A DNA stretch of 64,000 bases, from NCBI RefSeq assembly GCF_041260155.1, contig NC_091929.1:45874744-45938743 (forward strand). Direction: 5' to 3'. The stretch's first letter is position 1; every line of letters begins with the position of its first letter. The notes beneath the pieces were generated by a model. It did not search any database, was not told the origin of the DNA, and was given only the letters and a program-made list of their open reading frames with translations. The position numbers and the translations under genes are program-made. This document shows positions 1-64,000 of this stretch, piece by piece. The DNA comes from Ptychodera flava (lineage: Eukaryota; Hemichordata; Enteropneusta; Ptychoderidae).

Positions 1-480
1 AACGAAGTAATGGCAGGAACCAATTAGTAAATAATGGTCACTGTAAACAAAAAATAGTTATCTCTTATAGAGTGTATAGTACATTAAGGATCCGAAAAGT
101 TTCGAATTCTAGCACAAGTTCCTAAAACCTACTTTTAATTGGCAAACAGACCTGTCGTCATACACATAAAAAGTTCAGTGCTTTCTTTTCAAATATCCAT
201 GCTCCTATTTTTTACAAACAGTCTGGCCAGCGCCTAAATATTTCAAACACTGACAATAATCGGCGGCAAACGTTTAGTTCTCAATAGTAGCAGCATGAAT
301 GGGGAAGCAAATGAGCATTCGTAGACAAAGGTAATATACAATGCCTGGCAGCGAATAGCGTGGTGCACCATCATAGAGACAAAAGGACAGAAAATTAGGC
401 GGGCAAAAAGGACAGTAAACATATTAGGGTATGTATACTTACAGAAGATGAAACAGCCTGGCTTTTCCGAAGTATAACTC
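1..480. repeat. Dispersed repeat, first copy
   Basis: This stretch matches 28180-28640 in the same orientation with scattered differences, for example around the phrase atgagcattcgtagacaaag. Both copies give a short minus-strand open frame ending in similar hydrophobic residues, but the frames differ in length and have no recognisable domain, so I treat this as a non-coding repeat. Whether it is a transposon fragment or part of a larger duplication is unknown. Confidence 0.7.
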
Positions 481-1280
481 AAGCTTTCTCAATATATATT
501 TAAATGTTCCTTCAGTTTGAAATAGAAAATTTCCGTTTTGCAAGTTTCGTAGTTTTATCAAAAATTATTGAAACCACTGAGTGGGCAAAAACTTTCATTC
601 CCTCTTTCTATGAGCGTGAGAATTGAACACATTGTGAACTGACATTGTTTTGTTACTATTGATGCCACAACTCACCTAATTTTTAAAGATTTTCTGATTC
701 ATAAATCAAGAAGGGACTGTTTTACTCTCTCCATCCCTTACAGAAGTAGCTTATACCATGTTAAGTAGTTGAGAGACATTCTGTTTTATAAGTATTTTAC
801 GGAGTACGCAGTGTGAATTGACAGTTGAGAGACTTGTGATTCAAGCTGTATTATGGGTTCGTATTGATCAGTGTGACACAGTCCGTAACCGATGATATCT
901 TACTTTACAGAAACGGCGCACCAAAATATCAACGTTGAAGATTTTATCGCGAAATATATAAATGGCGACTTCTCAGGTCTTGTAAATTTGCTCATCAACC
1001 TAGTTGGGGGTATCTCCTACATTCTGGAATGGCATGGGTTAGAATAATGAGCAAGTCAAACATTAAGGTAGCTTTTCACATTTATCGGGTATTTTGTGTT
1101 GAACACACGAAAACTAGTTTTTTTCCTGAAAAGTATTCATGTAATATTAATATTCAAGTATGAGTAATACTTTTGCCTAAAAGTTTCTGTTTCTGGCTGA
1201 AATTTTGTAATGATAATTTACATGAAGAACAGATATATTTTTTGCGTTCTGATACTACCGTTAAGTCTTGATTGACAACT
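480..1280. other. No gene recognised
   Basis: AT-rich sequence with no long open frame, RNA gene or terminal repeat that I could support. Confidence 0.6.
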
Positions 1281-1450
1281 TGAAGGGATTACCCTAGGCG
1301 GCAGTATCACAGTACTGTCGCATGCATGTACTCGGACAGCGTTGGCACCTACCGTTCACTGCGTACGTCATATGGCGCGTAATCAAGATCAAAATTCAAA
1401 CTCCAATTTTGGATTCATATATCGCATTTTTGAATTCGCATATCGCACTT
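1185..1450. repeat. Dispersed repeat shared with 63.5 kb and 12.4 kb
   Basis: Positions 1185-1370 resemble 63465-63650 in direct orientation (shared phrases ctggctgaaattt, tgattgacaa and gtcgcatgcac/t). Positions 1371-1450 resemble 12345-12425 in inverted orientation (sequence around cgcgtaatc and atatcgcat). The two halves therefore have different partners, which suggests a composite or nested old repeat. No coding content is recognised. Confidence 0.6.
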
Positions 1451-3940
1451 TCAACTTTTATGTGGCTAACTCCTATTTTTAGTATCATTTTCAACTTTCG
1501 TACCCACAATTTTCGGACTCCCACCACCGACGTTTTTTTTAACGGTCTCCAGTTTTTGTGTTGGCATCTCTAAGTTGCTTTACTGTAGTTAGCCACGTTT
1601 TTCCTTCTTGGCCATTCTACGTCAGAACCCGTCATCGATATATCCAATGACGTTATCGTATTCTCGAGTTATTCCTATGATGCTCTAGAGGGTCCACGAA
1701 AATGTGAACCGTCGCAGTGCCGTTTTTTTCCCTGCTGATCCTATACCCGTGCATGCTTTGCCGGGATTAGATTGGCAGCTGCCAATCCGGTTCTCTAACT
1801 GTTCGCAGATTTCGACTGTCGTCACAAAATCAAATATAAACAAATATACAAATATAAATGCAGTGGTATATAATGTCGAATTGCTTCCTTGTATTAAAGT
1901 ATATTATACTTTTAAGAAGTGACATTTCTACCCAATTAAAGTATTTTCGGTCCTATTCAAAAACATTTATGTACAGAAAAATACTCAATAGAGCCGTCTT
2001 TTCAAACCGTGCCCAAAACAGTGTTCAGTCAACTTTTATGTTATGTGAACAAGGCCTGTTCTGAAGAAAACATCGAAACTTAGTATATAATATACATTCC
2101 ATGATTTATCCATGTGAAAAATATCATGCAGAAATTACATTACATCCGAAACAGGTTATTTTACTTAATCTCAGTAATCAAATTTAAGATGTTAATATCG
2201 GGCGGAACTTATTACCAATTTACATACAGAATTTACTTACTCCAGGAGATCATGATACATCTAGATTTCGAGTTGAACAAATTTAAGCTTAAATTTAAGC
2301 ACTGAAAATTTGTCTTTAGCGCCATTTTAAGATTCAAGTTTAGTGAGTACATTTCAGCACACCTTGGTATTATTCATTTTAGGTATGATTTTTGCAACAA
2401 ACGTTTAATTCAAAGAGGATTTAAAGAAAGGAAACGAGAAAATGATCACCGACAGGTTTGTCTTGGGCAAAAAAAGTAAAGTCTTTTAACAAGTATCAAT
2501 TTTCATACTAAAAAATTTTGCAACATTTTTTATCCATTGCATCCAGTAGATTTTTGCTTTACGCGGCCCATATACAAGTGGAAAACCTACAAAATTGGCA
2601 ACCAAGCTGGGGTCTTTTCGCTGTTATTTTATACAGAAGGATCACATGACAGGAAAATAAGAAAATAAGGCTTCCATTGTCAACGTTGCGATATTTCCGA
2701 TCGAAATTTGTTCCCTCTCAAAAAGTTGGTGTGCGATGTCTATTTATTTTTTTCATTAGTTAAGGGCAGATTAATGTTTCAGAAAACATTTTAATTGCTC
2801 AAAATAGATATTCCGTTATAAAAAAATAATTGGAGGGCTCATCGAAAAGTATTTCAGGTAATGTCATACACATGCATTCTAACTGGCCGTAAAATAAAAT
2901 AAAAGATAAGAGTATCTCAACTCTTCATAATTCTCAGCGTGGTCTATTTGGCAAATAAATATGACAACATAATCTCTCTGTGATGGATTTTACGAAAGAG
3001 TAGATCATAAATTACAGAAACTTCTGCGATATTCCGTCCATTGTACCATGAGAACACCAACCAGCTGTAAGTATTAAAGTTTAGCGTCTACAGGGACATG
3101 TAAAACTTTATTTGATATTTTCTTATTACATTGTAAGTAAGTCTTGACAACAGGAACACTAGTTCCTTAAGGTGAAGTACTACGAATTACGTCAAAATTA
3201 GGTTGTGGTGTCATTTTCTTGAAACTTTGCACAAATATTCTTGGAAGTTTTGCAAGTGCAAAAATGAAATAAAAAATGGGGGTCACCACGCTCGTTTCCA
3301 TGGAAACGGACGTTAAAATGGCGTCGTTAGAAATAAATAAAAATGATATAATTCACTTAAACTAAAGAAAGCAATTATAAAACGCTTAGCAAATGAGTTA
3401 ATTTTAATAAATACCAAGACTTAAGATCCATATCTATCAAATGTATAATTTCCATGATGTTTGTAAAGAAATTTTAACACAAGTATCGATTACAAAATGA
3501 CGATATCGAAATTAAATCACTTTCTTCCTGTCGCTTCGAATGGTGTCATTTTGACCAAACTTGGCGAATAAAATCCTGACATATACCATTTAGTTTACAC
3601 TTTTAATAAAAGAATGTCACCACGCTACTTTTTACAATATCTCCAGGTGAATGGGTAATATGCGCCATGTAAATGGGAGAGAAATGTTAATTTTTCGCTC
3701 ATATTGAATAAAAACCAGCTTCCTAGGGGGTCAAAATATGACAAGGTTATAGGTCACATGTATTTCTAAGAGACTGGGTCAAAAAATTAGGTAAAAGCGC
3801 AATTTCAACAATGACAGGTGATGTTAAATACATGCGCTTCAAAATAACCCATTTGCGGCAGGCTGGAGTTAAATCTGCGCAGAAACGTTCTAAACCGCGT
3901 GCGCGTCCGAATTCGTCGCCCTTTACCTTAAGAAGCCTTC
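1450..3940. other. No gene recognised
   Basis: AT-rich intergenic sequence. Only short unrelated open frames occur, none with a domain, codon bias or splice context that would support a gene. Confidence 0.6.
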
Positions 3941-3946
3941 CATAGG

Positions 3947-4043
3947 AGTGTCGGAAAATAGGGTTGTTGGAATATAGGGGTGTTGGAATGTATGGTTGTA
4001 AGAACATAGAGTTGTAGGAATACAGGGGTGTCGGAACGTAGGG
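3947..4043. repeat. 17-bp minisatellite
   Basis: About five to six imperfect tandem copies of a 17-bp unit resembling GGAATATAGGGGTGTTG. The copies differ by point changes, which indicates an old array. Confidence 0.75.
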
Positions 4044-4116
4044 CGGTCACCAGTTTGGTTCATTGAACGTACTTGTGTAGGTCATTTGTTGACAGTTAGA
4101 TTGTTATTTGTAGTTA

Positions 4117-4144
4117 TTTGCCGAAATGTCAACATTTCGGCAAA
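4117..4144. repeat. Perfect 28-bp palindrome
   Basis: Arms TTTGCCGAAATGT and ACATTTCGGCAAA are exact reverse complements separated by CA. It lies about 240 bp outside the left end of the 6.4-kb transposon and is not part of its terminal repeat. Confidence 0.8.
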
Positions 4145-4380
4145 GTCGCACATTCCGATTAGTTTTGCCAGAAATGTATTTTTTACATCAAATATGAAAG
4201 ATCTATATACAGCATATAGGACATCCAAGCTATTTTGAAAAGCGAATCTTATGCCACACGAGAGAATGAAAAACAGCTGCCAGACAGAAAGTTGTTTCAG
4301 GTTCAGGACCAAGTTGGATCCTTTGCACATGCGCGGGCATAAGATCGGCAAGGGATGAACACTGCACCGAAAACACTTGC

Positions 4381-4403
4381 ACTAGCAGTCGCACAGATCG
4401 CCA
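4381..4403 (+). repeat. Left target duplication and TIR of the 6.4-kb transposon
   Basis: ACTAG (4381-4385) followed directly by CAGTCGCACAGATCGCCA (4386-4403), which is matched without mismatch at the right end. Confidence 0.92.
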
Positions 4404-4681
4404 TATATGGAAAGCGATAGTAAAATACGCCCTCGGGCGGCAAGTACGTGCAAGTAAAAACTACTAACCAATCACATCACTGCTTTTGACCAGCAGATAT
4501 TAGTCCTATCGAAAATACACATACCCCAGATTTAAGTTCTGTTAATCAAAATCTGATTGGTTGAAACGTCCAGGCTTTTGTACACAGACTTATGGATAGG
4601 CGTTCTACCGATCTGCCGATCCGTTTGGAGATCCACCGTGCCGTTTTCTGGTGACAGCCGATCGTTCTCGCCGGTCTTGCC

Positions 4682-7600
4682 ATGGCCCCAGCCCCCTCCG
4701 TCCAGGATGATGATGATGGTGACACATCTGCAATCCCTCCAGATATGCTGAAAGGACATCTTGTTGTAGTAGTTTTGGTTATGTTGGTAGCTGCAGCTGG
4801 AGTTGGACAGTGTACGCGAGGTCTGAACAAGGGAAAGCATGGCCGATTTGTAAAATAATGTGCAAACCCGCTCCATTCACAGTGGTCCGGGACGGACGCT
4901 GCTCAGGAAACCAAGGCGTTTGCACGCTATGTGCCAAAGTCAATTATGGACGGTTTTAAGGGGCTGGATGCCCATGGCACCAACATTTGCCGCAATTGTG
5001 TGAATAAAGCTCCTCGTAAACGGGAGTTCACGCAAAACACTGTGACTTGTACCGTCGTTGACCCCGATACACAATCGAAGGTAAGCCTCAAATGCGGAAG
5101 TAAACGTGAACGTGGCTATTAAGTAAACCGAATATTGTTCCCACGGATTGTGTTCGCAGTATACCTATAAAAGCTTTACCGCTTAAACGTGAAAATACAT
5201 GACCGTGATCAAAATTTAATGAACATTATTGTGTTTTCTCTTCGTTTCGAAACATGAACTCTCATACAGATATTGGTTTTCTACATCAAACATTATGATT
5301 AACGTTTACCAAAACAGAGCAACAGAGCAGCCATGGTTTGTTATTGGACATTGTTTTTTTTCTGCAGTTTCTACATTTATTGACGAAATGTTTTGATTTC
5401 TATAAATATGCTAAATATTACCGCAGCATATGTAAGTAGACTGCCTTACCCAGTTACAAATTTAATTTTATGGAATAAATTTTCCGTTTTCTTGCATGCC
5501 ACTGATGCAGAGAGGACAAACAACAGCCACTAAGAGGAAAGGAGTAAGCCAAATAAAACTTGCAACAGTCCAACTACCAGTCCACCTCCTCCAAAAGTCC
5601 ACACAGGTGCATCTCGAAAACAGCTCAATTTTGCTGACGCTTCCCAAAACCGTTATTCAGGTGATGTTTTTCAAGCAAAACATTGTCAGGAGTGTTCTGA
5701 GACTGAACACCAAGTAAGAGACCTCAAGGACCAACTTCAATACCTGCTGAAAGACATTGATGACCTCCATGAAGAGAATGATGAGCTCAGGGATGAAGTA
5801 GCTAACTTACGCTCTGAAAATACCAAGTTCCATCTTGAAAAACAAACACTTTATAGTACTCAGGAACAACGTATTGCTGCAGTTAAAACAATTGCTGACA
5901 TAGAAAATGGGAACATATTAGAGGAAACTGTAAAGTCTGTTAATAGCAAAGACAGGCGAAATGTTGACAACTTATGTGCTTTAATTGTTAGTGATGAAAT
6001 GCAAAAAAGAAACAAAGTTTTAGAGCATTTGTTGAGTCATTGACAGCCAAAGCAACAGAAAGAGGTTTGGGAATGAGCACATCTACTGACAGACTTAAAA
6101 GAAAAACTGAAGTTCTCCGTCTCCAGGCTATAGACAATTTGTATGCTGCTCGAAACTTGAATTATGTTTCTAATTTACCTTTGCTGTGCAAGCTGTCAAT
6201 CACTCAATAACAAAAAGTGACTTGTCAACAAATATTATTGGGCACTGCTCAGCAGGGGCAGGCTGTGATACTTTAGGAAATTGGCTGAAAACAATGAAAA
6301 GTTCTTGTCCACCTGCACCTGATGGATTAATTGAGTACGCATTTGACAATGAACAAAGACTAATGAAAACATGGTTATCACGCATGGGTAATAAACAAAC
6401 TCTTGATATCCTGACAAATATAATTGTATGTCAGCTTGACCCTAATTCAACACTTCAGGAAAATGCAAACCTTAAGCCGTCAAACTGGAAAATCCCTTCA
6501 ACAGAAATGATACATCAAATGAAAGAGTTAAGTGAAGAAATGCAAAGTATTTTACACAGGGAAATGAAATCATCATTTCAGTCTCGGTTAACGATTGCCT
6601 TGGCTGATAAAAATGATGGTAAAGACAATGTTGCCATAAACGTAACAAGGCAACTTGAGAATGAAGAGTTCAAAATTTGTCCTAGGTGCAACAGAAAATA
6701 TAATAAAAAGACAAAGAAGTGTATTCCCTGTGACATTTGGATAGCCAAAGAAATAAAAGCTATGGCAAGAAATGATGATCATATAAGCACAAGAATTATC
6801 AAAGAGAGCAGAAAGAAATCACATCCCACCCAGCTGAAATTCCATACATACTCTGGGTATGATAAAACAAGTTGTGGGGGTTAAACAAGAGGTAAATGAT
6901 AAATGTGAAGTGAGAAAAGCTGCAATCCAGCTATTTGAACCTGTGTTTGTCAATCCTACTAGCATTGATGCTGTTAAGGCAATTTTACAAGCCATAGGAA
7001 AACATGCTGGGGTCAAACAATATACTGCTAATGGTAAAGGTGAGTGGGTTCTTGTGAGATGTGATGGGTTGCCATGGGGTTTGGTGAAGAAAGTCATTTA
7101 TAATGGAAAGGGTGAATTTGATTGGGTTGTATTAAGAACTGGCCCTGGCCATGAGGAGATGAACATTCTGAAATCATTTGAAGAAATGTACTGGCCTATC
7201 TTGTACAAGGATTTTGGTGAAACGCAAGGCTTCAAGACGGAGAAAGCACTCCTTTTTTTCAAAAACTGCAGTGACCATCATATAGCATTTGACAATTTTC
7301 TCAAGTTTCACGACGGTGTATGGGATGAGTTACTGTACTCATTTGTAAGAGATAGCACTGTAAGTGAATACACATATGCCAACTTCATGCTGTGGGTAAC
7401 TCATCAAAAACAAAATGATGAAACTTATTGTTTTATCACAGAGGTCATGCTCAATCATATGATGGCCATTTTAATGTTTCGCAAAGGCATCAGAAACAAT
7501 GACTCTGTTTTGATGAGGGTTGGTCGCCAAATTGCTTCTTCAATTTTCAATGGACGTAGACATCCTAAATATGCTGTTCTTGAAGCATGGGATGAATTCG

Positions 7601-8334
7601 ATAGGTTATGTTACCCACCAGAATTGGCATCGGTCTTACCATTGTATGAATCTGTATCCAGGTCAGGGAGGGCAGACCAGCACCAAGGGCTAGACTTTGC
7701 CTTGGAAGAGTATAACAAAAATGTGAAGAAATGGATTGTTGGACATTCAGCAAATTCAGAGCTTTGGGAACGTGTAATTACTAATTATGAAAGCTTAAAC
7801 AAGCTAAGAATGGTAATTTTTGAAACGCTTTCCCTCAATAATTATGAGTCTCGGCCTAGATATCGTCCCAGTTATGAATATGATTTGCAGGAATTTAGAG
7901 TATTGCTGCGAAGAAGCAAATATCTGATGCCAACTCCTAATAGGAAACTTGTTTCAATTGCTGGCAACAATCTATCAGTTGAATTGCTTCACTTCGAAAG
8001 CACTGCAAAGTCTAGGCGGTTCAAGATAATCACTGATTACCTCGTCCAAAAAAAATACCCTGAACGCATGCCTCATGTTAAACCAATTTGTATAAGAGAG
8101 GAGGAGGAAATAAATAACCCAAAGGATGAAAATAAGACAAATGATCAGTTGAAACAAGAAATAAATATCCTTCTCGCTGTATTGCCAAATGAAGTACAGG
8201 TTGATCTTCAGAAACAACTCTTCCAAGCAAAGAGAAAGGACTTACTACTGTCACTTTTGAACAGATGCAGGGAGCATGTAAAAAGCTACCAAACCGAGTT
8301 AGCAAATTTCGAATTGAACAGTTGCTCCATGTAA
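4682..8334 (+). pseudogene. Candidate transposase gene of the 6.4-kb element (two or more exons, frame broken)
   Basis: The coding stretch before the intron runs to 5080 and carries ICRNC. The intron is 5081-5510 (AAG|GTAAGC donor, acceptor after a pyrimidine tract and gatgcag). The second exon runs to 8334. In order it shows a Pro-rich linker, a coiled coil rich in Glu/Leu (about 5720-6040), a C-x2-C-x10-C-x2-C zinc motif (CPRC...CIPC, about 6678-6731) and a long conserved core (6859-8334). The intact protein would be about 1,000 residues. The frame changes about four times in the second exon and one in-frame stop lies near 4856, so this copy is dead or badly sequenced. I recall similar CDGLP/GPGH proteins as repeated, uncharacterised families in cnidarians and other marine invertebrates. 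A transposase role is inferred from position inside the TIRs. The true start is uncertain; ATG 4682 is only one option. Confidence 0.7.
6859..8334 (+). CDS. Conserved C-terminal core (491 codons) of the candidate transposase
   Basis: This is the longest open frame in the window. Conspicuous motifs by residue of this frame are CDGLPW (68-73), GPGHEEMN (95-102), CSDHH (137-141), RRHPKY and CYPPEL in the middle, and an acidic then helical tail rich in Lys/Glu/Leu. Conserved Asp, His and Glu residues in short motifs would suit an RNase-H-fold nuclease of DDE/D type, but I cannot show the fold by eye. A remote relation to the DUF6589/KDZ-like group was considered and is unproven. The preceding frame overlaps it at 6859-6884 in another register, so the first residues are probably not a natural start. 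It ends about 0.8 kb before the convergent HIRAN gene. Confidence 0.75.
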   Translation: MIKQVVGVKQEVNDKCEVRKAAIQLFEPVFVNPTSIDAVKAILQAIGKHAGVKQYTANGKGEWVLVRCDGLPWGLVKKVIYNGKGEFDWVVLRTGPGHEEMNILKSFEEMYWPILYKDFGETQGFKTEKALLFFKNCSDHHIAFDNFLKFHDGVWDELLYSFVRDSTVSEYTYANFMLWVTHQKQNDETYCFITEVMLNHMMAILMFRKGIRNNDSVLMRVGRQIASSIFNGRRHPKYAVLEAWDEFDRLCYPPELASVLPLYESVSRSGRADQHQGLDFALEEYNKNVKKWIVGHSANSELWERVITNYESLNKLRMVIFETLSLNNYESRPRYRPSYEYDLQEFRVLLRRSKYLMPTPNRKLVSIAGNNLSVELLHFESTAKSRRFKIITDYLVQKKYPERMPHVKPICIREEEEINNPKDENKTNDQLKQEINILLAVLPNEVQVDLQKQLFQAKRKDLLLSLLNRCREHVKSYQTELANFELNSCSM

Positions 8335-9144
8335 TGTTCATGTTGATGTAGCATGTCTTTTGTAGAAAGGTTGGTGTTAAAAGACACTACAACATACCCC
8401 AAAAAGTTCCAGGATGTTCAGTCATACACGGGCTGTGAAATAGGACAATTTTTCTCAGCAGTAATTTTTTCCAAGATTCAGTAAAACACTTAGTACTCAA
8501 GTTCCGTTTTATTTCCTGGACATTTATTTTGCCTTATCTGAAGTGCCATATCTTTCACTTTTTAGGTTTTGCTTGTCAATAAGAGTACAAAACTGATGTT
8601 GACTTTATTATATTTATTCATATCAATTTAAGAAACATTTAACAAAAACCAATTTACATTCCAGTTAAAGTTTTCTGTCAGGGATTTGCAAATACAACAT
8701 GTTGTCATTCTGATCCTTGTGTGCAAAGGACAGGAGTAGTATAGTATAGTATAGTGTAGTATAGTATAGTATAGTATAGTATTATAGTATAGTATAGTTT
8801 TTACAAGTATTTTGATGTAGTTTCTTTTTCTCTAGTTTAATCATATATAAGGTATTTTACGAGAAGTGATTTGAAAATTAGAAGCACCAATCAAAAACGT
8901 TTTAACAATGATTGTTCCAGTTTCAAAAAGATAATTTGTGCAATCAGTGATTATATAAAAGCAAGTGAACAGGGGTAAACACAAATATTTTATACTTATA
9001 TAAAATATTTTATATAATATATATATAAAAATATATATGTATTTATATAGTCAAACTGAAAAAAAATGTTCTATTCTAGTATAAATTTCTTTAGTGTTCT
9101 GAAATAAAAAGTTTTTTGATAGCATGACTGTCAGCTATGTCTTT
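8335..9144. other. Non-coding spacer between the convergent transposon genes
   Basis: AT-rich 3' region of both genes. It contains a TATAG microsatellite (8735-8799), a run of TA-rich sequence near 9000-9050, and a plus-strand AATAAA at 9103-9108 that could end the candidate transposase transcript. Confidence 0.6.
8735..8799. repeat. (TATAG)n microsatellite
   Basis: About twelve copies of a 5-bp unit with two interruptions. Confidence 0.9.
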
Positions 9145-10103
9145 TTATTCCTTCTCAATATAGTCATCACCCTCCATCTTATCAATGGTATCTTGCAGCA
9201 TGTTCAATACTGAGCACCGTCTTGCCACAGGTATATCAACATCATATCTACAGGTACAGACAGCTCCGCCTCCTCGTCTGTCAAAGTTGTGACCACGTTG
9301 ATACTTCTGTTGGGCTGGTGGTACTTGACTTCGCTGTACAGTCCCAAAGTAGCGGCTGGGAAAACAAACAGCACAATAAAAGAAATGAACAAATATTCAG
9401 ATTTCTTAGATCAACTCTAAAACAGAATCACAACTCTAGTGTTTTGAATGAGCAAGGCAGTGCTGATTGCCAATCTTTGAATTGGATCTGACAACTGTAT
9501 GATAGATATGCCCAGGTACATACCATGTAATAGAGGCCTCGCCACCTGCAAGTATTCTCCTGAATGCAGCACAAAGATTGGCTGGTACACGGCCTACTTG
9601 CTTGCCAGCTATATCGTGTATGACTTGGGGTTTGGGGTACCTCTTATCAGCCTCTCGGGTGACAGCATCGTGAAGGTAACTTGGAATTGAATCTAGTGTT
9701 GGCATGGTGACTGACATGGCCTTTGGATCTTTTTTGTTGTGGTCCTCCTTCTTCACAACCAGTGGCACATCCACATGGGGACGAATGTGGAAAAAGTGAT
9801 ACCTGAACAAAGTACATTAAGTGAGTGTCAACAAATTAGGAAAATACTAGCAATTGTGTTACAAAAATTACACGAATTTCACAAAGCTATCTTTGTGACA
9901 TTTTTGACGAAAAAGAGTAAACTGTATGGTTTGACGATGGAGGAAAGCAAAGGGTTGTAAATTGTAAACTCGACACCAATAAACTGGGGCGCTTATTGAC
10001 AATTCAAAAGACAAGTGTATGATGACATGCTCAAAATAACTTACCCACTTATTGTGCTACGGACTTTGATTGTTACACGTTCATTGACATCCATCATTGA
10101 CAT
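9145..10103 (-). CDS. HIRAN-domain protein of the 6.4-kb transposon, spliced, 182 aa
   Basis: Coding exons on the minus strand are 10103-10045, 9802-9524 and 9355-9145. Together they give 549 nt with no stop before the TAA at 9145-9147, and every junction has GT/AG (donors GTAAGT and GTATGT; acceptors TTGTTCAG and TTTTCCCAG). A non-coding first exon probably ends at 10577 (CTCG|GTAAGT) and joins at 10107. The protein shows the HIRAN pattern: GYHFFHI (20-26), a basic/acidic strand with KEDHNKKDPKAMSV (38-51), and GKQVGRVPANL (86-96) followed by FRRILAGG. A 25-30 residue insert separates the halves, and the tail has Cys 113, 146, 148 and 160. HIRAN domains of HLTF/Rad5 bind 3' DNA ends, so a role in handling transposon ends is plausible but inferred. 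AATAAA overlaps the stop codon region. Its frame is intact although its partner gene is broken. Confidence 0.78.
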
Positions 10104-10759
10104 AAATCTGACAAAAAATACACGATACATTTGTGAGTATTGGCAATGTCTCAGTCTGACAAAAATACTCATGTTTGATATGTTTTGACGGCGTGACTCT
10201 CGGATCTAGTACTGTAGGGCTTGCAGACACCTCACAGCTATCACTCCGCAAATTGTCTCAAGTTTGAGCATGTTGAGGGTCACGATTAATAATAATGACC
10301 GACAAAAGTGTTTCTGGAGAACTCTGAGAGGATCAAGCATATTCTGGAAATGTGGAGATATCGATGAAGACGGTCTTCAAAATAAGTAAACCCTTACTAG
10401 TACGACGTTTGCTGTCAAGGCTAGCGTATCAGTACTGTACTGCTCAACTCGCGATACTGCGATAGCGATGTGAGCAAGACACTCTCCGCATCAATAGCCG
10501 AATACATCGAATAACACTACTTATCTTAGCTTAATGCGCACAATAAACATCTAGAATCCTTGGGAAAAACACTTACCGAGTATACACACTGAACGTTGAA
10601 ATTGTACAGGTACTACGGCAACTTCTGATGCTGTGATCATACGTGTCAAAACCATGTGTTATCGATGACGGTTCACTGCGCACATTGTTTGCGCACAGTT
10701 CTGATTGGTCAATAGACGACCCTTGACATATAAATTAATATTCATTGTATTTCCTTTTT

Positions 10760-10782
10760 TGGCGATCTGTGCGACTGACTAG
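10760..10782 (-). repeat. Right TIR and target duplication of the 6.4-kb transposon
   Basis: TGGCGATCTGTGCGACTG (10760-10777) is the exact reverse complement of the left end and is followed by ACTAG (10778-10782). Confidence 0.92.
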
Positions 10783-12640
10783 CTGAACAACACGCCCACC
10801 ACATTCCGATAACATTTAACTGTGACAAACATCCAGCAAGACTCTCACACCTATGTGACACATCTCCTCATCTGTCAGGCTAGTCAAGGTCATGCAGCAG
10901 CCTGGACAAACTGCCACTAACGTGGTCACTAACTAATTCGACGCCGTCCATGTCAAAATAACTTCAGGGTCACCACGTGTTTGGGGTTCCCTAACAAAGC
11001 GATGAATAACTCCTTGTAAAATGACACCTTTGAATTTTTTTAAACCGCATTTGACTATTCGTAATGTAATTTTGGACTTATGTTAGCTGGCTAGTGTTCT
11101 AGACCTCTGTGGGTTAGTCAAAAATGGGAGTTAGGCAAAATGAGATGTCGAAAGTTGAAAATGAATCCGTGTCATTTTTAGCCAACCAAATTTAATGTTG
11201 AAATCGAAGAAGCAATTCTAAAGTATCGTCAAATTTCTTTTCGTGATTGTCGTTTAAGAGTTGGTATATCCAACATTGGATTTTTCATGTAACGCCGTGC
11301 ATTACGCGGCCAGCTTATATTTGATGATGATATTAGAGAACTAAACGCGTATTGGCTCGAAATCCAGCACCTATGCATTGTTCGTATGAAATAAGTGAGA
11401 AGATGCAAAGATCCGTCGCTTTACAATATACTTGGAATAAATCGAATATCGAAATTTGGTGTAGAACAGGAAATTTCATTTGTCAATTTTCATTTTAATG
11501 TTGACCTTGACCTGGCGTCACAAGTCGGACTGCTATGCCAAACATAATAAGCTTTACATTAAATGAACGTTTCAGTCAAACATATTTAATACAAACAAAT
11601 TACTTTGCTTTCTCCCGGAACAGAGACGGTACATGGTCACCAGCCCCCTCCCATCCCAATAGAACTGTTATGGAGTTTCGTGTGCCAGAATAGACAACGT
11701 TTAGGATACTTTTCGGCTAGATGCGTTCCTTATTCAGAATAAAATAATTAACTGATGTGGGTTGATATGCTGTTCTCTACAGCCAGATGTATTTTCTTAC
11801 TTTTTTCACTTTTCCCGGGATCAAGAAGTGCCTTTATGTAACTATCATCGACTCAACTGACAGTTGTTCTAGATCCATAGCTGTCATCGTGCCAGACTTT
11901 CAGATCAGCCTCACGAAAAGTAACAGCGTCGCAGCATAGACACTGCCGTTTTATGAGAAAGTATCATAACGGCAGGAAGAAGCGCGCTTTTTAAGCGTCA
12001 GCTATTGAGCAAACCGCTGACAGTGTAGGCGCGGACGTTGTTCTGTCTAAAATGTATCAGTCTGAGTGAGGCGGAACCATCACTAAAAATGTAAACATGG
12101 TCGGATCCTAACCAATATCGAAAATCGCATATCCGAAATAAGGGGCTGTGTATCAAATTGCAATATTTGATTTTGTTGGGCGTATAAGACAGAACACGTC
12201 GCACAAGAGCAACTACTTCATGCGCAGTATTGCTATTCAACATTCGTAAACATCAATTTAAAGCCGATTCCACACTAATGTTTTTCTCATTCCAAACTAG
12301 AAAAATGCATGGCCGCAAAATGTATCGCGCACCTCGCGCAAATCCAAAATGCGATATACGAATCCAGAATTTGAGTTCGAATTTTGGCATGGATTACGCG
12401 GCATAGCGATCAGGCCCAAAAAGCTGGATCGTACCATTTTTTTCTCAAAGGGGTGGCCGCTTCTAACAGATTGCAAAATAAGTATCAACCGTGAGGTGAT
12501 CAGTACATGATAATGGGACGGAGGATAAAGGGTCCAGCCAATCAGTAAGCTGTAAACGGACCGTATATGAGTGTAAACACCAATCACTGTTGCCGGTACA
12601 TGTGTATAGGACAGAAATCGGAGGTAATTTGAAACAGGAC
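10783..12640. other. No gene recognised
   Basis: Intergenic sequence between the transposon and duplication copy A. The only structure noted is 12345-12425, an inverted match to the repeat at 1371-1450. Confidence 0.55.
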
Positions 12641-14227
12641 TTACAGGACGTTCACGAGCCTGAGGTCAGGAGCGTCCTTCAGACTGATGTGCCCTGGAGA
12701 TGTGATCGCTTGCCGATGTCAAGAAAGCTAACTGCTCGAGAGAAGTGAAAAAATGAAAGAGTCATCATTTCGTTTGACGTTTAAACAACCTTAGCAGCAA
12801 CTACAGTATTTGTGGACCTTGCATGGACATACCTTCCTCATCAGTTACTGTGCGCATCGAATATCCAAGGAGATGAGTTTATTTGTATTGCAGAATTGTT
12901 TTTAATTACTGACAGCGGTATACTTGTTAAAAATATCACTTTGGTAACTATTTTTTCCCAGGCAGTCCTAGGCAGTAATTCAAATAACATTAGGGGACGA
13001 CTGCATTAACTTGCATGGTACCTGAAACGAGAGTCCTTGCCTGAGCAGCTCGGGTGACAACTTGAAACAGAAGACTTTTAATCCCCAAGGTGTGAATGTT
13101 CCATTGTAGGAAAGGCAGGTCTGTGAAATTGATCCTCTAGGGAAGTAGGGTATTTCTAAGTTAATGGAGCCTCCCAGTAATGAATTCATTCCGGTTCAGA
13201 CCTATTTCCGGTCAGCCTCTCTACACGTTGCCCATGCATGTGAATTTGCCTTTAAGGTTGATGACCCCGAGTTGACCCCACTGGAACCCAATGTTGACAA
13301 AATTGGGAATTTTTGTCCTCTTCGAACTTTTCCCTATGCCAGTACAACTTTTGTTGAGATTTGTTCACTGCAATGAACAGTTCTTTGGTAATACCCTTTA
13401 AGACAGTCCGTTAGCAAAGTTGTACTTCAGTTTGTGTTTTCAACCCTGCAGCCACACTATTCTCGCTTTAGCTTTGGATGTGAAAGCTTTATGAGAAAAC
13501 AATCTATTGCTCCAGTGAAAGTACAGAATGAGGTGAGATGACGAGTTAGCCTTTTTCACGAGAGAAGACTCAAATATTAAGCCGTCTGGTGCGGGCGCTA
13601 TTCGGCTTTAAACTGCCGCCTGAGCAACGCAAGAGCGGCTCAAAACGGCTGAGTCTTTCCGTCACCTGCAGGTAAATTTCATTTGTAAAAATCTTACATA
13701 CGATCACCTTCTTGACATTTTCCCACGAAACAGTCACCTGGCGGCTCAATTATTCGACGGAAATCCTTCACAAGTTGGTAGACTTCAATCCGATATGGGA
13801 CTATGAAGGGCCGGGTCACTCAATAAAAACCCCGAAAGCTACAAGGCGGGGGAGGTGTTGCTCAAAATATGGAGAGAAAGAAGGGGTACTCAATTTTTTT
13901 GTGCAAAATGAATTGAAACACCTGTCAGATTGCCCCGTTGTACATATTAATTTATCTAAATTTCGATTTCAGAGGGGGACCAGTTGTTCGAATTAACCAT
14001 CAAAAGGGAGACTTGCCTTTTTCAGACAATGATAGTGAGATCAAAATATGTTATCTGCTACTCTAGGCAAACACAACGTTTGCGTCAAAATAAGGATGCA
14101 TTTTGATCGTTGACAAACCTTTTTATTGACAGGGACATACTCTTAAATCCGCATTGATGTAGTTCCCGACTAACTATTTTCAAAATAAAACATCCTTGTA
14201 TGACGACGTGCTTGCTTTTAATAATGA

Positions 14228-14233
14228 TTTATT
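14228..14233 (-). terminator. Candidate poly(A) signal of lectin gene A
   Basis: AATAAA on the minus strand about 220 bases after the stop codon. The equivalent hexamer is conserved in copy B at 34785-34790. Confidence 0.5.
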
Positions 14234-14454
14234 TAAGAGCGACTTTTTTCACAACATTTCCATAATCTCTCGGTTAGTAAGATCAAAATATATTATCTGC
14301 TACTCTAGGCAAACACAACGTTTGCGTCAAAAAAGGATGAATTTTGATCGTTGACAAAGCTTGTCAAGGGACAAAGAAGGATTCATTATAGACACTAGCT
14401 CAGATAGTTCCAGGACGTATACTGTGTTTTATATACGAACGATGGCTTGAGTTT

Positions 14455-17400
14455 CTACGCCCCCAAGGAATGGCAATGAGGGTCTGAAACAAAAAAAGAA
14501 AATAGGCGAAGATTAAAACATACGGAATGTGTATATGCTTGGCTTATAAACTATTTTAGAAATTGCTTCAACAGGTTCTATACAAATATAAGAAAGTCTT
14601 TAGTGAAGTTTTTTATTCATGGAAATATGCAAATAAGTTCGACGCCCGAGGAGCCAATGTAAGTTCGTACTCTCATCTATTTTTAAAATAGTAGTTTGTC
14701 TGAGGTTTAGGTATTTTGCTACCTTTAATGCGATAATTTTAACTTATATTTTTAGCACAGATGTTAAAAAACCAAGGCATATATAAATTGCGTCTTCCGA
14801 CAAGGATTTTAAGATTTAAAGGTATACTGTCACCTGTTCCAATTTTGCCACAGTTACCATGAAAAGAGAAAATCTAACCAATCACAGATTTCAAGCGGGT
14901 GGCCACTTTTTAAAAACAGCGCCCTCACATGGGCATTTTGAATACCAAGCAACGCCCCTTTGACCATATATGGGCATATTTAAATTTACAGGTGACTGAA
15001 TACCTTTAATCGCACAGAGGCTTCTTTTTATGTATCATACCATATGATATATTGTAATACGCCGACTTTCTATTTTTAAAACAACTGTTGTTGAATGTTT
15101 GCACCGGCAACGATTTATAGAATCCACTCTATCACAAGACACACTCTGTTGCTTACATTACATGACATAAATAACACATTATTATTTTGTGCATACCTGG
15201 AATTTCACAGACTATGCCCTTTGGTCGGAAGTCGCAGTATTCATCGTCCCACAGACCATTGTGAGAGCCCCTGAACCTGTTGAGATTAATAAACACGACA
15301 CAATTTTTAGGGGTGAATTCTGTCACGAGGTACTGTACGAAACCTTGAGTGAATTTATAAAAAACGGAGAAAGAGAGATCGACAAAGGCAGACAAACAAA
15401 CAACCATAAAAGCAGACAGACTGACTGACAGACAGATAAAGGGAGACAGGAAGAGCAACTGTGACAATATATACGCAGTTCATCGCATCATAATTATAAA
15501 ACCTCACTGCACTGAAAAATCTACTATAATACCAGTATTTCAAGTAAATAATAAGATTTGCATATGGCTAACATACCTTGTGGCAGCTGCCTACGATTTG
15601 ATGGATAAAAATACTGTTGTTTCTGGTTTAATCTTAAGCATGCCGTATTTTATACTCGTTGGGGATAGAAAAGACAACGGTGAACAAATGATCGCTTTGA
15701 GCGAGATTCGTCAGTAAGAATGGTTATTATAAGAAAGCTTTGCTTTTATGAGGTCATTGAAAGTCTTTACATTGAATATAGCTTTTACCATTCTTTTGAA
15801 TTTTAATGTCTGACGTATTCTTACCAAAGTTGTACGCAATCTTGTCCATCCGTGTCTTTCTTTGTGTTGTTGTTTGGTTCGCCCGATGCCCAGTTGCGGA
15901 AGTCGAAGTCGCAAAAAGCTCCTCCATCGCTCCAGATGAATTCGCCCTCCGTCAAGCTGTCACTAAGACCGATCCAGAAGCCAAATCTGCTAATGCATGG
16001 GCTTTGATGCATGTTATTACTTAAGATTTGTTTTCTGATTTCAGCGTCGATCCGTGGAGTACGTAACGCTGCAAGACGACCTGATGGTCCACCAGCCTGT
16101 ATTGAAAGGGTGCTGCAAAACTCAGCTGCTTTCTGTTGGTATGGGTGGTCGTTAGGGTCTTGTTCACAGTGTACTTCATACACCATGCAATCGCAATCTC
16201 CCTTTTCACAATCTTCCATCGTGAAAGAGACTGTGAAGAGCAAATGTGGTAGCAGAAATATTACGACGCTTGAAAGCGTAATGATTGAGAAGTTATGCAT
16301 TCTGATGCACACACGTTTTGATGCATACAACTGTGTTCTACGAAAATAGCCATCGTATAAGTCACACACATATAGAAAGGCCAATAAAAAATTACAGGAT
16401 TTTCTTAAATAAAGAATTATATCGTGTACCTTGGCTGGCTTGATTGAAAACTTAGAAAACTTCAGAAGAACGTAAAACATTCGTTTATACTCTCTTTGTA
16501 AATCTGACCTGTTTTCCAGAGTTCAGTGGTTTACTTTCCTATATAATAATTATTTAGCTGATAATCAGAATCTTGTTATATGAAGTGCGAGGGCATGATT
16601 TGATAATTTAACTAAAATAAACACTGATATACGTGGTGCAAATTACCTATTTTGTGATAAGAAGCAAAGACTAACTATCGTACCATGTGGCTGATACCCG
16701 AATACGGTTTCATTCGTAACGAGATAACATTTAGGTATATCAGACCTACTAGCAAGCGGGCGCTCAGAGCAGAGAATGTAACGCATGACGCAAAGGTATA
16801 TGCTTTTGATTATGTGATTAAACACCTTGGTTAAACGCCATTGCCGACAAAACGTGCATCAACACAATAATTGGGTGTTACACTCCGTATAACATAGTTA
16901 TGTAAATTTAGAAATGGCGCAAGGTAGTTTGACTCATAATGCCTCAGATAACTAGAATGTACTAAAGGAGATTACAGGCACCACTCAGCTTGCTAATTAT
17001 ATTATACATTTTAGTTTAAATCATGTTATCGATGAAACAAACAATGGAATATAGTGAGTAAATAAGGTGACTTACTTGGACCTTGCTACTCCGGCATGAT
17101 GTTAAAAAGAGAAAATACCTTAATTAGCCGATTAACCTTTTATCAAGAACGACAATGTGTACTACCTTTTAGTTCCGACGAATCATGCATTTCGTAATTA
17201 TCTGCTAAATCACTTATTTTTTGCGTGATTTGAGAAAATTGACGCCCTTCTGTTACTCAGCAAGACTTTATCTTTAAAAGAGTAGCCTACACAATAAACA
17301 TGGCTGTACAACCCATTTTTGAGTTTCACGAAGCATACAAACATTCTCTTCCTAATGCGAAGTGCGTATTGTCTGTCACATTGCATACATAATACCGCGA

Positions 17401-17608
17401 AAAAGGCAAAACAATATTTACCGCTTTTGAAACTTAATAAGAATCATTGTAATACTGCGAAGAGTAGACAAAACTTGCGATAATGGTAAATGAGACCGTT
17501 TTTTTTTTCAAAATTATTTTGATTTAGTGAGAGATATAAATTATGTTTACTCACAGCGTAACACGTCACCACACAGGCAAAGAAGACGGCAGCAAATTTA
17601 AAATTCAT
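14455..17608 (-). CDS. Secreted C-type lectin A, 192 aa
   Basis: Coding exons (minus strand): 17608-17555 signal peptide (MNFKFAAVFFACVVTCYA), 17085-17076 a 10-nt microexon adding QGP, 16230-15825 most of the CTLD, 15276-15197 the end of the CTLD, and 14483-14455 the short tail. The total is 579 nt, open to TAG at 14455-14457, with GT/AG at all junctions. The domain shows WIGL (107-110), EPN (139-141), QDC (151-153), WDD (166-168) where the canonical motif is WND, and VCE (179-181). EPN with a WND-like triad is the known calcium and mannose-type sugar site, so a secreted calcium-dependent lectin is likely. An extra N-terminal cysteine cluster (C29, C34, C36) precedes the CTLD. An alternative start, ATG CAT just upstream of the 16230 acceptor, would give another hydrophobic leader. 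Its paralogue is at 34938-37673. Confidence 0.85.
14820..15005. mobile_element. 186-bp MITE with TTAA target site
   Basis: The ends AGGTATACTGTCACCTGT and the reverse complement of ACAGGTGACTGAATACCT match at 16 of 18 positions. TTAA flanks both sides (14816-14819 and 15006-15009). The paralogous site near 35290 in copy B has a single TTAA and no insert, which fixes the ends exactly. TTAA sites are typical of piggyBac and Kolobok, so it is probably a non-autonomous relative of one of these. It lies inside the last intron of lectin A. Confidence 0.88.
17076..17085 (-). other. Probable 10-nt coding microexon of lectin A
   Basis: CAAGGTCCAA is followed by a consensus donor GTAAGT and preceded by a pyrimidine tract ending in gccggagtag. 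It converts the phase-0 end of the signal exon into the phase-1 start needed by the 16230 acceptor. Exon, donor and acceptor are conserved at 37144-37153 in copy B. Confidence 0.65.
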
Positions 17609-18495
17609 GTTTGATGCAATATCTGTAGAAAAAAGCAACAGCGGCGTCAATAAGTAGAAATATACATAAAATTATTCTATGTTCCGCAGTGAGTCTAAAA
17701 CCAGAGAATGTCTGAGGAATTGTGCTGTTGAACTACAACTTCTAGAAGGTGCATTGCACTACAGGGGTTAAATTTTGCCATCGCGCGACGCACGGTGTTT
17801 GGCAGGACATTCTCCAAAACAGTACTTTCTATATTTCTTGTAGAAAATCGACTAGAAAAGGTAAACAACGGGAATGTTATTCAAAAGGTACCAGGAATTA
17901 TGTTCTCGTACGCTGCAGAATTGCCCTCGAGGCTACGAGTCTGAAACTCCCCTGTATTATGTACGATATTCCCGTATTCCCTGTTATGCTGAATTGAAAA
18001 AAAAATCAATATATAATGGTTTCGAACAATTTCTAGGAAAGACAAATCCTTTCAACCTACTAAAACAATTCAATGATTTTCTTGTAGCTAGTACAATTCT
18101 ACGAATGAAAGCTGATTTTATTTTTCTCTTTTCTTTGTTTTCATCCTGACCTGCATGTAGTGGCGATATCGCGAGTCTGGACAAACTTCCTATCGATCGC
18201 ACACGTATTTCCGATGTCTTACGTCAAGAGCTTGCTGAAATGACTTTAGGCGTTTAATAAAACCACTACAATTACAAGCATACATATTGGGAAGACTGAA
18301 GCTAACTTCTCGAAATAAGTGGAGATCCAATATTTTGATCTTAGTCCTTTTCACAAACCGAGAAAACAACTTGCATCAGTCCTTACTATATGCAGCACAT
18401 GAAAGATTCACGGCATCAGAAGACTACACTTTGAAAATTTCATCGCACAGGCAATGTTAATAACAAATGAAAAATATCGTCAGTGGTTTACTTAC

Positions 18496-18570
18496 CAGTC
18501 TCAGCAGTTACACTAGTGGTAGAGTTGGTCTTCAGTGATGCTCCTTGTATTCACTACACCTGCTTATATA
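18496..18570 (-). promoter_or_regulatory. TATA promoter and non-coding first exon of lectin A
   Basis: TATATAAG (minus strand, 18563-18570) lies about 25-30 bases upstream of a likely start near 18535. The first exon then ends at 18496 with CTG|GTAAGT. It joins an acceptor at 17622, 14 bases before the ATG. The whole block is conserved in copy B. Confidence 0.72.
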
Positions 18571-18579
18571 GAATAGAAA

Positions 18580-20200
18580 AGCGGGGCGTATCCGACGCTT
18601 TGTCAGTCATAAATCGCAATATGGATTTAGTTTGCATTTTTTAAAACCGAAAACTTCATTTTTGCGTATAAACAGTTTTATCCTAAAAACTGTCACAATG
18701 AACATCTGTTGCAGACTTTGTCTATAACTCTCAGTTCGACTACAAATAAACATTTTAAAGTGTTTTGCACATTATGCCAAATCACGTTCGTATTAGGAAG
18801 TGGAAAACGTTGAGAATCAAATGTGGCATGTGGTCACCAACTGGTCAGGATATACTGTTTTATTATCGATACCACCTGGCTAATAGTAAAATTGTTTATA
18901 TGTGACAATTTTCTAGCTTCCTTACAATGCGAAAATACTTACTGCCCATATGTTTTTGTCGCTTCTAAGGTAATCAAGTTCTTTGAGCGTGTTTACTTCT
19001 GTTACGTAAATTGTAGAAAATGAGACTAGTGATGGAATGGTGCAAAACCTGAAAGACCTCAGGAAAGAGGCAAGTAAATAACTTTGTTCAACTCTTTCTG
19101 TAGCTAGTAACAACGCGTTAACTGGGCACATTTGCAATACTTCAGCCTGTGTTATCATTCCATTTTCTTTTGGTATCTGAAGAGTGTCCTGTAATTTTAA
19201 CATTTTTCAAGGTGCTTTGGCAATTTTAGAGAAAGATCATATATATTCATAAGTTCATCTCTTCTGTGAAGTACAATGAGAAATTAGCCTATAATCAAAT
19301 ACAAATTCTACCTTTTTCAATATTTTCATAATTACTGTGAGATAGCCATTTATTTCAGTCTTACATTTTATTTCGATTATATTAAATGTAGCTGTCCTTC
19401 AAGGTGAAAACATGCGAGTGATGCTCATTCCAACTTTTCCCCACACAGAAACTGGCCAACGTTGGATTAAAACAAATGCATAATACTATTGTTCTCGATG
19501 TTAATCTACAACTGTTAGATCAGCCCAATTTTTTACACCTTTCACGAAGCGCGTATGTGACTGGATAGAATGGCTATTCTGAGCATTTTTAAGTATCCCT
19601 AGGCCTATGTACTGGTCAAACACCATGTTACCTATATAATAGTAGTTCTAAACATAGTAGAGGGGTACAAAGACAGTAGAGTGGGGGAGACCTCCTCTAC
19701 TGTCTATGTTGTAAACTACAAAAAGCTGTTACACTGCTAAAAAATTTCGTTTGAGACGCCATGCCGAGTTCCTTCTCAGTGGGTTCTAAATAGGGGTGGA
19801 TTTAGATCAGACACCACAAGACAGCAAACGATACAGAAATTGTGTGACATATATTAGAAATGAACATTCATCTACATTGAATGGTTGAATATATTGTACA
19901 GTATAGAACTAGCAGTCGAAAAATTCGCACTTCGGTCGTATGTTTTCACCGCGACGTGACGCAACAAACATGGAGGTGGCTCCATGCAACAAATTAAATG
20001 ACTAAATCGCAACACTAAAACCTCGATGTTTCGCGACGAGATTATAGAGTAGCCGTCGGGATGTTCGCGGGGGGGGGGGGTTAGAACTGCAACAAATCGA
20101 CATCAAATTGTTCAAATTGGTGACGGTCATATCAGTTACGTAAAGATAAAAATACAATCAAATTTGCAGCGGTCAGTTGTTCTATAGAGTGTTTTGAATA
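18580..20200. other. Lectin A upstream region, no further gene recognised
   Basis: Positions 18580-19430 align with 39715-40580 of copy B; 19430-20205 is not shared. A small inverted repeat (GACAGTAGAG with CTCTACTGTC) lies at about 19670-19710, and a ten-base G run at about 20071-20080. The open frames here are not conserved between copies. Confidence 0.55.
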
Positions 20201-20205
20201 TTTTT

Positions 20206-20960
20206 TCTTTCTGTCAGGTTTCTGTTAACTCGGTGTGCAAATGAGAAGTATGACAAGTAACCAATCGCGTCCACATCAAGCCGTCGTGAATAATATGACA
20301 ATCACGGCACTATCACATTAGTACATAATTTATCGTTCAATTGTCCATCTCCACAGAAAAACTAACCGTGTAATCATATTACCGTATGACCGATCGCTTT
20401 ACGTTTGAACAAAATGTATGTAATGATACATGGCAATACGGCTTGCAAGCCCCTGAGCAATATTTAGGTCGGCTTGGATTTCGGCAAAAAACTCACGGCT
20501 CGAAACGACAAATTTAGGAGTCTGTCAAAATGTCCCGTGTAGATTCAATTTACTAAATGACCCTTTCGCTAAATTAGTATCTCTCTATTTACCTTGCAGT
20601 CTCGTTCGTTACGAGGTAATGCATTTATGTGCCACATATCTATATCAACTTGCTGCTTATTTGTTTGTTCATTTGCTACCATTGCCCCGAGATCCTGCAA
20701 TAATGCCCCATCTGTCTCTGTTAGTTTTCTTAGTCAGCGATTTCCTTTTATTAAGTCGCCGTCAATTACAAACAAAAGATTATGTGCCGGGTGGTTTTAC
20801 ACTTATCGAATGTAGCTCTTTTAAACATGTGAATGAAAAAAGCGGATTGATTCATGCAATGGCGTTTGGCATTTATTTAATGGACAAAGTGATGCATATG
20901 TTTTTATTATACCTTTATTTCACTCGTCGACGACTTATTTGCGAACTAAATATACGGTAA
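20206..20960. other. Duplicated block with unsupported open frame
   Basis: A 113-codon plus frame (20619-20960) exists here, but the aligned copy B sequence (47150-47470) has lost it through many changes. I do not call it a gene. Confidence 0.5.
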
Positions 20961-21796
20961 TTGAGCGTATTCTGAAAGGTTTTGCGCAGCCAGAATGTCT
21001 TTCCTTCATATTTTAGCTGCTATAAAGAAGCAATATGTGAAGAAGCAATATTACTCACTCATACACCAGATCCCGTTGCCATTTTATACAATACATAAAA
21101 AATCTTTCCTACCATAGATGTACTCATTAGAGTACATCATAAGAGAAAAACACAGTTTTACGAAGAAACACGCCGAAAAAATACAACGTGTTCATGAATA
21201 TAGTCTGGCGAATTACATTTTTCATTTACGAAAATTCAACGTCGATATCTGAAAGGTTAGATTTGTATATTCTTTCCAATCGCAAATGCATTTCTTGATC
21301 ATGTTGTGACTAACATTATAAACATCGAAAACTCCAGTGACTCTCTTGATCTTGTTACCATGCAGACCTTTGTCAAAACTATGCTATATAATACTTACAC
21401 TTCGGCTGTCGCTTCGTTCAGAACAAATTAGTTTGTTAGTCCTTGCTAGGTGCACGATCAGATTGGAGTTGGCGATATTAATGAAAGCTCTACAGATCTA
21501 CCTCTGATTTATCTCCAGGTGGCCTCGCTCAAAATTAAATACACTTTTCGAATTTTTTAATTCGATAGAGTTTAAATTATTTTTCTAGTCCACAGAAGAT
21601 GCGTTGCATTTTTTAATGTGTAGTACTATCGACCATATTCAATTCGACATCTCCTCTCTCTAACTTTCTTACATAAACTTACGTATGACGTCATTCTTCT
21701 TAACCTACTTCTTTCCTGTTTAACATGCAGTTTGATGTCCGAAAGAATTACTCTTCCAAAACAGCTTCAATGTCTGTACAATGTTAACACTTTAAC

Positions 21797-21860
21797 ATAC
21801 ACACACATACATACATACATACGTACGTACTTACGTACATATGTAAGTGCGTACACACAC
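21797..21860. repeat. (ACAT/ACGT)n microsatellite
   Basis: Alternating cacaca, cataca and cgtacgta runs. Confidence 0.8.
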
Positions 21861-22307
21861 TTACCGCATTTACCGCAACGCGTTGTATCGCATGGATGTG
21901 ATTTCTTCTTTTTCCCTTTAGATTAGCTCGGACCAGGATTTTTTCATATTTTTTGGTTGTTTATATGCAGCTATGTGTAACTCAGAAATTTCTAGTTGTT
22001 TCTATGTCATTGGCAAACATTAAATAAACCATGATGGTTTTTTAGCATGTCGGAAATTTTGGGCAGGGCAGGGTTGAAAATAAGAGGTATTCTCGGTTAC
22101 GATTTCTGGTGCTGGACGAATTGAGTTTATAAGCTAATCCTGTCGAGGTTTTTTGCTTCAGTGATAAGCTTATATGGTCATGAATGATACTATGAAATAG
22201 TTGTTTAAAGTTTGTCAGTTGCGCAGGTATGAGGATGGTGCGAGGCCTGACTCCAAGGAATTGAGCTGTAAATATGTTTCGGGTGGCAGAGTTGTGCCAA
22301 AGATAGG

Positions 22308-22574
22308 TTAATTTGTCAGTTGGTTTATTGATTGACGTTTGAATTTGTTATTTTGCATCGTCATGAGAGTGTCAAGAAAAGGTCCTGGACTTACTGAACT
22401 GAACTGTTGCAGAAGGAAAACGTGTAAATTACGAATACTATGGCTCCATACAAAACCACGCAAACGTGAAGGCCTGTGTTCCGCACTCGTAATATTGTGT
22501 TTCAATTTTGCCGATGGCCAGGTCAGATCCCTGAAGATACAACGCGTTGCGGAAAATGCAACCAATGTCAACAT
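22308..22574 (-). mobile_element. Possible Penelope-like GIY-YIG end fragment
   Basis: The minus frame contains HSIRNLHVFLLQQF, which resembles the segment after the GIY-YIG core of Penelope-like elements. Nothing longer is open and the catalytic part is not recognisable. It could also be chance similarity. Confidence 0.3.
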
Positions 22575-22696
22575 ATTGAAAAATCGGCCTCCATTACCAG
22601 ATCTATTCCCAGATCTATCTACACTCCAATCCAGTCTACCTGTAAACGTTAAATTATAACATAATTAAAACACGCTAAAACACAAAACTGAGTCTA

Positions 22697-23213
22697 ACAG
22701 TGAATTTCAAAATAGCTTGGAATTACAACGTGCTAGGGTGATTACAAAAACGTTTCTGGCGATAGAAAATAACTCCAACTGCATCCATTGCAAACGTTGT
22801 CCTTTGATAGATTTTGCAACAATTTAACCCAATACGACGTCCACTGTTCTCACTCACAGATCACGTTGAGTGTAGGAAACACCAATCGTTGTACTGATCC
22901 GTACACACTGTACCGAGAAAAAACCTATCGTTAGCGTTTTGTGCAGTTTCATCGACGGGAAATGTGATAAAGGCAATACAAGAATGTTCAAACAGTCAGT
23001 GTACGGGTGAGTTTTTCAATTGAAGCGCGGCAACACTGACGATGTTGACTGTGGCGCAGTGAACGTTGTATTGGGTTAAATTGTTGCAAACTTTGTCGAA
23101 GTAGAGCGTTTGTGATGAAAGCAGGTGGCGTCATTTTCTATCGCCGGGCGGCCAGAAACGTTTTTCTTCTCACCCAAGCACATTGTAATTCCAAGCTATT
23201 TGAAATTGACTGT
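22697..23213. mobile_element. 517-bp MITE-like element with about 150-bp inverted repeats
   Basis: The left arm (about 22697-22850) and the reverse complement of the right arm (about 23055-23213) align along most of their length. Shared blocks include TAGCTTGGAATTACAA, AAAACGTTTCTGGC and GCAACAATTTAACCCAATAC. The centre is unique. No clear target duplication was found. The block is absent from the aligned part of copy B. Confidence 0.75.
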
Positions 23214-25870
23214 AAATTGAAAACATTCAGCGAAGTTTTGCTTGTACTGCAATGAAAATTAATTGGCTTCGTTCCGCGTTCCACTCATATCGCTCGTGCC
23301 GCATCCCTCAAAATTTACCATAGAATTAGTTTATACGGACGATTAATGGAGGGAGGTGTATAATATTAGGGTTATACACAAAATACAAGGCCGTATTTTG
23401 TGAATAACGCTATAGTATTGTGACGTATTTAGTTGCGTCTATGGTTTGTCATTCATATCCATGCGAAGACAAGGTTATTCATTTCACGCCTTATTGTAAT
23501 GTCCTTGAACAGTTCAATATTAAGTATTTTGCTCGGTTTGAAGGTCTTGCTCCTGGTGAATGTATGAACCTCAAATTTACAAAGTGACTTTTGCAGATAG
23601 ATATGAAAGCTTCAATTCAGTAGACGATGTTGCGTGTGCCAAGTTCAGCTTGGGAAACTAAAGATTGTTTATTAGCGCTTCTTTGCTGTTGAGTAGCACG
23701 GGATAAATTCAGTCACGACATGAAATAACGAAGAATACATAAAGGCAATTTCAATTTCCCAGACTTTGCACTGAAACAAGCATCTGTTGTTTTGTAATTT
23801 CCCTGCGCTGGATATCTTCTTTCATAACAGATAGTCAACTAATGGGGGTTTTAATGTTTCGACAGTCACACCACGCACCGTAAAGTGCCGAGGTTTTGAT
23901 TGGAATAAAATATATATTAAAGCACAGGCTTTAATTGTTAAGTCAACAATTTCATAGAGGAAAACTGACATTATGAACATCTGTCCAACACTTATAATAC
24001 CGTCTGGATGCGTAAATAGACATTCATTTTGTAAAACATTTTCTTGGTGACAAGGAAAACCATTAGCGTTAAACTAGCGCATCAAGACAAAGTAATCATC
24101 TTTTAAAAAGTCACCTATTGTCGCATTCATTGATACCATATGGCAAAGTCCATGCTTGGGACAATTATCAAGGTGATTTTATGATACCTTCTTTTAACAT
24201 ATACTCGTCCTGTCAACTATTTCCGTATATCCATATGTTTTTAAAACGACAATGAGAAATATGAATCAACGCATAAATAATGTTTTAATCAACAAAGTGA
24301 TAGCAGTATTTTTGTGATAAATGATGTAAATAAAGAGATATTAATGATTGAAAATGGCAGATGTGAAAAAACTTCAGGAGCAAGAAGAATTACAGCTCCG
24401 TCAGCGTTCACATGTATTGTCTGTGCGGGCCGAGATGTTGTGGTCTCATCCACTTTTTATCTGATGCCGCCACTAAGATTTCACTAAACCACATAAACAG
24501 TTGTATCAAAGAGAATCGGCTGCATCGAGCTAGAATATTACTGTCACAGAGAAAATAATGCATTTTCTGAGAAAAAATACAGCAACATTATCGGGAACGC
24601 ACAACTAAACCACAATTCACACGTGAGCACGGATACGGGTGCTTCATTGCGTGTAATCAAACCTCTCTATTGTCTATTCCTATCAAACTTGCTTCACGAC
24701 TATAATTTTGTATGATAAGTGGACAACGTGCAGCCATGGTCGTGATTTCTTCAACAATTGCCTGACAACAGGTTGTTCAGGAGAAGAATTTACTGAACTA
24801 TCGATCAACGAACAGTCACACTTGAAAGATAATAGCAAGGCCAGGAAAAAAGTAAATAACAAAATGGTTAAACATTAATGCATATGAAAATCGAATTTTA
24901 AAACTAGTAGAGAAAAGTTTCTCAAGACACATTTATCAACCTCCTGCAAGACTTTATCAACTTTAATAATGTATATAAGGAAAGCTTGCCGATTTCCTTA
25001 GCTGAAAGATACGTCGCTTGCACGTTTTGTGGAAATCGGCAACGCGTTTCTGTAAAGCAGTAAGAAATGTGTTTTAATGGCATGCTGAGTGTTTTTAATG
25101 TTAACGAGATCGATGGTTTTGATGTGTTCCTCGCCGACATAAATGAAAAGCGTGACGCCTATACGGTAAGAGATGTGTGGGTTTTAAAATGCTTCATCTC
25201 TTGTGTTCGGCAAATGCATTTCATTCAGAACAGTATGCTCAAAGCAATCATCATGTGTTTCTAGAATAATCGAGAACTGTTCAAATAAATCGTCTACTCA
25301 TGTAGTCCTCTCAACCGTTACTAGCAAAATTTGAATTCAAATAACACTATTTCCAATCCTGTAACAAATCCCTAACGAGTCCTTAATTAGTTTTGCTTTG
25401 TTCTTTATCACCAATGTCATTATTTGCTCACGAATATCCCCCATTTAGCCCAGTAACATCATTATTGATGTCATAATTTACTCATTAGTATCCCCTCTTA
25501 GCCCATAATTGAGGACAGGAAAGGTTGCACAATAAATAGCGAGACCGCGACATAGAGAAACTTCGCGTTTCATACGCGTAACGTTTTGCAGAGATTCGGG
25601 TTGTGACTATAGACTGGCTCCGTCACTCGGTTTTCTCTCAGAAGTAGTAACTTGCTGGCAAGCAAGGTTAATTCACATATCTGTATGCCATAGTGTCCAC
25701 CTAACAATCTGCATAATAGCCGCCCTCCAATGCGACAGTCTACCAAAATTATTCCTTCAATGTAGCCCTGTTTTGATTTTACATGCCCTTAGACTTGAAA
25801 CAAGTCAAGAATAGAACGTGCTGACTCACACACCCGACTCACACATTTGTACAGTCACACTGATTAAAGT
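23214..25870. other. Duplicated non-coding block
   Basis: Positions 23500-25770 align with copy B 50560-57770 (with the SINE and LINE insertions removed from B). Neither copy keeps a shared long open frame. It supplies the empty sites for the B-copy insertions at 51361 and 51758. Confidence 0.6.
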
Positions 25871-26394
25871 AATTTGATCCTATATCAGTTTTATAGATCA
25901 CAGGGATAACAACTTGAAATACTGAAAGTTTAATTTGTGTTTGAACAACTGTTCAAAGCCACTGAGGTAAAAAATTGTTGATTTCAGTCTAGGCTGAATG
26001 TTATCGGCAGTGTGTATGCGACGTCTGTCGCGCGTGCGTGTGTACCGTCGTCTGCGCTTCCACTGCAGGAGGTACACACTGAACTGTATGACAAGCGGGA
26101 TGATTTCGAATTTGAGATTATAAGTTTTCCCCACTTAATAAGTAATATTTGTCTGAATCTGCTTATGTTGTGTACCTGTCTCAAATTCTCAGATATTGTA
26201 GAGCTCGTGATTCCTATACTGATTTTCAAATGAGACACAGCTCATTGGCATCAAACTAGTGAGACAGAGAAACACACCAGAAAGACCTGTGAGTACTCTC
26301 AACAAGTCATCGTTGATGACACAGTCCCCACTTGTTAATCAGTATTTTGATTACAGGTCCTCAAAGAGGATAGAGTCCTCTTCATTAGGTCTGT

Positions 26395-26890
26395 GATAAA
26401 AATACTTTTGAATGAATTCGCTTGATACATGTCTGAGTTATGGTTCAGGACATGAAAAAAATCGTAACAAAATGGTCGCACAGCGGCCATATTGGATCGC
26501 ATCACAAAACAAATTGATGTGCATAGCTATGACATTGGTCGATGTCCTTGTACCAACTTTGAATAAAATTGGTCAAAACATGCGGATATGCCTGAGAAAT
26601 GGCTCTGTACATGAAAAAATCGTAATAAAATGGCCGCCTGGCGGCCATATTGGATCGTATCACAAAACAAATTGACGTGCATCTGTATGACATTGGTCAA
26701 TGTCCTTGTACCAACTTTGAATAAAATCGGTTGGAACATGCCTGAGTTATGGCTCTGTACATGAAAAAATCGTAATAAAATGGCCGCCTGGCGGCCATAT
26801 TGGATCGTATCACAAAACAAATTGACGTGCATCTGTATGCCATATGAAGTAATCCTTGTATCAAGTTTGAATGAAATCGCTCCAGGCATC
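26395..26890. repeat. Three tandem units of about 150-157 bp
   Basis: The phrase attggatcg followed by atcacaaaacaaattga recurs at 26491, 26648 and 26798. The two later units are nearly identical over about 120 bp. The short minus frames here are by-products of the repeat. Confidence 0.85.
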
Positions 26891-26909
26891 TCAGAGATAT
26901 CTGCGTGAA

Positions 26910-26980
26910 TGGACGGACGGACGACGGACGGACGGACGGACGGACGGACGGACGGACGGACGCACGCACGCACGCACGGA
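26910..26980. repeat. (ACGG)n/(ACGC)n microsatellite
   Basis: About seventeen tetranucleotide units abutting the tandem repeats, followed by an inverted-repeat-like phrase around ccccggacggtgtccg. The arrangement resembles a widely dispersed invertebrate repeat with a built-in ACGG array. Confidence 0.85.
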
Positions 26981-27399
26981 CATGACCAAACCTATAAGTC
27001 CCCCCGGACGGTGTCCGTGGGGACTAAAAAGTTCTATGGTCGACATAACGACATTGTGGCCAAATATGGCACCGCAGTCACTCAAGTGATTGGCGACAGC
27101 ATTCCCGGCTTTCACTTATTACAGCGATTCATATACTATATCACTTCATACAATTAAGGCAATTTTCTTGATCAATCCTGACGGGTGTAGCAGGCTAGCA
27201 GGGTACCTATGCTTACAAATTCCGAACAACTGTTACCACCACTAACTATCAGTGGTTCAAGATTGTCCTACTTAAATTTGTAAATCACAATTGTCCCATG
27301 GATCTGGTAATGAATTACCCTAATGAAAATGATTATAGGACTAGTTTAATGACATATTGATTTGTTCAGCACAACTTTGTATCTTTTTTGTTACCTTAA

Positions 27400-28040
27400 C
27401 TATCTTAAACTCAGACGGCAATCGATTAAACCAAGAGCAACAATACAACACGAAAGAAATGTTTGTATTGGACCTCATTATGGTGAAGAGAGCGACAAAA
27501 ATCACTCTCGAGAAAAAAGTATACCGAAAAAGTGAACGTTCCATGTAGAAAACAACTGCCAAACCACACGAGAACGTGTGACAGCATCAGAACATAATAC
27601 GAGCGCGCAGAAAGTGATGAGGTATCCATTCATGTTCTGTAGCCGTATGATATTTTAACCTCTCTACTGTACGAGGCGAATCTTAGTCCATTATAAAGTG
27701 CAGAGTTGGCTTCTGTCTATTGTGGACAGGGAGAGGTTACATTTTCGGCATTATTTTAGGTTCGGCAATGCCAGTTAATTTGTAGTTGCAGAACACATCT
27801 GGGTCACAATAGTGGATAATCGAATATAGTATCGGTTGCTATAATATTATTATAATTATAGCATTTTTGAATTCGATGGACTATGTGAAGAAGCAATATC
27901 TTGCAAGACCATAAACAAACCAGACATGAACTGAAAATACTTACGTCTTTCAGTAAATATTGCAGTTGTGTGTATATTAAAATTTTGCCATAAGTTTGCG
28001 ACTTCATTGAAAAATTTGTGCAAGTCAAACATCATCACGT
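27400..28040 (-). repeat. Inverted duplicate of 59230-59900
   Basis: Minus-strand reading of this block parallels the plus strand at 59230-59900. Translated traces such as SARSYY, RFLHGT-like and KDVSIFS are shared with small differences. No intact gene is supported in either copy. Confidence 0.65.
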
Positions 28041-28179
28041 TTAGAAGTTACCTCTAGCACATGACAATCGTCAAAAGAAATGCCCTTATCATTACTTTAA
28101 TATACATTAAGGATCTAACCCATTTCAAAGAAACCGCATTCCATAACGATTTCTTAATTATCACAGACAATGAAGTTTC

Positions 28180-28640
28180 GATTGATGAACGAAATAATGG
28201 CAGAAACCATTTAGTGAATAATGATCAGTGAAAAAATTAAAAAAAATAATTCACTCGAATATAATGTAAAGGGAGTTTTCGGATTCTAGAACAAGTTCCT
28301 AAAACCTACTTTTGATTTCCAAGCAGCCCTGTAGTCATAGACATAAAAAAGTTCAGTACCTTATTTTCAAATGTCCTTGTTCCCTTTTTTACAAACAGTG
28401 ACAAATACTGACAATAATCGCCGACAAACGTTTAGTTTTAAGGTTTTCCTCCTCAATAGGAGCAGCATGAATGAGGAAGCAAATGAGCATTCGTAGACAA
28501 AGATAAAACTACACAATGCCTGACAACGAATAGCGTTGTACACCATCATAGAGACAAAGGGACAGACAGATAGAAAACTAGGCAGGCAAAGAGGAAAGAT
28601 AACATATTTAAGGGCGAAAATATACATACCGAAGATGAAA
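28180..28640. repeat. Dispersed repeat, second copy
   Basis: Direct match to positions 1-480 with scattered substitutions and small indels. Confidence 0.7.
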
Positions 28641-28819
28641 CACTAATTATGCAATTGCACATGAATATCATACTCGAGAACTTAGAAATGGGACGACATA
28701 ATGTGTGCTTTTGAATGCTTTGAGAAGATAGCCTGCCTTTTTCAGAGTGTAACTCAAGCTTGTCTCAATACGTATTTAAATGGTCCTTGAGTTTGAAATA
28801 GAAAATTTCCACGCGCTCG

Positions 28820-29590
28820 CTACCTATTCGGAGGTAGATCATGCTGTGCAAATTGCAGAATATTTGCTAGAGCTTGTCTAAAAAATACAAGAACTTAAAC
28901 AGAAAAAAAACATGTGAAAAATATTACAAGACTCAACATATTATTTCCGTATTCAGCAACACGAAATATCCGTGTTCCTCAAAGGCCTTGAAATTTTTAC
29001 TTCGGCGACATCGCTTCGCAGGTGGAGAGCGGCAGCCATTTTGTTTGTTTACGTTGTATACCATCAAATTGCAAATGTAGTTCGGGAATATTCCAAAACC
29101 GATGACGTTTATTGTGCATATCTCGACGTTTACCACGAAATATCGCGGCTGATATTTTACGGTAACGTCACTAGGAAGAGGCTATACCGATATGGGTAAA
29201 TGACAATTCATAATCCTAAATTTCATAACAAAAAATTGCTTTCAGAACTTAATCTTTTAGATAAGAGAATGACAGCGACTCAGAGTGCATGATGCAATGA
29301 TATTTGAAGATGTGTTCTAAACACTCATTGACTATAAGGAAAAATAGGAACGGTAAGCTCAAATTTCTTTGTCAATAATACCGCGTTTTGTTTTTTACGC
29401 ATATTGATATGCACAATTAATTTGAAACCTAGATTGTGTTAACAATTCACTGTCTGGTTTGATCTGTCCCTACCTCCTCCAAAGAAAGCTCGTGATAAAT
29501 TATATGGCCTCATTTCAACTCTAAAATACTGCAACAAATTCATATGTACACAAAATTGTTTGTTTGTGTTTGCTACATTATCACTTTACC
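28820..29590. other. No gene recognised
   Basis: AT-rich sequence without supported features. Confidence 0.5.
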
Positions 29591-30060
29591 CATTATCGGC
29601 GAAACCTTCCTGGAGATGTCTTCACTGTCAGTGGATGTGCTTCTATGGAGCCTACTTGTTTAGCTTGAGCTTGAGAATGTGAAAGATTCGTGAGCGAACA
29701 ATCTTATGCTGCCAATGGATGTGTACGTGGAGGTGCAGCGAAAAGTGAGCGTTGAAAATTATGCCTTTTTCGCGAGAGAGTAGACAGCCTCAAAGGCCAA
29801 CCGTCGGCAGCAACGCTCTTTGGTCGTCGAACTCAAACTGCCGCTGGGGGGCGCAAACGAGCGACCGTAAACGGTCGAATCTTTTCGCCGTCTCCATTGT
29901 AAGTTCAATAATACGGATAATTCTATTGATTTTATCCAACAAAACAGTCACCTTGCGGTTCAAATTTCGATGGAAAACTTCCCCAGGTCGGTATAATGAA
30001 ATCCGACATTCAACATTTTCTCGTACTCATTTTTAGGTGGTGTTTTTGACAGTACTTTTT
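29590..30060. repeat. Repeat segment also seen in duplication copies and at 61-62 kb
   Basis: A loose but recognisable block (caatggatgtg, agtgagcg, cgcgagagag, gccgtcggcag-like stretches) resembles 13390-13690, 33940-34260, 61260-61560 and 62000-62360. Here it directly precedes a LINE fragment. It may be the 5' part of an old element or a copied promoter region. Confidence 0.45.
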
Positions 30061-31660
30061 AACTGTGCAATTCCATCCAGTTCCTTTCCACAACAATGGA
30101 AATCTGCCAAAGCTACACCATTATTCAAAAAAGGTGCAATCGTTAATGTCTCAAACTAAAGACCGATTTCAGTTTCACCTGTTCTTTCTAAGCTATTGGA
30201 AAGACATGTTCACACCCATTTTTATGATTTTCTCTCTAGTCACAACTTATTGTCCAACAATCAATCTGGTTTTCGTAAGCTTCATTCCTGTCAAACAGCT
30301 CTTACTTACCTTACAAATTTATGGTATCAAGAAATTGACAAAGGCAACCTTATTGGCTTTTGTTGATAGACTTCAGGAAAGCATATGACCTTGTTAATCA
30401 CAATATATTGCTGCAAAAACTGAAACTTTATGGGTGTTCCGGCAAAACTCTTCTTTCCTTACATCATATTTAACAAATAGATCCCATTCAGTTAGCTTTA
30501 ATGAGACCTTGAGTGACGCTCTTCCAATATTGTTGGTGTTCCTTAGGGCTCCATTCTAGGTCTTCTTTTCTTCCTGCTTTTTATTAATGCTTTAGACAAT
30601 TCAGAAATCAATATGTATGCTGACGACATAGCGGCACAGGCGGTGGGCCATGATATCCAAGATCTTGAAACTAAGCTCAATGGTGACATGACATCCATTT
30701 TGAGCTGGTGTTTTAATAATAACATGTGTATAAATTCAGAAAAGACCAAGGTGATGGTCACTGGAACCTCAAAGAAAAAGTCTAGAACAGACAAATGTAT
30801 AAAAGTTATTTGTAATGACGAGCAGCTTGAATTTGTTAAGCAGGAAAACCTTTAGGTCTATCAATTTATGATACTTTGACCCGGGATAAACATGTCAGTA
30901 AAGTATGTAGTAAAGTTGCTTTTAAGCTTTTACAGTTAAAGCGTATACGATCATTCTTTACTAAAAAAGCAATGTTGACGTTTTATAATGTTTCATTTTA
31001 TCTCATTTTGATTATTGTTCGAACATATGGGGGTCATTGTTCAACCACTCTTTTATCTCGTATAGAAAGACAGCAGAAATCTGTTGCTAGAGTGATTTTA
31101 GATCAAGACTTTAATACTCCAAGTTATGTTTTATTTAAATCCTTAAGGTGGTTGCCAATTCGTGAAAGAGTTTCATACAATGAATCAGTTTTAATGTACA
31201 AAGTTCTGAATAACCTTGCTCCTGATTATCTTAACGTTTTTAGAGGTGTAAAGCAGATCCACGGACGTAACACAAGGTCTGCAAACAGAGAAGATCTGTA
31301 TATTCCAGGGCATAGAACCCAATTTTTCAAAAGAAGTTTTATGTACAACGGGGTTAAAATATGGAATACTTTGCCTGGAGAGATCAAATCTAGCTCTTCA
31401 CTTCTATCATTCATAAGAAATTGCAAGTGCCATTTTTTAAATAGATGGGATAATCTTACTTTTATGTAATTTTTTAATCTTTTTTAGATTTTTTTTTACT
31501 TGAAGCATTTTTACATTTTTTTTCAGTATAAAGTTTTCTTCCTGAATTATTTTTTTAATGTAAATATTGTAAATGTTGTTATACTCGACTCTGTGTGAGA
31601 AGAGCCTCAGGCTCAACAGTTTATCGAGTTTAAATAAAGTCTAATAATAATAATAATAAT

Positions 31661-31694
<34 letters not shown>

Positions 31695-31695
31695 T
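30060..31695 (+). mobile_element. 5'-truncated LINE (CR1/L2-like) with TAA tail
   Basis: Reverse-transcriptase traces occur in order: FVDFRKAYD-like near 30360, a GxILGxLLF-like stretch near 30545, MYADD near 30613-30627, then an open C-terminal frame 30876-31469. That frame has WLPIRERV, MYKVLNNLAPDYL, NTRS and KIWNTLPGEIK, typical of the C-terminus in CR1/L2-type LINEs. The 3' end carries AATAAA and runs into a (TAA)n tail (31646-31695), as this group does. The RT region is split by frame changes, so the copy is dead. Confidence 0.85.
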
Positions 31696-31699
31696 TTCC

Positions 31700-33390
31700 C
31701 ACATTTTGCCAAAAATCGGCCAATCAACCACGTGTATTGATAATGCATGATTTGCCCAGTGCAAACGTTTTGAGATTGACACACCACTGTCTGCAAACGC
31801 ATCCCTTAAAGTGCTAATCAGGATTTTGCTGTTCCAAGTAACTATCTAACCCATGTAATCCATGAACCATTGAGGTGGAATGGAAGATGAACTAAAGATA
31901 AGGAGAGATTGAACTTGTATTGGATCAGCTATGCTTTACTTGGAAACATTGTTGAAAATATATTTATTGCAGGGGAACTGAGTGTGATCGTGCGTGCGTA
32001 GCGGTAGTCTGGACTTCCCCTACCCCATTCTACTGCTTACTGCGCTGATCACGAAAATAGGGTCACTGAGGTATGGGCCGCCATTTTAGTCAGAATTTGA
32101 TGAGCACAGTTACTTCAAAAGATCATGTTATAGCATATCTGTATTGTGGCAAGATTGAAAATCAGGCAACGACAACGTCAACGTTATTTGCACGGCACCA
32201 CTTTAATGTCTCCGACTCTATACTTCTATGATGGCATTTAGTGGTGAAATGACGATTATCGTCTTTGTTTCTTTTTCCCAGACGTGACATGTACGGCAGC
32301 GACTCATAAATAAGTGATTTTCGTGGTTTTTTTCCAGTCAAAGTCGGCATACGATGCTTATTTCGGGAAACTATGGAGGTGTAATTATTCGGTAGGCAAA
32401 CCATAGCCAATACCTGACGCTATTTTCATGAACAGCGCACCGAGCGGTAGAAATAGGGCAATAAGGAACCTGGAAAACGTTGTGGATCATGATCACTCCA
32501 CACAGTGTGAAACCACCAACGTGTGTAATCGTAATGCGGATCACTTCATACAAAAGCGGCGTTGTGCTTATAAACAGACAAAGACCATTCGTTCATTATG
32601 TGTACAAAGATATAAACAGAGTCAAGTAACAAGCATTCTATAATTTAGAAAAAAAATCTAAAAGTTCAGTATTAAAATCATTACAGTAAAAGTAAACTTG
32701 TTTCGCTCATGATTTGCATGTTAGCGTGGTCAACAGGGGCAGCACTGTATGAAGCTATACTGGTTGACTCTTCGTTCGACAAATTTATGGACAATCCAAA
32801 ATATGTCACCGCGAGGGAGATTAACAAATATGTCGCAATAAAGTATGACACACGTTTACATTTATAATGACCATTAGAGAACTTGTTCTAGTTGTTAGAG
32901 TTTTGATTACTCTCTTACAGGATCAAGTGTTGATCACTGCAAAAGTCACGGAACGTGCCATGATCAGAGAATTCTGGTACCACTATTTTTAATCACTGCC
33001 GGGATTGCCCGAAGAAACCTAATGGTAAAGTGACGTATTTCAACATATGTATGAATGTTTACTCTAGTTTAATTCGTTTTCATTAAAACATTTCATTCAT
33101 TTTCATAATTTTATGGTCCGCTACGCATAAATTCGATTTTAATATTTTTGCCATCGTTCTTGTACGGTCATACTTGATTGCCACCTTTTTGGGATCAAAT
33201 AAGAAGTTCACGAGATTGAGGGCGTCCTTAGCGTGTGCTCCGGAGATGTGATCGCTTGCCATTTCAAGAAAGCTGACTTCTCGAGAGAATTAAAAAAATG
33301 AAAGAGTCATCATTGCGTTTCACGTTCAAAATACCTTCACAAGTGAAAATTCCCAACCTTAGCGGCGAATACAGCATTTATCGGACCTTT
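31700..33390. other. No gene recognised
   Basis: Intergenic sequence between the LINE and duplication copy B. Homology to copy A begins near 33220. Confidence 0.5.
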
Positions 33391-33394
33391 AAGG

Positions 33395-33655
33395 AGGCAC
33401 CGTGGACCAGTGGTCAAGGCAACGGACTATCAGAAGATGGTGATATCACTATCAGAGTATGGTGAGTTCAAGACCCGGTAGGTCCAGGGTAATGAACTCA
33501 CAATCGGAAAACGGTGAGTTCAAGACACTAGCATAGTATTGTGCCCCTAAGCAATGCACTTTACTCCTCAGTGCTCCACTGGGGGTTTGTGGGTTATACT
33601 TACCTAATCCTGTAATTGGGCTGACATCTCATTGGATGATGGACTAATAAAAAAT
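33395..33655 (+). mobile_element. SINE with tRNA-like head
   Basis: The head has an A-box-like TGGACCAGTGGTC and a B-box-like GGTGAGTTCAAGACC. The body includes GCAATGCACTTTACTCC and TGCTCCACTGGGGG, phrases common in invertebrate SINE bodies. The aligned position in copy A (about 12812) lacks it. Confidence 0.65.
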
Positions 33656-34784
33656 CCTCCCTCACCAGCAATTGTACGCATTTTTTTTAAATTACTGAAA
33701 GCGGTATTGAGTAATTTTATACTTGAAATAGAAACAATAAAGCTTGTAGTACTTTTCCCTAGCTGTGCCGGGCAGTAAATAGTAGGATGAATAAATCCAT
33801 TCCGGTTCAGGGTCTTTCCGGTCAGCCTCTCTTCGCCTTGCCCATGCATGTGAATTAGCCTTGTAAACTTGATGACCCCGAGTTGACCCCACTCGAACCC
33901 AATGTTGAGACAATTGGGAATTGTTGACCGCTTCGACCGGGGATTTGTTCACCGCAATGCGCAGTCCTTTTGTTACAAACTATTTCAGTCCGTCAGCAAA
34001 GTTGTACGTCAGTTTGTGTTTTCAACCTGCAGCCACACTTTCTCTCTTTAGCTTTGGATGTGAAACCTTTATGAGAAAACAATCTTTATGCTCCAACGAA
34101 AGTATAGAATTAGGTTAGATGACGATTTAGCCTTTTCCCGAGAGTACACTCAAATATTACGCCGTCTAGAGCGGGCGCTATTCGGCAGTAAACTGCCGAC
34201 CGAGTAAGGCAAGGGCTGATTCCATTTCTATAAATCTTACATGTTTTCCATCATCTTATGGACATTTTCCCACGAAACAGTCTCCTAGCGACTCAATTAT
34301 TCGACGGAAAACCTTCACAAGTTGGTAGACTTTAATTCGATAAGGGACTCTGAATGGGGTCACTCGAAAAATGCATGAAAGCTACAGGAGGTTACTCAAA
34401 ATGTGGAGAGAAAGAAGGGGGTTACTCAATTTTCGGTGCAAAATAAATTTTAACACCTCTCAGATTTCACCATTGCACACGTCAATTTCTCAAAATTTTC
34501 GATTTGACGGGGGAGGGGGGCAGTTGTTAGCCGTATTCGAAGTAGCCATCAACAGGGAAAGTCTAACTTCTTTCAGCCAATGAAAGTCAAATCAAAATAT
34601 ATTATATGCTACTCTAGGCAAGACATTTAAGGTTTGCGTCAAAACAAGGAAGCATTTTGATCTTTTACAAAGATTTTAAGTCTGCCAGTGACGTACTCTT
34701 AAATCTGTATTGTTATAGTTCCCGACTTAACCATTTTCGAAATAAAACAAGGCTTACAGAATGATGTGCTTGCTGTAATAACGA

Positions 34785-34790
34785 TTTATT
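34785..34790 (-). terminator. Candidate poly(A) signal of lectin gene B
   Basis: AATAAA on the minus strand at the position equivalent to 14228-14233. Confidence 0.5.
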
Positions 34791-34937
34791 TCAGAGTAAC
34801 ATTTTCACAACTTTACGATAATCGATCGGTTAGCTAAAGTAAAGGGACAAAGAAGGATTCATAATCGACACTACCTCAGATAGTGCCATGACGTATCCTG
34901 TGTTTTATATGTCAAAAGATCGGCTGAGTTTCTATGG

Positions 34938-37673
34938 CTACAGGGAATGGCAATGAGGGTCTGAAACAAAGAAAGAAAACAAGCGGGGATTAGAACTTTC
35001 AGAATGTGTGTTTGCTTGACTTATAAACTATTTTAGAAATTGCTGCAACAAGTATTGTACAAATATAAGAAAATTTTTAGTGATTTTTTTTTTATCTGTG
35101 GAAATATGCAAATAAGTTCGACGCCCGAGGAGCCAATGTAAGCTCGTACTCCCATCTATTTTTAAAATAGCAGTTTGTCAGAGGTTTTGGTATTTTCCTC
35201 TCTTTAATGAATGTGAATGTTTTAACCTAAATTCTCAGCACAGATGTGCAAAACCTAGAACCAAAACCTACATGTTGATGGATTTTAAGATTTAATCGTA
35301 CAAAAGCATCTTTTTATTTTCATACCATATGATATCTTGTAATACACCGACTTTCTATTTTCCAACAATCGTTGTTGAATGTTTGAACCGACCATGATTG
35401 ATAGAATCCACACTATCACATGATATAATCTGTTGTCTACATGAACTGGCATAACTTACACATACTAGTTTGTGCATACCTGGAATTTCACAGATAATGC
35501 CCTTTGGTCGGAAGTCGCAGTATTCATCGTCCCACAGACCGTTGTGAGAGCCCCTGAACCTGTTGAGATTCATAAACACGGCACAATTTTTAAGGGAGAA
35601 TTCTGTCACGAGGTATTATACAAAGCCTCAAGTGAAGCTATAAAAACAGAAAAAGAGAGGCAGACAGACGAACAGACAGAGAGACAGAGACAGACAGACA
35701 GGCAGGAAAATAATGGAAATTGGCAGTTCATCGTATTACAATTATAAAACCACACTGCACTGAAAAATCTACTGTATTACCAGTATTTCAAATAAATAAT
35801 AAGATATGCATATGGCTATCATACCATGTGGTAGATACCTGAGTACGATTTCGTAGATAAAAAGAACAAAATTATTGTTTCTGGTTTAATTGTAAAGCCG
35901 AATTTAAACTCGATGGGGAGAGAAACGATAACGGTAGATAAACGATCGCTGTGAGCGAGATTCGTCAGTGAGAATGGTTATCATAAGAATGCTTTGCTTT
36001 AATGAAGTCAATGAAATTTAATGTCTAACGTATTCTTACCAAAGCTGTACGCAATCTTGTCCCAGTGTGTTTTTCTTTGTGTTGTTGTTTGGTTCGCCCG
36101 ATGCCCAGTTGCGGAAGTCGAAGTCGCAAAAAGCTCCTCCATCGCTCCAGATGAATTCGCCCTCCGTCAAGCTGTCACTAAGACCGATCCAGAAGCCGAA
36201 TTTGTTAATGCATGGGCTTTGATCCATGCCATTACTAGTGATGTGGTTTCTGATAGCAGCGTCGATCCGTGGAGTACGTAACGCTGCAAGGCGACCTGGT
36301 GGTCCACCAGCCTGTACTGAAAGAGTGCTACAAAACTCAGCCGCATTCTGTTGGTATGGGTGGTCGTTAGAGTCTTGTTGGCAGTAGATTTCATACACCA
36401 TGCAATCGCAACCTGCCTTTGCACAATTTTCCATCGTGAAATTGCCTGTGAAGAGCATATATGATAGCAGCAACATTACGACTCTTAAAAGCCTCATGAT
36501 TGAGAAATTATAAATTCTGATGCACACATGTTATGATATGCATACTATTATTATATGCACTCTTAAAACAGACATCGTATATTAACTTACATGTAGAAAG
36601 GCTAAAAGAAAAATAACAAACATACTTTCTTAAATAATCGCTTATATAATCGCTTATATCGCTTACGTTGGCTGGCTTGATTGAAAACTTAGGAAACTAC
36701 CTAAGTACTTAAACATTCGTTTATACTGGCTTTATAAATCTGACCTGCTTCCAAGAGGACAGTGGTTTACTTCCCTGTATAACGATTAGCTGCTAATCAG
36801 AAACTGACTATCGTACCGTATACGGTTTCATTTGTAACAATCAACGACGGTGCTCGGACGATAGAACGTAACACATAACGCATTTGCACAAACAGCTACA
36901 TGCTTTTGATTAAATCACTAGACATCCCAGTTAAATACATCCTGATACTCCATGCCAACAAAACGCGCGTTGTCACCATAATACGATGTTACACTTCCTT
37001 TCAAATACTTATTAAAGTTTAGAAATGGCGCTAGGTATTTTGATACATAAGGCCATTCATTTTGCTAATAATGTCATATATCTTAGTTTAAATAGTGTGA
37101 TCGATTAACCTAATAATGGAATATAGTAAACAGGGTGACTTACTTGGACCTTGCTACTCCGGCATGAGGTTTAAAAGGAGAAAATACTTCAATTAGTCGA
37201 TTACCGTTTTATCTAGAACGACAATATGGAGTTCGAATGAATCATGGACTTTGTATTATCTGCTTAATCACTTATCTTTTTGCGTGATTTGAGAAAAAAC
37301 AACGCCCTAGTGTTACTCTACCAAAACTTTGTTTTATCTTTAAAATAACAGCCTAGACAATTAACTCGACTCGACGACGCATTTGTGAGTTACATGAAGT
37401 ATACAAGCAGTCTCTTCGAAATGCGAAGTGCGTGTTGTTGGTCCCATTGTAATACTTAATACTGCAAAAACGGATAAAACAATATTTAACGCTTTTTTTA
37501 AATAAAGAAGAATCACTATAATATTGGTGACGAATAGACAAAACGTGATAATCATAAAGGTCACCAGTTTTCTCAAAATGGTTTTGATTTAATAGACGAT
37601 ACAAATTATATTTACTCACAGCGTAACACATCGCCACACAGGCAAAGAAGGTGGCAGCAAATTTGCAAATCAT
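34938..37673 (-). CDS. Secreted C-type lectin B, 190 aa
   Basis: Coding exons (minus strand): 37673-37620 signal peptide (MICKFAATFFACVAMCYA), 37153-37144 microexon, 36445-36040 and 35559-35480 the CTLD, and 34960-34938 the tail. The total is 573 nt, open to TAG at 34938-34940. Splice sites match lectin A one for one. WIGL, EPN, QDC, WDD and ICE are all present; the tail is two residues shorter than in A because the stop falls earlier. Differences from A concentrate in the first half of the CTLD and in the loop after EPN, while WIGL to WASGEPNNN is identical. Intact frames and splice sites in both copies suggest two working genes. An alternative leader starting MRLLRVVMLLL lies just upstream of the 36445 acceptor. 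Confidence 0.85.
37144..37153 (-). other. Probable 10-nt coding microexon of lectin B
   Basis: Same ten bases, donor GTAAGT and preceding gccggagtag as in lectin A. Confidence 0.65.
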
Positions 37674-38115
37674 TTTTGATGCAATATCTGTAGATAAAAA
37701 GAAACAGCGGCGTCAATAAGTAAAAATATACATAAAATTATTCTAAGTCCCGCAGTGAGTTCAAAACCAGACATTTTCTGTGAAATTGTGTTGCTGAACT
37801 ACAATTTCTAGCAGGTGAACTACACGGGTTCAATTTTCCCTATCACGCGACGCACGGTGTTTGGCATGACATTCTCCAAAGCTGTACTTTCGATCTTTCC
37901 ATTAAAAATCGACCAGAAAAGGTATACAAGAGGAATGATATTCAAAAAATACCAGGATTATGTTCTTGTACGCTGCAGAATTTCCCTCAAGCCTAGGAGT
38001 CTCAAACTACGCTGTACTATGTACGATATTCCCGTATTCCCTTTATTCCGTAAATAACCTTATATTTCATGTTATGCTGAAGGGGAAAAATTAATATAAT
38101 GCTTTCAAACAATCT

Positions 38116-38840
38116 CTAGCAAAGAGAAATTTTATTTATTTTATTTATTTATTCAGCTTTGACATAAAGTCAGGATGAGTCGCACAGGTGACTAACACCT
38201 ATAAAAAGCAACCCTCCACAAAAACACACATTTAACAAGTTACACATACAAAATTAAAAAACAGAAAAGACAAACGCAGAATAAAACAATCATAAAAAAA
38301 TACAAGAAATTTCAAAACAGAACAAAACAGAGAAATTAACAGAGACGGCAATTTTTACAGTGGCACTTTCCCACCCAAGTACGAGTGTTATCAGGATAAA
38401 AATTATTGTTTAACAAACCAGTGTAATGTTTTAATAAAATAGACTTGTATGACCTAACACTCGTTGAAGATTTGCCATGAAAGGGCATAACACTACTCGA
38501 AGAAAAAGCTCTGTTAAAAACGAGTAACGAAAACATTCAGTTTTAAAAGTGGCATCTTCATGGAAGTGTCATCAGGAGATTTAAATGTGACAAACTGGCT
38601 TAAATTTAAGTCATACATACCAGTAAAACATTTAGCTAAAAAGACACAGTCATTTAATTCTCTCCTGTAGCTCAATGGGAGCAAATTCAATTTAATCATA
38701 CGCTCTTTGTAATCCATCTCCTGGGGATATTCAAGAATGTATTTTGTGGCTCTCCTTTGGACACCTTCAAGATGAAGCATTGATTGCTTAGTCGAAACAG
38801 CCCATGACTGGGATGAATAATCAAATCGTTTCAAAGTCCT
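38116..38840 (-). mobile_element. LINE 3' fragment with (TAAA)n tail
   Basis: Minus-strand frames contain LEGVQRRATKYI, LNLLPLSYRRELND and FNRAF, then TWVGKCHCKNC at the end. This is the C-terminal part of a jockey/CR1-type reverse transcriptase polyprotein. The tail of TAAA units lies at 38116-38155. The paralogous site in copy A (about 18040) lacks it, so it inserted after duplication or was lost from A. Confidence 0.8.
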
Positions 38841-39633
38841 TTGACGACTTGCTTGTTGCTAGCTAGACTTAGTATAACTCTACTCTAGTAAACTAGTAAA
38901 CTCTAGTAAACTCTACTCTTTTGCTTTATCCGACCTGCGTGTAGCGGAGATATCACGAGTCTAGAGAAGCTTCATATCGATCGCACTCGTATTGCAGATG
39001 TCTTACTTAGAGCTTGCTGAAATAACTTTATTTTACATAAGCATCTAATTAAAGTGACTGTTATTACAAGCGTTCATATTCAGAAGATTGAGGCTAACTT
39101 CTCGAAAAAAATTAAATGGGGATCTAATAATTTGATCTTAGTCCGCTTCACAAACCGAAAAAACATCTTGCATAAGTCCTTACTTTATGCAGCATAAAAG
39201 ATGAATGAATTTGAGCAATACTTGGTCTGACGTGTACACTCAGTACCAAATTGAATACAGAATCAATATACAATGACTGAATCTGAAACATGAAAGATTC
39301 ACGGCATTGAGAAGACTACACTTTGAAAAGTGTTGCGCAGAAATGCCTCACTAAAAGCTTGCTGAAATGACTTAATTTTACATAAGCACATGAATAAACC
39401 ACCATACTTGCAAGTATAAATATTGGGTAAATTGAGGCTAAATTCTGGAAAAAAAATTAATTGGGGATCAAACATTTTGATCTAAGTCCACTCCATCGAA
39501 GAGAAAACGAAGGCATTAAGTCCTTGCAATGAGCAGATAAAAGATTCGCGGCACAGGAAAACTACACTTTGAAAAATTCATCTCACAGCCAATGTTAATA
39601 ACAAATGACAAATATCGTAAGAGGTTTACTTAC

Positions 39634-39708
39634 CAGTCTCAGCAGTTACACTAGTGGTAGAGCTTGGCTTCAGTGATGCTTCTTGTGTTCACTACACCTG
39701 CTTATATA
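39634..39708 (-). promoter_or_regulatory. TATA promoter and non-coding first exon of lectin B
   Basis: TATATAAG at 39701-39708 (minus strand). The first exon ends at 39634 with CTG|GTAAGT and joins the acceptor at 37687. It is nearly identical to lectin A from the TATA box to the donor. Confidence 0.72.
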
Positions 39709-40579
39709 GAAAAAAGAGGCGGGGTGTATCCGACGTTGCGTCAGTCAAAAATCAAAATAAGGGCTTAGTTTGTATTTTTTTATAAATTGAAACCTTAATT
39801 TTTGCCTATCAACAGTTTTCTATGAAAAACTATCAAAATAAACATCTGTTTCAGACTTTGTCTATACCTCTTTCCGTCCGAAATCAAATAAACATGTCAA
39901 AATTAAATGTTTTGCACATTGTGTAAAATCACTTTCGTCTTGCGGAAAGAAAAATATTGAGATGTAAATGCGGTATGACCAACTCGTTATGATCTACTGT
40001 TGTATTGTTCATACCACCTGGCTAATGGTAAAATTTGTTGTATATGACAATATTCCAGCTTCTTTACTATGTGAATATATTTACTATCCATATGTGTTTT
40101 TTGACTGTCAAGGTAATTACGTTCTTTTCGTGAACGTGTGTTTACTTCTATTTCTCAAATCGTAGAAATTAAGACGTGTTGGAATGGCGAAAAGCCCAAA
40201 AGACTTCAAGAAAGAGGTAAGTATATTGAAATCTGTTGAACTTTTTGTGCTTGTAACAAGGCGTTCGCTGGTAACACTGGCATTAATACAGCCTGTCTTA
40301 TTATTCCATTTTGTTTTGGTATGTCCAGTAATTTTAGCATTTTGCAAAGTGCTTTGCCAATAACAGGGAAAGATCATATCCTTTATATACTTGTTAGTTC
40401 ATCTCTTCTGTGAAGTAAAATGAGAAGTATGGTTCTTGTAAACGCTAAATTCTACCATATTTTAAATATTTACATAGTCAGGGTGAGATAGCCATTGTTT
40501 TAAGTCGTACATTTTAATACGATTATATTTTAATAAATGTAGCTGTCCTTCAAGCTGAAAAAGTGACGAGTGATGGTTC

Positions 40580-41270
40580 ATCTTAAGAGCGTGCTCTGCA
40601 TGAACACTTTAAAGATTTTAAATCATGAAAGTTTGATATCATATCAGTACATTGCAAAAAGAAACACACTTTACGTATAAGGAGGTAGCGAGTTGGATAA
40701 GTCTCTTGCGACTTTTTATTGGGTTGAAAAATCGAAGCGGTTTCGTTTATGTTTTCCTATACAGTAAATGCAAATCTACTTCCAATGTTGATTAATATTT
40801 GGAAATATTTGACACGTATTAATGTATTATGCGCCTCGAAAGATAAGGACTTAGACTTTTTGCTCAAACTTTCCTGAATGAAACGTTCAACCATTCTCTT
40901 ACCAAATCAACAATAAAAGTAAGCGGGTCTCCGTGTAAAGTTTGGAACTAGCGAAAAATTACCAAATATTTTGCGATATTTGAAATTTAAAAAGGCAAAT
41001 ATTCCTCTGCTAACTCTATAGGGGAATAATGTTTTACCGAAAAGAAGCCGATGACAGTTTTTCTTTCTCCTAGGGCTTTAAATTGAGACCCCACAAGTGG
41101 TAGGTCAGAACACAACAGACTTTTAGAAATTTGAGAGTCCGAAAATCTGTCCCCGAGGTATGTTGTACCTGAAAACATGATACACATCAATATATACTCC
41201 TAATATAGAGTAACCTGTATGCTCTTCCTGATTGATTGATGGTGCAAGTAGCCTTCCTAAAAATAGAATG
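40580..41270. other. Start of a copy-B-only block, no gene recognised
   Basis: Homology with copy A stops near 40580 and resumes near 43636. No feature is recognised in this first part. Confidence 0.5.
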
Positions 41271-41271
41271 A

Positions 41272-41425
41272 TTACTTCTTGTCTTTCTTTGCTGCTGGCT
41301 TCTCTGGTTTGGAAGCCTTCTTTGAATTTATTTTCAGCTGTGACTTTCTAACCAGTGGCTTTCTTGGCTTTTTTTGCTTTAAGTCTTGTAGGCCTTCTTT
41401 GACATCTTGGTTCCTCTATATACAT
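41272..41425 (-). pseudogene. Lysine-rich tail resembling linker histone H1, pseudogene fragment
   Basis: The minus strand ends KKASKPEKPAAKKDKK followed by TAA (41272-41274). Just upstream, in another frame, it reads AKKAKKATG-stop-KVTAENK. Alternating Lys/Ala/Pro is typical of the H1 C-terminal tail, but no globular domain is visible. It is a decayed piece; a nearby chance Lys-rich stretch is the alternative. Confidence 0.4.
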
Positions 41426-41673
41426 ATATATCAAACTAAATCTGATGATTGTAGGATGCATGAAACTTAGGTAACATTAATCTTATTTTCCTTCATTTTC
41501 ATAATTTATTCAGGTAAACCAATGGGCATAAAACACATTTGCAGGCACCTTAGGATAGTATAAAAACAACATATAGATGATGATTATCAAAAAAAGCAAT
41601 ACAGATACTGACATCACAATCAAACAAACATATAAATAAAAATAATTCAGGTAAATTAGTGAAAGCACGCACT

Positions 41674-41913
41674 CTAAGCAGTACACGCCGGAATTTGGAA
41701 GCAGAACAAAAAAATCAATTTTGGATCAGCTTTAAAAACGTCATTTAGAGTTGTTACACATCTTAAAACGTAGGAATATTTTCTCAGATTAATTCTAGAT
41801 GCGCTTACTAGGAAAATAAAATTCTTACGCAGCTGTCTGCTCGGTAATACCGAGCTGACAGCTGCGCAGAAAAGATGCTTTGTACAAAATGGATGGACTT
41901 TCATATTGTGCAT
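41674..41913 (-). mobile_element. Possible LINE C-terminal fragment
   Basis: The minus frame includes SRINLRKYSYVLRCVTTLNDV, resembling the SRTDxxKYSFFPRTxxDWNxLP stretch at the end of several non-LTR reverse transcriptases. It is short and weak. It contains the strong hairpin at 41828-41866. Confidence 0.4.
41828..41866. repeat. 39-bp hairpin
   Basis: CGCAGCTGTCTGCTCGGT and ACCGAGCTGACAGCTGCG pair along 18 positions with one T/T mismatch and a 3-base loop (AAT). Confidence 0.85.
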
Positions 41914-42286
41914 TGACCAGTTCGTAAATAGGAGCGTTTTAAAATTAAACGCCTCCTCACCAGTGGAGGAAGCTTACACCTGGTACATAAATACTTGTAA
42001 TCTGCTGAAATATATTGCACACTTGATTAAAAACATAGAATTATACATTTTTGTTACACACTATCGATTATATCAGTTTGTGTTACTTGCCATTTACTGC
42101 GTACAACACTGTGGCATTCCAGACGACTTCTCACGTGGCTCACATACAACTACCTTTAGTGTAGAAATATTTGAAAAAATAGCACAAGGTATGCCTAACC
42201 CATTATTCTAAAAGCTTTCCTAGCAATACCATCAATATGAGTATCAAAACACATCTGCGAAGTAAGAAGATTCCAACGCTATGAAC

Positions 42287-42288
<2 letters not shown>

Positions 42289-42339
<51 letters not shown>
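42289..42339. repeat. (GA)n microsatellite
   Basis: About 25 uninterrupted GA units. Confidence 0.95.
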
Positions 42340-42341
<2 letters not shown>

Positions 42342-43029
42342 CTAAAATACTAAAATGGTATCGTGATAGAATTATAAACATATGCATTTAATCACCTTAC
42401 CAGGTAAAGTATCATCAAATTTCAGTCGTTCGTGCACGGAGAGATTGTTAGAATAAAATTACTTACTGAAAGAGTTCACAGTTAGTAATGCAGATGCTCT
42501 GTGATACTTTAATACTAAGGAAACATAAATTGGGGTTTGTTTTCTTGTTATTTCTATGTATCAAGTACACTTTTCCTTACTTTTGTCGATGCGATGCGTC
42601 TGTATTTTGGGCCTCAGTGTTGTGAAGAAGTAGCGAATGAAATTAAGGCAAATTACCTGGCTCGCTGTTGAATCTCCTTTTTACATATATAGGTATATAG
42701 TCGAGTTGTCTTCATCACCACCCACTTTTCAAGAAGAGATGGCAAACAAGGTTGCGAGTTCGAATCCGATTTTCAAACAACTTGCAGTATTACTTGATTT
42801 TCTCGGGGACCAGCATCCTCTTTTCTTTGGAACGGCACCACATACTGAGATGTGATATTTTTTTTTATTGTAACGTGAGTGACATAATTGATTAATGAAT
42901 AAATTTTAGCTATGATTTCTGACATAATACAACTGTTCATGCATACTCATGAAGCATACACAAATTAGCGTGATTCGAAATAATTGATCATTTTAAAATC
43001 GCTTTGATATATTAACTTTTGGCTTGCCT

Positions 43030-43512
43030 GATACACAGTTATGGCGGTTACAACGTGCCAAAAACACAGAGTTTTTACAAAGACCAAGAAATAGGACCAC
43101 ATTACCCGCATACTTATGCAGCTTCAGTGGCTTCCAGTACATCATCGCATTGTATACAAACTTTTGCTGATTACCTACAAAGCCCGGAATATACAAGCTC
43201 CACAATATCTCAGGAATTGTATAACACCTTGTGTCTCATCACCTGTTCTTCGCTGATCTAGTAATGTCTTCTGCACAAACCTAGGTGGTATCTAACTTCC
43301 AATGGTCGCTGCTCCTTCTCTGCAGCAGATCCTATTCTTTATATCTCTTTGCCCCTTAACAAAATGCCTCTCCTAATGTCAACATTTTCATAAGACGCTT
43401 AAAAACATATCTTACAGAGAGAATTTTCATTGTAACTCTAAGTGCCACTGAGCATTGTTTAACTTTGGATATTTGGCGCTTTACATATTTGTCCATTGAT
43501 AGATAGATAGAA
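43030..43512 (+). mobile_element. LINE 3' fragment (L2/CR1-like)
   Basis: One plus frame reads QLQWLPVHHRIVYKLLLITYKA then APQYL, the characteristic stretch after the RT domain of L2-type LINEs. Downstream, in other frames, are FFISLPLNKMP and RRLKTYL. A GATA-rich tail ends it near 43512. Heavily decayed. Confidence 0.7.
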
Positions 43513-43990
43513 ACAGCTTTTCGTAGCTAAATATTTTGGCGTACTTTAACTATATCGTTTCTGTACCCGAGCAATACAAGAGAGAAACTCTGATTCCATG
43601 CGTGAATTCAGTTGTTCCGTTAGTCAAGGCAATATTTTGCTTACTGTCAGGTTTCTGTTAAGTCGGTGTGAAAATGACGACATAACAGGTCACGTCTATA
43701 TCACGCCGTAGTAAATAACATAACAATTAAAGCACTGTCACACTAGTACATAATTTATAGTTCCATTATCCCCTCCCGCCTCCTCCACAGAAAAACGAAC
43801 CGTGTAGTCATTTTATCATACAACCAAACCCTGCATATTTGAACAAAATTTTATGTAATGGACGGCTCGCACGCCTCCGAACAACATTAACTTACAGTTA
43901 CATCTATGGAACGCCGTAGCTATCATAAATGCATTTTAAACATATTCTCTTTCCCATTTTCAGAACTTGTTTCGCATTTTTAGAACATGT

Positions 43991-44530
43991 TAGGCATTAC
44001 TCTCACGTCACTCTGCATTAAGATTATCATTTTAGGCATTTGCAATAACATTACTGACATTCAACTGATCGTGTAAGGCATTTCAAACAATGTTATAGGC
44101 ATTGAAATTATCATTTTAGGCATTTGCAATAACATTACTGACATTCAACTGATCGTGTAAGGCATTTCAAACAATGTTATAGGCATTGAAATTATCATTT
44201 TAGGCATTTGCAATAACATTACTGACATTCAACTGATCGTGTAAGGCATTTCAAACAATGTTATAGGCATTGAAATTATCATTTTAGGCATTTGCAATAA
44301 CATTACTGACATTTAAATGATCGTGTTAGGCATTTCAAACAATGTTATAGACAATTAAGGTGATTGTTGAAGGCACTCGATTGTTCACTTTCGGCATTTG
44401 CAATACTGTTATAGTACTGTGCGGGCGCTGTTCTGTTATTTTAGATTGACCAACTCATTACCATGTCAATAGTAGGCTTGCACAATACAGTCAAAGTCAT
44501 TCAGCTCATCGTCTTAGGCATTTTCATCAT
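43991..44530 (+). repeat. Left-arm 21-bp array with 84-bp higher-order repeat
   Basis: Successive 21-base units begin GGCATTTCAAAC, GGCATTGAAATT, GGCATTTGCAAT and GACATTCAACTG. The four-unit block repeats exactly every 84 bp at about 44017, 44101, 44185 and 44269, the middle copies being nearly identical. Beyond 44350 the units decay. Confidence 0.9.
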
Positions 44531-45059
44531 TGTAGAGCCCATTTGTGAGGGCGCTGTTCTCAACTCCGAGTCTGCGCAATAGGTCCAATCAACAGAGCGC
44601 TCCCGCGAATTCCGCGCACTTTTAACCCACTTTTACTACTATCGTCTCCAACGGGCATTCGTATGATATTGTACGCATTGAGCTCAAACTTTTCGCCATG
44701 GCCATGCAACGAATCCTCGAACAAATGTCTCTCAGTACTTTGGCTTCGATTTTGAAGCTGAGCGAATCGATCCAACGCTTGTTCCATCTATGAGTGAGGG
44801 CCAACTCATGCGACTGGGAGTCGGCACAATGGGTCTCCAGCTACGTCATAAACAGTTATGTCAGGCGTATATTCAAGCAGAAACACAGGAAAGTGAAGGT
44901 GACGCCGCCGTGTAATAAAGGGAAAGTGGCCTCACACATCAGCCATCTCGTCTTGTATGTGCTTTGGTGTGTTTAGTGTCTGAGTTGTGTTTTGGCTGTT
45001 AGTGTGGAAATTAACAAACGAGTCGTTAATTTTAAAATAAGCCATGGCGAGACGTGGGC

Positions 45060-45870
45060 GCAGTCAGATGTGTCCTTGACAGCGGTGACTCTTTTTTATC
45101 CCCACGTTTCGAAACCAGAGCGGTCTCTTCCTCAGTCGCCTAAGATATGTGCATATCTTTTTTGTTTTATGTCATGTCGATATTGTTGATCTCCTGTGCT
45201 TCTAGCAGTGAAGCCAGAATGCTTATGTTTGGATCGTAATGTGTTCGTTCGTTCATTGACTTGTTTCTAATGCAATGGTTTTTAGCCTTAAAAAGAGTGT
45301 GTCGCGTATGTTCGTATTTCTTTGTAAGCGATGATCGGTTGTTTAGGAAATAAATTCCTTAATGTTTCGTCCTTTTCTATGTGATCCCAGTTTTCACACA
45401 GAGCTAGTTTGATAGCTTGTGTCTTTATGTATGGGCTATGTCTTGTTGTGAACACAAGTGTGTTTTTCGTTCTGTTTTTTGTTCGCTGGTGTTGTAATTG
45501 CGTAATTCTGGTGGCGAACTTTTTTGTGATGTAATTCTAGAGATTTCATCCTGTTTGAAGCCACGTTCAACTAATCTTGCATTGAATGAATTGACTTTAG
45601 CACTAAAGTCTTTCTCATTGTTGCAAGTTCTGATGTACCTTAGTGTTTCGCCTTTGATCAGGCCTTTAAAGGTAGATTTTGGATGGCATGATGTTCTATG
45701 TAGGAATTGAAACGTATCTGTGGTTTTCGTGTGCGTTCTTATGTCCAGTATTTTCTCACTGTTATGTCGTTGACCTTTGTATACCACAAGATCGAGATCG
45801 AGATACCACAAGATGTCCCTCAAAAGTATCAATTACGTCCCCAAGGTTATGAGAGGCAAGAATCTCCGCC
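45060..45870 (-). mobile_element. Penelope-like element fragment inside the foldback-like element
   Basis: The minus frame 45832-45425 contains THTKTTDTFQFLHRTSCHP and GLIKGETLRYIRTC, hallmark stretches of the Penelope-like reverse transcriptase. Below it are traces of the linker (NWDHIEKDETLRNLFP) and a terminal CTGANGAA-stem-GAAAC motif (45106-45135). It is an old partial copy; the N-terminal part and most of the endonuclease region are not seen. Confidence 0.75.
45106..45135 (-). ncRNA. Hammerhead-like motif of a Penelope-like terminus
   Basis: Minus strand CTGAGGA, one A, then stem GAGACC/GGTTTC, then GAAAC. It matches the hammerhead consensus CUGANGA...GAAA except for one extra A before stem II. 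Self-cleavage is not shown. Confidence 0.45.
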
Positions 45871-46399
45871 ATAGTCTTCATTTTGAATAGATATTAGTAT
45901 CAGTTCAGGTCTAGGTCAGTACAGTGAGCTTACACTTGCTGTGAAAGCAATGCATTATTGGAAAATCATTTATATTCTTTTCATGTGACTTACATGTGGT
46001 GATTCCTGTCACAAAATAAAGTATCAACTATGTGAAAGCCTAAAAGAAGATATTTCATACGTTTTTGTTAGTTGATCTGATCATTTTTCGCGAATGACTC
46101 ATTTGGGTTCAGAGGTCACTCGGAAAATAGAATCATTTGAGGTAAGAGGTCATCCCTCCTTGAAAAAAGATACTTCAACGGAATGTTAAAAATACCAACC
46201 ATGATGTCATACTTGTATGCAAAGCTATTGCCAAGGCCAGTATTGCTAATGCCTAAGATAAATGGCGAAGTGTCTATGGTAACTTTTACATTATTACAAA
46301 TACCTGTCATAATAGATGAAACGCCTTAAAAATCTCGCTGATTCTTAAAATCATTACTTAGTACATGACTCCAACGTTTGTAAAGTGGTAAAATAATTA

Positions 46400-46990
46400 A
46401 TTAAAAGCCTATCAAATTGTTAAATGTTCGTAAAATGACCAAATAAATGCCTCAAAAATCAGTCACAAGGATATTACAGTAATAAAAATGCTTACAATTT
46501 TTAAAAAATGGTTATATCAGTGTTTGAAATGCCTAAAATAACAAACTGAATGCATTTAACAGTCAACTAAATTTTCTGTAACATTTATGAAAATGCCAAT
46601 ATAAATAACTGAATGCCTACAAAGCTATTGTGAATGCCTATCATGATTAACTAAATGCAAATGATGTTGCTTAAAATGCCAAACATAATCAACTAAATGC
46701 GAATGATGTTTTGCAAATGCTTAACATGATTAACTGAATGCGAATAATGTCATTGCAAATGCCTTACATGACCATCTCAATGCTTAATACCGTAAGAGTA
46801 ATGCCTAGCATGATTAACTGGATGCGTACAAAGGTATTGCAAATGCCTAACATGATAGTATTGAATCCTATAACGTTTTTGTAAATGTCAAATGTTCATC
46901 TCAATACATAGTGACGTGGAGTAATGCCTAGCATATTATGAAGATGCGAATCATGTTCTGAAATTGTAAAATATAATATGCTTAAAATGC
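46400..46990 (-). repeat. Right-arm 21-bp array, inverted and diverged
   Basis: Units such as AATGCCTAGCATGATTAACTG (21 bases, about 46800), AATGCGAATAATGTCATTGC+A and AATGCCTTACATGACCATCTC follow one another every 21 bases, complementary in type to the left arm. Unlike the left arm there is no clean 84-bp homogenised block. Confidence 0.8.
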
Positions 46991-47728
46991 ATTTATGACA
47001 GCTACGGCGTTCCATATACATCAGTCGGCGTCGGATTTCACTCAAAAATTCACGGTTGGAAACGACAAATTTAGAAATCTGTCAAAATGTCCCAAGTAGA
47101 TTCAATTTGACCCTGTCTCTTTATTAATGTTTCTCTCTAGACCTTGCTGTCTGGTTCTTTACGAGGTAAGGCATTTATGTCCCATATGTTGCTGCATCTT
47201 TGTTCATTTGTTAGCCTCCCGGAGAATCTGAAATGTTGTCCCATCTGTCTCTGTTAGTTTTGTTAGTCAGCGATTTTTTTTGTACTAACTCGCAGTAAAT
47301 TACAAACAGAAGATGATGTGCCGGGTGGCTTTACACTTATCGAATGTAGCTCTTTTAAACATACAAATGACAAAAATCGGAATGATTCATGCAATGTCGT
47401 TTGACATCTATTTAGTAGACAAAGTGATGCATATGTTTTTATTATATCTGGATTTCACTCGACACCATTATTTGTTAGTTTTTTAACCTCTCTCAGTTTG
47501 CCTTTTAGGTTTTACTTTTTTACTTGCAATTTAAATTTGTATTTTTATTATCCCGTAAGGTATTAAACGTTTTCACTTATTTGAGTCGCAAATTTTACTT
47601 TGTTCCTTTTGGAGTTGTTCAGTTCTTTGACAGTAATTGATTTGTAACATTTTTCCTGTATTTTCCCGCATCCAATTTACTTGTCGTAAAATCTTCGTTG
47701 TATTTTATTTATTTCCATTAGTGTAACG

Positions 47729-47759
47729 CTGAAGAAGGCAGTCTGTGCACTGCCGAAAC
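47729..47759 (+). ncRNA. Hammerhead-like motif
   Basis: CTGAAGA, one A, perfect stem GGCAGT/ACTGCC with loop CTGTGC, then GAAAC. It has the same layout, including the extra A, as the motifs at 45106 and 60614. Confidence 0.45.
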
Positions 47760-47919
47760 ATTAGTTGAATTAAGATTACTTTCTTGAAGACGGGAACTCT
47801 GGTCGAGCACACTTCTTTCTCTAGCATTTAATCATGTTTTGTGTGCTCCCTAATTCCACGGCTGGCTCTCCTTTTCGGACTCTACGATTGTGTTTCAATT
47901 CTTCATTCCACCCTAGCAT

Positions 47920-47946
47920 CTGAAGGAGACGTCACGTCTATGAAAG
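47920..47946 (+). ncRNA. Related CTGAAG-stem-GAAAGC motif
   Basis: CTGAAGG, stem AGACG/CGTCT with loop TCA, then ATGAAAGC. It resembles Penelope-like termini ending GAAAGCTTATGC but deviates more from the hammerhead core. Confidence 0.3.
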
Positions 47947-48189
47947 CTTATGCTCCAGTAACATTTAGTTGATCATAGCCTTCTACCAAATCTTAGATTA
48001 TTTTGTATTGTAGATCAACAGGTCTTTTGTTCTTGATTTGTTACTGTTTTTAGCTTTGCTGTTAGCGACGCGAACTTTTCTAATAGGTGAATGTGTGGCA
48101 TCGTCCTCAAATTTTTACATCCCAAGCTTTTTCTTCCAAACGGCCAGTACGATTCCTTTAATATTTGGAGCATAGGTTTCCAGTGATTG

Positions 48190-48432
48190 CCCTAATCATA
48201 TATGTTCAAGTTATGGAATGCACTGTCTTCAGAAATTCGTTGTGCCAGAAATGTTACTTCTTTTAAACGTTGTTTGAAGACCCATCTTTTTACTAAGTTT
48301 TACTCGTAATTGTAGTTTTTTGAGTTTTTAGCTGTTTTTGCATCTTTAAAATACTTGTGTTCATCGCACTGATACGTTTGTGGAGTGCGTTTTTTAAGAA
48401 TTAAATATTATAATTATTATTATTATTATGAA
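48190..48432 (+). mobile_element. LINE 3' fragment with (ATT)n tail
   Basis: The plus frame reads KLWNALSSEIRCARNVTSFKR then LKTHLFTKFYS-stop, the C-terminus of an L2/CR1-type LINE, followed by a 3' region and an ATT microsatellite at 48411-48428. Confidence 0.72.
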
Positions 48433-48479
48433 ACACGCAAATTTGTATTTTTGAGGCTAATTCTGCTATTTTTTGGCAA

Positions 48480-48985
48480 AAATCTTCTTCTCCTTTACTG
48501 GTGGTTCGACGTCTTCAATATTTGGTAAACATGTCCCTCAGAATGACCTTCGTCAAATTTTTGCTAGTTGATGAAATATTCAAATTTTTATTTTTCATGG
48601 CAATTTTTGTCGTTTTGGTCAAAATCTTTAAAAATCTTCTTCAAAACTGCTATTTGAACAGCTTTAATATTTGGGACATAAATCTCTGCGGATAGCTTTT
48701 TTCAGATTGTTCAAATTATGCAGAAATATGCTAATTTGTATTTTTGAGACATAAAAGACATTTCAGACATTTTTAAGACATGAGGAATTATCAGAATGTG
48801 ATATATATTCAAGTTATGATGAAATCTGCAATTTTTACCATTTTATATCTTAAAATTCTTATAGCTTTGATATTTGCCACACATGTTCTTTGGGATGATC
48901 TTAATTTCATATGTCCAAATCATTGTGAAATCTTCAATTGCGTATTTTTGCAGCTATTTCCCCATTCTCTGAGGCCATCCTGAAG
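48480..48985. repeat. Degenerate tandem repeats of roughly 150 bp
   Basis: Recurring phrases (tcttcttc, tttaatatttgg, acatgttc/cctc, gatgaaat) appear three times with drift. The open plus frames here follow the repeat and are not gene-like. Confidence 0.5.
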
Positions 48986-49364
48986 TGAGCTGTCAGAGGT
49001 CTTATACATAACACTGTGAGCTCTTTCGACGTCTAAGTAGCTTGTTGTATTGCTATATTGGTGTTCAAATGGCTAGCATTTAGGTTGTTGCCATTGGCTT
49101 CAGTCTGCAGTTTTCTTTGTCAAGTAAAGTTTACTAAGGACTGAAGTTTCCAGGTTCAACAGCACACAGAACACAATTTATGAAACGAAGTCAAAATTAG
49201 TAAATGTGTTTTTAATTTCTAAAAAGTAGATTTTTGAAATGTCACTGATTTATTCAGGGTTAATTTATTACATACAAACATACCTTCTCGTTCATGAAGG
49301 ACTTTGTTGGACAAGGAAATAGGTTTTACACTGCCAAGAACCCCTTTACCCACGGCGTTCATAC

Positions 49365-49625
49365 GTTCAAAAAGTGTTACAGCCCTTTGAACGCGTAAAT
49401 GCGTTTAATTTTTTGAACACATTTCATAAGCAACGTGTGTTCAAATATTGAACACCATGGTGTTCAATATAATTTGTGATGAACACATTACGTTCAAAAT
49501 CTACACACGTGTGTTCAAAAATTGAACGTTGGTTGAACACGTAGTGTTAAATTTCTGAACGTCTAGACGCGTTCAAAAAGTGTTACAAAAAGGCGTTAAA
49601 TTGGTGTTCTATCCTTGAACACTTC
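49365..49625. repeat. Cluster of TGAAC/GTTCA inverted motifs
   Basis: About fifteen TGAAC or GTTCA pentamers, most extended to TTGAACAC or GTGTTCAA, in both orientations within 260 bp. It includes the palindrome TTGAACACCATGGTGTTCAA (49453-49472) and two direct copies of CGTTCAAAAAGTGTTACA. It is probably a MITE-type element with nested inverted repeats. Confidence 0.65.
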
Positions 49626-49627
49626 AC

Positions 49628-50560
49628 TTAAAAGTATACATTAAAACAGAAGGATGCAACTAAAAATTTTAAATGTAACTCAAGACTAGGTAACTGGAAA
49701 AAGGAGATTATAAATCTGTAATTGTTATCAGAATAATCCATGGCATTCTTCCAAGACAGATATTCAATAAACTTGCTTTGAACACGTTCAATTTTATCAG
49801 TCAAATATTTTTTGATGTGGGGGCCGTATTTGAGTGGCATACACCAAATTTGGCATAACAATAGTGGTACTAAATGTTCTTATAAAGTTTTAATGGTCTA
49901 AAAATTCTGAGAAGTCATCCAAAGAAAACATAACAGTTTGAAAGCCTTGACGATTATATGATCGTGTGAGTAGTATGAGATTGTATGTTAGGTATTCTCC
50001 CTGATCTTTAACCGTAGCAAATCTACAAAATGCGAAATCGTTAAGTGTATAGTCATGTAAAATTAGTGTTTTCTTCAACGTCAATGATATTATCAGACAT
50101 TTTTTATAAATAAATTTTAGTTTCCATATTTTAAAGCAATTTTCAATATTATTAAGATCATTTTGTAATCTTTCACAACCTGATGTACACTTGATACGGT
50201 GATGCAACCTGGAGTCATCAGCCTAAATATACATTGAAGTGGAGGTTACCATTGTACTGAGATCGTTTAAGAAAGGTCCTAGATGACATCCCCGATGGTC
50301 ACCAGTTGTAACGATGCGCCAGTGCGAAAACTGACCATTTCGGGTAACTCTGTTGTAAGTATGACTCAGTCCCCCTAAGAATTTTACCAGTAACACCATA
50401 CTATGTCAATTTATGAAGCAGCAGAGGATTGCTGACACTGAATCCAGATATATTGAGTCTACCTGTCAGCGTTTGTTCATGAAATTTGCAATGAAGTCAA
50501 TATACGAAACTGGATTTGTAGTAGCACGCCCCGCAATTTTCCATGCTGATGATTACTAAC
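49628..50560 (-). mobile_element. Jockey-like LINE reverse-transcriptase fragment
   Basis: Minus-strand traces in order: SYIDFIANFMNKR near 50500, a GDHRGCHLGPFLNDLS stretch near 50280, an ADDSRLHHRI stretch near 50210, SGCERLQNDLNNIENCFKIWKLKF (50207-49890), then KIERVQSKFIEYLSWKN near 49770. These are the palm and thumb of a non-LTR reverse transcriptase, broken into frames and lacking both ends. Confidence 0.75.
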
Positions 50561-51360
50561 AGAATTTTGAACATGGTTATAGAAATGTGGCAAGTTCAGC
50601 TTTGAAAACTGAAGATTACTTTGTAACGCTTCTTTGCGGCTGAGTGCTCATGAAAAGTTGTGTGTGGCACGACATAAATTAACCAAGAATACATAAAAGC
50701 AACTTCAAATTTCCCAGCTTCTGCTCTGAAACAAGCACCTTTTTTCAGTATTTTCCCTGTGCTAGATACATCCTTTCATAAAAGATAGTCAAGTAAGGGG
50801 ATTCTGATGTTTCGACAGTCACATCACGCACTGTAAAGCACCGAGGTTTTGATTCTGGAAAAATATTAAAGCACGGACTTTAATTGTTAATTGAATAATT
50901 CCATTGTCGAAAACTGACATTATGAACATCTGTCCAAGACTGATTTATAATACCGTCTGTCTGCGTAAATAGACATTCATTTTGTTATACATTCTGTCAA
51001 ACATTTTCTTGGTGACAAGGAAAACCATTAGCGGTAAATGGCGACACCAAGACAAAGTAATCAACATCAAAAGGTCACCTATTGTCGCATTCGTTGATAC
51101 CACATTGCAAATCCAAATATCCTTGCTTTAGACATTTGTCTGGCTCATTTGTGGTACCTTCTGTTGTAGAATACACGTCATGTCAACCAGTTCCGTATGT
51201 TCATGTGTTTGTAAAACGACAATGAGAAATAGGAACCAACGTATGAATCGAGAATGTCTAATTCAACAAAGTGGTAGTAGTACTTTGGTGTAAGTGATGT
51301 AAATAAAGAGAGATTAATGATTAAAAGCAAAAGATGTGAAAAAATCTTCAGGGGCAAGAA

Positions 51361-51628
51361 GATACGGATAGTTTTCAATCGGATTCGAACCCACAACATA
51401 CGGCATCAGTCGCCTAGCTGAGAGGCCGCAGACAGAACCACTCGGCTAAATCTCCACTCCCATAAAAGAGTGGTTCAATAGCCGGCTAAGTTGTTACATT
51501 TTTCTGACTGAGACCGCTCAACACGTTGTAGAGTTCGTGAAGCACTCACGCACGCATGCTCACTATCATACATCGCACATACACACTTTATCGAAGCGAA
51601 GAAACGAATTTCATCGCTTTTAACTGAG
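51361..51628 (-). mobile_element. tRNA-derived SINE
   Basis: On the minus strand, TTTAGCCGAGTGGTT (A box of Leu/Ser-tRNA type) is followed after about 45 bases by GGGTTCGAATCC (perfect B box), then GATTGAAAACTATCC. Copy A has an empty site near 24385. A related copy lies at 58430. Confidence 0.75.
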
Positions 51629-51746
51629 TTACAGTCCGTCAGCGTTCACAAGTATTGTCTATTCTTATCAAACTTCCTTCACGACTTATTTTGTATGCTG
51701 AGTGGACAACGTGCAGCATTGGTCCTGATTTCTTCAACAAATGTCT

Positions 51747-51757
51747 GACAATAGGTT
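51747..51757 (+). repeat. Left target duplication of the 4.8-kb LINE
   Basis: GACAATAGGTT is repeated exactly at 56562-56572. The copy A site near 24769-24779 has the related single sequence gacaacaggtt. Confidence 0.88.
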
Positions 51758-51904
51758 ACGTAACCTTACGTAACTGAGACAGAGATGGCAGGTATGGAGA
51801 TCGGCTCCGCGTAATTTCTTGAAATAGCAGTTTGTGTTTTGGGACTCAAGTAAGCTTTCAACATAGATGCATTGATAACACACAGCTGGCCTTTTTGAAA
51901 CAAG

Positions 51905-52869
51905 ATGGGTGTAGGTCTTGAGCAGTATCGAGCTAAAATTGGCGGATTTGCCGGTGGCGACCCAGACAGGCAGAGGAAAGTACCCAAGATGGCCGCCCTC
52001 GTCATACCTTTGTTGAACAGCCAGGTGTCACTCTCCATCAAGCTCTGTCTGGTTAGCCTGCTAGTCATTGCTGGAAATGTTGAGAGAAATCCCGGACCCA
52101 TACTAAGGTCAGCAGGTACAACTACTGGTCCAGGAACGGAACTGGCTACAAGGCCGATATTACAGGTATCGATGAGAAACTTGACAGACTAATAACGGAA
52201 TCTCAGCACATACACGAAAAGTTAGAAGTAATGCAGAACAGAGTGGACAACATTGAGGACGAAATGTCTGAATTCCGCGAACAACTAAAACAAAACACAA
52301 CGAAAATGACAGAAATGGAAGCCAACCCTAGTACATTCGCTGGACTGAAAACAACACTAGATGAATTACGAGAAGAAAATAACCAGCTTAAACGTGCAAA
52401 TGACGACCTGGAAAATAGAGGAAGAAGAAATAATCTCGTGTTTTATGGCATCGAGCAAGACGGCACAAATGAGAGCTGGGACACATCTGAGAAAAAAGTT
52501 AAATCTGTACTGAAAAACAACCTGGAAATTACTGAAGATATCGAATTCGAAAGAGTACATCGTATAACAAATGCACCGTTGATACGAGGAGCCCGGCCAA
52601 TTATCGCTATGTTCGTCAAATTCAAGGACAAATCCAATGTTCTACGAAATGCCAACAAACTGAAAAACAGTAACATCAGCATTAGTGAAGACTTCTCCAA
52701 ACGAATGAGAAATATTCGTTCCAAGCTCCTGATGTTCCGGAGATCTCTACTTGAAGAAAACCCGGCTTTAAAAACATTCATCCGTTATGACAAGCTCACG
52801 TGCATCAACGAAGAAGGCACCAAACAATTTATCAAGTTGATGAAAATTCCGGAGAAGTTTGCCCAATAA
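51905..52869 (+). pseudogene. LINE ORF1: 2A-like leader, coiled coil, RRM-like domain
   Basis: The first frame (51905-52192) has a hydrophobic run ending GNVERNPGP (residues 57-65), then Ile. This fits the 2A recoding motif D-V/I-E-x-N-P-G-P except that Asn replaces the first Asp. A frame change near 52190 leads to the second frame, with a Leu/Glu coiled coil (about 52170-52420), LENRGRRNNLVFYGI and ERVHRI...RPIIAMFVKF. This is the RRM-like core known from L1 ORF1 nucleic-acid-binding chaperones. 2A-like leaders are known in some invertebrate non-LTR elements. Confidence 0.82.
52073..52099 (+). promoter_or_regulatory. 2A-like ribosome-skipping motif
   Basis: Codes GNVERNPGP after a Leu/Val/Ile-rich stretch (LCLVSLLVIA). 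In active 2A sequences the ribosome skips the final Gly-Pro bond. The Asp-to-Asn change may lower activity. Confidence 0.65.
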
Positions 52870-52928
52870 GACAGTCTACGCGCTAGGGAGGTGGCCAAGG
52901 TCCAAACCAGTCGAATATTTCAATTCTA

Positions 52929-55900
52929 GTGTGGAACATTAGAGGTCTAAAATCTAAGGTGAAAAATTCTGAATTTATTGCTTTGTGTTCTAATTATGAC
53001 ATAATTGGTTTAATCGAAACATTCTGTACAGATAAAGACAAGGTTGATTTTTTGGATAACTACGTTGTATACACATATCCAGCCTCTCGTTGTAGTTCTA
53101 AAGGGAGACCAAGTGGCGGTACAGCTCTTTATATCAAGAAAAGTATCGCCCGAAATGTCAAAAAAGTAGCTTGCAATCTGGAAAATTGTATTTTTGTTAA
53201 TTTAGATAAAATTTATTTCATTTCGATAAAGATGTGTTGTTTGGGTGCTGCTATTTCCGTCCAGAATGTATTTTAGATAGACTTGACAATTTTGAAAATC
53301 AGTTGCTGCATTTATATACTGTACATTCAGATAGTTATGTTATAGTGGGAGGTGATTTCAATGCCAGGACGGGCACGGAGGCTGACTTCATTTTGGATGA
53401 CACTATTGACCACCTTCCTTTTGAAGATTCTATGTACATGATGTATAACCCATCCAGTTTTCACATTCCGAGAAATTCAAAAGATTTGATTTTGAATGAG
53501 GCTGGCAAATGCTTACTTAACATCTGTAAAAATTTTAATTTACATATTGTTAATGGTCGACTTGCCAATGACAAGGTTGGTAATGTGACATGCATAACCT
53601 CACAAGGTTGCAGTGTGGTTGATTATATAATGATGTCACCAGAGCTTTTCAATTATGTAAACCGGTTCGATATTCTCTCCAGGATAGAATCGGACCATTT
53701 TCCTGTCAGCTGTTATATTCATTGTGCAAAAGCTTACACTCAAAAGAGCAAAACCTGTGTCAATGACCGTTCACACTCTATTCGTTATCACATGTCAGAG
53801 CAATGCAGTAAATCTTTCAAAGAAAAAATCACTTCTATTCATGTACAGAATCTTCTTGAGGAATCAAGAAACAGTTTACCAAATACAAATAGTGCTATTT
53901 TGAAAATTAACGAAGCGCTCCAGATGGCAGGTGCTGATGGTCGCCAGCAAAAACCACGAAATCCGAAACTGATTAGACAGCCATCTTGGTTTGGAATTCC
54001 CTGTCAGAAAGCAAAACGATTGGTGTATGACAAATTAAAAATTTTCAGACAGACTGGGTCAACGATTGCATTGGCTGATTATAAAAATGCTAGATAAGAA
54101 ATTCAAACAAACTTGCAAATGCAGAAAACAGGATTATCAAGACAGAGTTAGAAACCAATTTCGAGTTGCTGCAACAGGGAATTCATCTGAATTTTGGTCA
54201 ATTTTGAAATCTGTTTTAAGAAGTAAGGGAGGATATACATCCAGTGATATTAGTATTCATGAGTGGTATGATTATTTCAGTTCATTGTATCAAGAATGTC
54301 ATGATGTCACTCAAGGGGATGTAGAGTTTTTGCATTCTGTAGAAGAAGAGATAAACTTGTATTCAGATCTAAGGGAAGTAGACGATGACGTATATGATGA
54401 CGTCAATGATATTCTGAATAGCCCAATATCTGAGAATGAAATTTTGATTTGCTTAAAGAAAATGAAATCAGGTAAAGCTCCTGGTCCAGATGGACTACCT
54501 GTTGAGTTTTACAAATATGCAGCTGACGTTATTTTACCTGTTTTAGTTGAAATTTTCAACTTTATTTTCAATTCGGGAAACTTTCCTTCTGAGTGGACTG
54601 TTGCAATTGTCATCCCATTATTTAAGAAAGGTGTAAAAACTGATGTCAATAATTATAGGGGTATATCTCTCCTCAATGTTCTGGGGAAATTTTTACCTCC
54701 ATTTTAAATAGTAGACTAACCAAGTGGTCAGATAAAACAAACATAATTTCTGATTGTCAAGCTGGATTCCGAAAGAATCACAGTACCATAGATAATATTT
54801 TTGTTTTACATGCTATTATCCAAAAATACCTGAGTATCAGACGTGGGAAACTTTACTGTCTTTTTGTTGATTTCTCCAAAGCTTTTGACAGAGTTAATCA
54901 TTCTCTTTTACTGTACAAACTCATGTCACTTGGAGTCAAAGGGAAAATGTATTTTATTTTACAATCTATGTATAGCAACATTAAGTCATGTGTGAGATGT
55001 GGTAATGTAACATCAGAGTATTTTGACTGCCCGGCTGGTGTGAGACAAGGCTGCATTCTTAGCCCACTTCTGTTCAGTCTTTTCATTGAAGAATTGAATT
55101 CTATGTTTATGGAATCAGGTCACATGGGTATTCAATTGACGCAAGATTTATGTGACCTTTTTGCTTTGCTCTATGCAGACGACATTGTCATCTTTGCGGA
55201 TTCAGTCAGAAATTTACAAAATCTTATTGACATTCTTTACAATTTCTGCTCGAAGTGGCAAATGAAAGTGAATCTGGAGAAAACAAAGGTAATGATTTTC
55301 CGCAAAGGTGGTCATCGAGCAAGATTTGAAAATTGGCAGTTTGGTGGCACTCCAGTCAATGTCGTCTCATATTAAAATACCTTGGCTTGCTTTTATCTTC
55401 CAGAAATATCTGGTCGAAAGCTGTACAACACTAGCAAGTCAAGCCAGTAAAGCCCTCAATATGTTGTCAATTACCCGACGAAAGCTAGAATACTTACCTT
55501 TTCATTCTCATTTTAAATTATTCGATTCAATGATTTTACCAATTTTAAGTTATGGATCTGAGATATGGGGCTTCCAGTATTATGATGTTTTAGAGAAAAT
55601 CCAGAGAAAGTGGTGTCGCCAGTTTCTGGGTGTACACGTCAAACAACAAATGAAGCTGTTATGGGAGAATGTGGTCGTCTTCCAATATACTACCATACAT
55701 TAAAACGTTGTATTCGTTTTTGGGTGAATCTGCTTGAGTTATCTCCTGATAGAATCCCAAGGCAGGCATATAAATGTTGTACAATCTTGACAATTTAGGC
55801 AGAAACACATGGGCGAGTTCCATAAAAAATATCATGTTTTCATATGGGTTTGGATATGCGTGGATCTCACAGGAAATAGGAAATAAACAAGTATTTTTAT

Positions 55901-56277
55901 CTATGTTTGACTTGAGAATTGTAGACACTTTAAAACAACAATGGAAGGGCAACTTATCAACAAAACCGAAACTACATGTATATAGTCAATTCAAGGGTTT
56001 ACTTGAACCAGAGAAACATTTACTTTCAAATTGTAATTATAAAGCTATTCAGATTTTTACCTGTTTTCGATGTTCGGTTCTCCCTCTAGCAATGGAGGAA
56101 GGCAGACATCATGGTATTGACCCATCAGCCAGACTTTGTAAAGTTTGCCAAATGAATGTTATTGAAGATGAGTGTCATTTTCTTTTGGAATGTCCAGCAT
56201 ACAACAATTTGAGGATTCTATATTTGCCTAACTTTTCATTTGTAGACCAAATTTCAACAAATTTGTGCAGCTTATGA
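52929..56277 (+). pseudogene. LINE ORF2: APE endonuclease, reverse transcriptase, zinc knuckle
   Basis: The endonuclease begins WNIRGLKSK, continues with GLIETFC, GGDFNAR near 53350 and ends at SDHFPV near 53690. The RT shows SGKAPGPDGLPVEFYK near 54480, AGFRKNHSTIDN, FVDFSKAFDRVNH, GVRQGCILSPLLF and YADD at 55172-55183. The C-terminus has EKIQRKWCR, then CKVC...HFLLEC (C-x2-C-x9-H-x4-C). The frame shifts several times (for example near 53240, 54080, 54700, 55370 and 55620), so no full protein is made. All catalytic blocks are still recognisable, which suggests a fairly young copy. Confidence 0.88.
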
Positions 56278-57779
56278 GTTCCAGCCGTTCTAATGTGATT
56301 ATTAATCTCTGTTATTTTGTACAAAAGCTTTCAAATTCAGAACAAATCTGTTGCAGCAAGAAACATAATAATACTTTTATATTGTTTGTATCCAATTATG
56401 TGTATTTACATTGTAACTCTGAGTTTATTTCGTGTATTGCTACCTGTACCTTTTATACCTGTCATTTACTTACAGACTATTATATTTTCTGTAACTCCTT
56501 TGCATATGGGCCGGAGGCCTAGAAACGCAAATAAACGTGCACTGAAACGAGCACCTGTATCGACAATAGGTTGTTCAGAACAAGAATTTACTGAACTGTC
56601 GATCAATGAAAAGTCACTCATAAAAGGTAATAGCAAGTCCTGACAAAGAAGTAAATACCAAAACAGTTAAACTTTTCAACCAATTGAATTTTATGTTAAA
56701 AGCCACGAACCGGGCACAATTGGTAGAAAACCGAACGTGCATATCAGGCGAGTAATCTTGATCTGGTGATTGAATTTATTTCCCTCTTTTTTATCACAAG
56801 TATTGTGCTGCACTATGCTGATCGCTAAAATTATTCTAAACTAGTCAAGACTCAATTACCAACATACTGCAAGACATTTACTCGATGTTTCCACCTTTAT
56901 CATTTAAATAGGGACAAGATTGCCAATTTCCATTGTTAGAAAGTAGCTGACGCTTGCTCGTTTTGTGGAAAACGGCAACATGGTTCTGTAAGGCAGTAAG
57001 AAACGTGTATTTAATGGCATGGTGAATATTTTAAAGTTACCGAGGTCGATTGGTTTGATGTGCTCCTCGCCGACGTATATGTAAAAGTGTGGATCCTATA
57101 CAATAAGAGATGTGCGGGTTCTAAAGTGCGTCATTAATTGTGTTTGGCAAATGCATTTCATTCAGAACAATATGCTCAAAGCAATCATAATGTGTTTATA
57201 GAATAATTGAGAACTGTTCGAGTAAATCGTGTACTCATATATTCCTCTCGACCGCTACTAGCAAAATATGACATCAAATTACACTATTTCTAATCCTGCA
57301 ACAAATCCCTTACGAGTTCTTCATTAGATTTGCTTTATTCTTTATTATTGGCGCCATTATTTACTCATGAATATCCTCTGTTTGCCCATAATTGAGGAAA
57401 GGAAAGGTTGCACAACATAATAGCGAGAACGCAACATAGAGAGGCTTCGCGTTTCATACGCGTAACGTTCTGCAGAGATTCGGATTAAGACTTTAAACTG
57501 GTCCGCGCTCGGCTTTTCTCTCAGATGTAGTAACTGGCTGGCTCAGCAAGCAAGGATAATTCACATATCAGTATGCCATCGCGTCCACTTAACGATCAAT
57601 GTAACAGCTTACCCCTAATGCGTCAGTCTACCGAAGTTTATTCATTCATTTCACTCTCTGTTAATTTTTATATACCCATAGACTTTAAGCAAGTCTAGAT
57701 TAGGAGGTGCCGACTCACATACCCGACTCACACATATGCACAGTCGCATGACTAAAGTAATCCGAGTATGGACGATAAT

Positions 57780-58200
57780 AATGTGGTATTACCAAATATC
57801 GCTACATCCTTTCGTCGTATAAACATCTATGTTATTTGAGCTGATCAGACACAAAACGAATTTCGAGTTCAAATGACACACATGCTAATGCGACACAGGG
57901 ACATGTAATATTTGGTGATACCCTTTATATTTCCTCGGCAAACGTGCCTTGACTTATAAAAATCAAGACAAAGACTGGTGATGAGACTCTTGGTACATTC
58001 AAGAATACTATCCTAGCTGGGGAACCTTCGACTGGAAAAATGGCATACGAATCATCATCATCATCATCTACATCATCATCATTATTGCCATGGTATTATT
58101 CATCTTTTGAGCTCATATGTCATCACATGCGAGCCAGTGTCTGAGCGGTGTCTGTGTTTATATATGTCTGCCTGTATATCTGTCTGTTGGCGCGATATCA
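57780..58200. other. No gene recognised
   Basis: Unique sequence after the end of duplication copy B, with a short ATC microsatellite at 58049-58082. Confidence 0.5.
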
Positions 58201-59000
58201 CAAAAACGGTTTCTCGGATCTGCATCAAAAGTGGTTCACCTGAATTGACTGGATTAGAGTTGACGAAACTTGCTTAGTACATTAAAAATACTGCGGTATA
58301 ACATTTTTGAAAGTCATTTAGCACTTTACTACAGCTAGTCTCTAATTTGCATATTTACAATTTTGGGGCGTGTGGAGGGATCACAGTCAGAATTGTAACA
58401 ACTTAGCTCGATTATTAAACCAATTTTGAGATTGAGGATTTGGCCGAGCGGTTTTGTCTGTTGCTTCTCCGCTAGGTGATTGTGTACCGTACGTTCTAAG
58501 TTCGAACACGATTGAAACCATCGTATTCTAATTAGAAATATTTATCCGAATTTATTTAATCAAAGTTCACGAAATTTGTTATCCACATTTTAGATACAAT
58601 GATATAAAATTATTCAAAGTCATGAAGCATTTTAATTCAGCTATTATTTATTTTGCATATTAAATAAACTTTTCTTAGTAAGGATATATATATGGATTGA
58701 CTTGATCAAAAGTGACAAACCTTGCTATGTACATTATGTACATTGGAAATACTATGATTTAACATTTTTGAAAGTTGTGTTGGCGTTTTCAGATAAATTG
58801 ATAACTCATTTTCATTTGTAATGAAACTTCAAAATTAGGGACACAAATCTAAATAAACTTGATCAAAGTTGACAAAACATGTTATATTCATAATGCTGAA
58901 GATACATTGATTACATATTACTGAAAGACGCTTAGCATTGTTATAGAAGAAACTTATTTACTAATTTGCTTATTTGGCTAACTTACCAAAAAAGGAAATA
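58200..59000. repeat. Degenerate tandem repeats containing ATTTGCATATT
   Basis: Units of roughly 200 bp recur with the phrases ttgaca/gaaac/ttgctta/gtacatt, taacatttttgaaagt and tttgcatatt. A SINE lies within. The same TTTGCATATTTAAT block heads the repeats at 63660-64000. Confidence 0.5.
58430..58530 (+). mobile_element. tRNA-derived SINE, second copy
   Basis: ATTTGGCCGAGCGGTT (A box) and AGTTCGAACACGATTGAAA (B box with one change) have the same spacing and following bases as the copy at 51361-51628. Confidence 0.65.
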
Positions 59001-59229
59001 AGGCTGGAAGGACACCTCAAACGTTTATGTAACGTAATTGGTATATTTACGAGACAAGTTGTATCACTTAAAGATATTTTGCTTTTTCAAGGTAAGCTAA
59101 TTTATGATTTGCATATGCAATGAGCTTTCACAGTTTGGCATGTAAACCTTGAAGGACTTCACCAAAGGCAATTCACTTGTATAAAGTGGTGGTACAATGA
59201 CAACTGTCGAGGAAATTTTGTATTCACCT

Positions 59230-59900
59230 AATTAAATATTTGTAACTTAATGATCTTTAGAAGTTTCAATATACAGACAACTGCATATGTAAAGAAAGAC
59301 GTTAGCATTTTCAGTTTATATCTGGTATGTACATGGTCTTGTAAGTTATTTCATCTGAATCCGCAGCTTCATATCATCCAGCAAATTCAAAAATACATTA
59401 ATTACATTACAGCGACTGAAAATTTATCAGGTATTGTGACCCAGATGTGTTCTGCAACTATAAATTAACTGACATTGCCGAAGCTATAAAATAATACCAA
59501 AAATGTGCAACCCCCGGTCCATAATAGACTGAAGCCAACTTTGCACTTCATAAAGTACTAAGGTTCGCCTCATACAGTAGAGAGGTCAAAATCTCATACT
59601 GCAACGGAACATGAATGGATATGTCATCACTCTGTGCGCGTTCTTATTATATTCTAGTGATGTCACACGTTCTCTTGTCGTTTGGCAGTCGTTTTCTACA
59701 CGGAACGGTCACTTATCAGGTAACCTTTATCGAGAGTGATTTTTTTTTCGTTCGCTTCACCCTAGACTTGATGTCGAATACAGTCATTCCTTTCGTTTTG
59801 AATTGTTGCTCTTGGTTTTATCAACTGATGTCTGATTTTGAGATATTTTAGGTAACAAAAAGGATATAAAATTGCGCTGAACAAAGCAATATGACATTAA
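59230..59900 (+). repeat. Inverted duplicate of 27400-28040
   Basis: Plus-strand frames (59250-59468 and 59615-59851) parallel minus frames in the partner block. Hydrophobic residues are shared but no domain is recognised. This may be a duplicated decayed gene or a repeat. Confidence 0.6.
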
Positions 59901-60015
59901 ACTGGTCCAATATTCATTTTCATTCAAGTAATTCATTACCAGGTACAGGTGACAATATAGAAATAACGGGCGACGCGCTTACCATTAACATTTATTTATT
60001 GGCAAGGGTTAGAGA

Positions 60016-60167
60016 AAAGCCAAAAGTTAACGGGCGAGGCGTACCGAGCCCGTTAATAATGGCTTTCCTCGAGACCGCGCTTCGATTATAGATATATTTT
60101 ATTTCAATTTGTTTTCTGATTTTTGTTTTTTGGAAATAACAAATGGAAATAAAATATATCTATAATC
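60016..60167. repeat. Two adjacent hairpins
   Basis: First hairpin: AAAGCC, AAAAG, TTAACGGGC pairs with GCCCGTTAA, TAAT, GGCTTT (60016-60066). Second: GATTATAGATATATTTTATTT and its near-perfect complement ending at 60167, with a loop of about 25 bases. They may be ends of small inverted-repeat elements. Confidence 0.7.
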
Positions 60168-60613
60168 TGGGAACCATTCATCCTCTAGGAATTAACAAAA
60201 AAGATTGGTAGTGAACTTTGACCCCTGCTAAGGGGCCCCATCATTCATCTGAAACATTGGGAGCCCACTTTTCCCTTTTTCTTTGTTCACTGTCACAGCT
60301 CAAACCGAACAGACGTGTTCCACAAACTTGTAAGTTCATTTCTGGTTCCTTATAGAATTTACAATATCCACCTTTCAATACATTGCATTGTTCAATTTCC
60401 CTACCCGACTTTATTGCCGTTTTCAGTTTTTTCATTTTTTGTTTGTTACTTTTTACCGCAGTCACATTTCTACCATAGACTTTGCATGCTACCGTAACAT
60501 TTCTACAGTGCGTAATACACGCTAAATATCTGCGTATTTGTTATCGTATTCATTGTCCGAGTAGAACAAAATGTAATTTTCGTTCCCTTTTTTCCACTGT
60601 GTCTGTACAGCCT

Positions 60614-60644
60614 CTGATGAAGGTCGTCCGTGTACGTCCGAAAC
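60614..60644 (+). ncRNA. Hammerhead-like motif
   Basis: CTGATGA, one A, stem GGTCGT/ACGTCC with one T/T mismatch, then GAAAC, followed by GTTAGGAAGAATAAAC. It is typical of a Penelope-like terminus. No coding part of such an element was recognised beside it. Confidence 0.45.
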
Positions 60645-61049
60645 GTTAGGAAGAATAAACATCTATTGTATAGTAGCAGATGGGTCTTGTCAACTATTTT
60701 TCACACCTCATGCATCCATTATCTACAAGTACCCACTGCAAACTTCACATATGGACTGTGGTTGGACTGACCCACTTGATACTCACCACTATAACTTTAA
60801 AATCGATCCCGGGTGCATGGCTCCTATATTCTCTAGCCATTTTTACCCAGGGGAAAAGCTTGCATGCGTCGACTGCTTCAATGACAAAGTTTGATATGTC
60901 ACCTTCGATACTTTAGTACACCGCTGTTTATTAGCCAACGAGCGAAAGTGAACGAATCGACTTGACAGCCTTTCAATAATCATATCATTTTAATATTCCA
61001 AATTAATTTTCAAAGTAACTTTCCCCCTTAAGAATTCAGAGATAGTTTG

Positions 61050-62400
61050 CCATGAAATAATCGGGCATCAGCTCATATTTTCGGCTAATATGGCAGCAAA
61101 AAGCGGCAAGCTATGACATGAATGACACTGGTCTAGCCTAGCATAACTTTATGGTTGATGACGGGATTGACTCCATGTAAACCAATTGGAACTATATTTT
61201 TGGTGTTTTTTTTGTCTTTTAGATCAATGGACATTTTGCAATGTCAGTAGAAACTGTTTAAAGATTTGTTCATTTGTTCACTGTAATGCGGAGTGATTTT
61301 GTTAGCGACAAAGACAGTTTGTAAGCGAACTACCACTTGTGTTTGAGTGCCGATCTGCACAAATGGAAGTTTGAAGTTAGCTTGAGCTTCGTTCGAATAT
61401 AAATTAAGAACGAGCAAAACGCTTTATGCTCTAATGGACGTAGAGAGTGTGGTGACGAGTGGGATTCAGAAAGTAATGACTTTTCCTCGGAGTATAGTCT
61501 ACTACAACTAGGTTGAATGCAGGCGCTTTTTGTCCCTAACATCCAAGTCGCCGCCAGGGAGCAACAGCTACGCAAAATGGCCGAATTTTTTCCGTTTTTA
61601 CCCTTGAAATCTAAACAAATCTACTTGCTTTGTGGAGTTAGCTCGCGTTCAATCATGCTATTTGTCTTTTTTCGACCATACAGCCGCCTAGTAGCTCAAC
61701 TTTTGGATGAAAAATATTCACATTGTGGTAGCTATAAGACTTTCATCTTATTAAAAAAACTAACAGTTCTACGCTCTTTTAAGACGATTATTTAGCCAAG
61801 AAGCAATCGGGCATCAGCTCAATATTATCACCAAATTAGTCGGGACCAAACAGCAAACTATGGCATGCGTTACACTGTTTTACTCCAGACCTCGGAAGGT
61901 AGTGGAAGTTCATTAACACTATATCAACAAAAAGTGGACATAATTGTTTTCGTTTTGATGTGTTGTTACTTTTCGCTTACCTAAACTGTTTTTGCGATAC
62001 CTGTTGAACATTTCTAGAGATTTGTTCACTTTAATGTGTAAGGAAAGTTGCACCCGAGCTTGGGTGTTCCGACCTTCAGTCATGCATGTTTCCCTCGAGC
62101 TCAAGAGATAAAATGCATGTGAGAAAACGATTTTATTCCCCAATGCAGGTGTAAAGTGAGGTGACGAGTGAGCGCCAGAACATTGCCCTTATTCTGGGAG
62201 AAGAGACCAGAAACTTGCCGCATTGGGGCGCCCTTTGGCACAAAGAGGCTCCAGAGGCTAACTGGGTCACGCCCGATCACTTTGGTGGGGCACTACTTAA
62301 AGCCGCACTTTTCAATCCTAGGTTCTCGCATTAGTGGAGTTCTCCTCCCAGTCAAACACATGGCTAGCATGATGTTTGATTTCTATAACACTAATTACAC
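61050..62400. repeat. Tandem duplication, unit about 745 bp
   Basis: ATCGGGCATCAGCTCA occurs at 61062 and 61806. Further matches (agatttgttca near 61262 and 62012, ggtgacgagtg near 61450 and 62160) keep nearly the same spacing. Open frames differ between the two units, so no gene is called. Confidence 0.7.
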
Positions 62401-63460
62401 AGACTGATCTCAACCTTTTGTCACATTTTGCTAATCCTGCAAACAGAGTTTATGCAAGCTTTTGATTGACGGTCTGTTCAAATCGCCAATGGTCATTGAT
62501 TCCCCACCACAAACGCTTGAATTTCCTAAAAAAATGTCTTCCAGTCGCGTTAGACTTTCAATATAACCACAGAGTTAAATCGGCAGCAACTTCACGCTGA
62601 CCGCTTGGCAGTCTGTCTGCGTTTTTTGCGGCCGGGGAAAACTAAAAAGTGGCATTTTGTGGAGCGTGTACCCGCGTGTTGCCTGTTTGGTGTCCACTTA
62701 TACAATGAACGCCACCATACCTTGGTGTCCTTTTAAAGGAAGGCTCTGCCTTTAAGCCACACAAGTTGTTAAATATTCATAAATATGCATGCATATTCAT
62801 GAGGACCGCATAATTTATAAATTGCAGTGGAATTGAGTAACGTTAAGTGTACAAGATTATAATGGGCATTCACTTTGACGTCAACTTTACTATAATTGTG
62901 TAATACCATCACTTGTTACCTTTCGTCTTGTGACCTTATAAATAAGTAAAGAGCTTGTAAACATAGCCATAAAATGATAATGATATTCGAGTAGCAGGGT
63001 AAGAGGGTTTTGAACATACAATGATATCCACATGTAGAATGGGTGATATGACGAGTTAGCATATTTCATCGTATATAAATAACCTCCGTACAAATTTTAT
63101 GTAGTTGTCTTAACACAGCAGGGAAGGGACAAAACTTGGCTATCTGTAGCTATCCATGTGAAAGGAAATAGCGGTGTTATCTTTGAAGACTTTAAGCCTC
63201 TATTATCTTTCTATATCCCGACGTCCTCTCGCTAGCTATTCCTCCAATAGAGACGGTGAGCGGTACCTGGACCTTACTATACCTTGATGTAGAACGAACC
63301 GTTTTCACTGAGTAAATGACATGACCGACAGATAATCGAAATATCGGTCGTCTCTTTTATTTGTTGGTTGAAATTATATCTAGTCTCCTACTCTTTCATT
63401 TGCGTTTCATAGGCCTGTGAAACCCTTTCACCAGTTAACGATATTGTTTATCTGAAAGAT
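62400..63460. other. No gene recognised
   Basis: AT-rich intergenic sequence; nothing supported. Confidence 0.5.
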
Positions 63461-63464
63461 TTTG

Positions 63465-63650
63465 TTTCTGGCTGAAATTTCGAGATTAAAAATTTTACAG
63501 GAGGCATAGGTGCACGTTTTTGCGTTTTGAGACTACCGTTAAATCTTGATTGACAAGGGATTAAGCTGAGCGGCAGCGTGACTGTATTGTCGCATGCACC
63601 TGGACTACATCCGCTGTGAAAATCCCATTCACACCTACCATTCAGTCAAC
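63465..63650. repeat. Dispersed repeat matching 1185-1370
   Basis: Direct-orientation match to the left end of the window (phrases ctggctgaaattt, tgattgacaa, gtcgcatgca). Confidence 0.6.
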
Positions 63651-63659
63651 GTACGTCAA

Positions 63660-64000
63660 GATCTTCTGCTCATTTGCATATTTAATGAACTTTTGTAATT
63701 AGTGATATAACTCGTAAATTCCTACACCGAAGTTGATGATACCTTGTACAAATATTGATCTGATCGATATCTAATTGTACTGAGAAACATTAAACAGTGT
63801 CAAGTTAATAAATAACTCATTTGCATATTTAATGTAATCAGTCATATAACTCCGAAATAACTGCAACCAATTTGATGAATCTGGTGCAGATACTGATCCG
63901 TAAGATATCTCACTGTGTTGTGAAGCATCTAGCAGTATGAAGGTAATTAAGGGTTCATCTGCATATTTAATGAAATTTGTATTTAGTGATATAACTCTGA
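63660..64000. repeat. Tandem repeat of about 140-150 bp, cut by the window end
   Basis: The head TTTGCATATTTAATG followed by gatataactc recurs near 63676, 63821 and 63960. The array probably continues beyond the window. Confidence 0.8.

Follow-up and report, generated by a model that had tools for sequence, protein, structure and literature searches.

A segment of about 6.4 kb in the Ptychodera flava window (the window being the whole stretch of DNA that was analysed, 64,000 nt) looks, by its ends and its layout, like an old copy of a DNA transposon. Between terminal inverted repeats (TIRs) flanked by a short direct duplication, a large gene on the forward strand and a small gene on the reverse strand converge. 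The large gene encodes a protein with a core of the Pfam family DUF6589, and the element is probably a cut-and-paste transposon, with the DUF6589 protein as its predicted DDE-type transposase and the HIRAN-like product of the small gene as an accessory protein. A wider reading is offered tentatively, as possible though somewhat short of probable: DUF6589 may comprise the transposases of an undescribed animal superfamily that makes 5-bp duplications, has a standing HIRAN-like partner and in some members bears a RAG1 N-terminal domain, and that would thus be a further lineage with which the ancestral antibody-gene recombinase shared or exchanged parts. No description of a DUF6589-type transposase paired with a HIRAN-like gene was found among the papers listed by the literature searches, which exclude Repbase, Dfam and most subscription papers.

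Ends and outline of the element

The original prediction had placed exact 18-bp TIRs and an exact 5-bp duplication around two convergent genes, and both the repeats and the duplication are present as it described them:

4381-4385, no strand: left copy of the target site duplication, ACTAG, read from the sequence
4386-4403, forward strand: left TIR, CAGTCGCACAGATCGCCA, exact, with an imperfect extension to 4413
8735-8800, no strand: TATAG microsatellite between the large and the small gene
10760-10777, reverse strand: right TIR, CAGTCGCACAGATCGCCA, exact
10778-10782, no strand: right copy of the target site duplication, ACTAG, read from the sequence

The inverted repeat reaches 28 nt at 89% identity, and the element begins with CAGTCG, its ends reading CAG..CTG. 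The G+C content of the element (0.385) is close to that of the window (0.373). Of exact inverted 18-mer pairs spaced 0.5-20 kb apart, low-complexity words excluded, the window contains one, and 40 dinucleotide-shuffled versions contain none, whether or not a 5-bp direct repeat accompanies the pair. CAGTCGCACAGATCGCCA with up to three mismatches matches the window twice; 100 shuffled sequences have 0.03 such matches on average. The chance level for shorter words in those 40 shuffles is 367 exact 14-mer inverted pairs without a 5-bp repeat, and four exact 12-mer inverted pairs with such a repeat. Elsewhere in the window, a 12-bp inverted pair (35303-35314 and 41870-41881) with a 5-bp flanking repeat lies within this chance level. 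Neither the heptamer (CACAGTG or its complement) nor the nonamer of the recombination signal sequence (RSS) occurs as an exact string within 80 bases of the left or the right end. One complete element was seen in the window, and a scan of viral and prokaryote contigs, in which an animal element is not expected, contained no copy.

The large gene and its DUF6589 core

The large gene can be followed through four forward-strand stretches:

4925-5080, forward strand: probable 5' coding part that contains the HxxxxCxxC motif HGTNICRNC and stops at GTAAGC, a possible donor site, from translation
5534-6040, forward strand: stretch that by eye looks like a coiled coil, with a further CxxC (HCQEC), from frame translation
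6186-6884, forward strand: middle part of the DUF6589-type protein, with FDNEQ and a CxxC..CxxC pattern from 6678 and 6720, from tblastn with three relatives (P0003, P0004 and P0005) and a profile
6859-8334, forward strand: 491-aa core ORF, Pfam DUF6589, from Pfam, relatives and alignment

The core belongs to DUF6589 (PF20231), scoring 29.7 bits against a curated gathering cut-off of 27, although the match covers profile positions 269-403 of 410, and in the Pfam scans it matches no named transposase family. Pfam describes DUF6589 solely as a family of unknown function, and the name is absent from the literature searched, most subscription papers lying outside that search. A protein search with the core returned two relatives among 4446 candidates, P0001 (42% identity over 96% of the core) and P0002 from Mytilus edulis (44% over 53%). 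A second search, scored on the core and admitting longer proteins, returned P0003 (42% over 70%), P0004 from Saccostrea cucullata (32% over 77%) and P0005 (31% over 81%) among 6076. P0001 lies above the DUF6589 cut-off with 28.8 bits and P0003 below it with 24.1, and the other three are without a DUF6589 match at E ≤ 0.1 in the Pfam scan.

The core is conserved across these relatives. In the alignment of six sequences 43 columns, counting that of the initial Met, are invariant, and the invariant residues include C68, D69, G70 and P72, G97 and H98, E100, M101 and N102, D139, H141, and G277, L278, D279 and F280; in an alignment of five sequences, an E-E pair is invariant as well. The motif series that had been proposed as CDGLPW-GPGHEEMN-DHH is thus retained in the form CDG.P, GHxEMN and D.H, but the W of LPW is not conserved. 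Candidate catalytic residues of the core are a D at 7063-7065 (CDGLP), an H at 7150-7152 (GHEEMN) and an E within 7705-7710 (LEE), and a candidate for the first catalytic D lies in the FDNEQ motif, with its codon at 6345-6347. An alternative position of this first D, at DPVFVN, was dropped because the window has E there. Conserved candidates for the D, D and E of an RNase-H fold are present in the sequence; the predicted structures (mean pLDDT 65.6 and 53.2) are poor models and gave no Foldseek match at E ≤ 1e-3.

The core and the ORF at 6186-6884 belong to a single protein, since a profile (A3) built without this ORF matches it with E=8.6e-31. In tblastn, P0003, P0004 and P0005 align across this ORF and then across the core in a different frame, which indicates a frame change at about 6866-6925 in the window copy. 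A short intron in place of this frame change was considered and dropped, the aligned parts being at most 58 nt apart. Reading the frames by eye suggests further changes near 4957, 6015 and 6175-6190, and none of the relatives aligned upstream of 6174 in tblastn. The CxxC and HxxxxCxxC patterns of the N-terminal half likewise stand in broken frames. Sequencing error is a possible source of the frame changes. Of the two convergent genes that had been claimed, the layout holds, but the large gene does not form one open frame: it is broken in the window copy, and the small gene is open throughout.

The small HIRAN-like gene

The small gene consists of three exons on the reverse strand:

10103-10045, reverse strand: exon 1; the relative P0006 begins at the ATG at 10094
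9802-9524, reverse strand: exon 2, with the GKQVGRVPANLC motif, from splicing and tblastn
9355-9145, reverse strand: exon 3, with the stop codon, from splicing and tblastn

Both introns are of the GT..AG type, the exon borders fall within 20 nt of the ends of the tblastn matches of P0007 and P0008, and the spliced protein has 182 aa. Over 98% of its length it matches P0006 of Ptychodera flava, a protein encoded on a 53-Mb contig, with 100% identity, which by itself makes this acorn worm the very probable host. Eight relatives were found at E ≤ 0.1 among 49 candidates, with GKQVGRVPANLC invariant in all eight. Three of the matching proteins are from Ptychodera flava itself (P0006, P0007 with 71% and P0012 with 45% identity) and lie on contigs that differ in length, so that the gene is present at several loci of this species; matches in other animals include Glandiceps talaboti (70%) and Mytilus edulis (P0011, 46%). 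The original prediction had called the product a HIRAN-domain protein. A weak likeness to HIRAN (PF08797) does exist, with 14.2 bits for the window protein and 12.0-20.7 bits for the relatives, but the cut-off of 24.7 is missed by the window protein and by all eight relatives, and the protein is therefore termed HIRAN-like here. As to HIRAN paired with a transposon or transposase, the titles and abstract openings of the matches listed held no relevant description, and a word search of the KolobokP paper (PMC9587614) found no HIRAN.

Likeness to RAG1, Transib and Chapaev

Two relatives of the core, P0004 (residues 1-134) and P0005 (residues 1-129), carry a RAG1 N-terminal zinc domain fused to a core like that of the window. 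These N-termini are 46% identical to each other, and the shared pattern reads CRxCG ... IDxxxDxxSxHPxxxCxxC. Against Pfam RAG1_imp_bd, P0004 and P0005 reach E-values of 6.9e-4 and 5.1e-4 (19.7 and 20.1 bits), both below the cut-off of 23.3. A profile of the two N-termini, compared with 177635 PDB sequences, has three matches at E ≤ 10, all of them RAG1 (whole-sequence E-values 1.2e-5, 0.044 and 0.044; best single stretch 0.018), and P0005 alone finds RAG1 at E 0.089. In the window, the RAG1-like N-terminal profile has no significant match, the 5' part of the large gene being broken. Because of the RAG1 match, the N-terminus of P0004 may be read from its sequence as the Chapa domain, which is the RAG1-type N-terminal part in Kapitonov and Koonin 2015 (PMC4411706). 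The Chapa domain is stated there to occur, beside RAG1, in no known transposable elements outside the authors' Transib superfamily (TransibSU, Chapaev and Chapaev3).

Together with the 5-bp duplication, the RAG1 N-terminal domain in two relatives points toward the RAG/Transib/Chapaev group. According to excerpts of the respective papers, 5-bp duplications are made by RAG-like and Transib elements (PMC8355894, PMC7204232), and RAG-like elements have a convergent gene pair (PMC7204232). However, the second gene of RAG-like (RAG1L-RAG2L) elements is RAG2-like and the one found here is HIRAN-like, the ends of RAG-like and Transib elements begin with CAC instead of CAG, and no significant similarity of the cores was found in a comparison with one mouse RAG1 core sequence. 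Chapaev and Chapaev3 would share the RAG1-type N-terminal domain with P0004 and P0005, but Chapaev is described with 3-4-bp duplications and CAC..GTG ends (PMC4079192), against 5 bp and CAG..CTG in the window. An element composed of RAG1-N-terminus-like sequence, N-RAG-TP from the sea slug Aplysia, is described in a 2021 article (PMC8355894); P0004, an oyster protein, and P0005 have an N-terminus of this kind, and N-RAG-TP may be a piece of an element with their combination of domain and core. The genome paper of Ptychodera flava (PMC11175523) treats transposable elements by class, and its available text has no word beginning with 'RAG'.

Proposed mechanism

The protein of the large gene is predicted to be a transposase with an RNase-H (DDE) fold, whose active site would be formed by a first D in FDN(E/N)Q, a second D in CDG(L/S)P, an H in GHxEMN and an E in GLDFxLEE. 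The zinc motifs of its N-terminal half may bind DNA. The transposase would bind the 18-bp ends and then excise the element, and insertion with staggered cuts 5 bp apart would give rise to the ACTAG duplication. HLTF carries a HIRAN domain, and by analogy with it the HIRAN-like accessory protein would most likely handle DNA ends, either in the transposase complex or in repair. Since the large gene is broken in the window copy, this copy could be mobile only if an intact relative supplies the enzyme.

If this reading is true, a Pfam family of unknown function, DUF6589, gains a function, and the known DDE transposons are joined by a lineage whose partner gene is HIRAN-like. In addition, the RAG1 N-terminal zinc domain would occur on a core other than that of RAG1, Transib or Chapaev, in contrast to the statement of PMC4411706 quoted above, and its presence on a different core bears on how RAG1, the antibody-gene shuffling protein, was assembled.

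Alternative readings

The element may instead represent a divergent branch of the RAG/Transib/Chapaev (CMCT) lineage in which the convergent second gene is HIRAN-like instead of RAG2-like. This is rather unlikely. Besides the N-terminal matches to RAG1, the duplication length and the convergent layout discussed above, two motifs in P0004 and P0005 speak for it: a CxxC whose first residue lies 17 positions past the D of CDG, and, ahead of the last E, the HxxxH sequence FHGRNH. They resemble the motifs C(2)C and H(3-4)H that CMCT group transposases are described as carrying between the second D and the last E. However, this CxxC could just as well belong to an ordinary C2H2 finger, and both the CxxC after CDG and the first H are missing from the window core, P0001, P0002 and P0003. 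The CAG ends and the undetected RAG1-like N-terminus in the window also speak against it, as does an hhalign probability of 0.1% between the DUF6589-type family (a shallow profile, Neff 2.2) and one mouse RAG1 core sequence. The Pfam scan of seven members, in which the HMMER filters discard most weak matches, yielded neither a RAG1 core model nor, among the matches listed, a hAT model. The latter bears on the possibility of a divergent hAT element close to hAT5, for which 5-bp duplications are likewise known. Such an origin is improbable, as Hermes ranks 28 and 35 in the VIA comparison, below unrelated rows and with Z in the uninformative range, and hhalign gives a probability of 0.2% with a 155-residue piece of Hermes. 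The claim of an undescribed superfamily accordingly stands as far as the DNA transposon and the lack of a named-transposase match in Pfam are concerned, but its separateness is not established, given the 5-bp duplications of Transib, RAG-like and hAT5 elements and the RAG1 N-terminal domain of two relatives. A separate new superfamily is plausible, and both this reading and that of a distant RAG/Transib/Chapaev branch stand.

Regarding the small gene, it could be a captured passenger that is dispensable for movement. The two genes were seen side by side solely in this window, and capture of accessory genes has a precedent in the TET/JBP genes of fungal transposons (PMC12730594). In Mytilus edulis, however, both the large gene (P0002) and the small one (P0011) have relatives, which suggests a long-standing pair, adjacency being unseen there; a passenger is unlikely. 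Far less credible still are two host genes enclosed by repeats that arose by chance, or the transport of a segment with these genes by some unrelated element. The single copy examined would allow such a coincidence, but the repeat and duplication statistics and the occurrence of the small gene at several loci, in few species, argue against it. The preferred reading thus remains a cut-and-paste transposon with a predicted DUF6589 transposase and a HIRAN-like accessory protein.

Other features of the window

Two similar ORFs on the reverse strand, 15821-16480 and 36036-36527, lie about 20 kb apart, and the first matches Pfam Lectin_C above the cut-off. A broken run of ORFs at 52231-56277 on the forward strand resembles by eye a non-LTR retrotransposon (coiled-coil ORF1, endonuclease and reverse transcriptase); a Pfam scan of 54066-54704 within this run gave nothing significant. 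Furthermore, in an ORF on the reverse strand at 26527-26973, VRPS is repeated with a short period and one block is duplicated.
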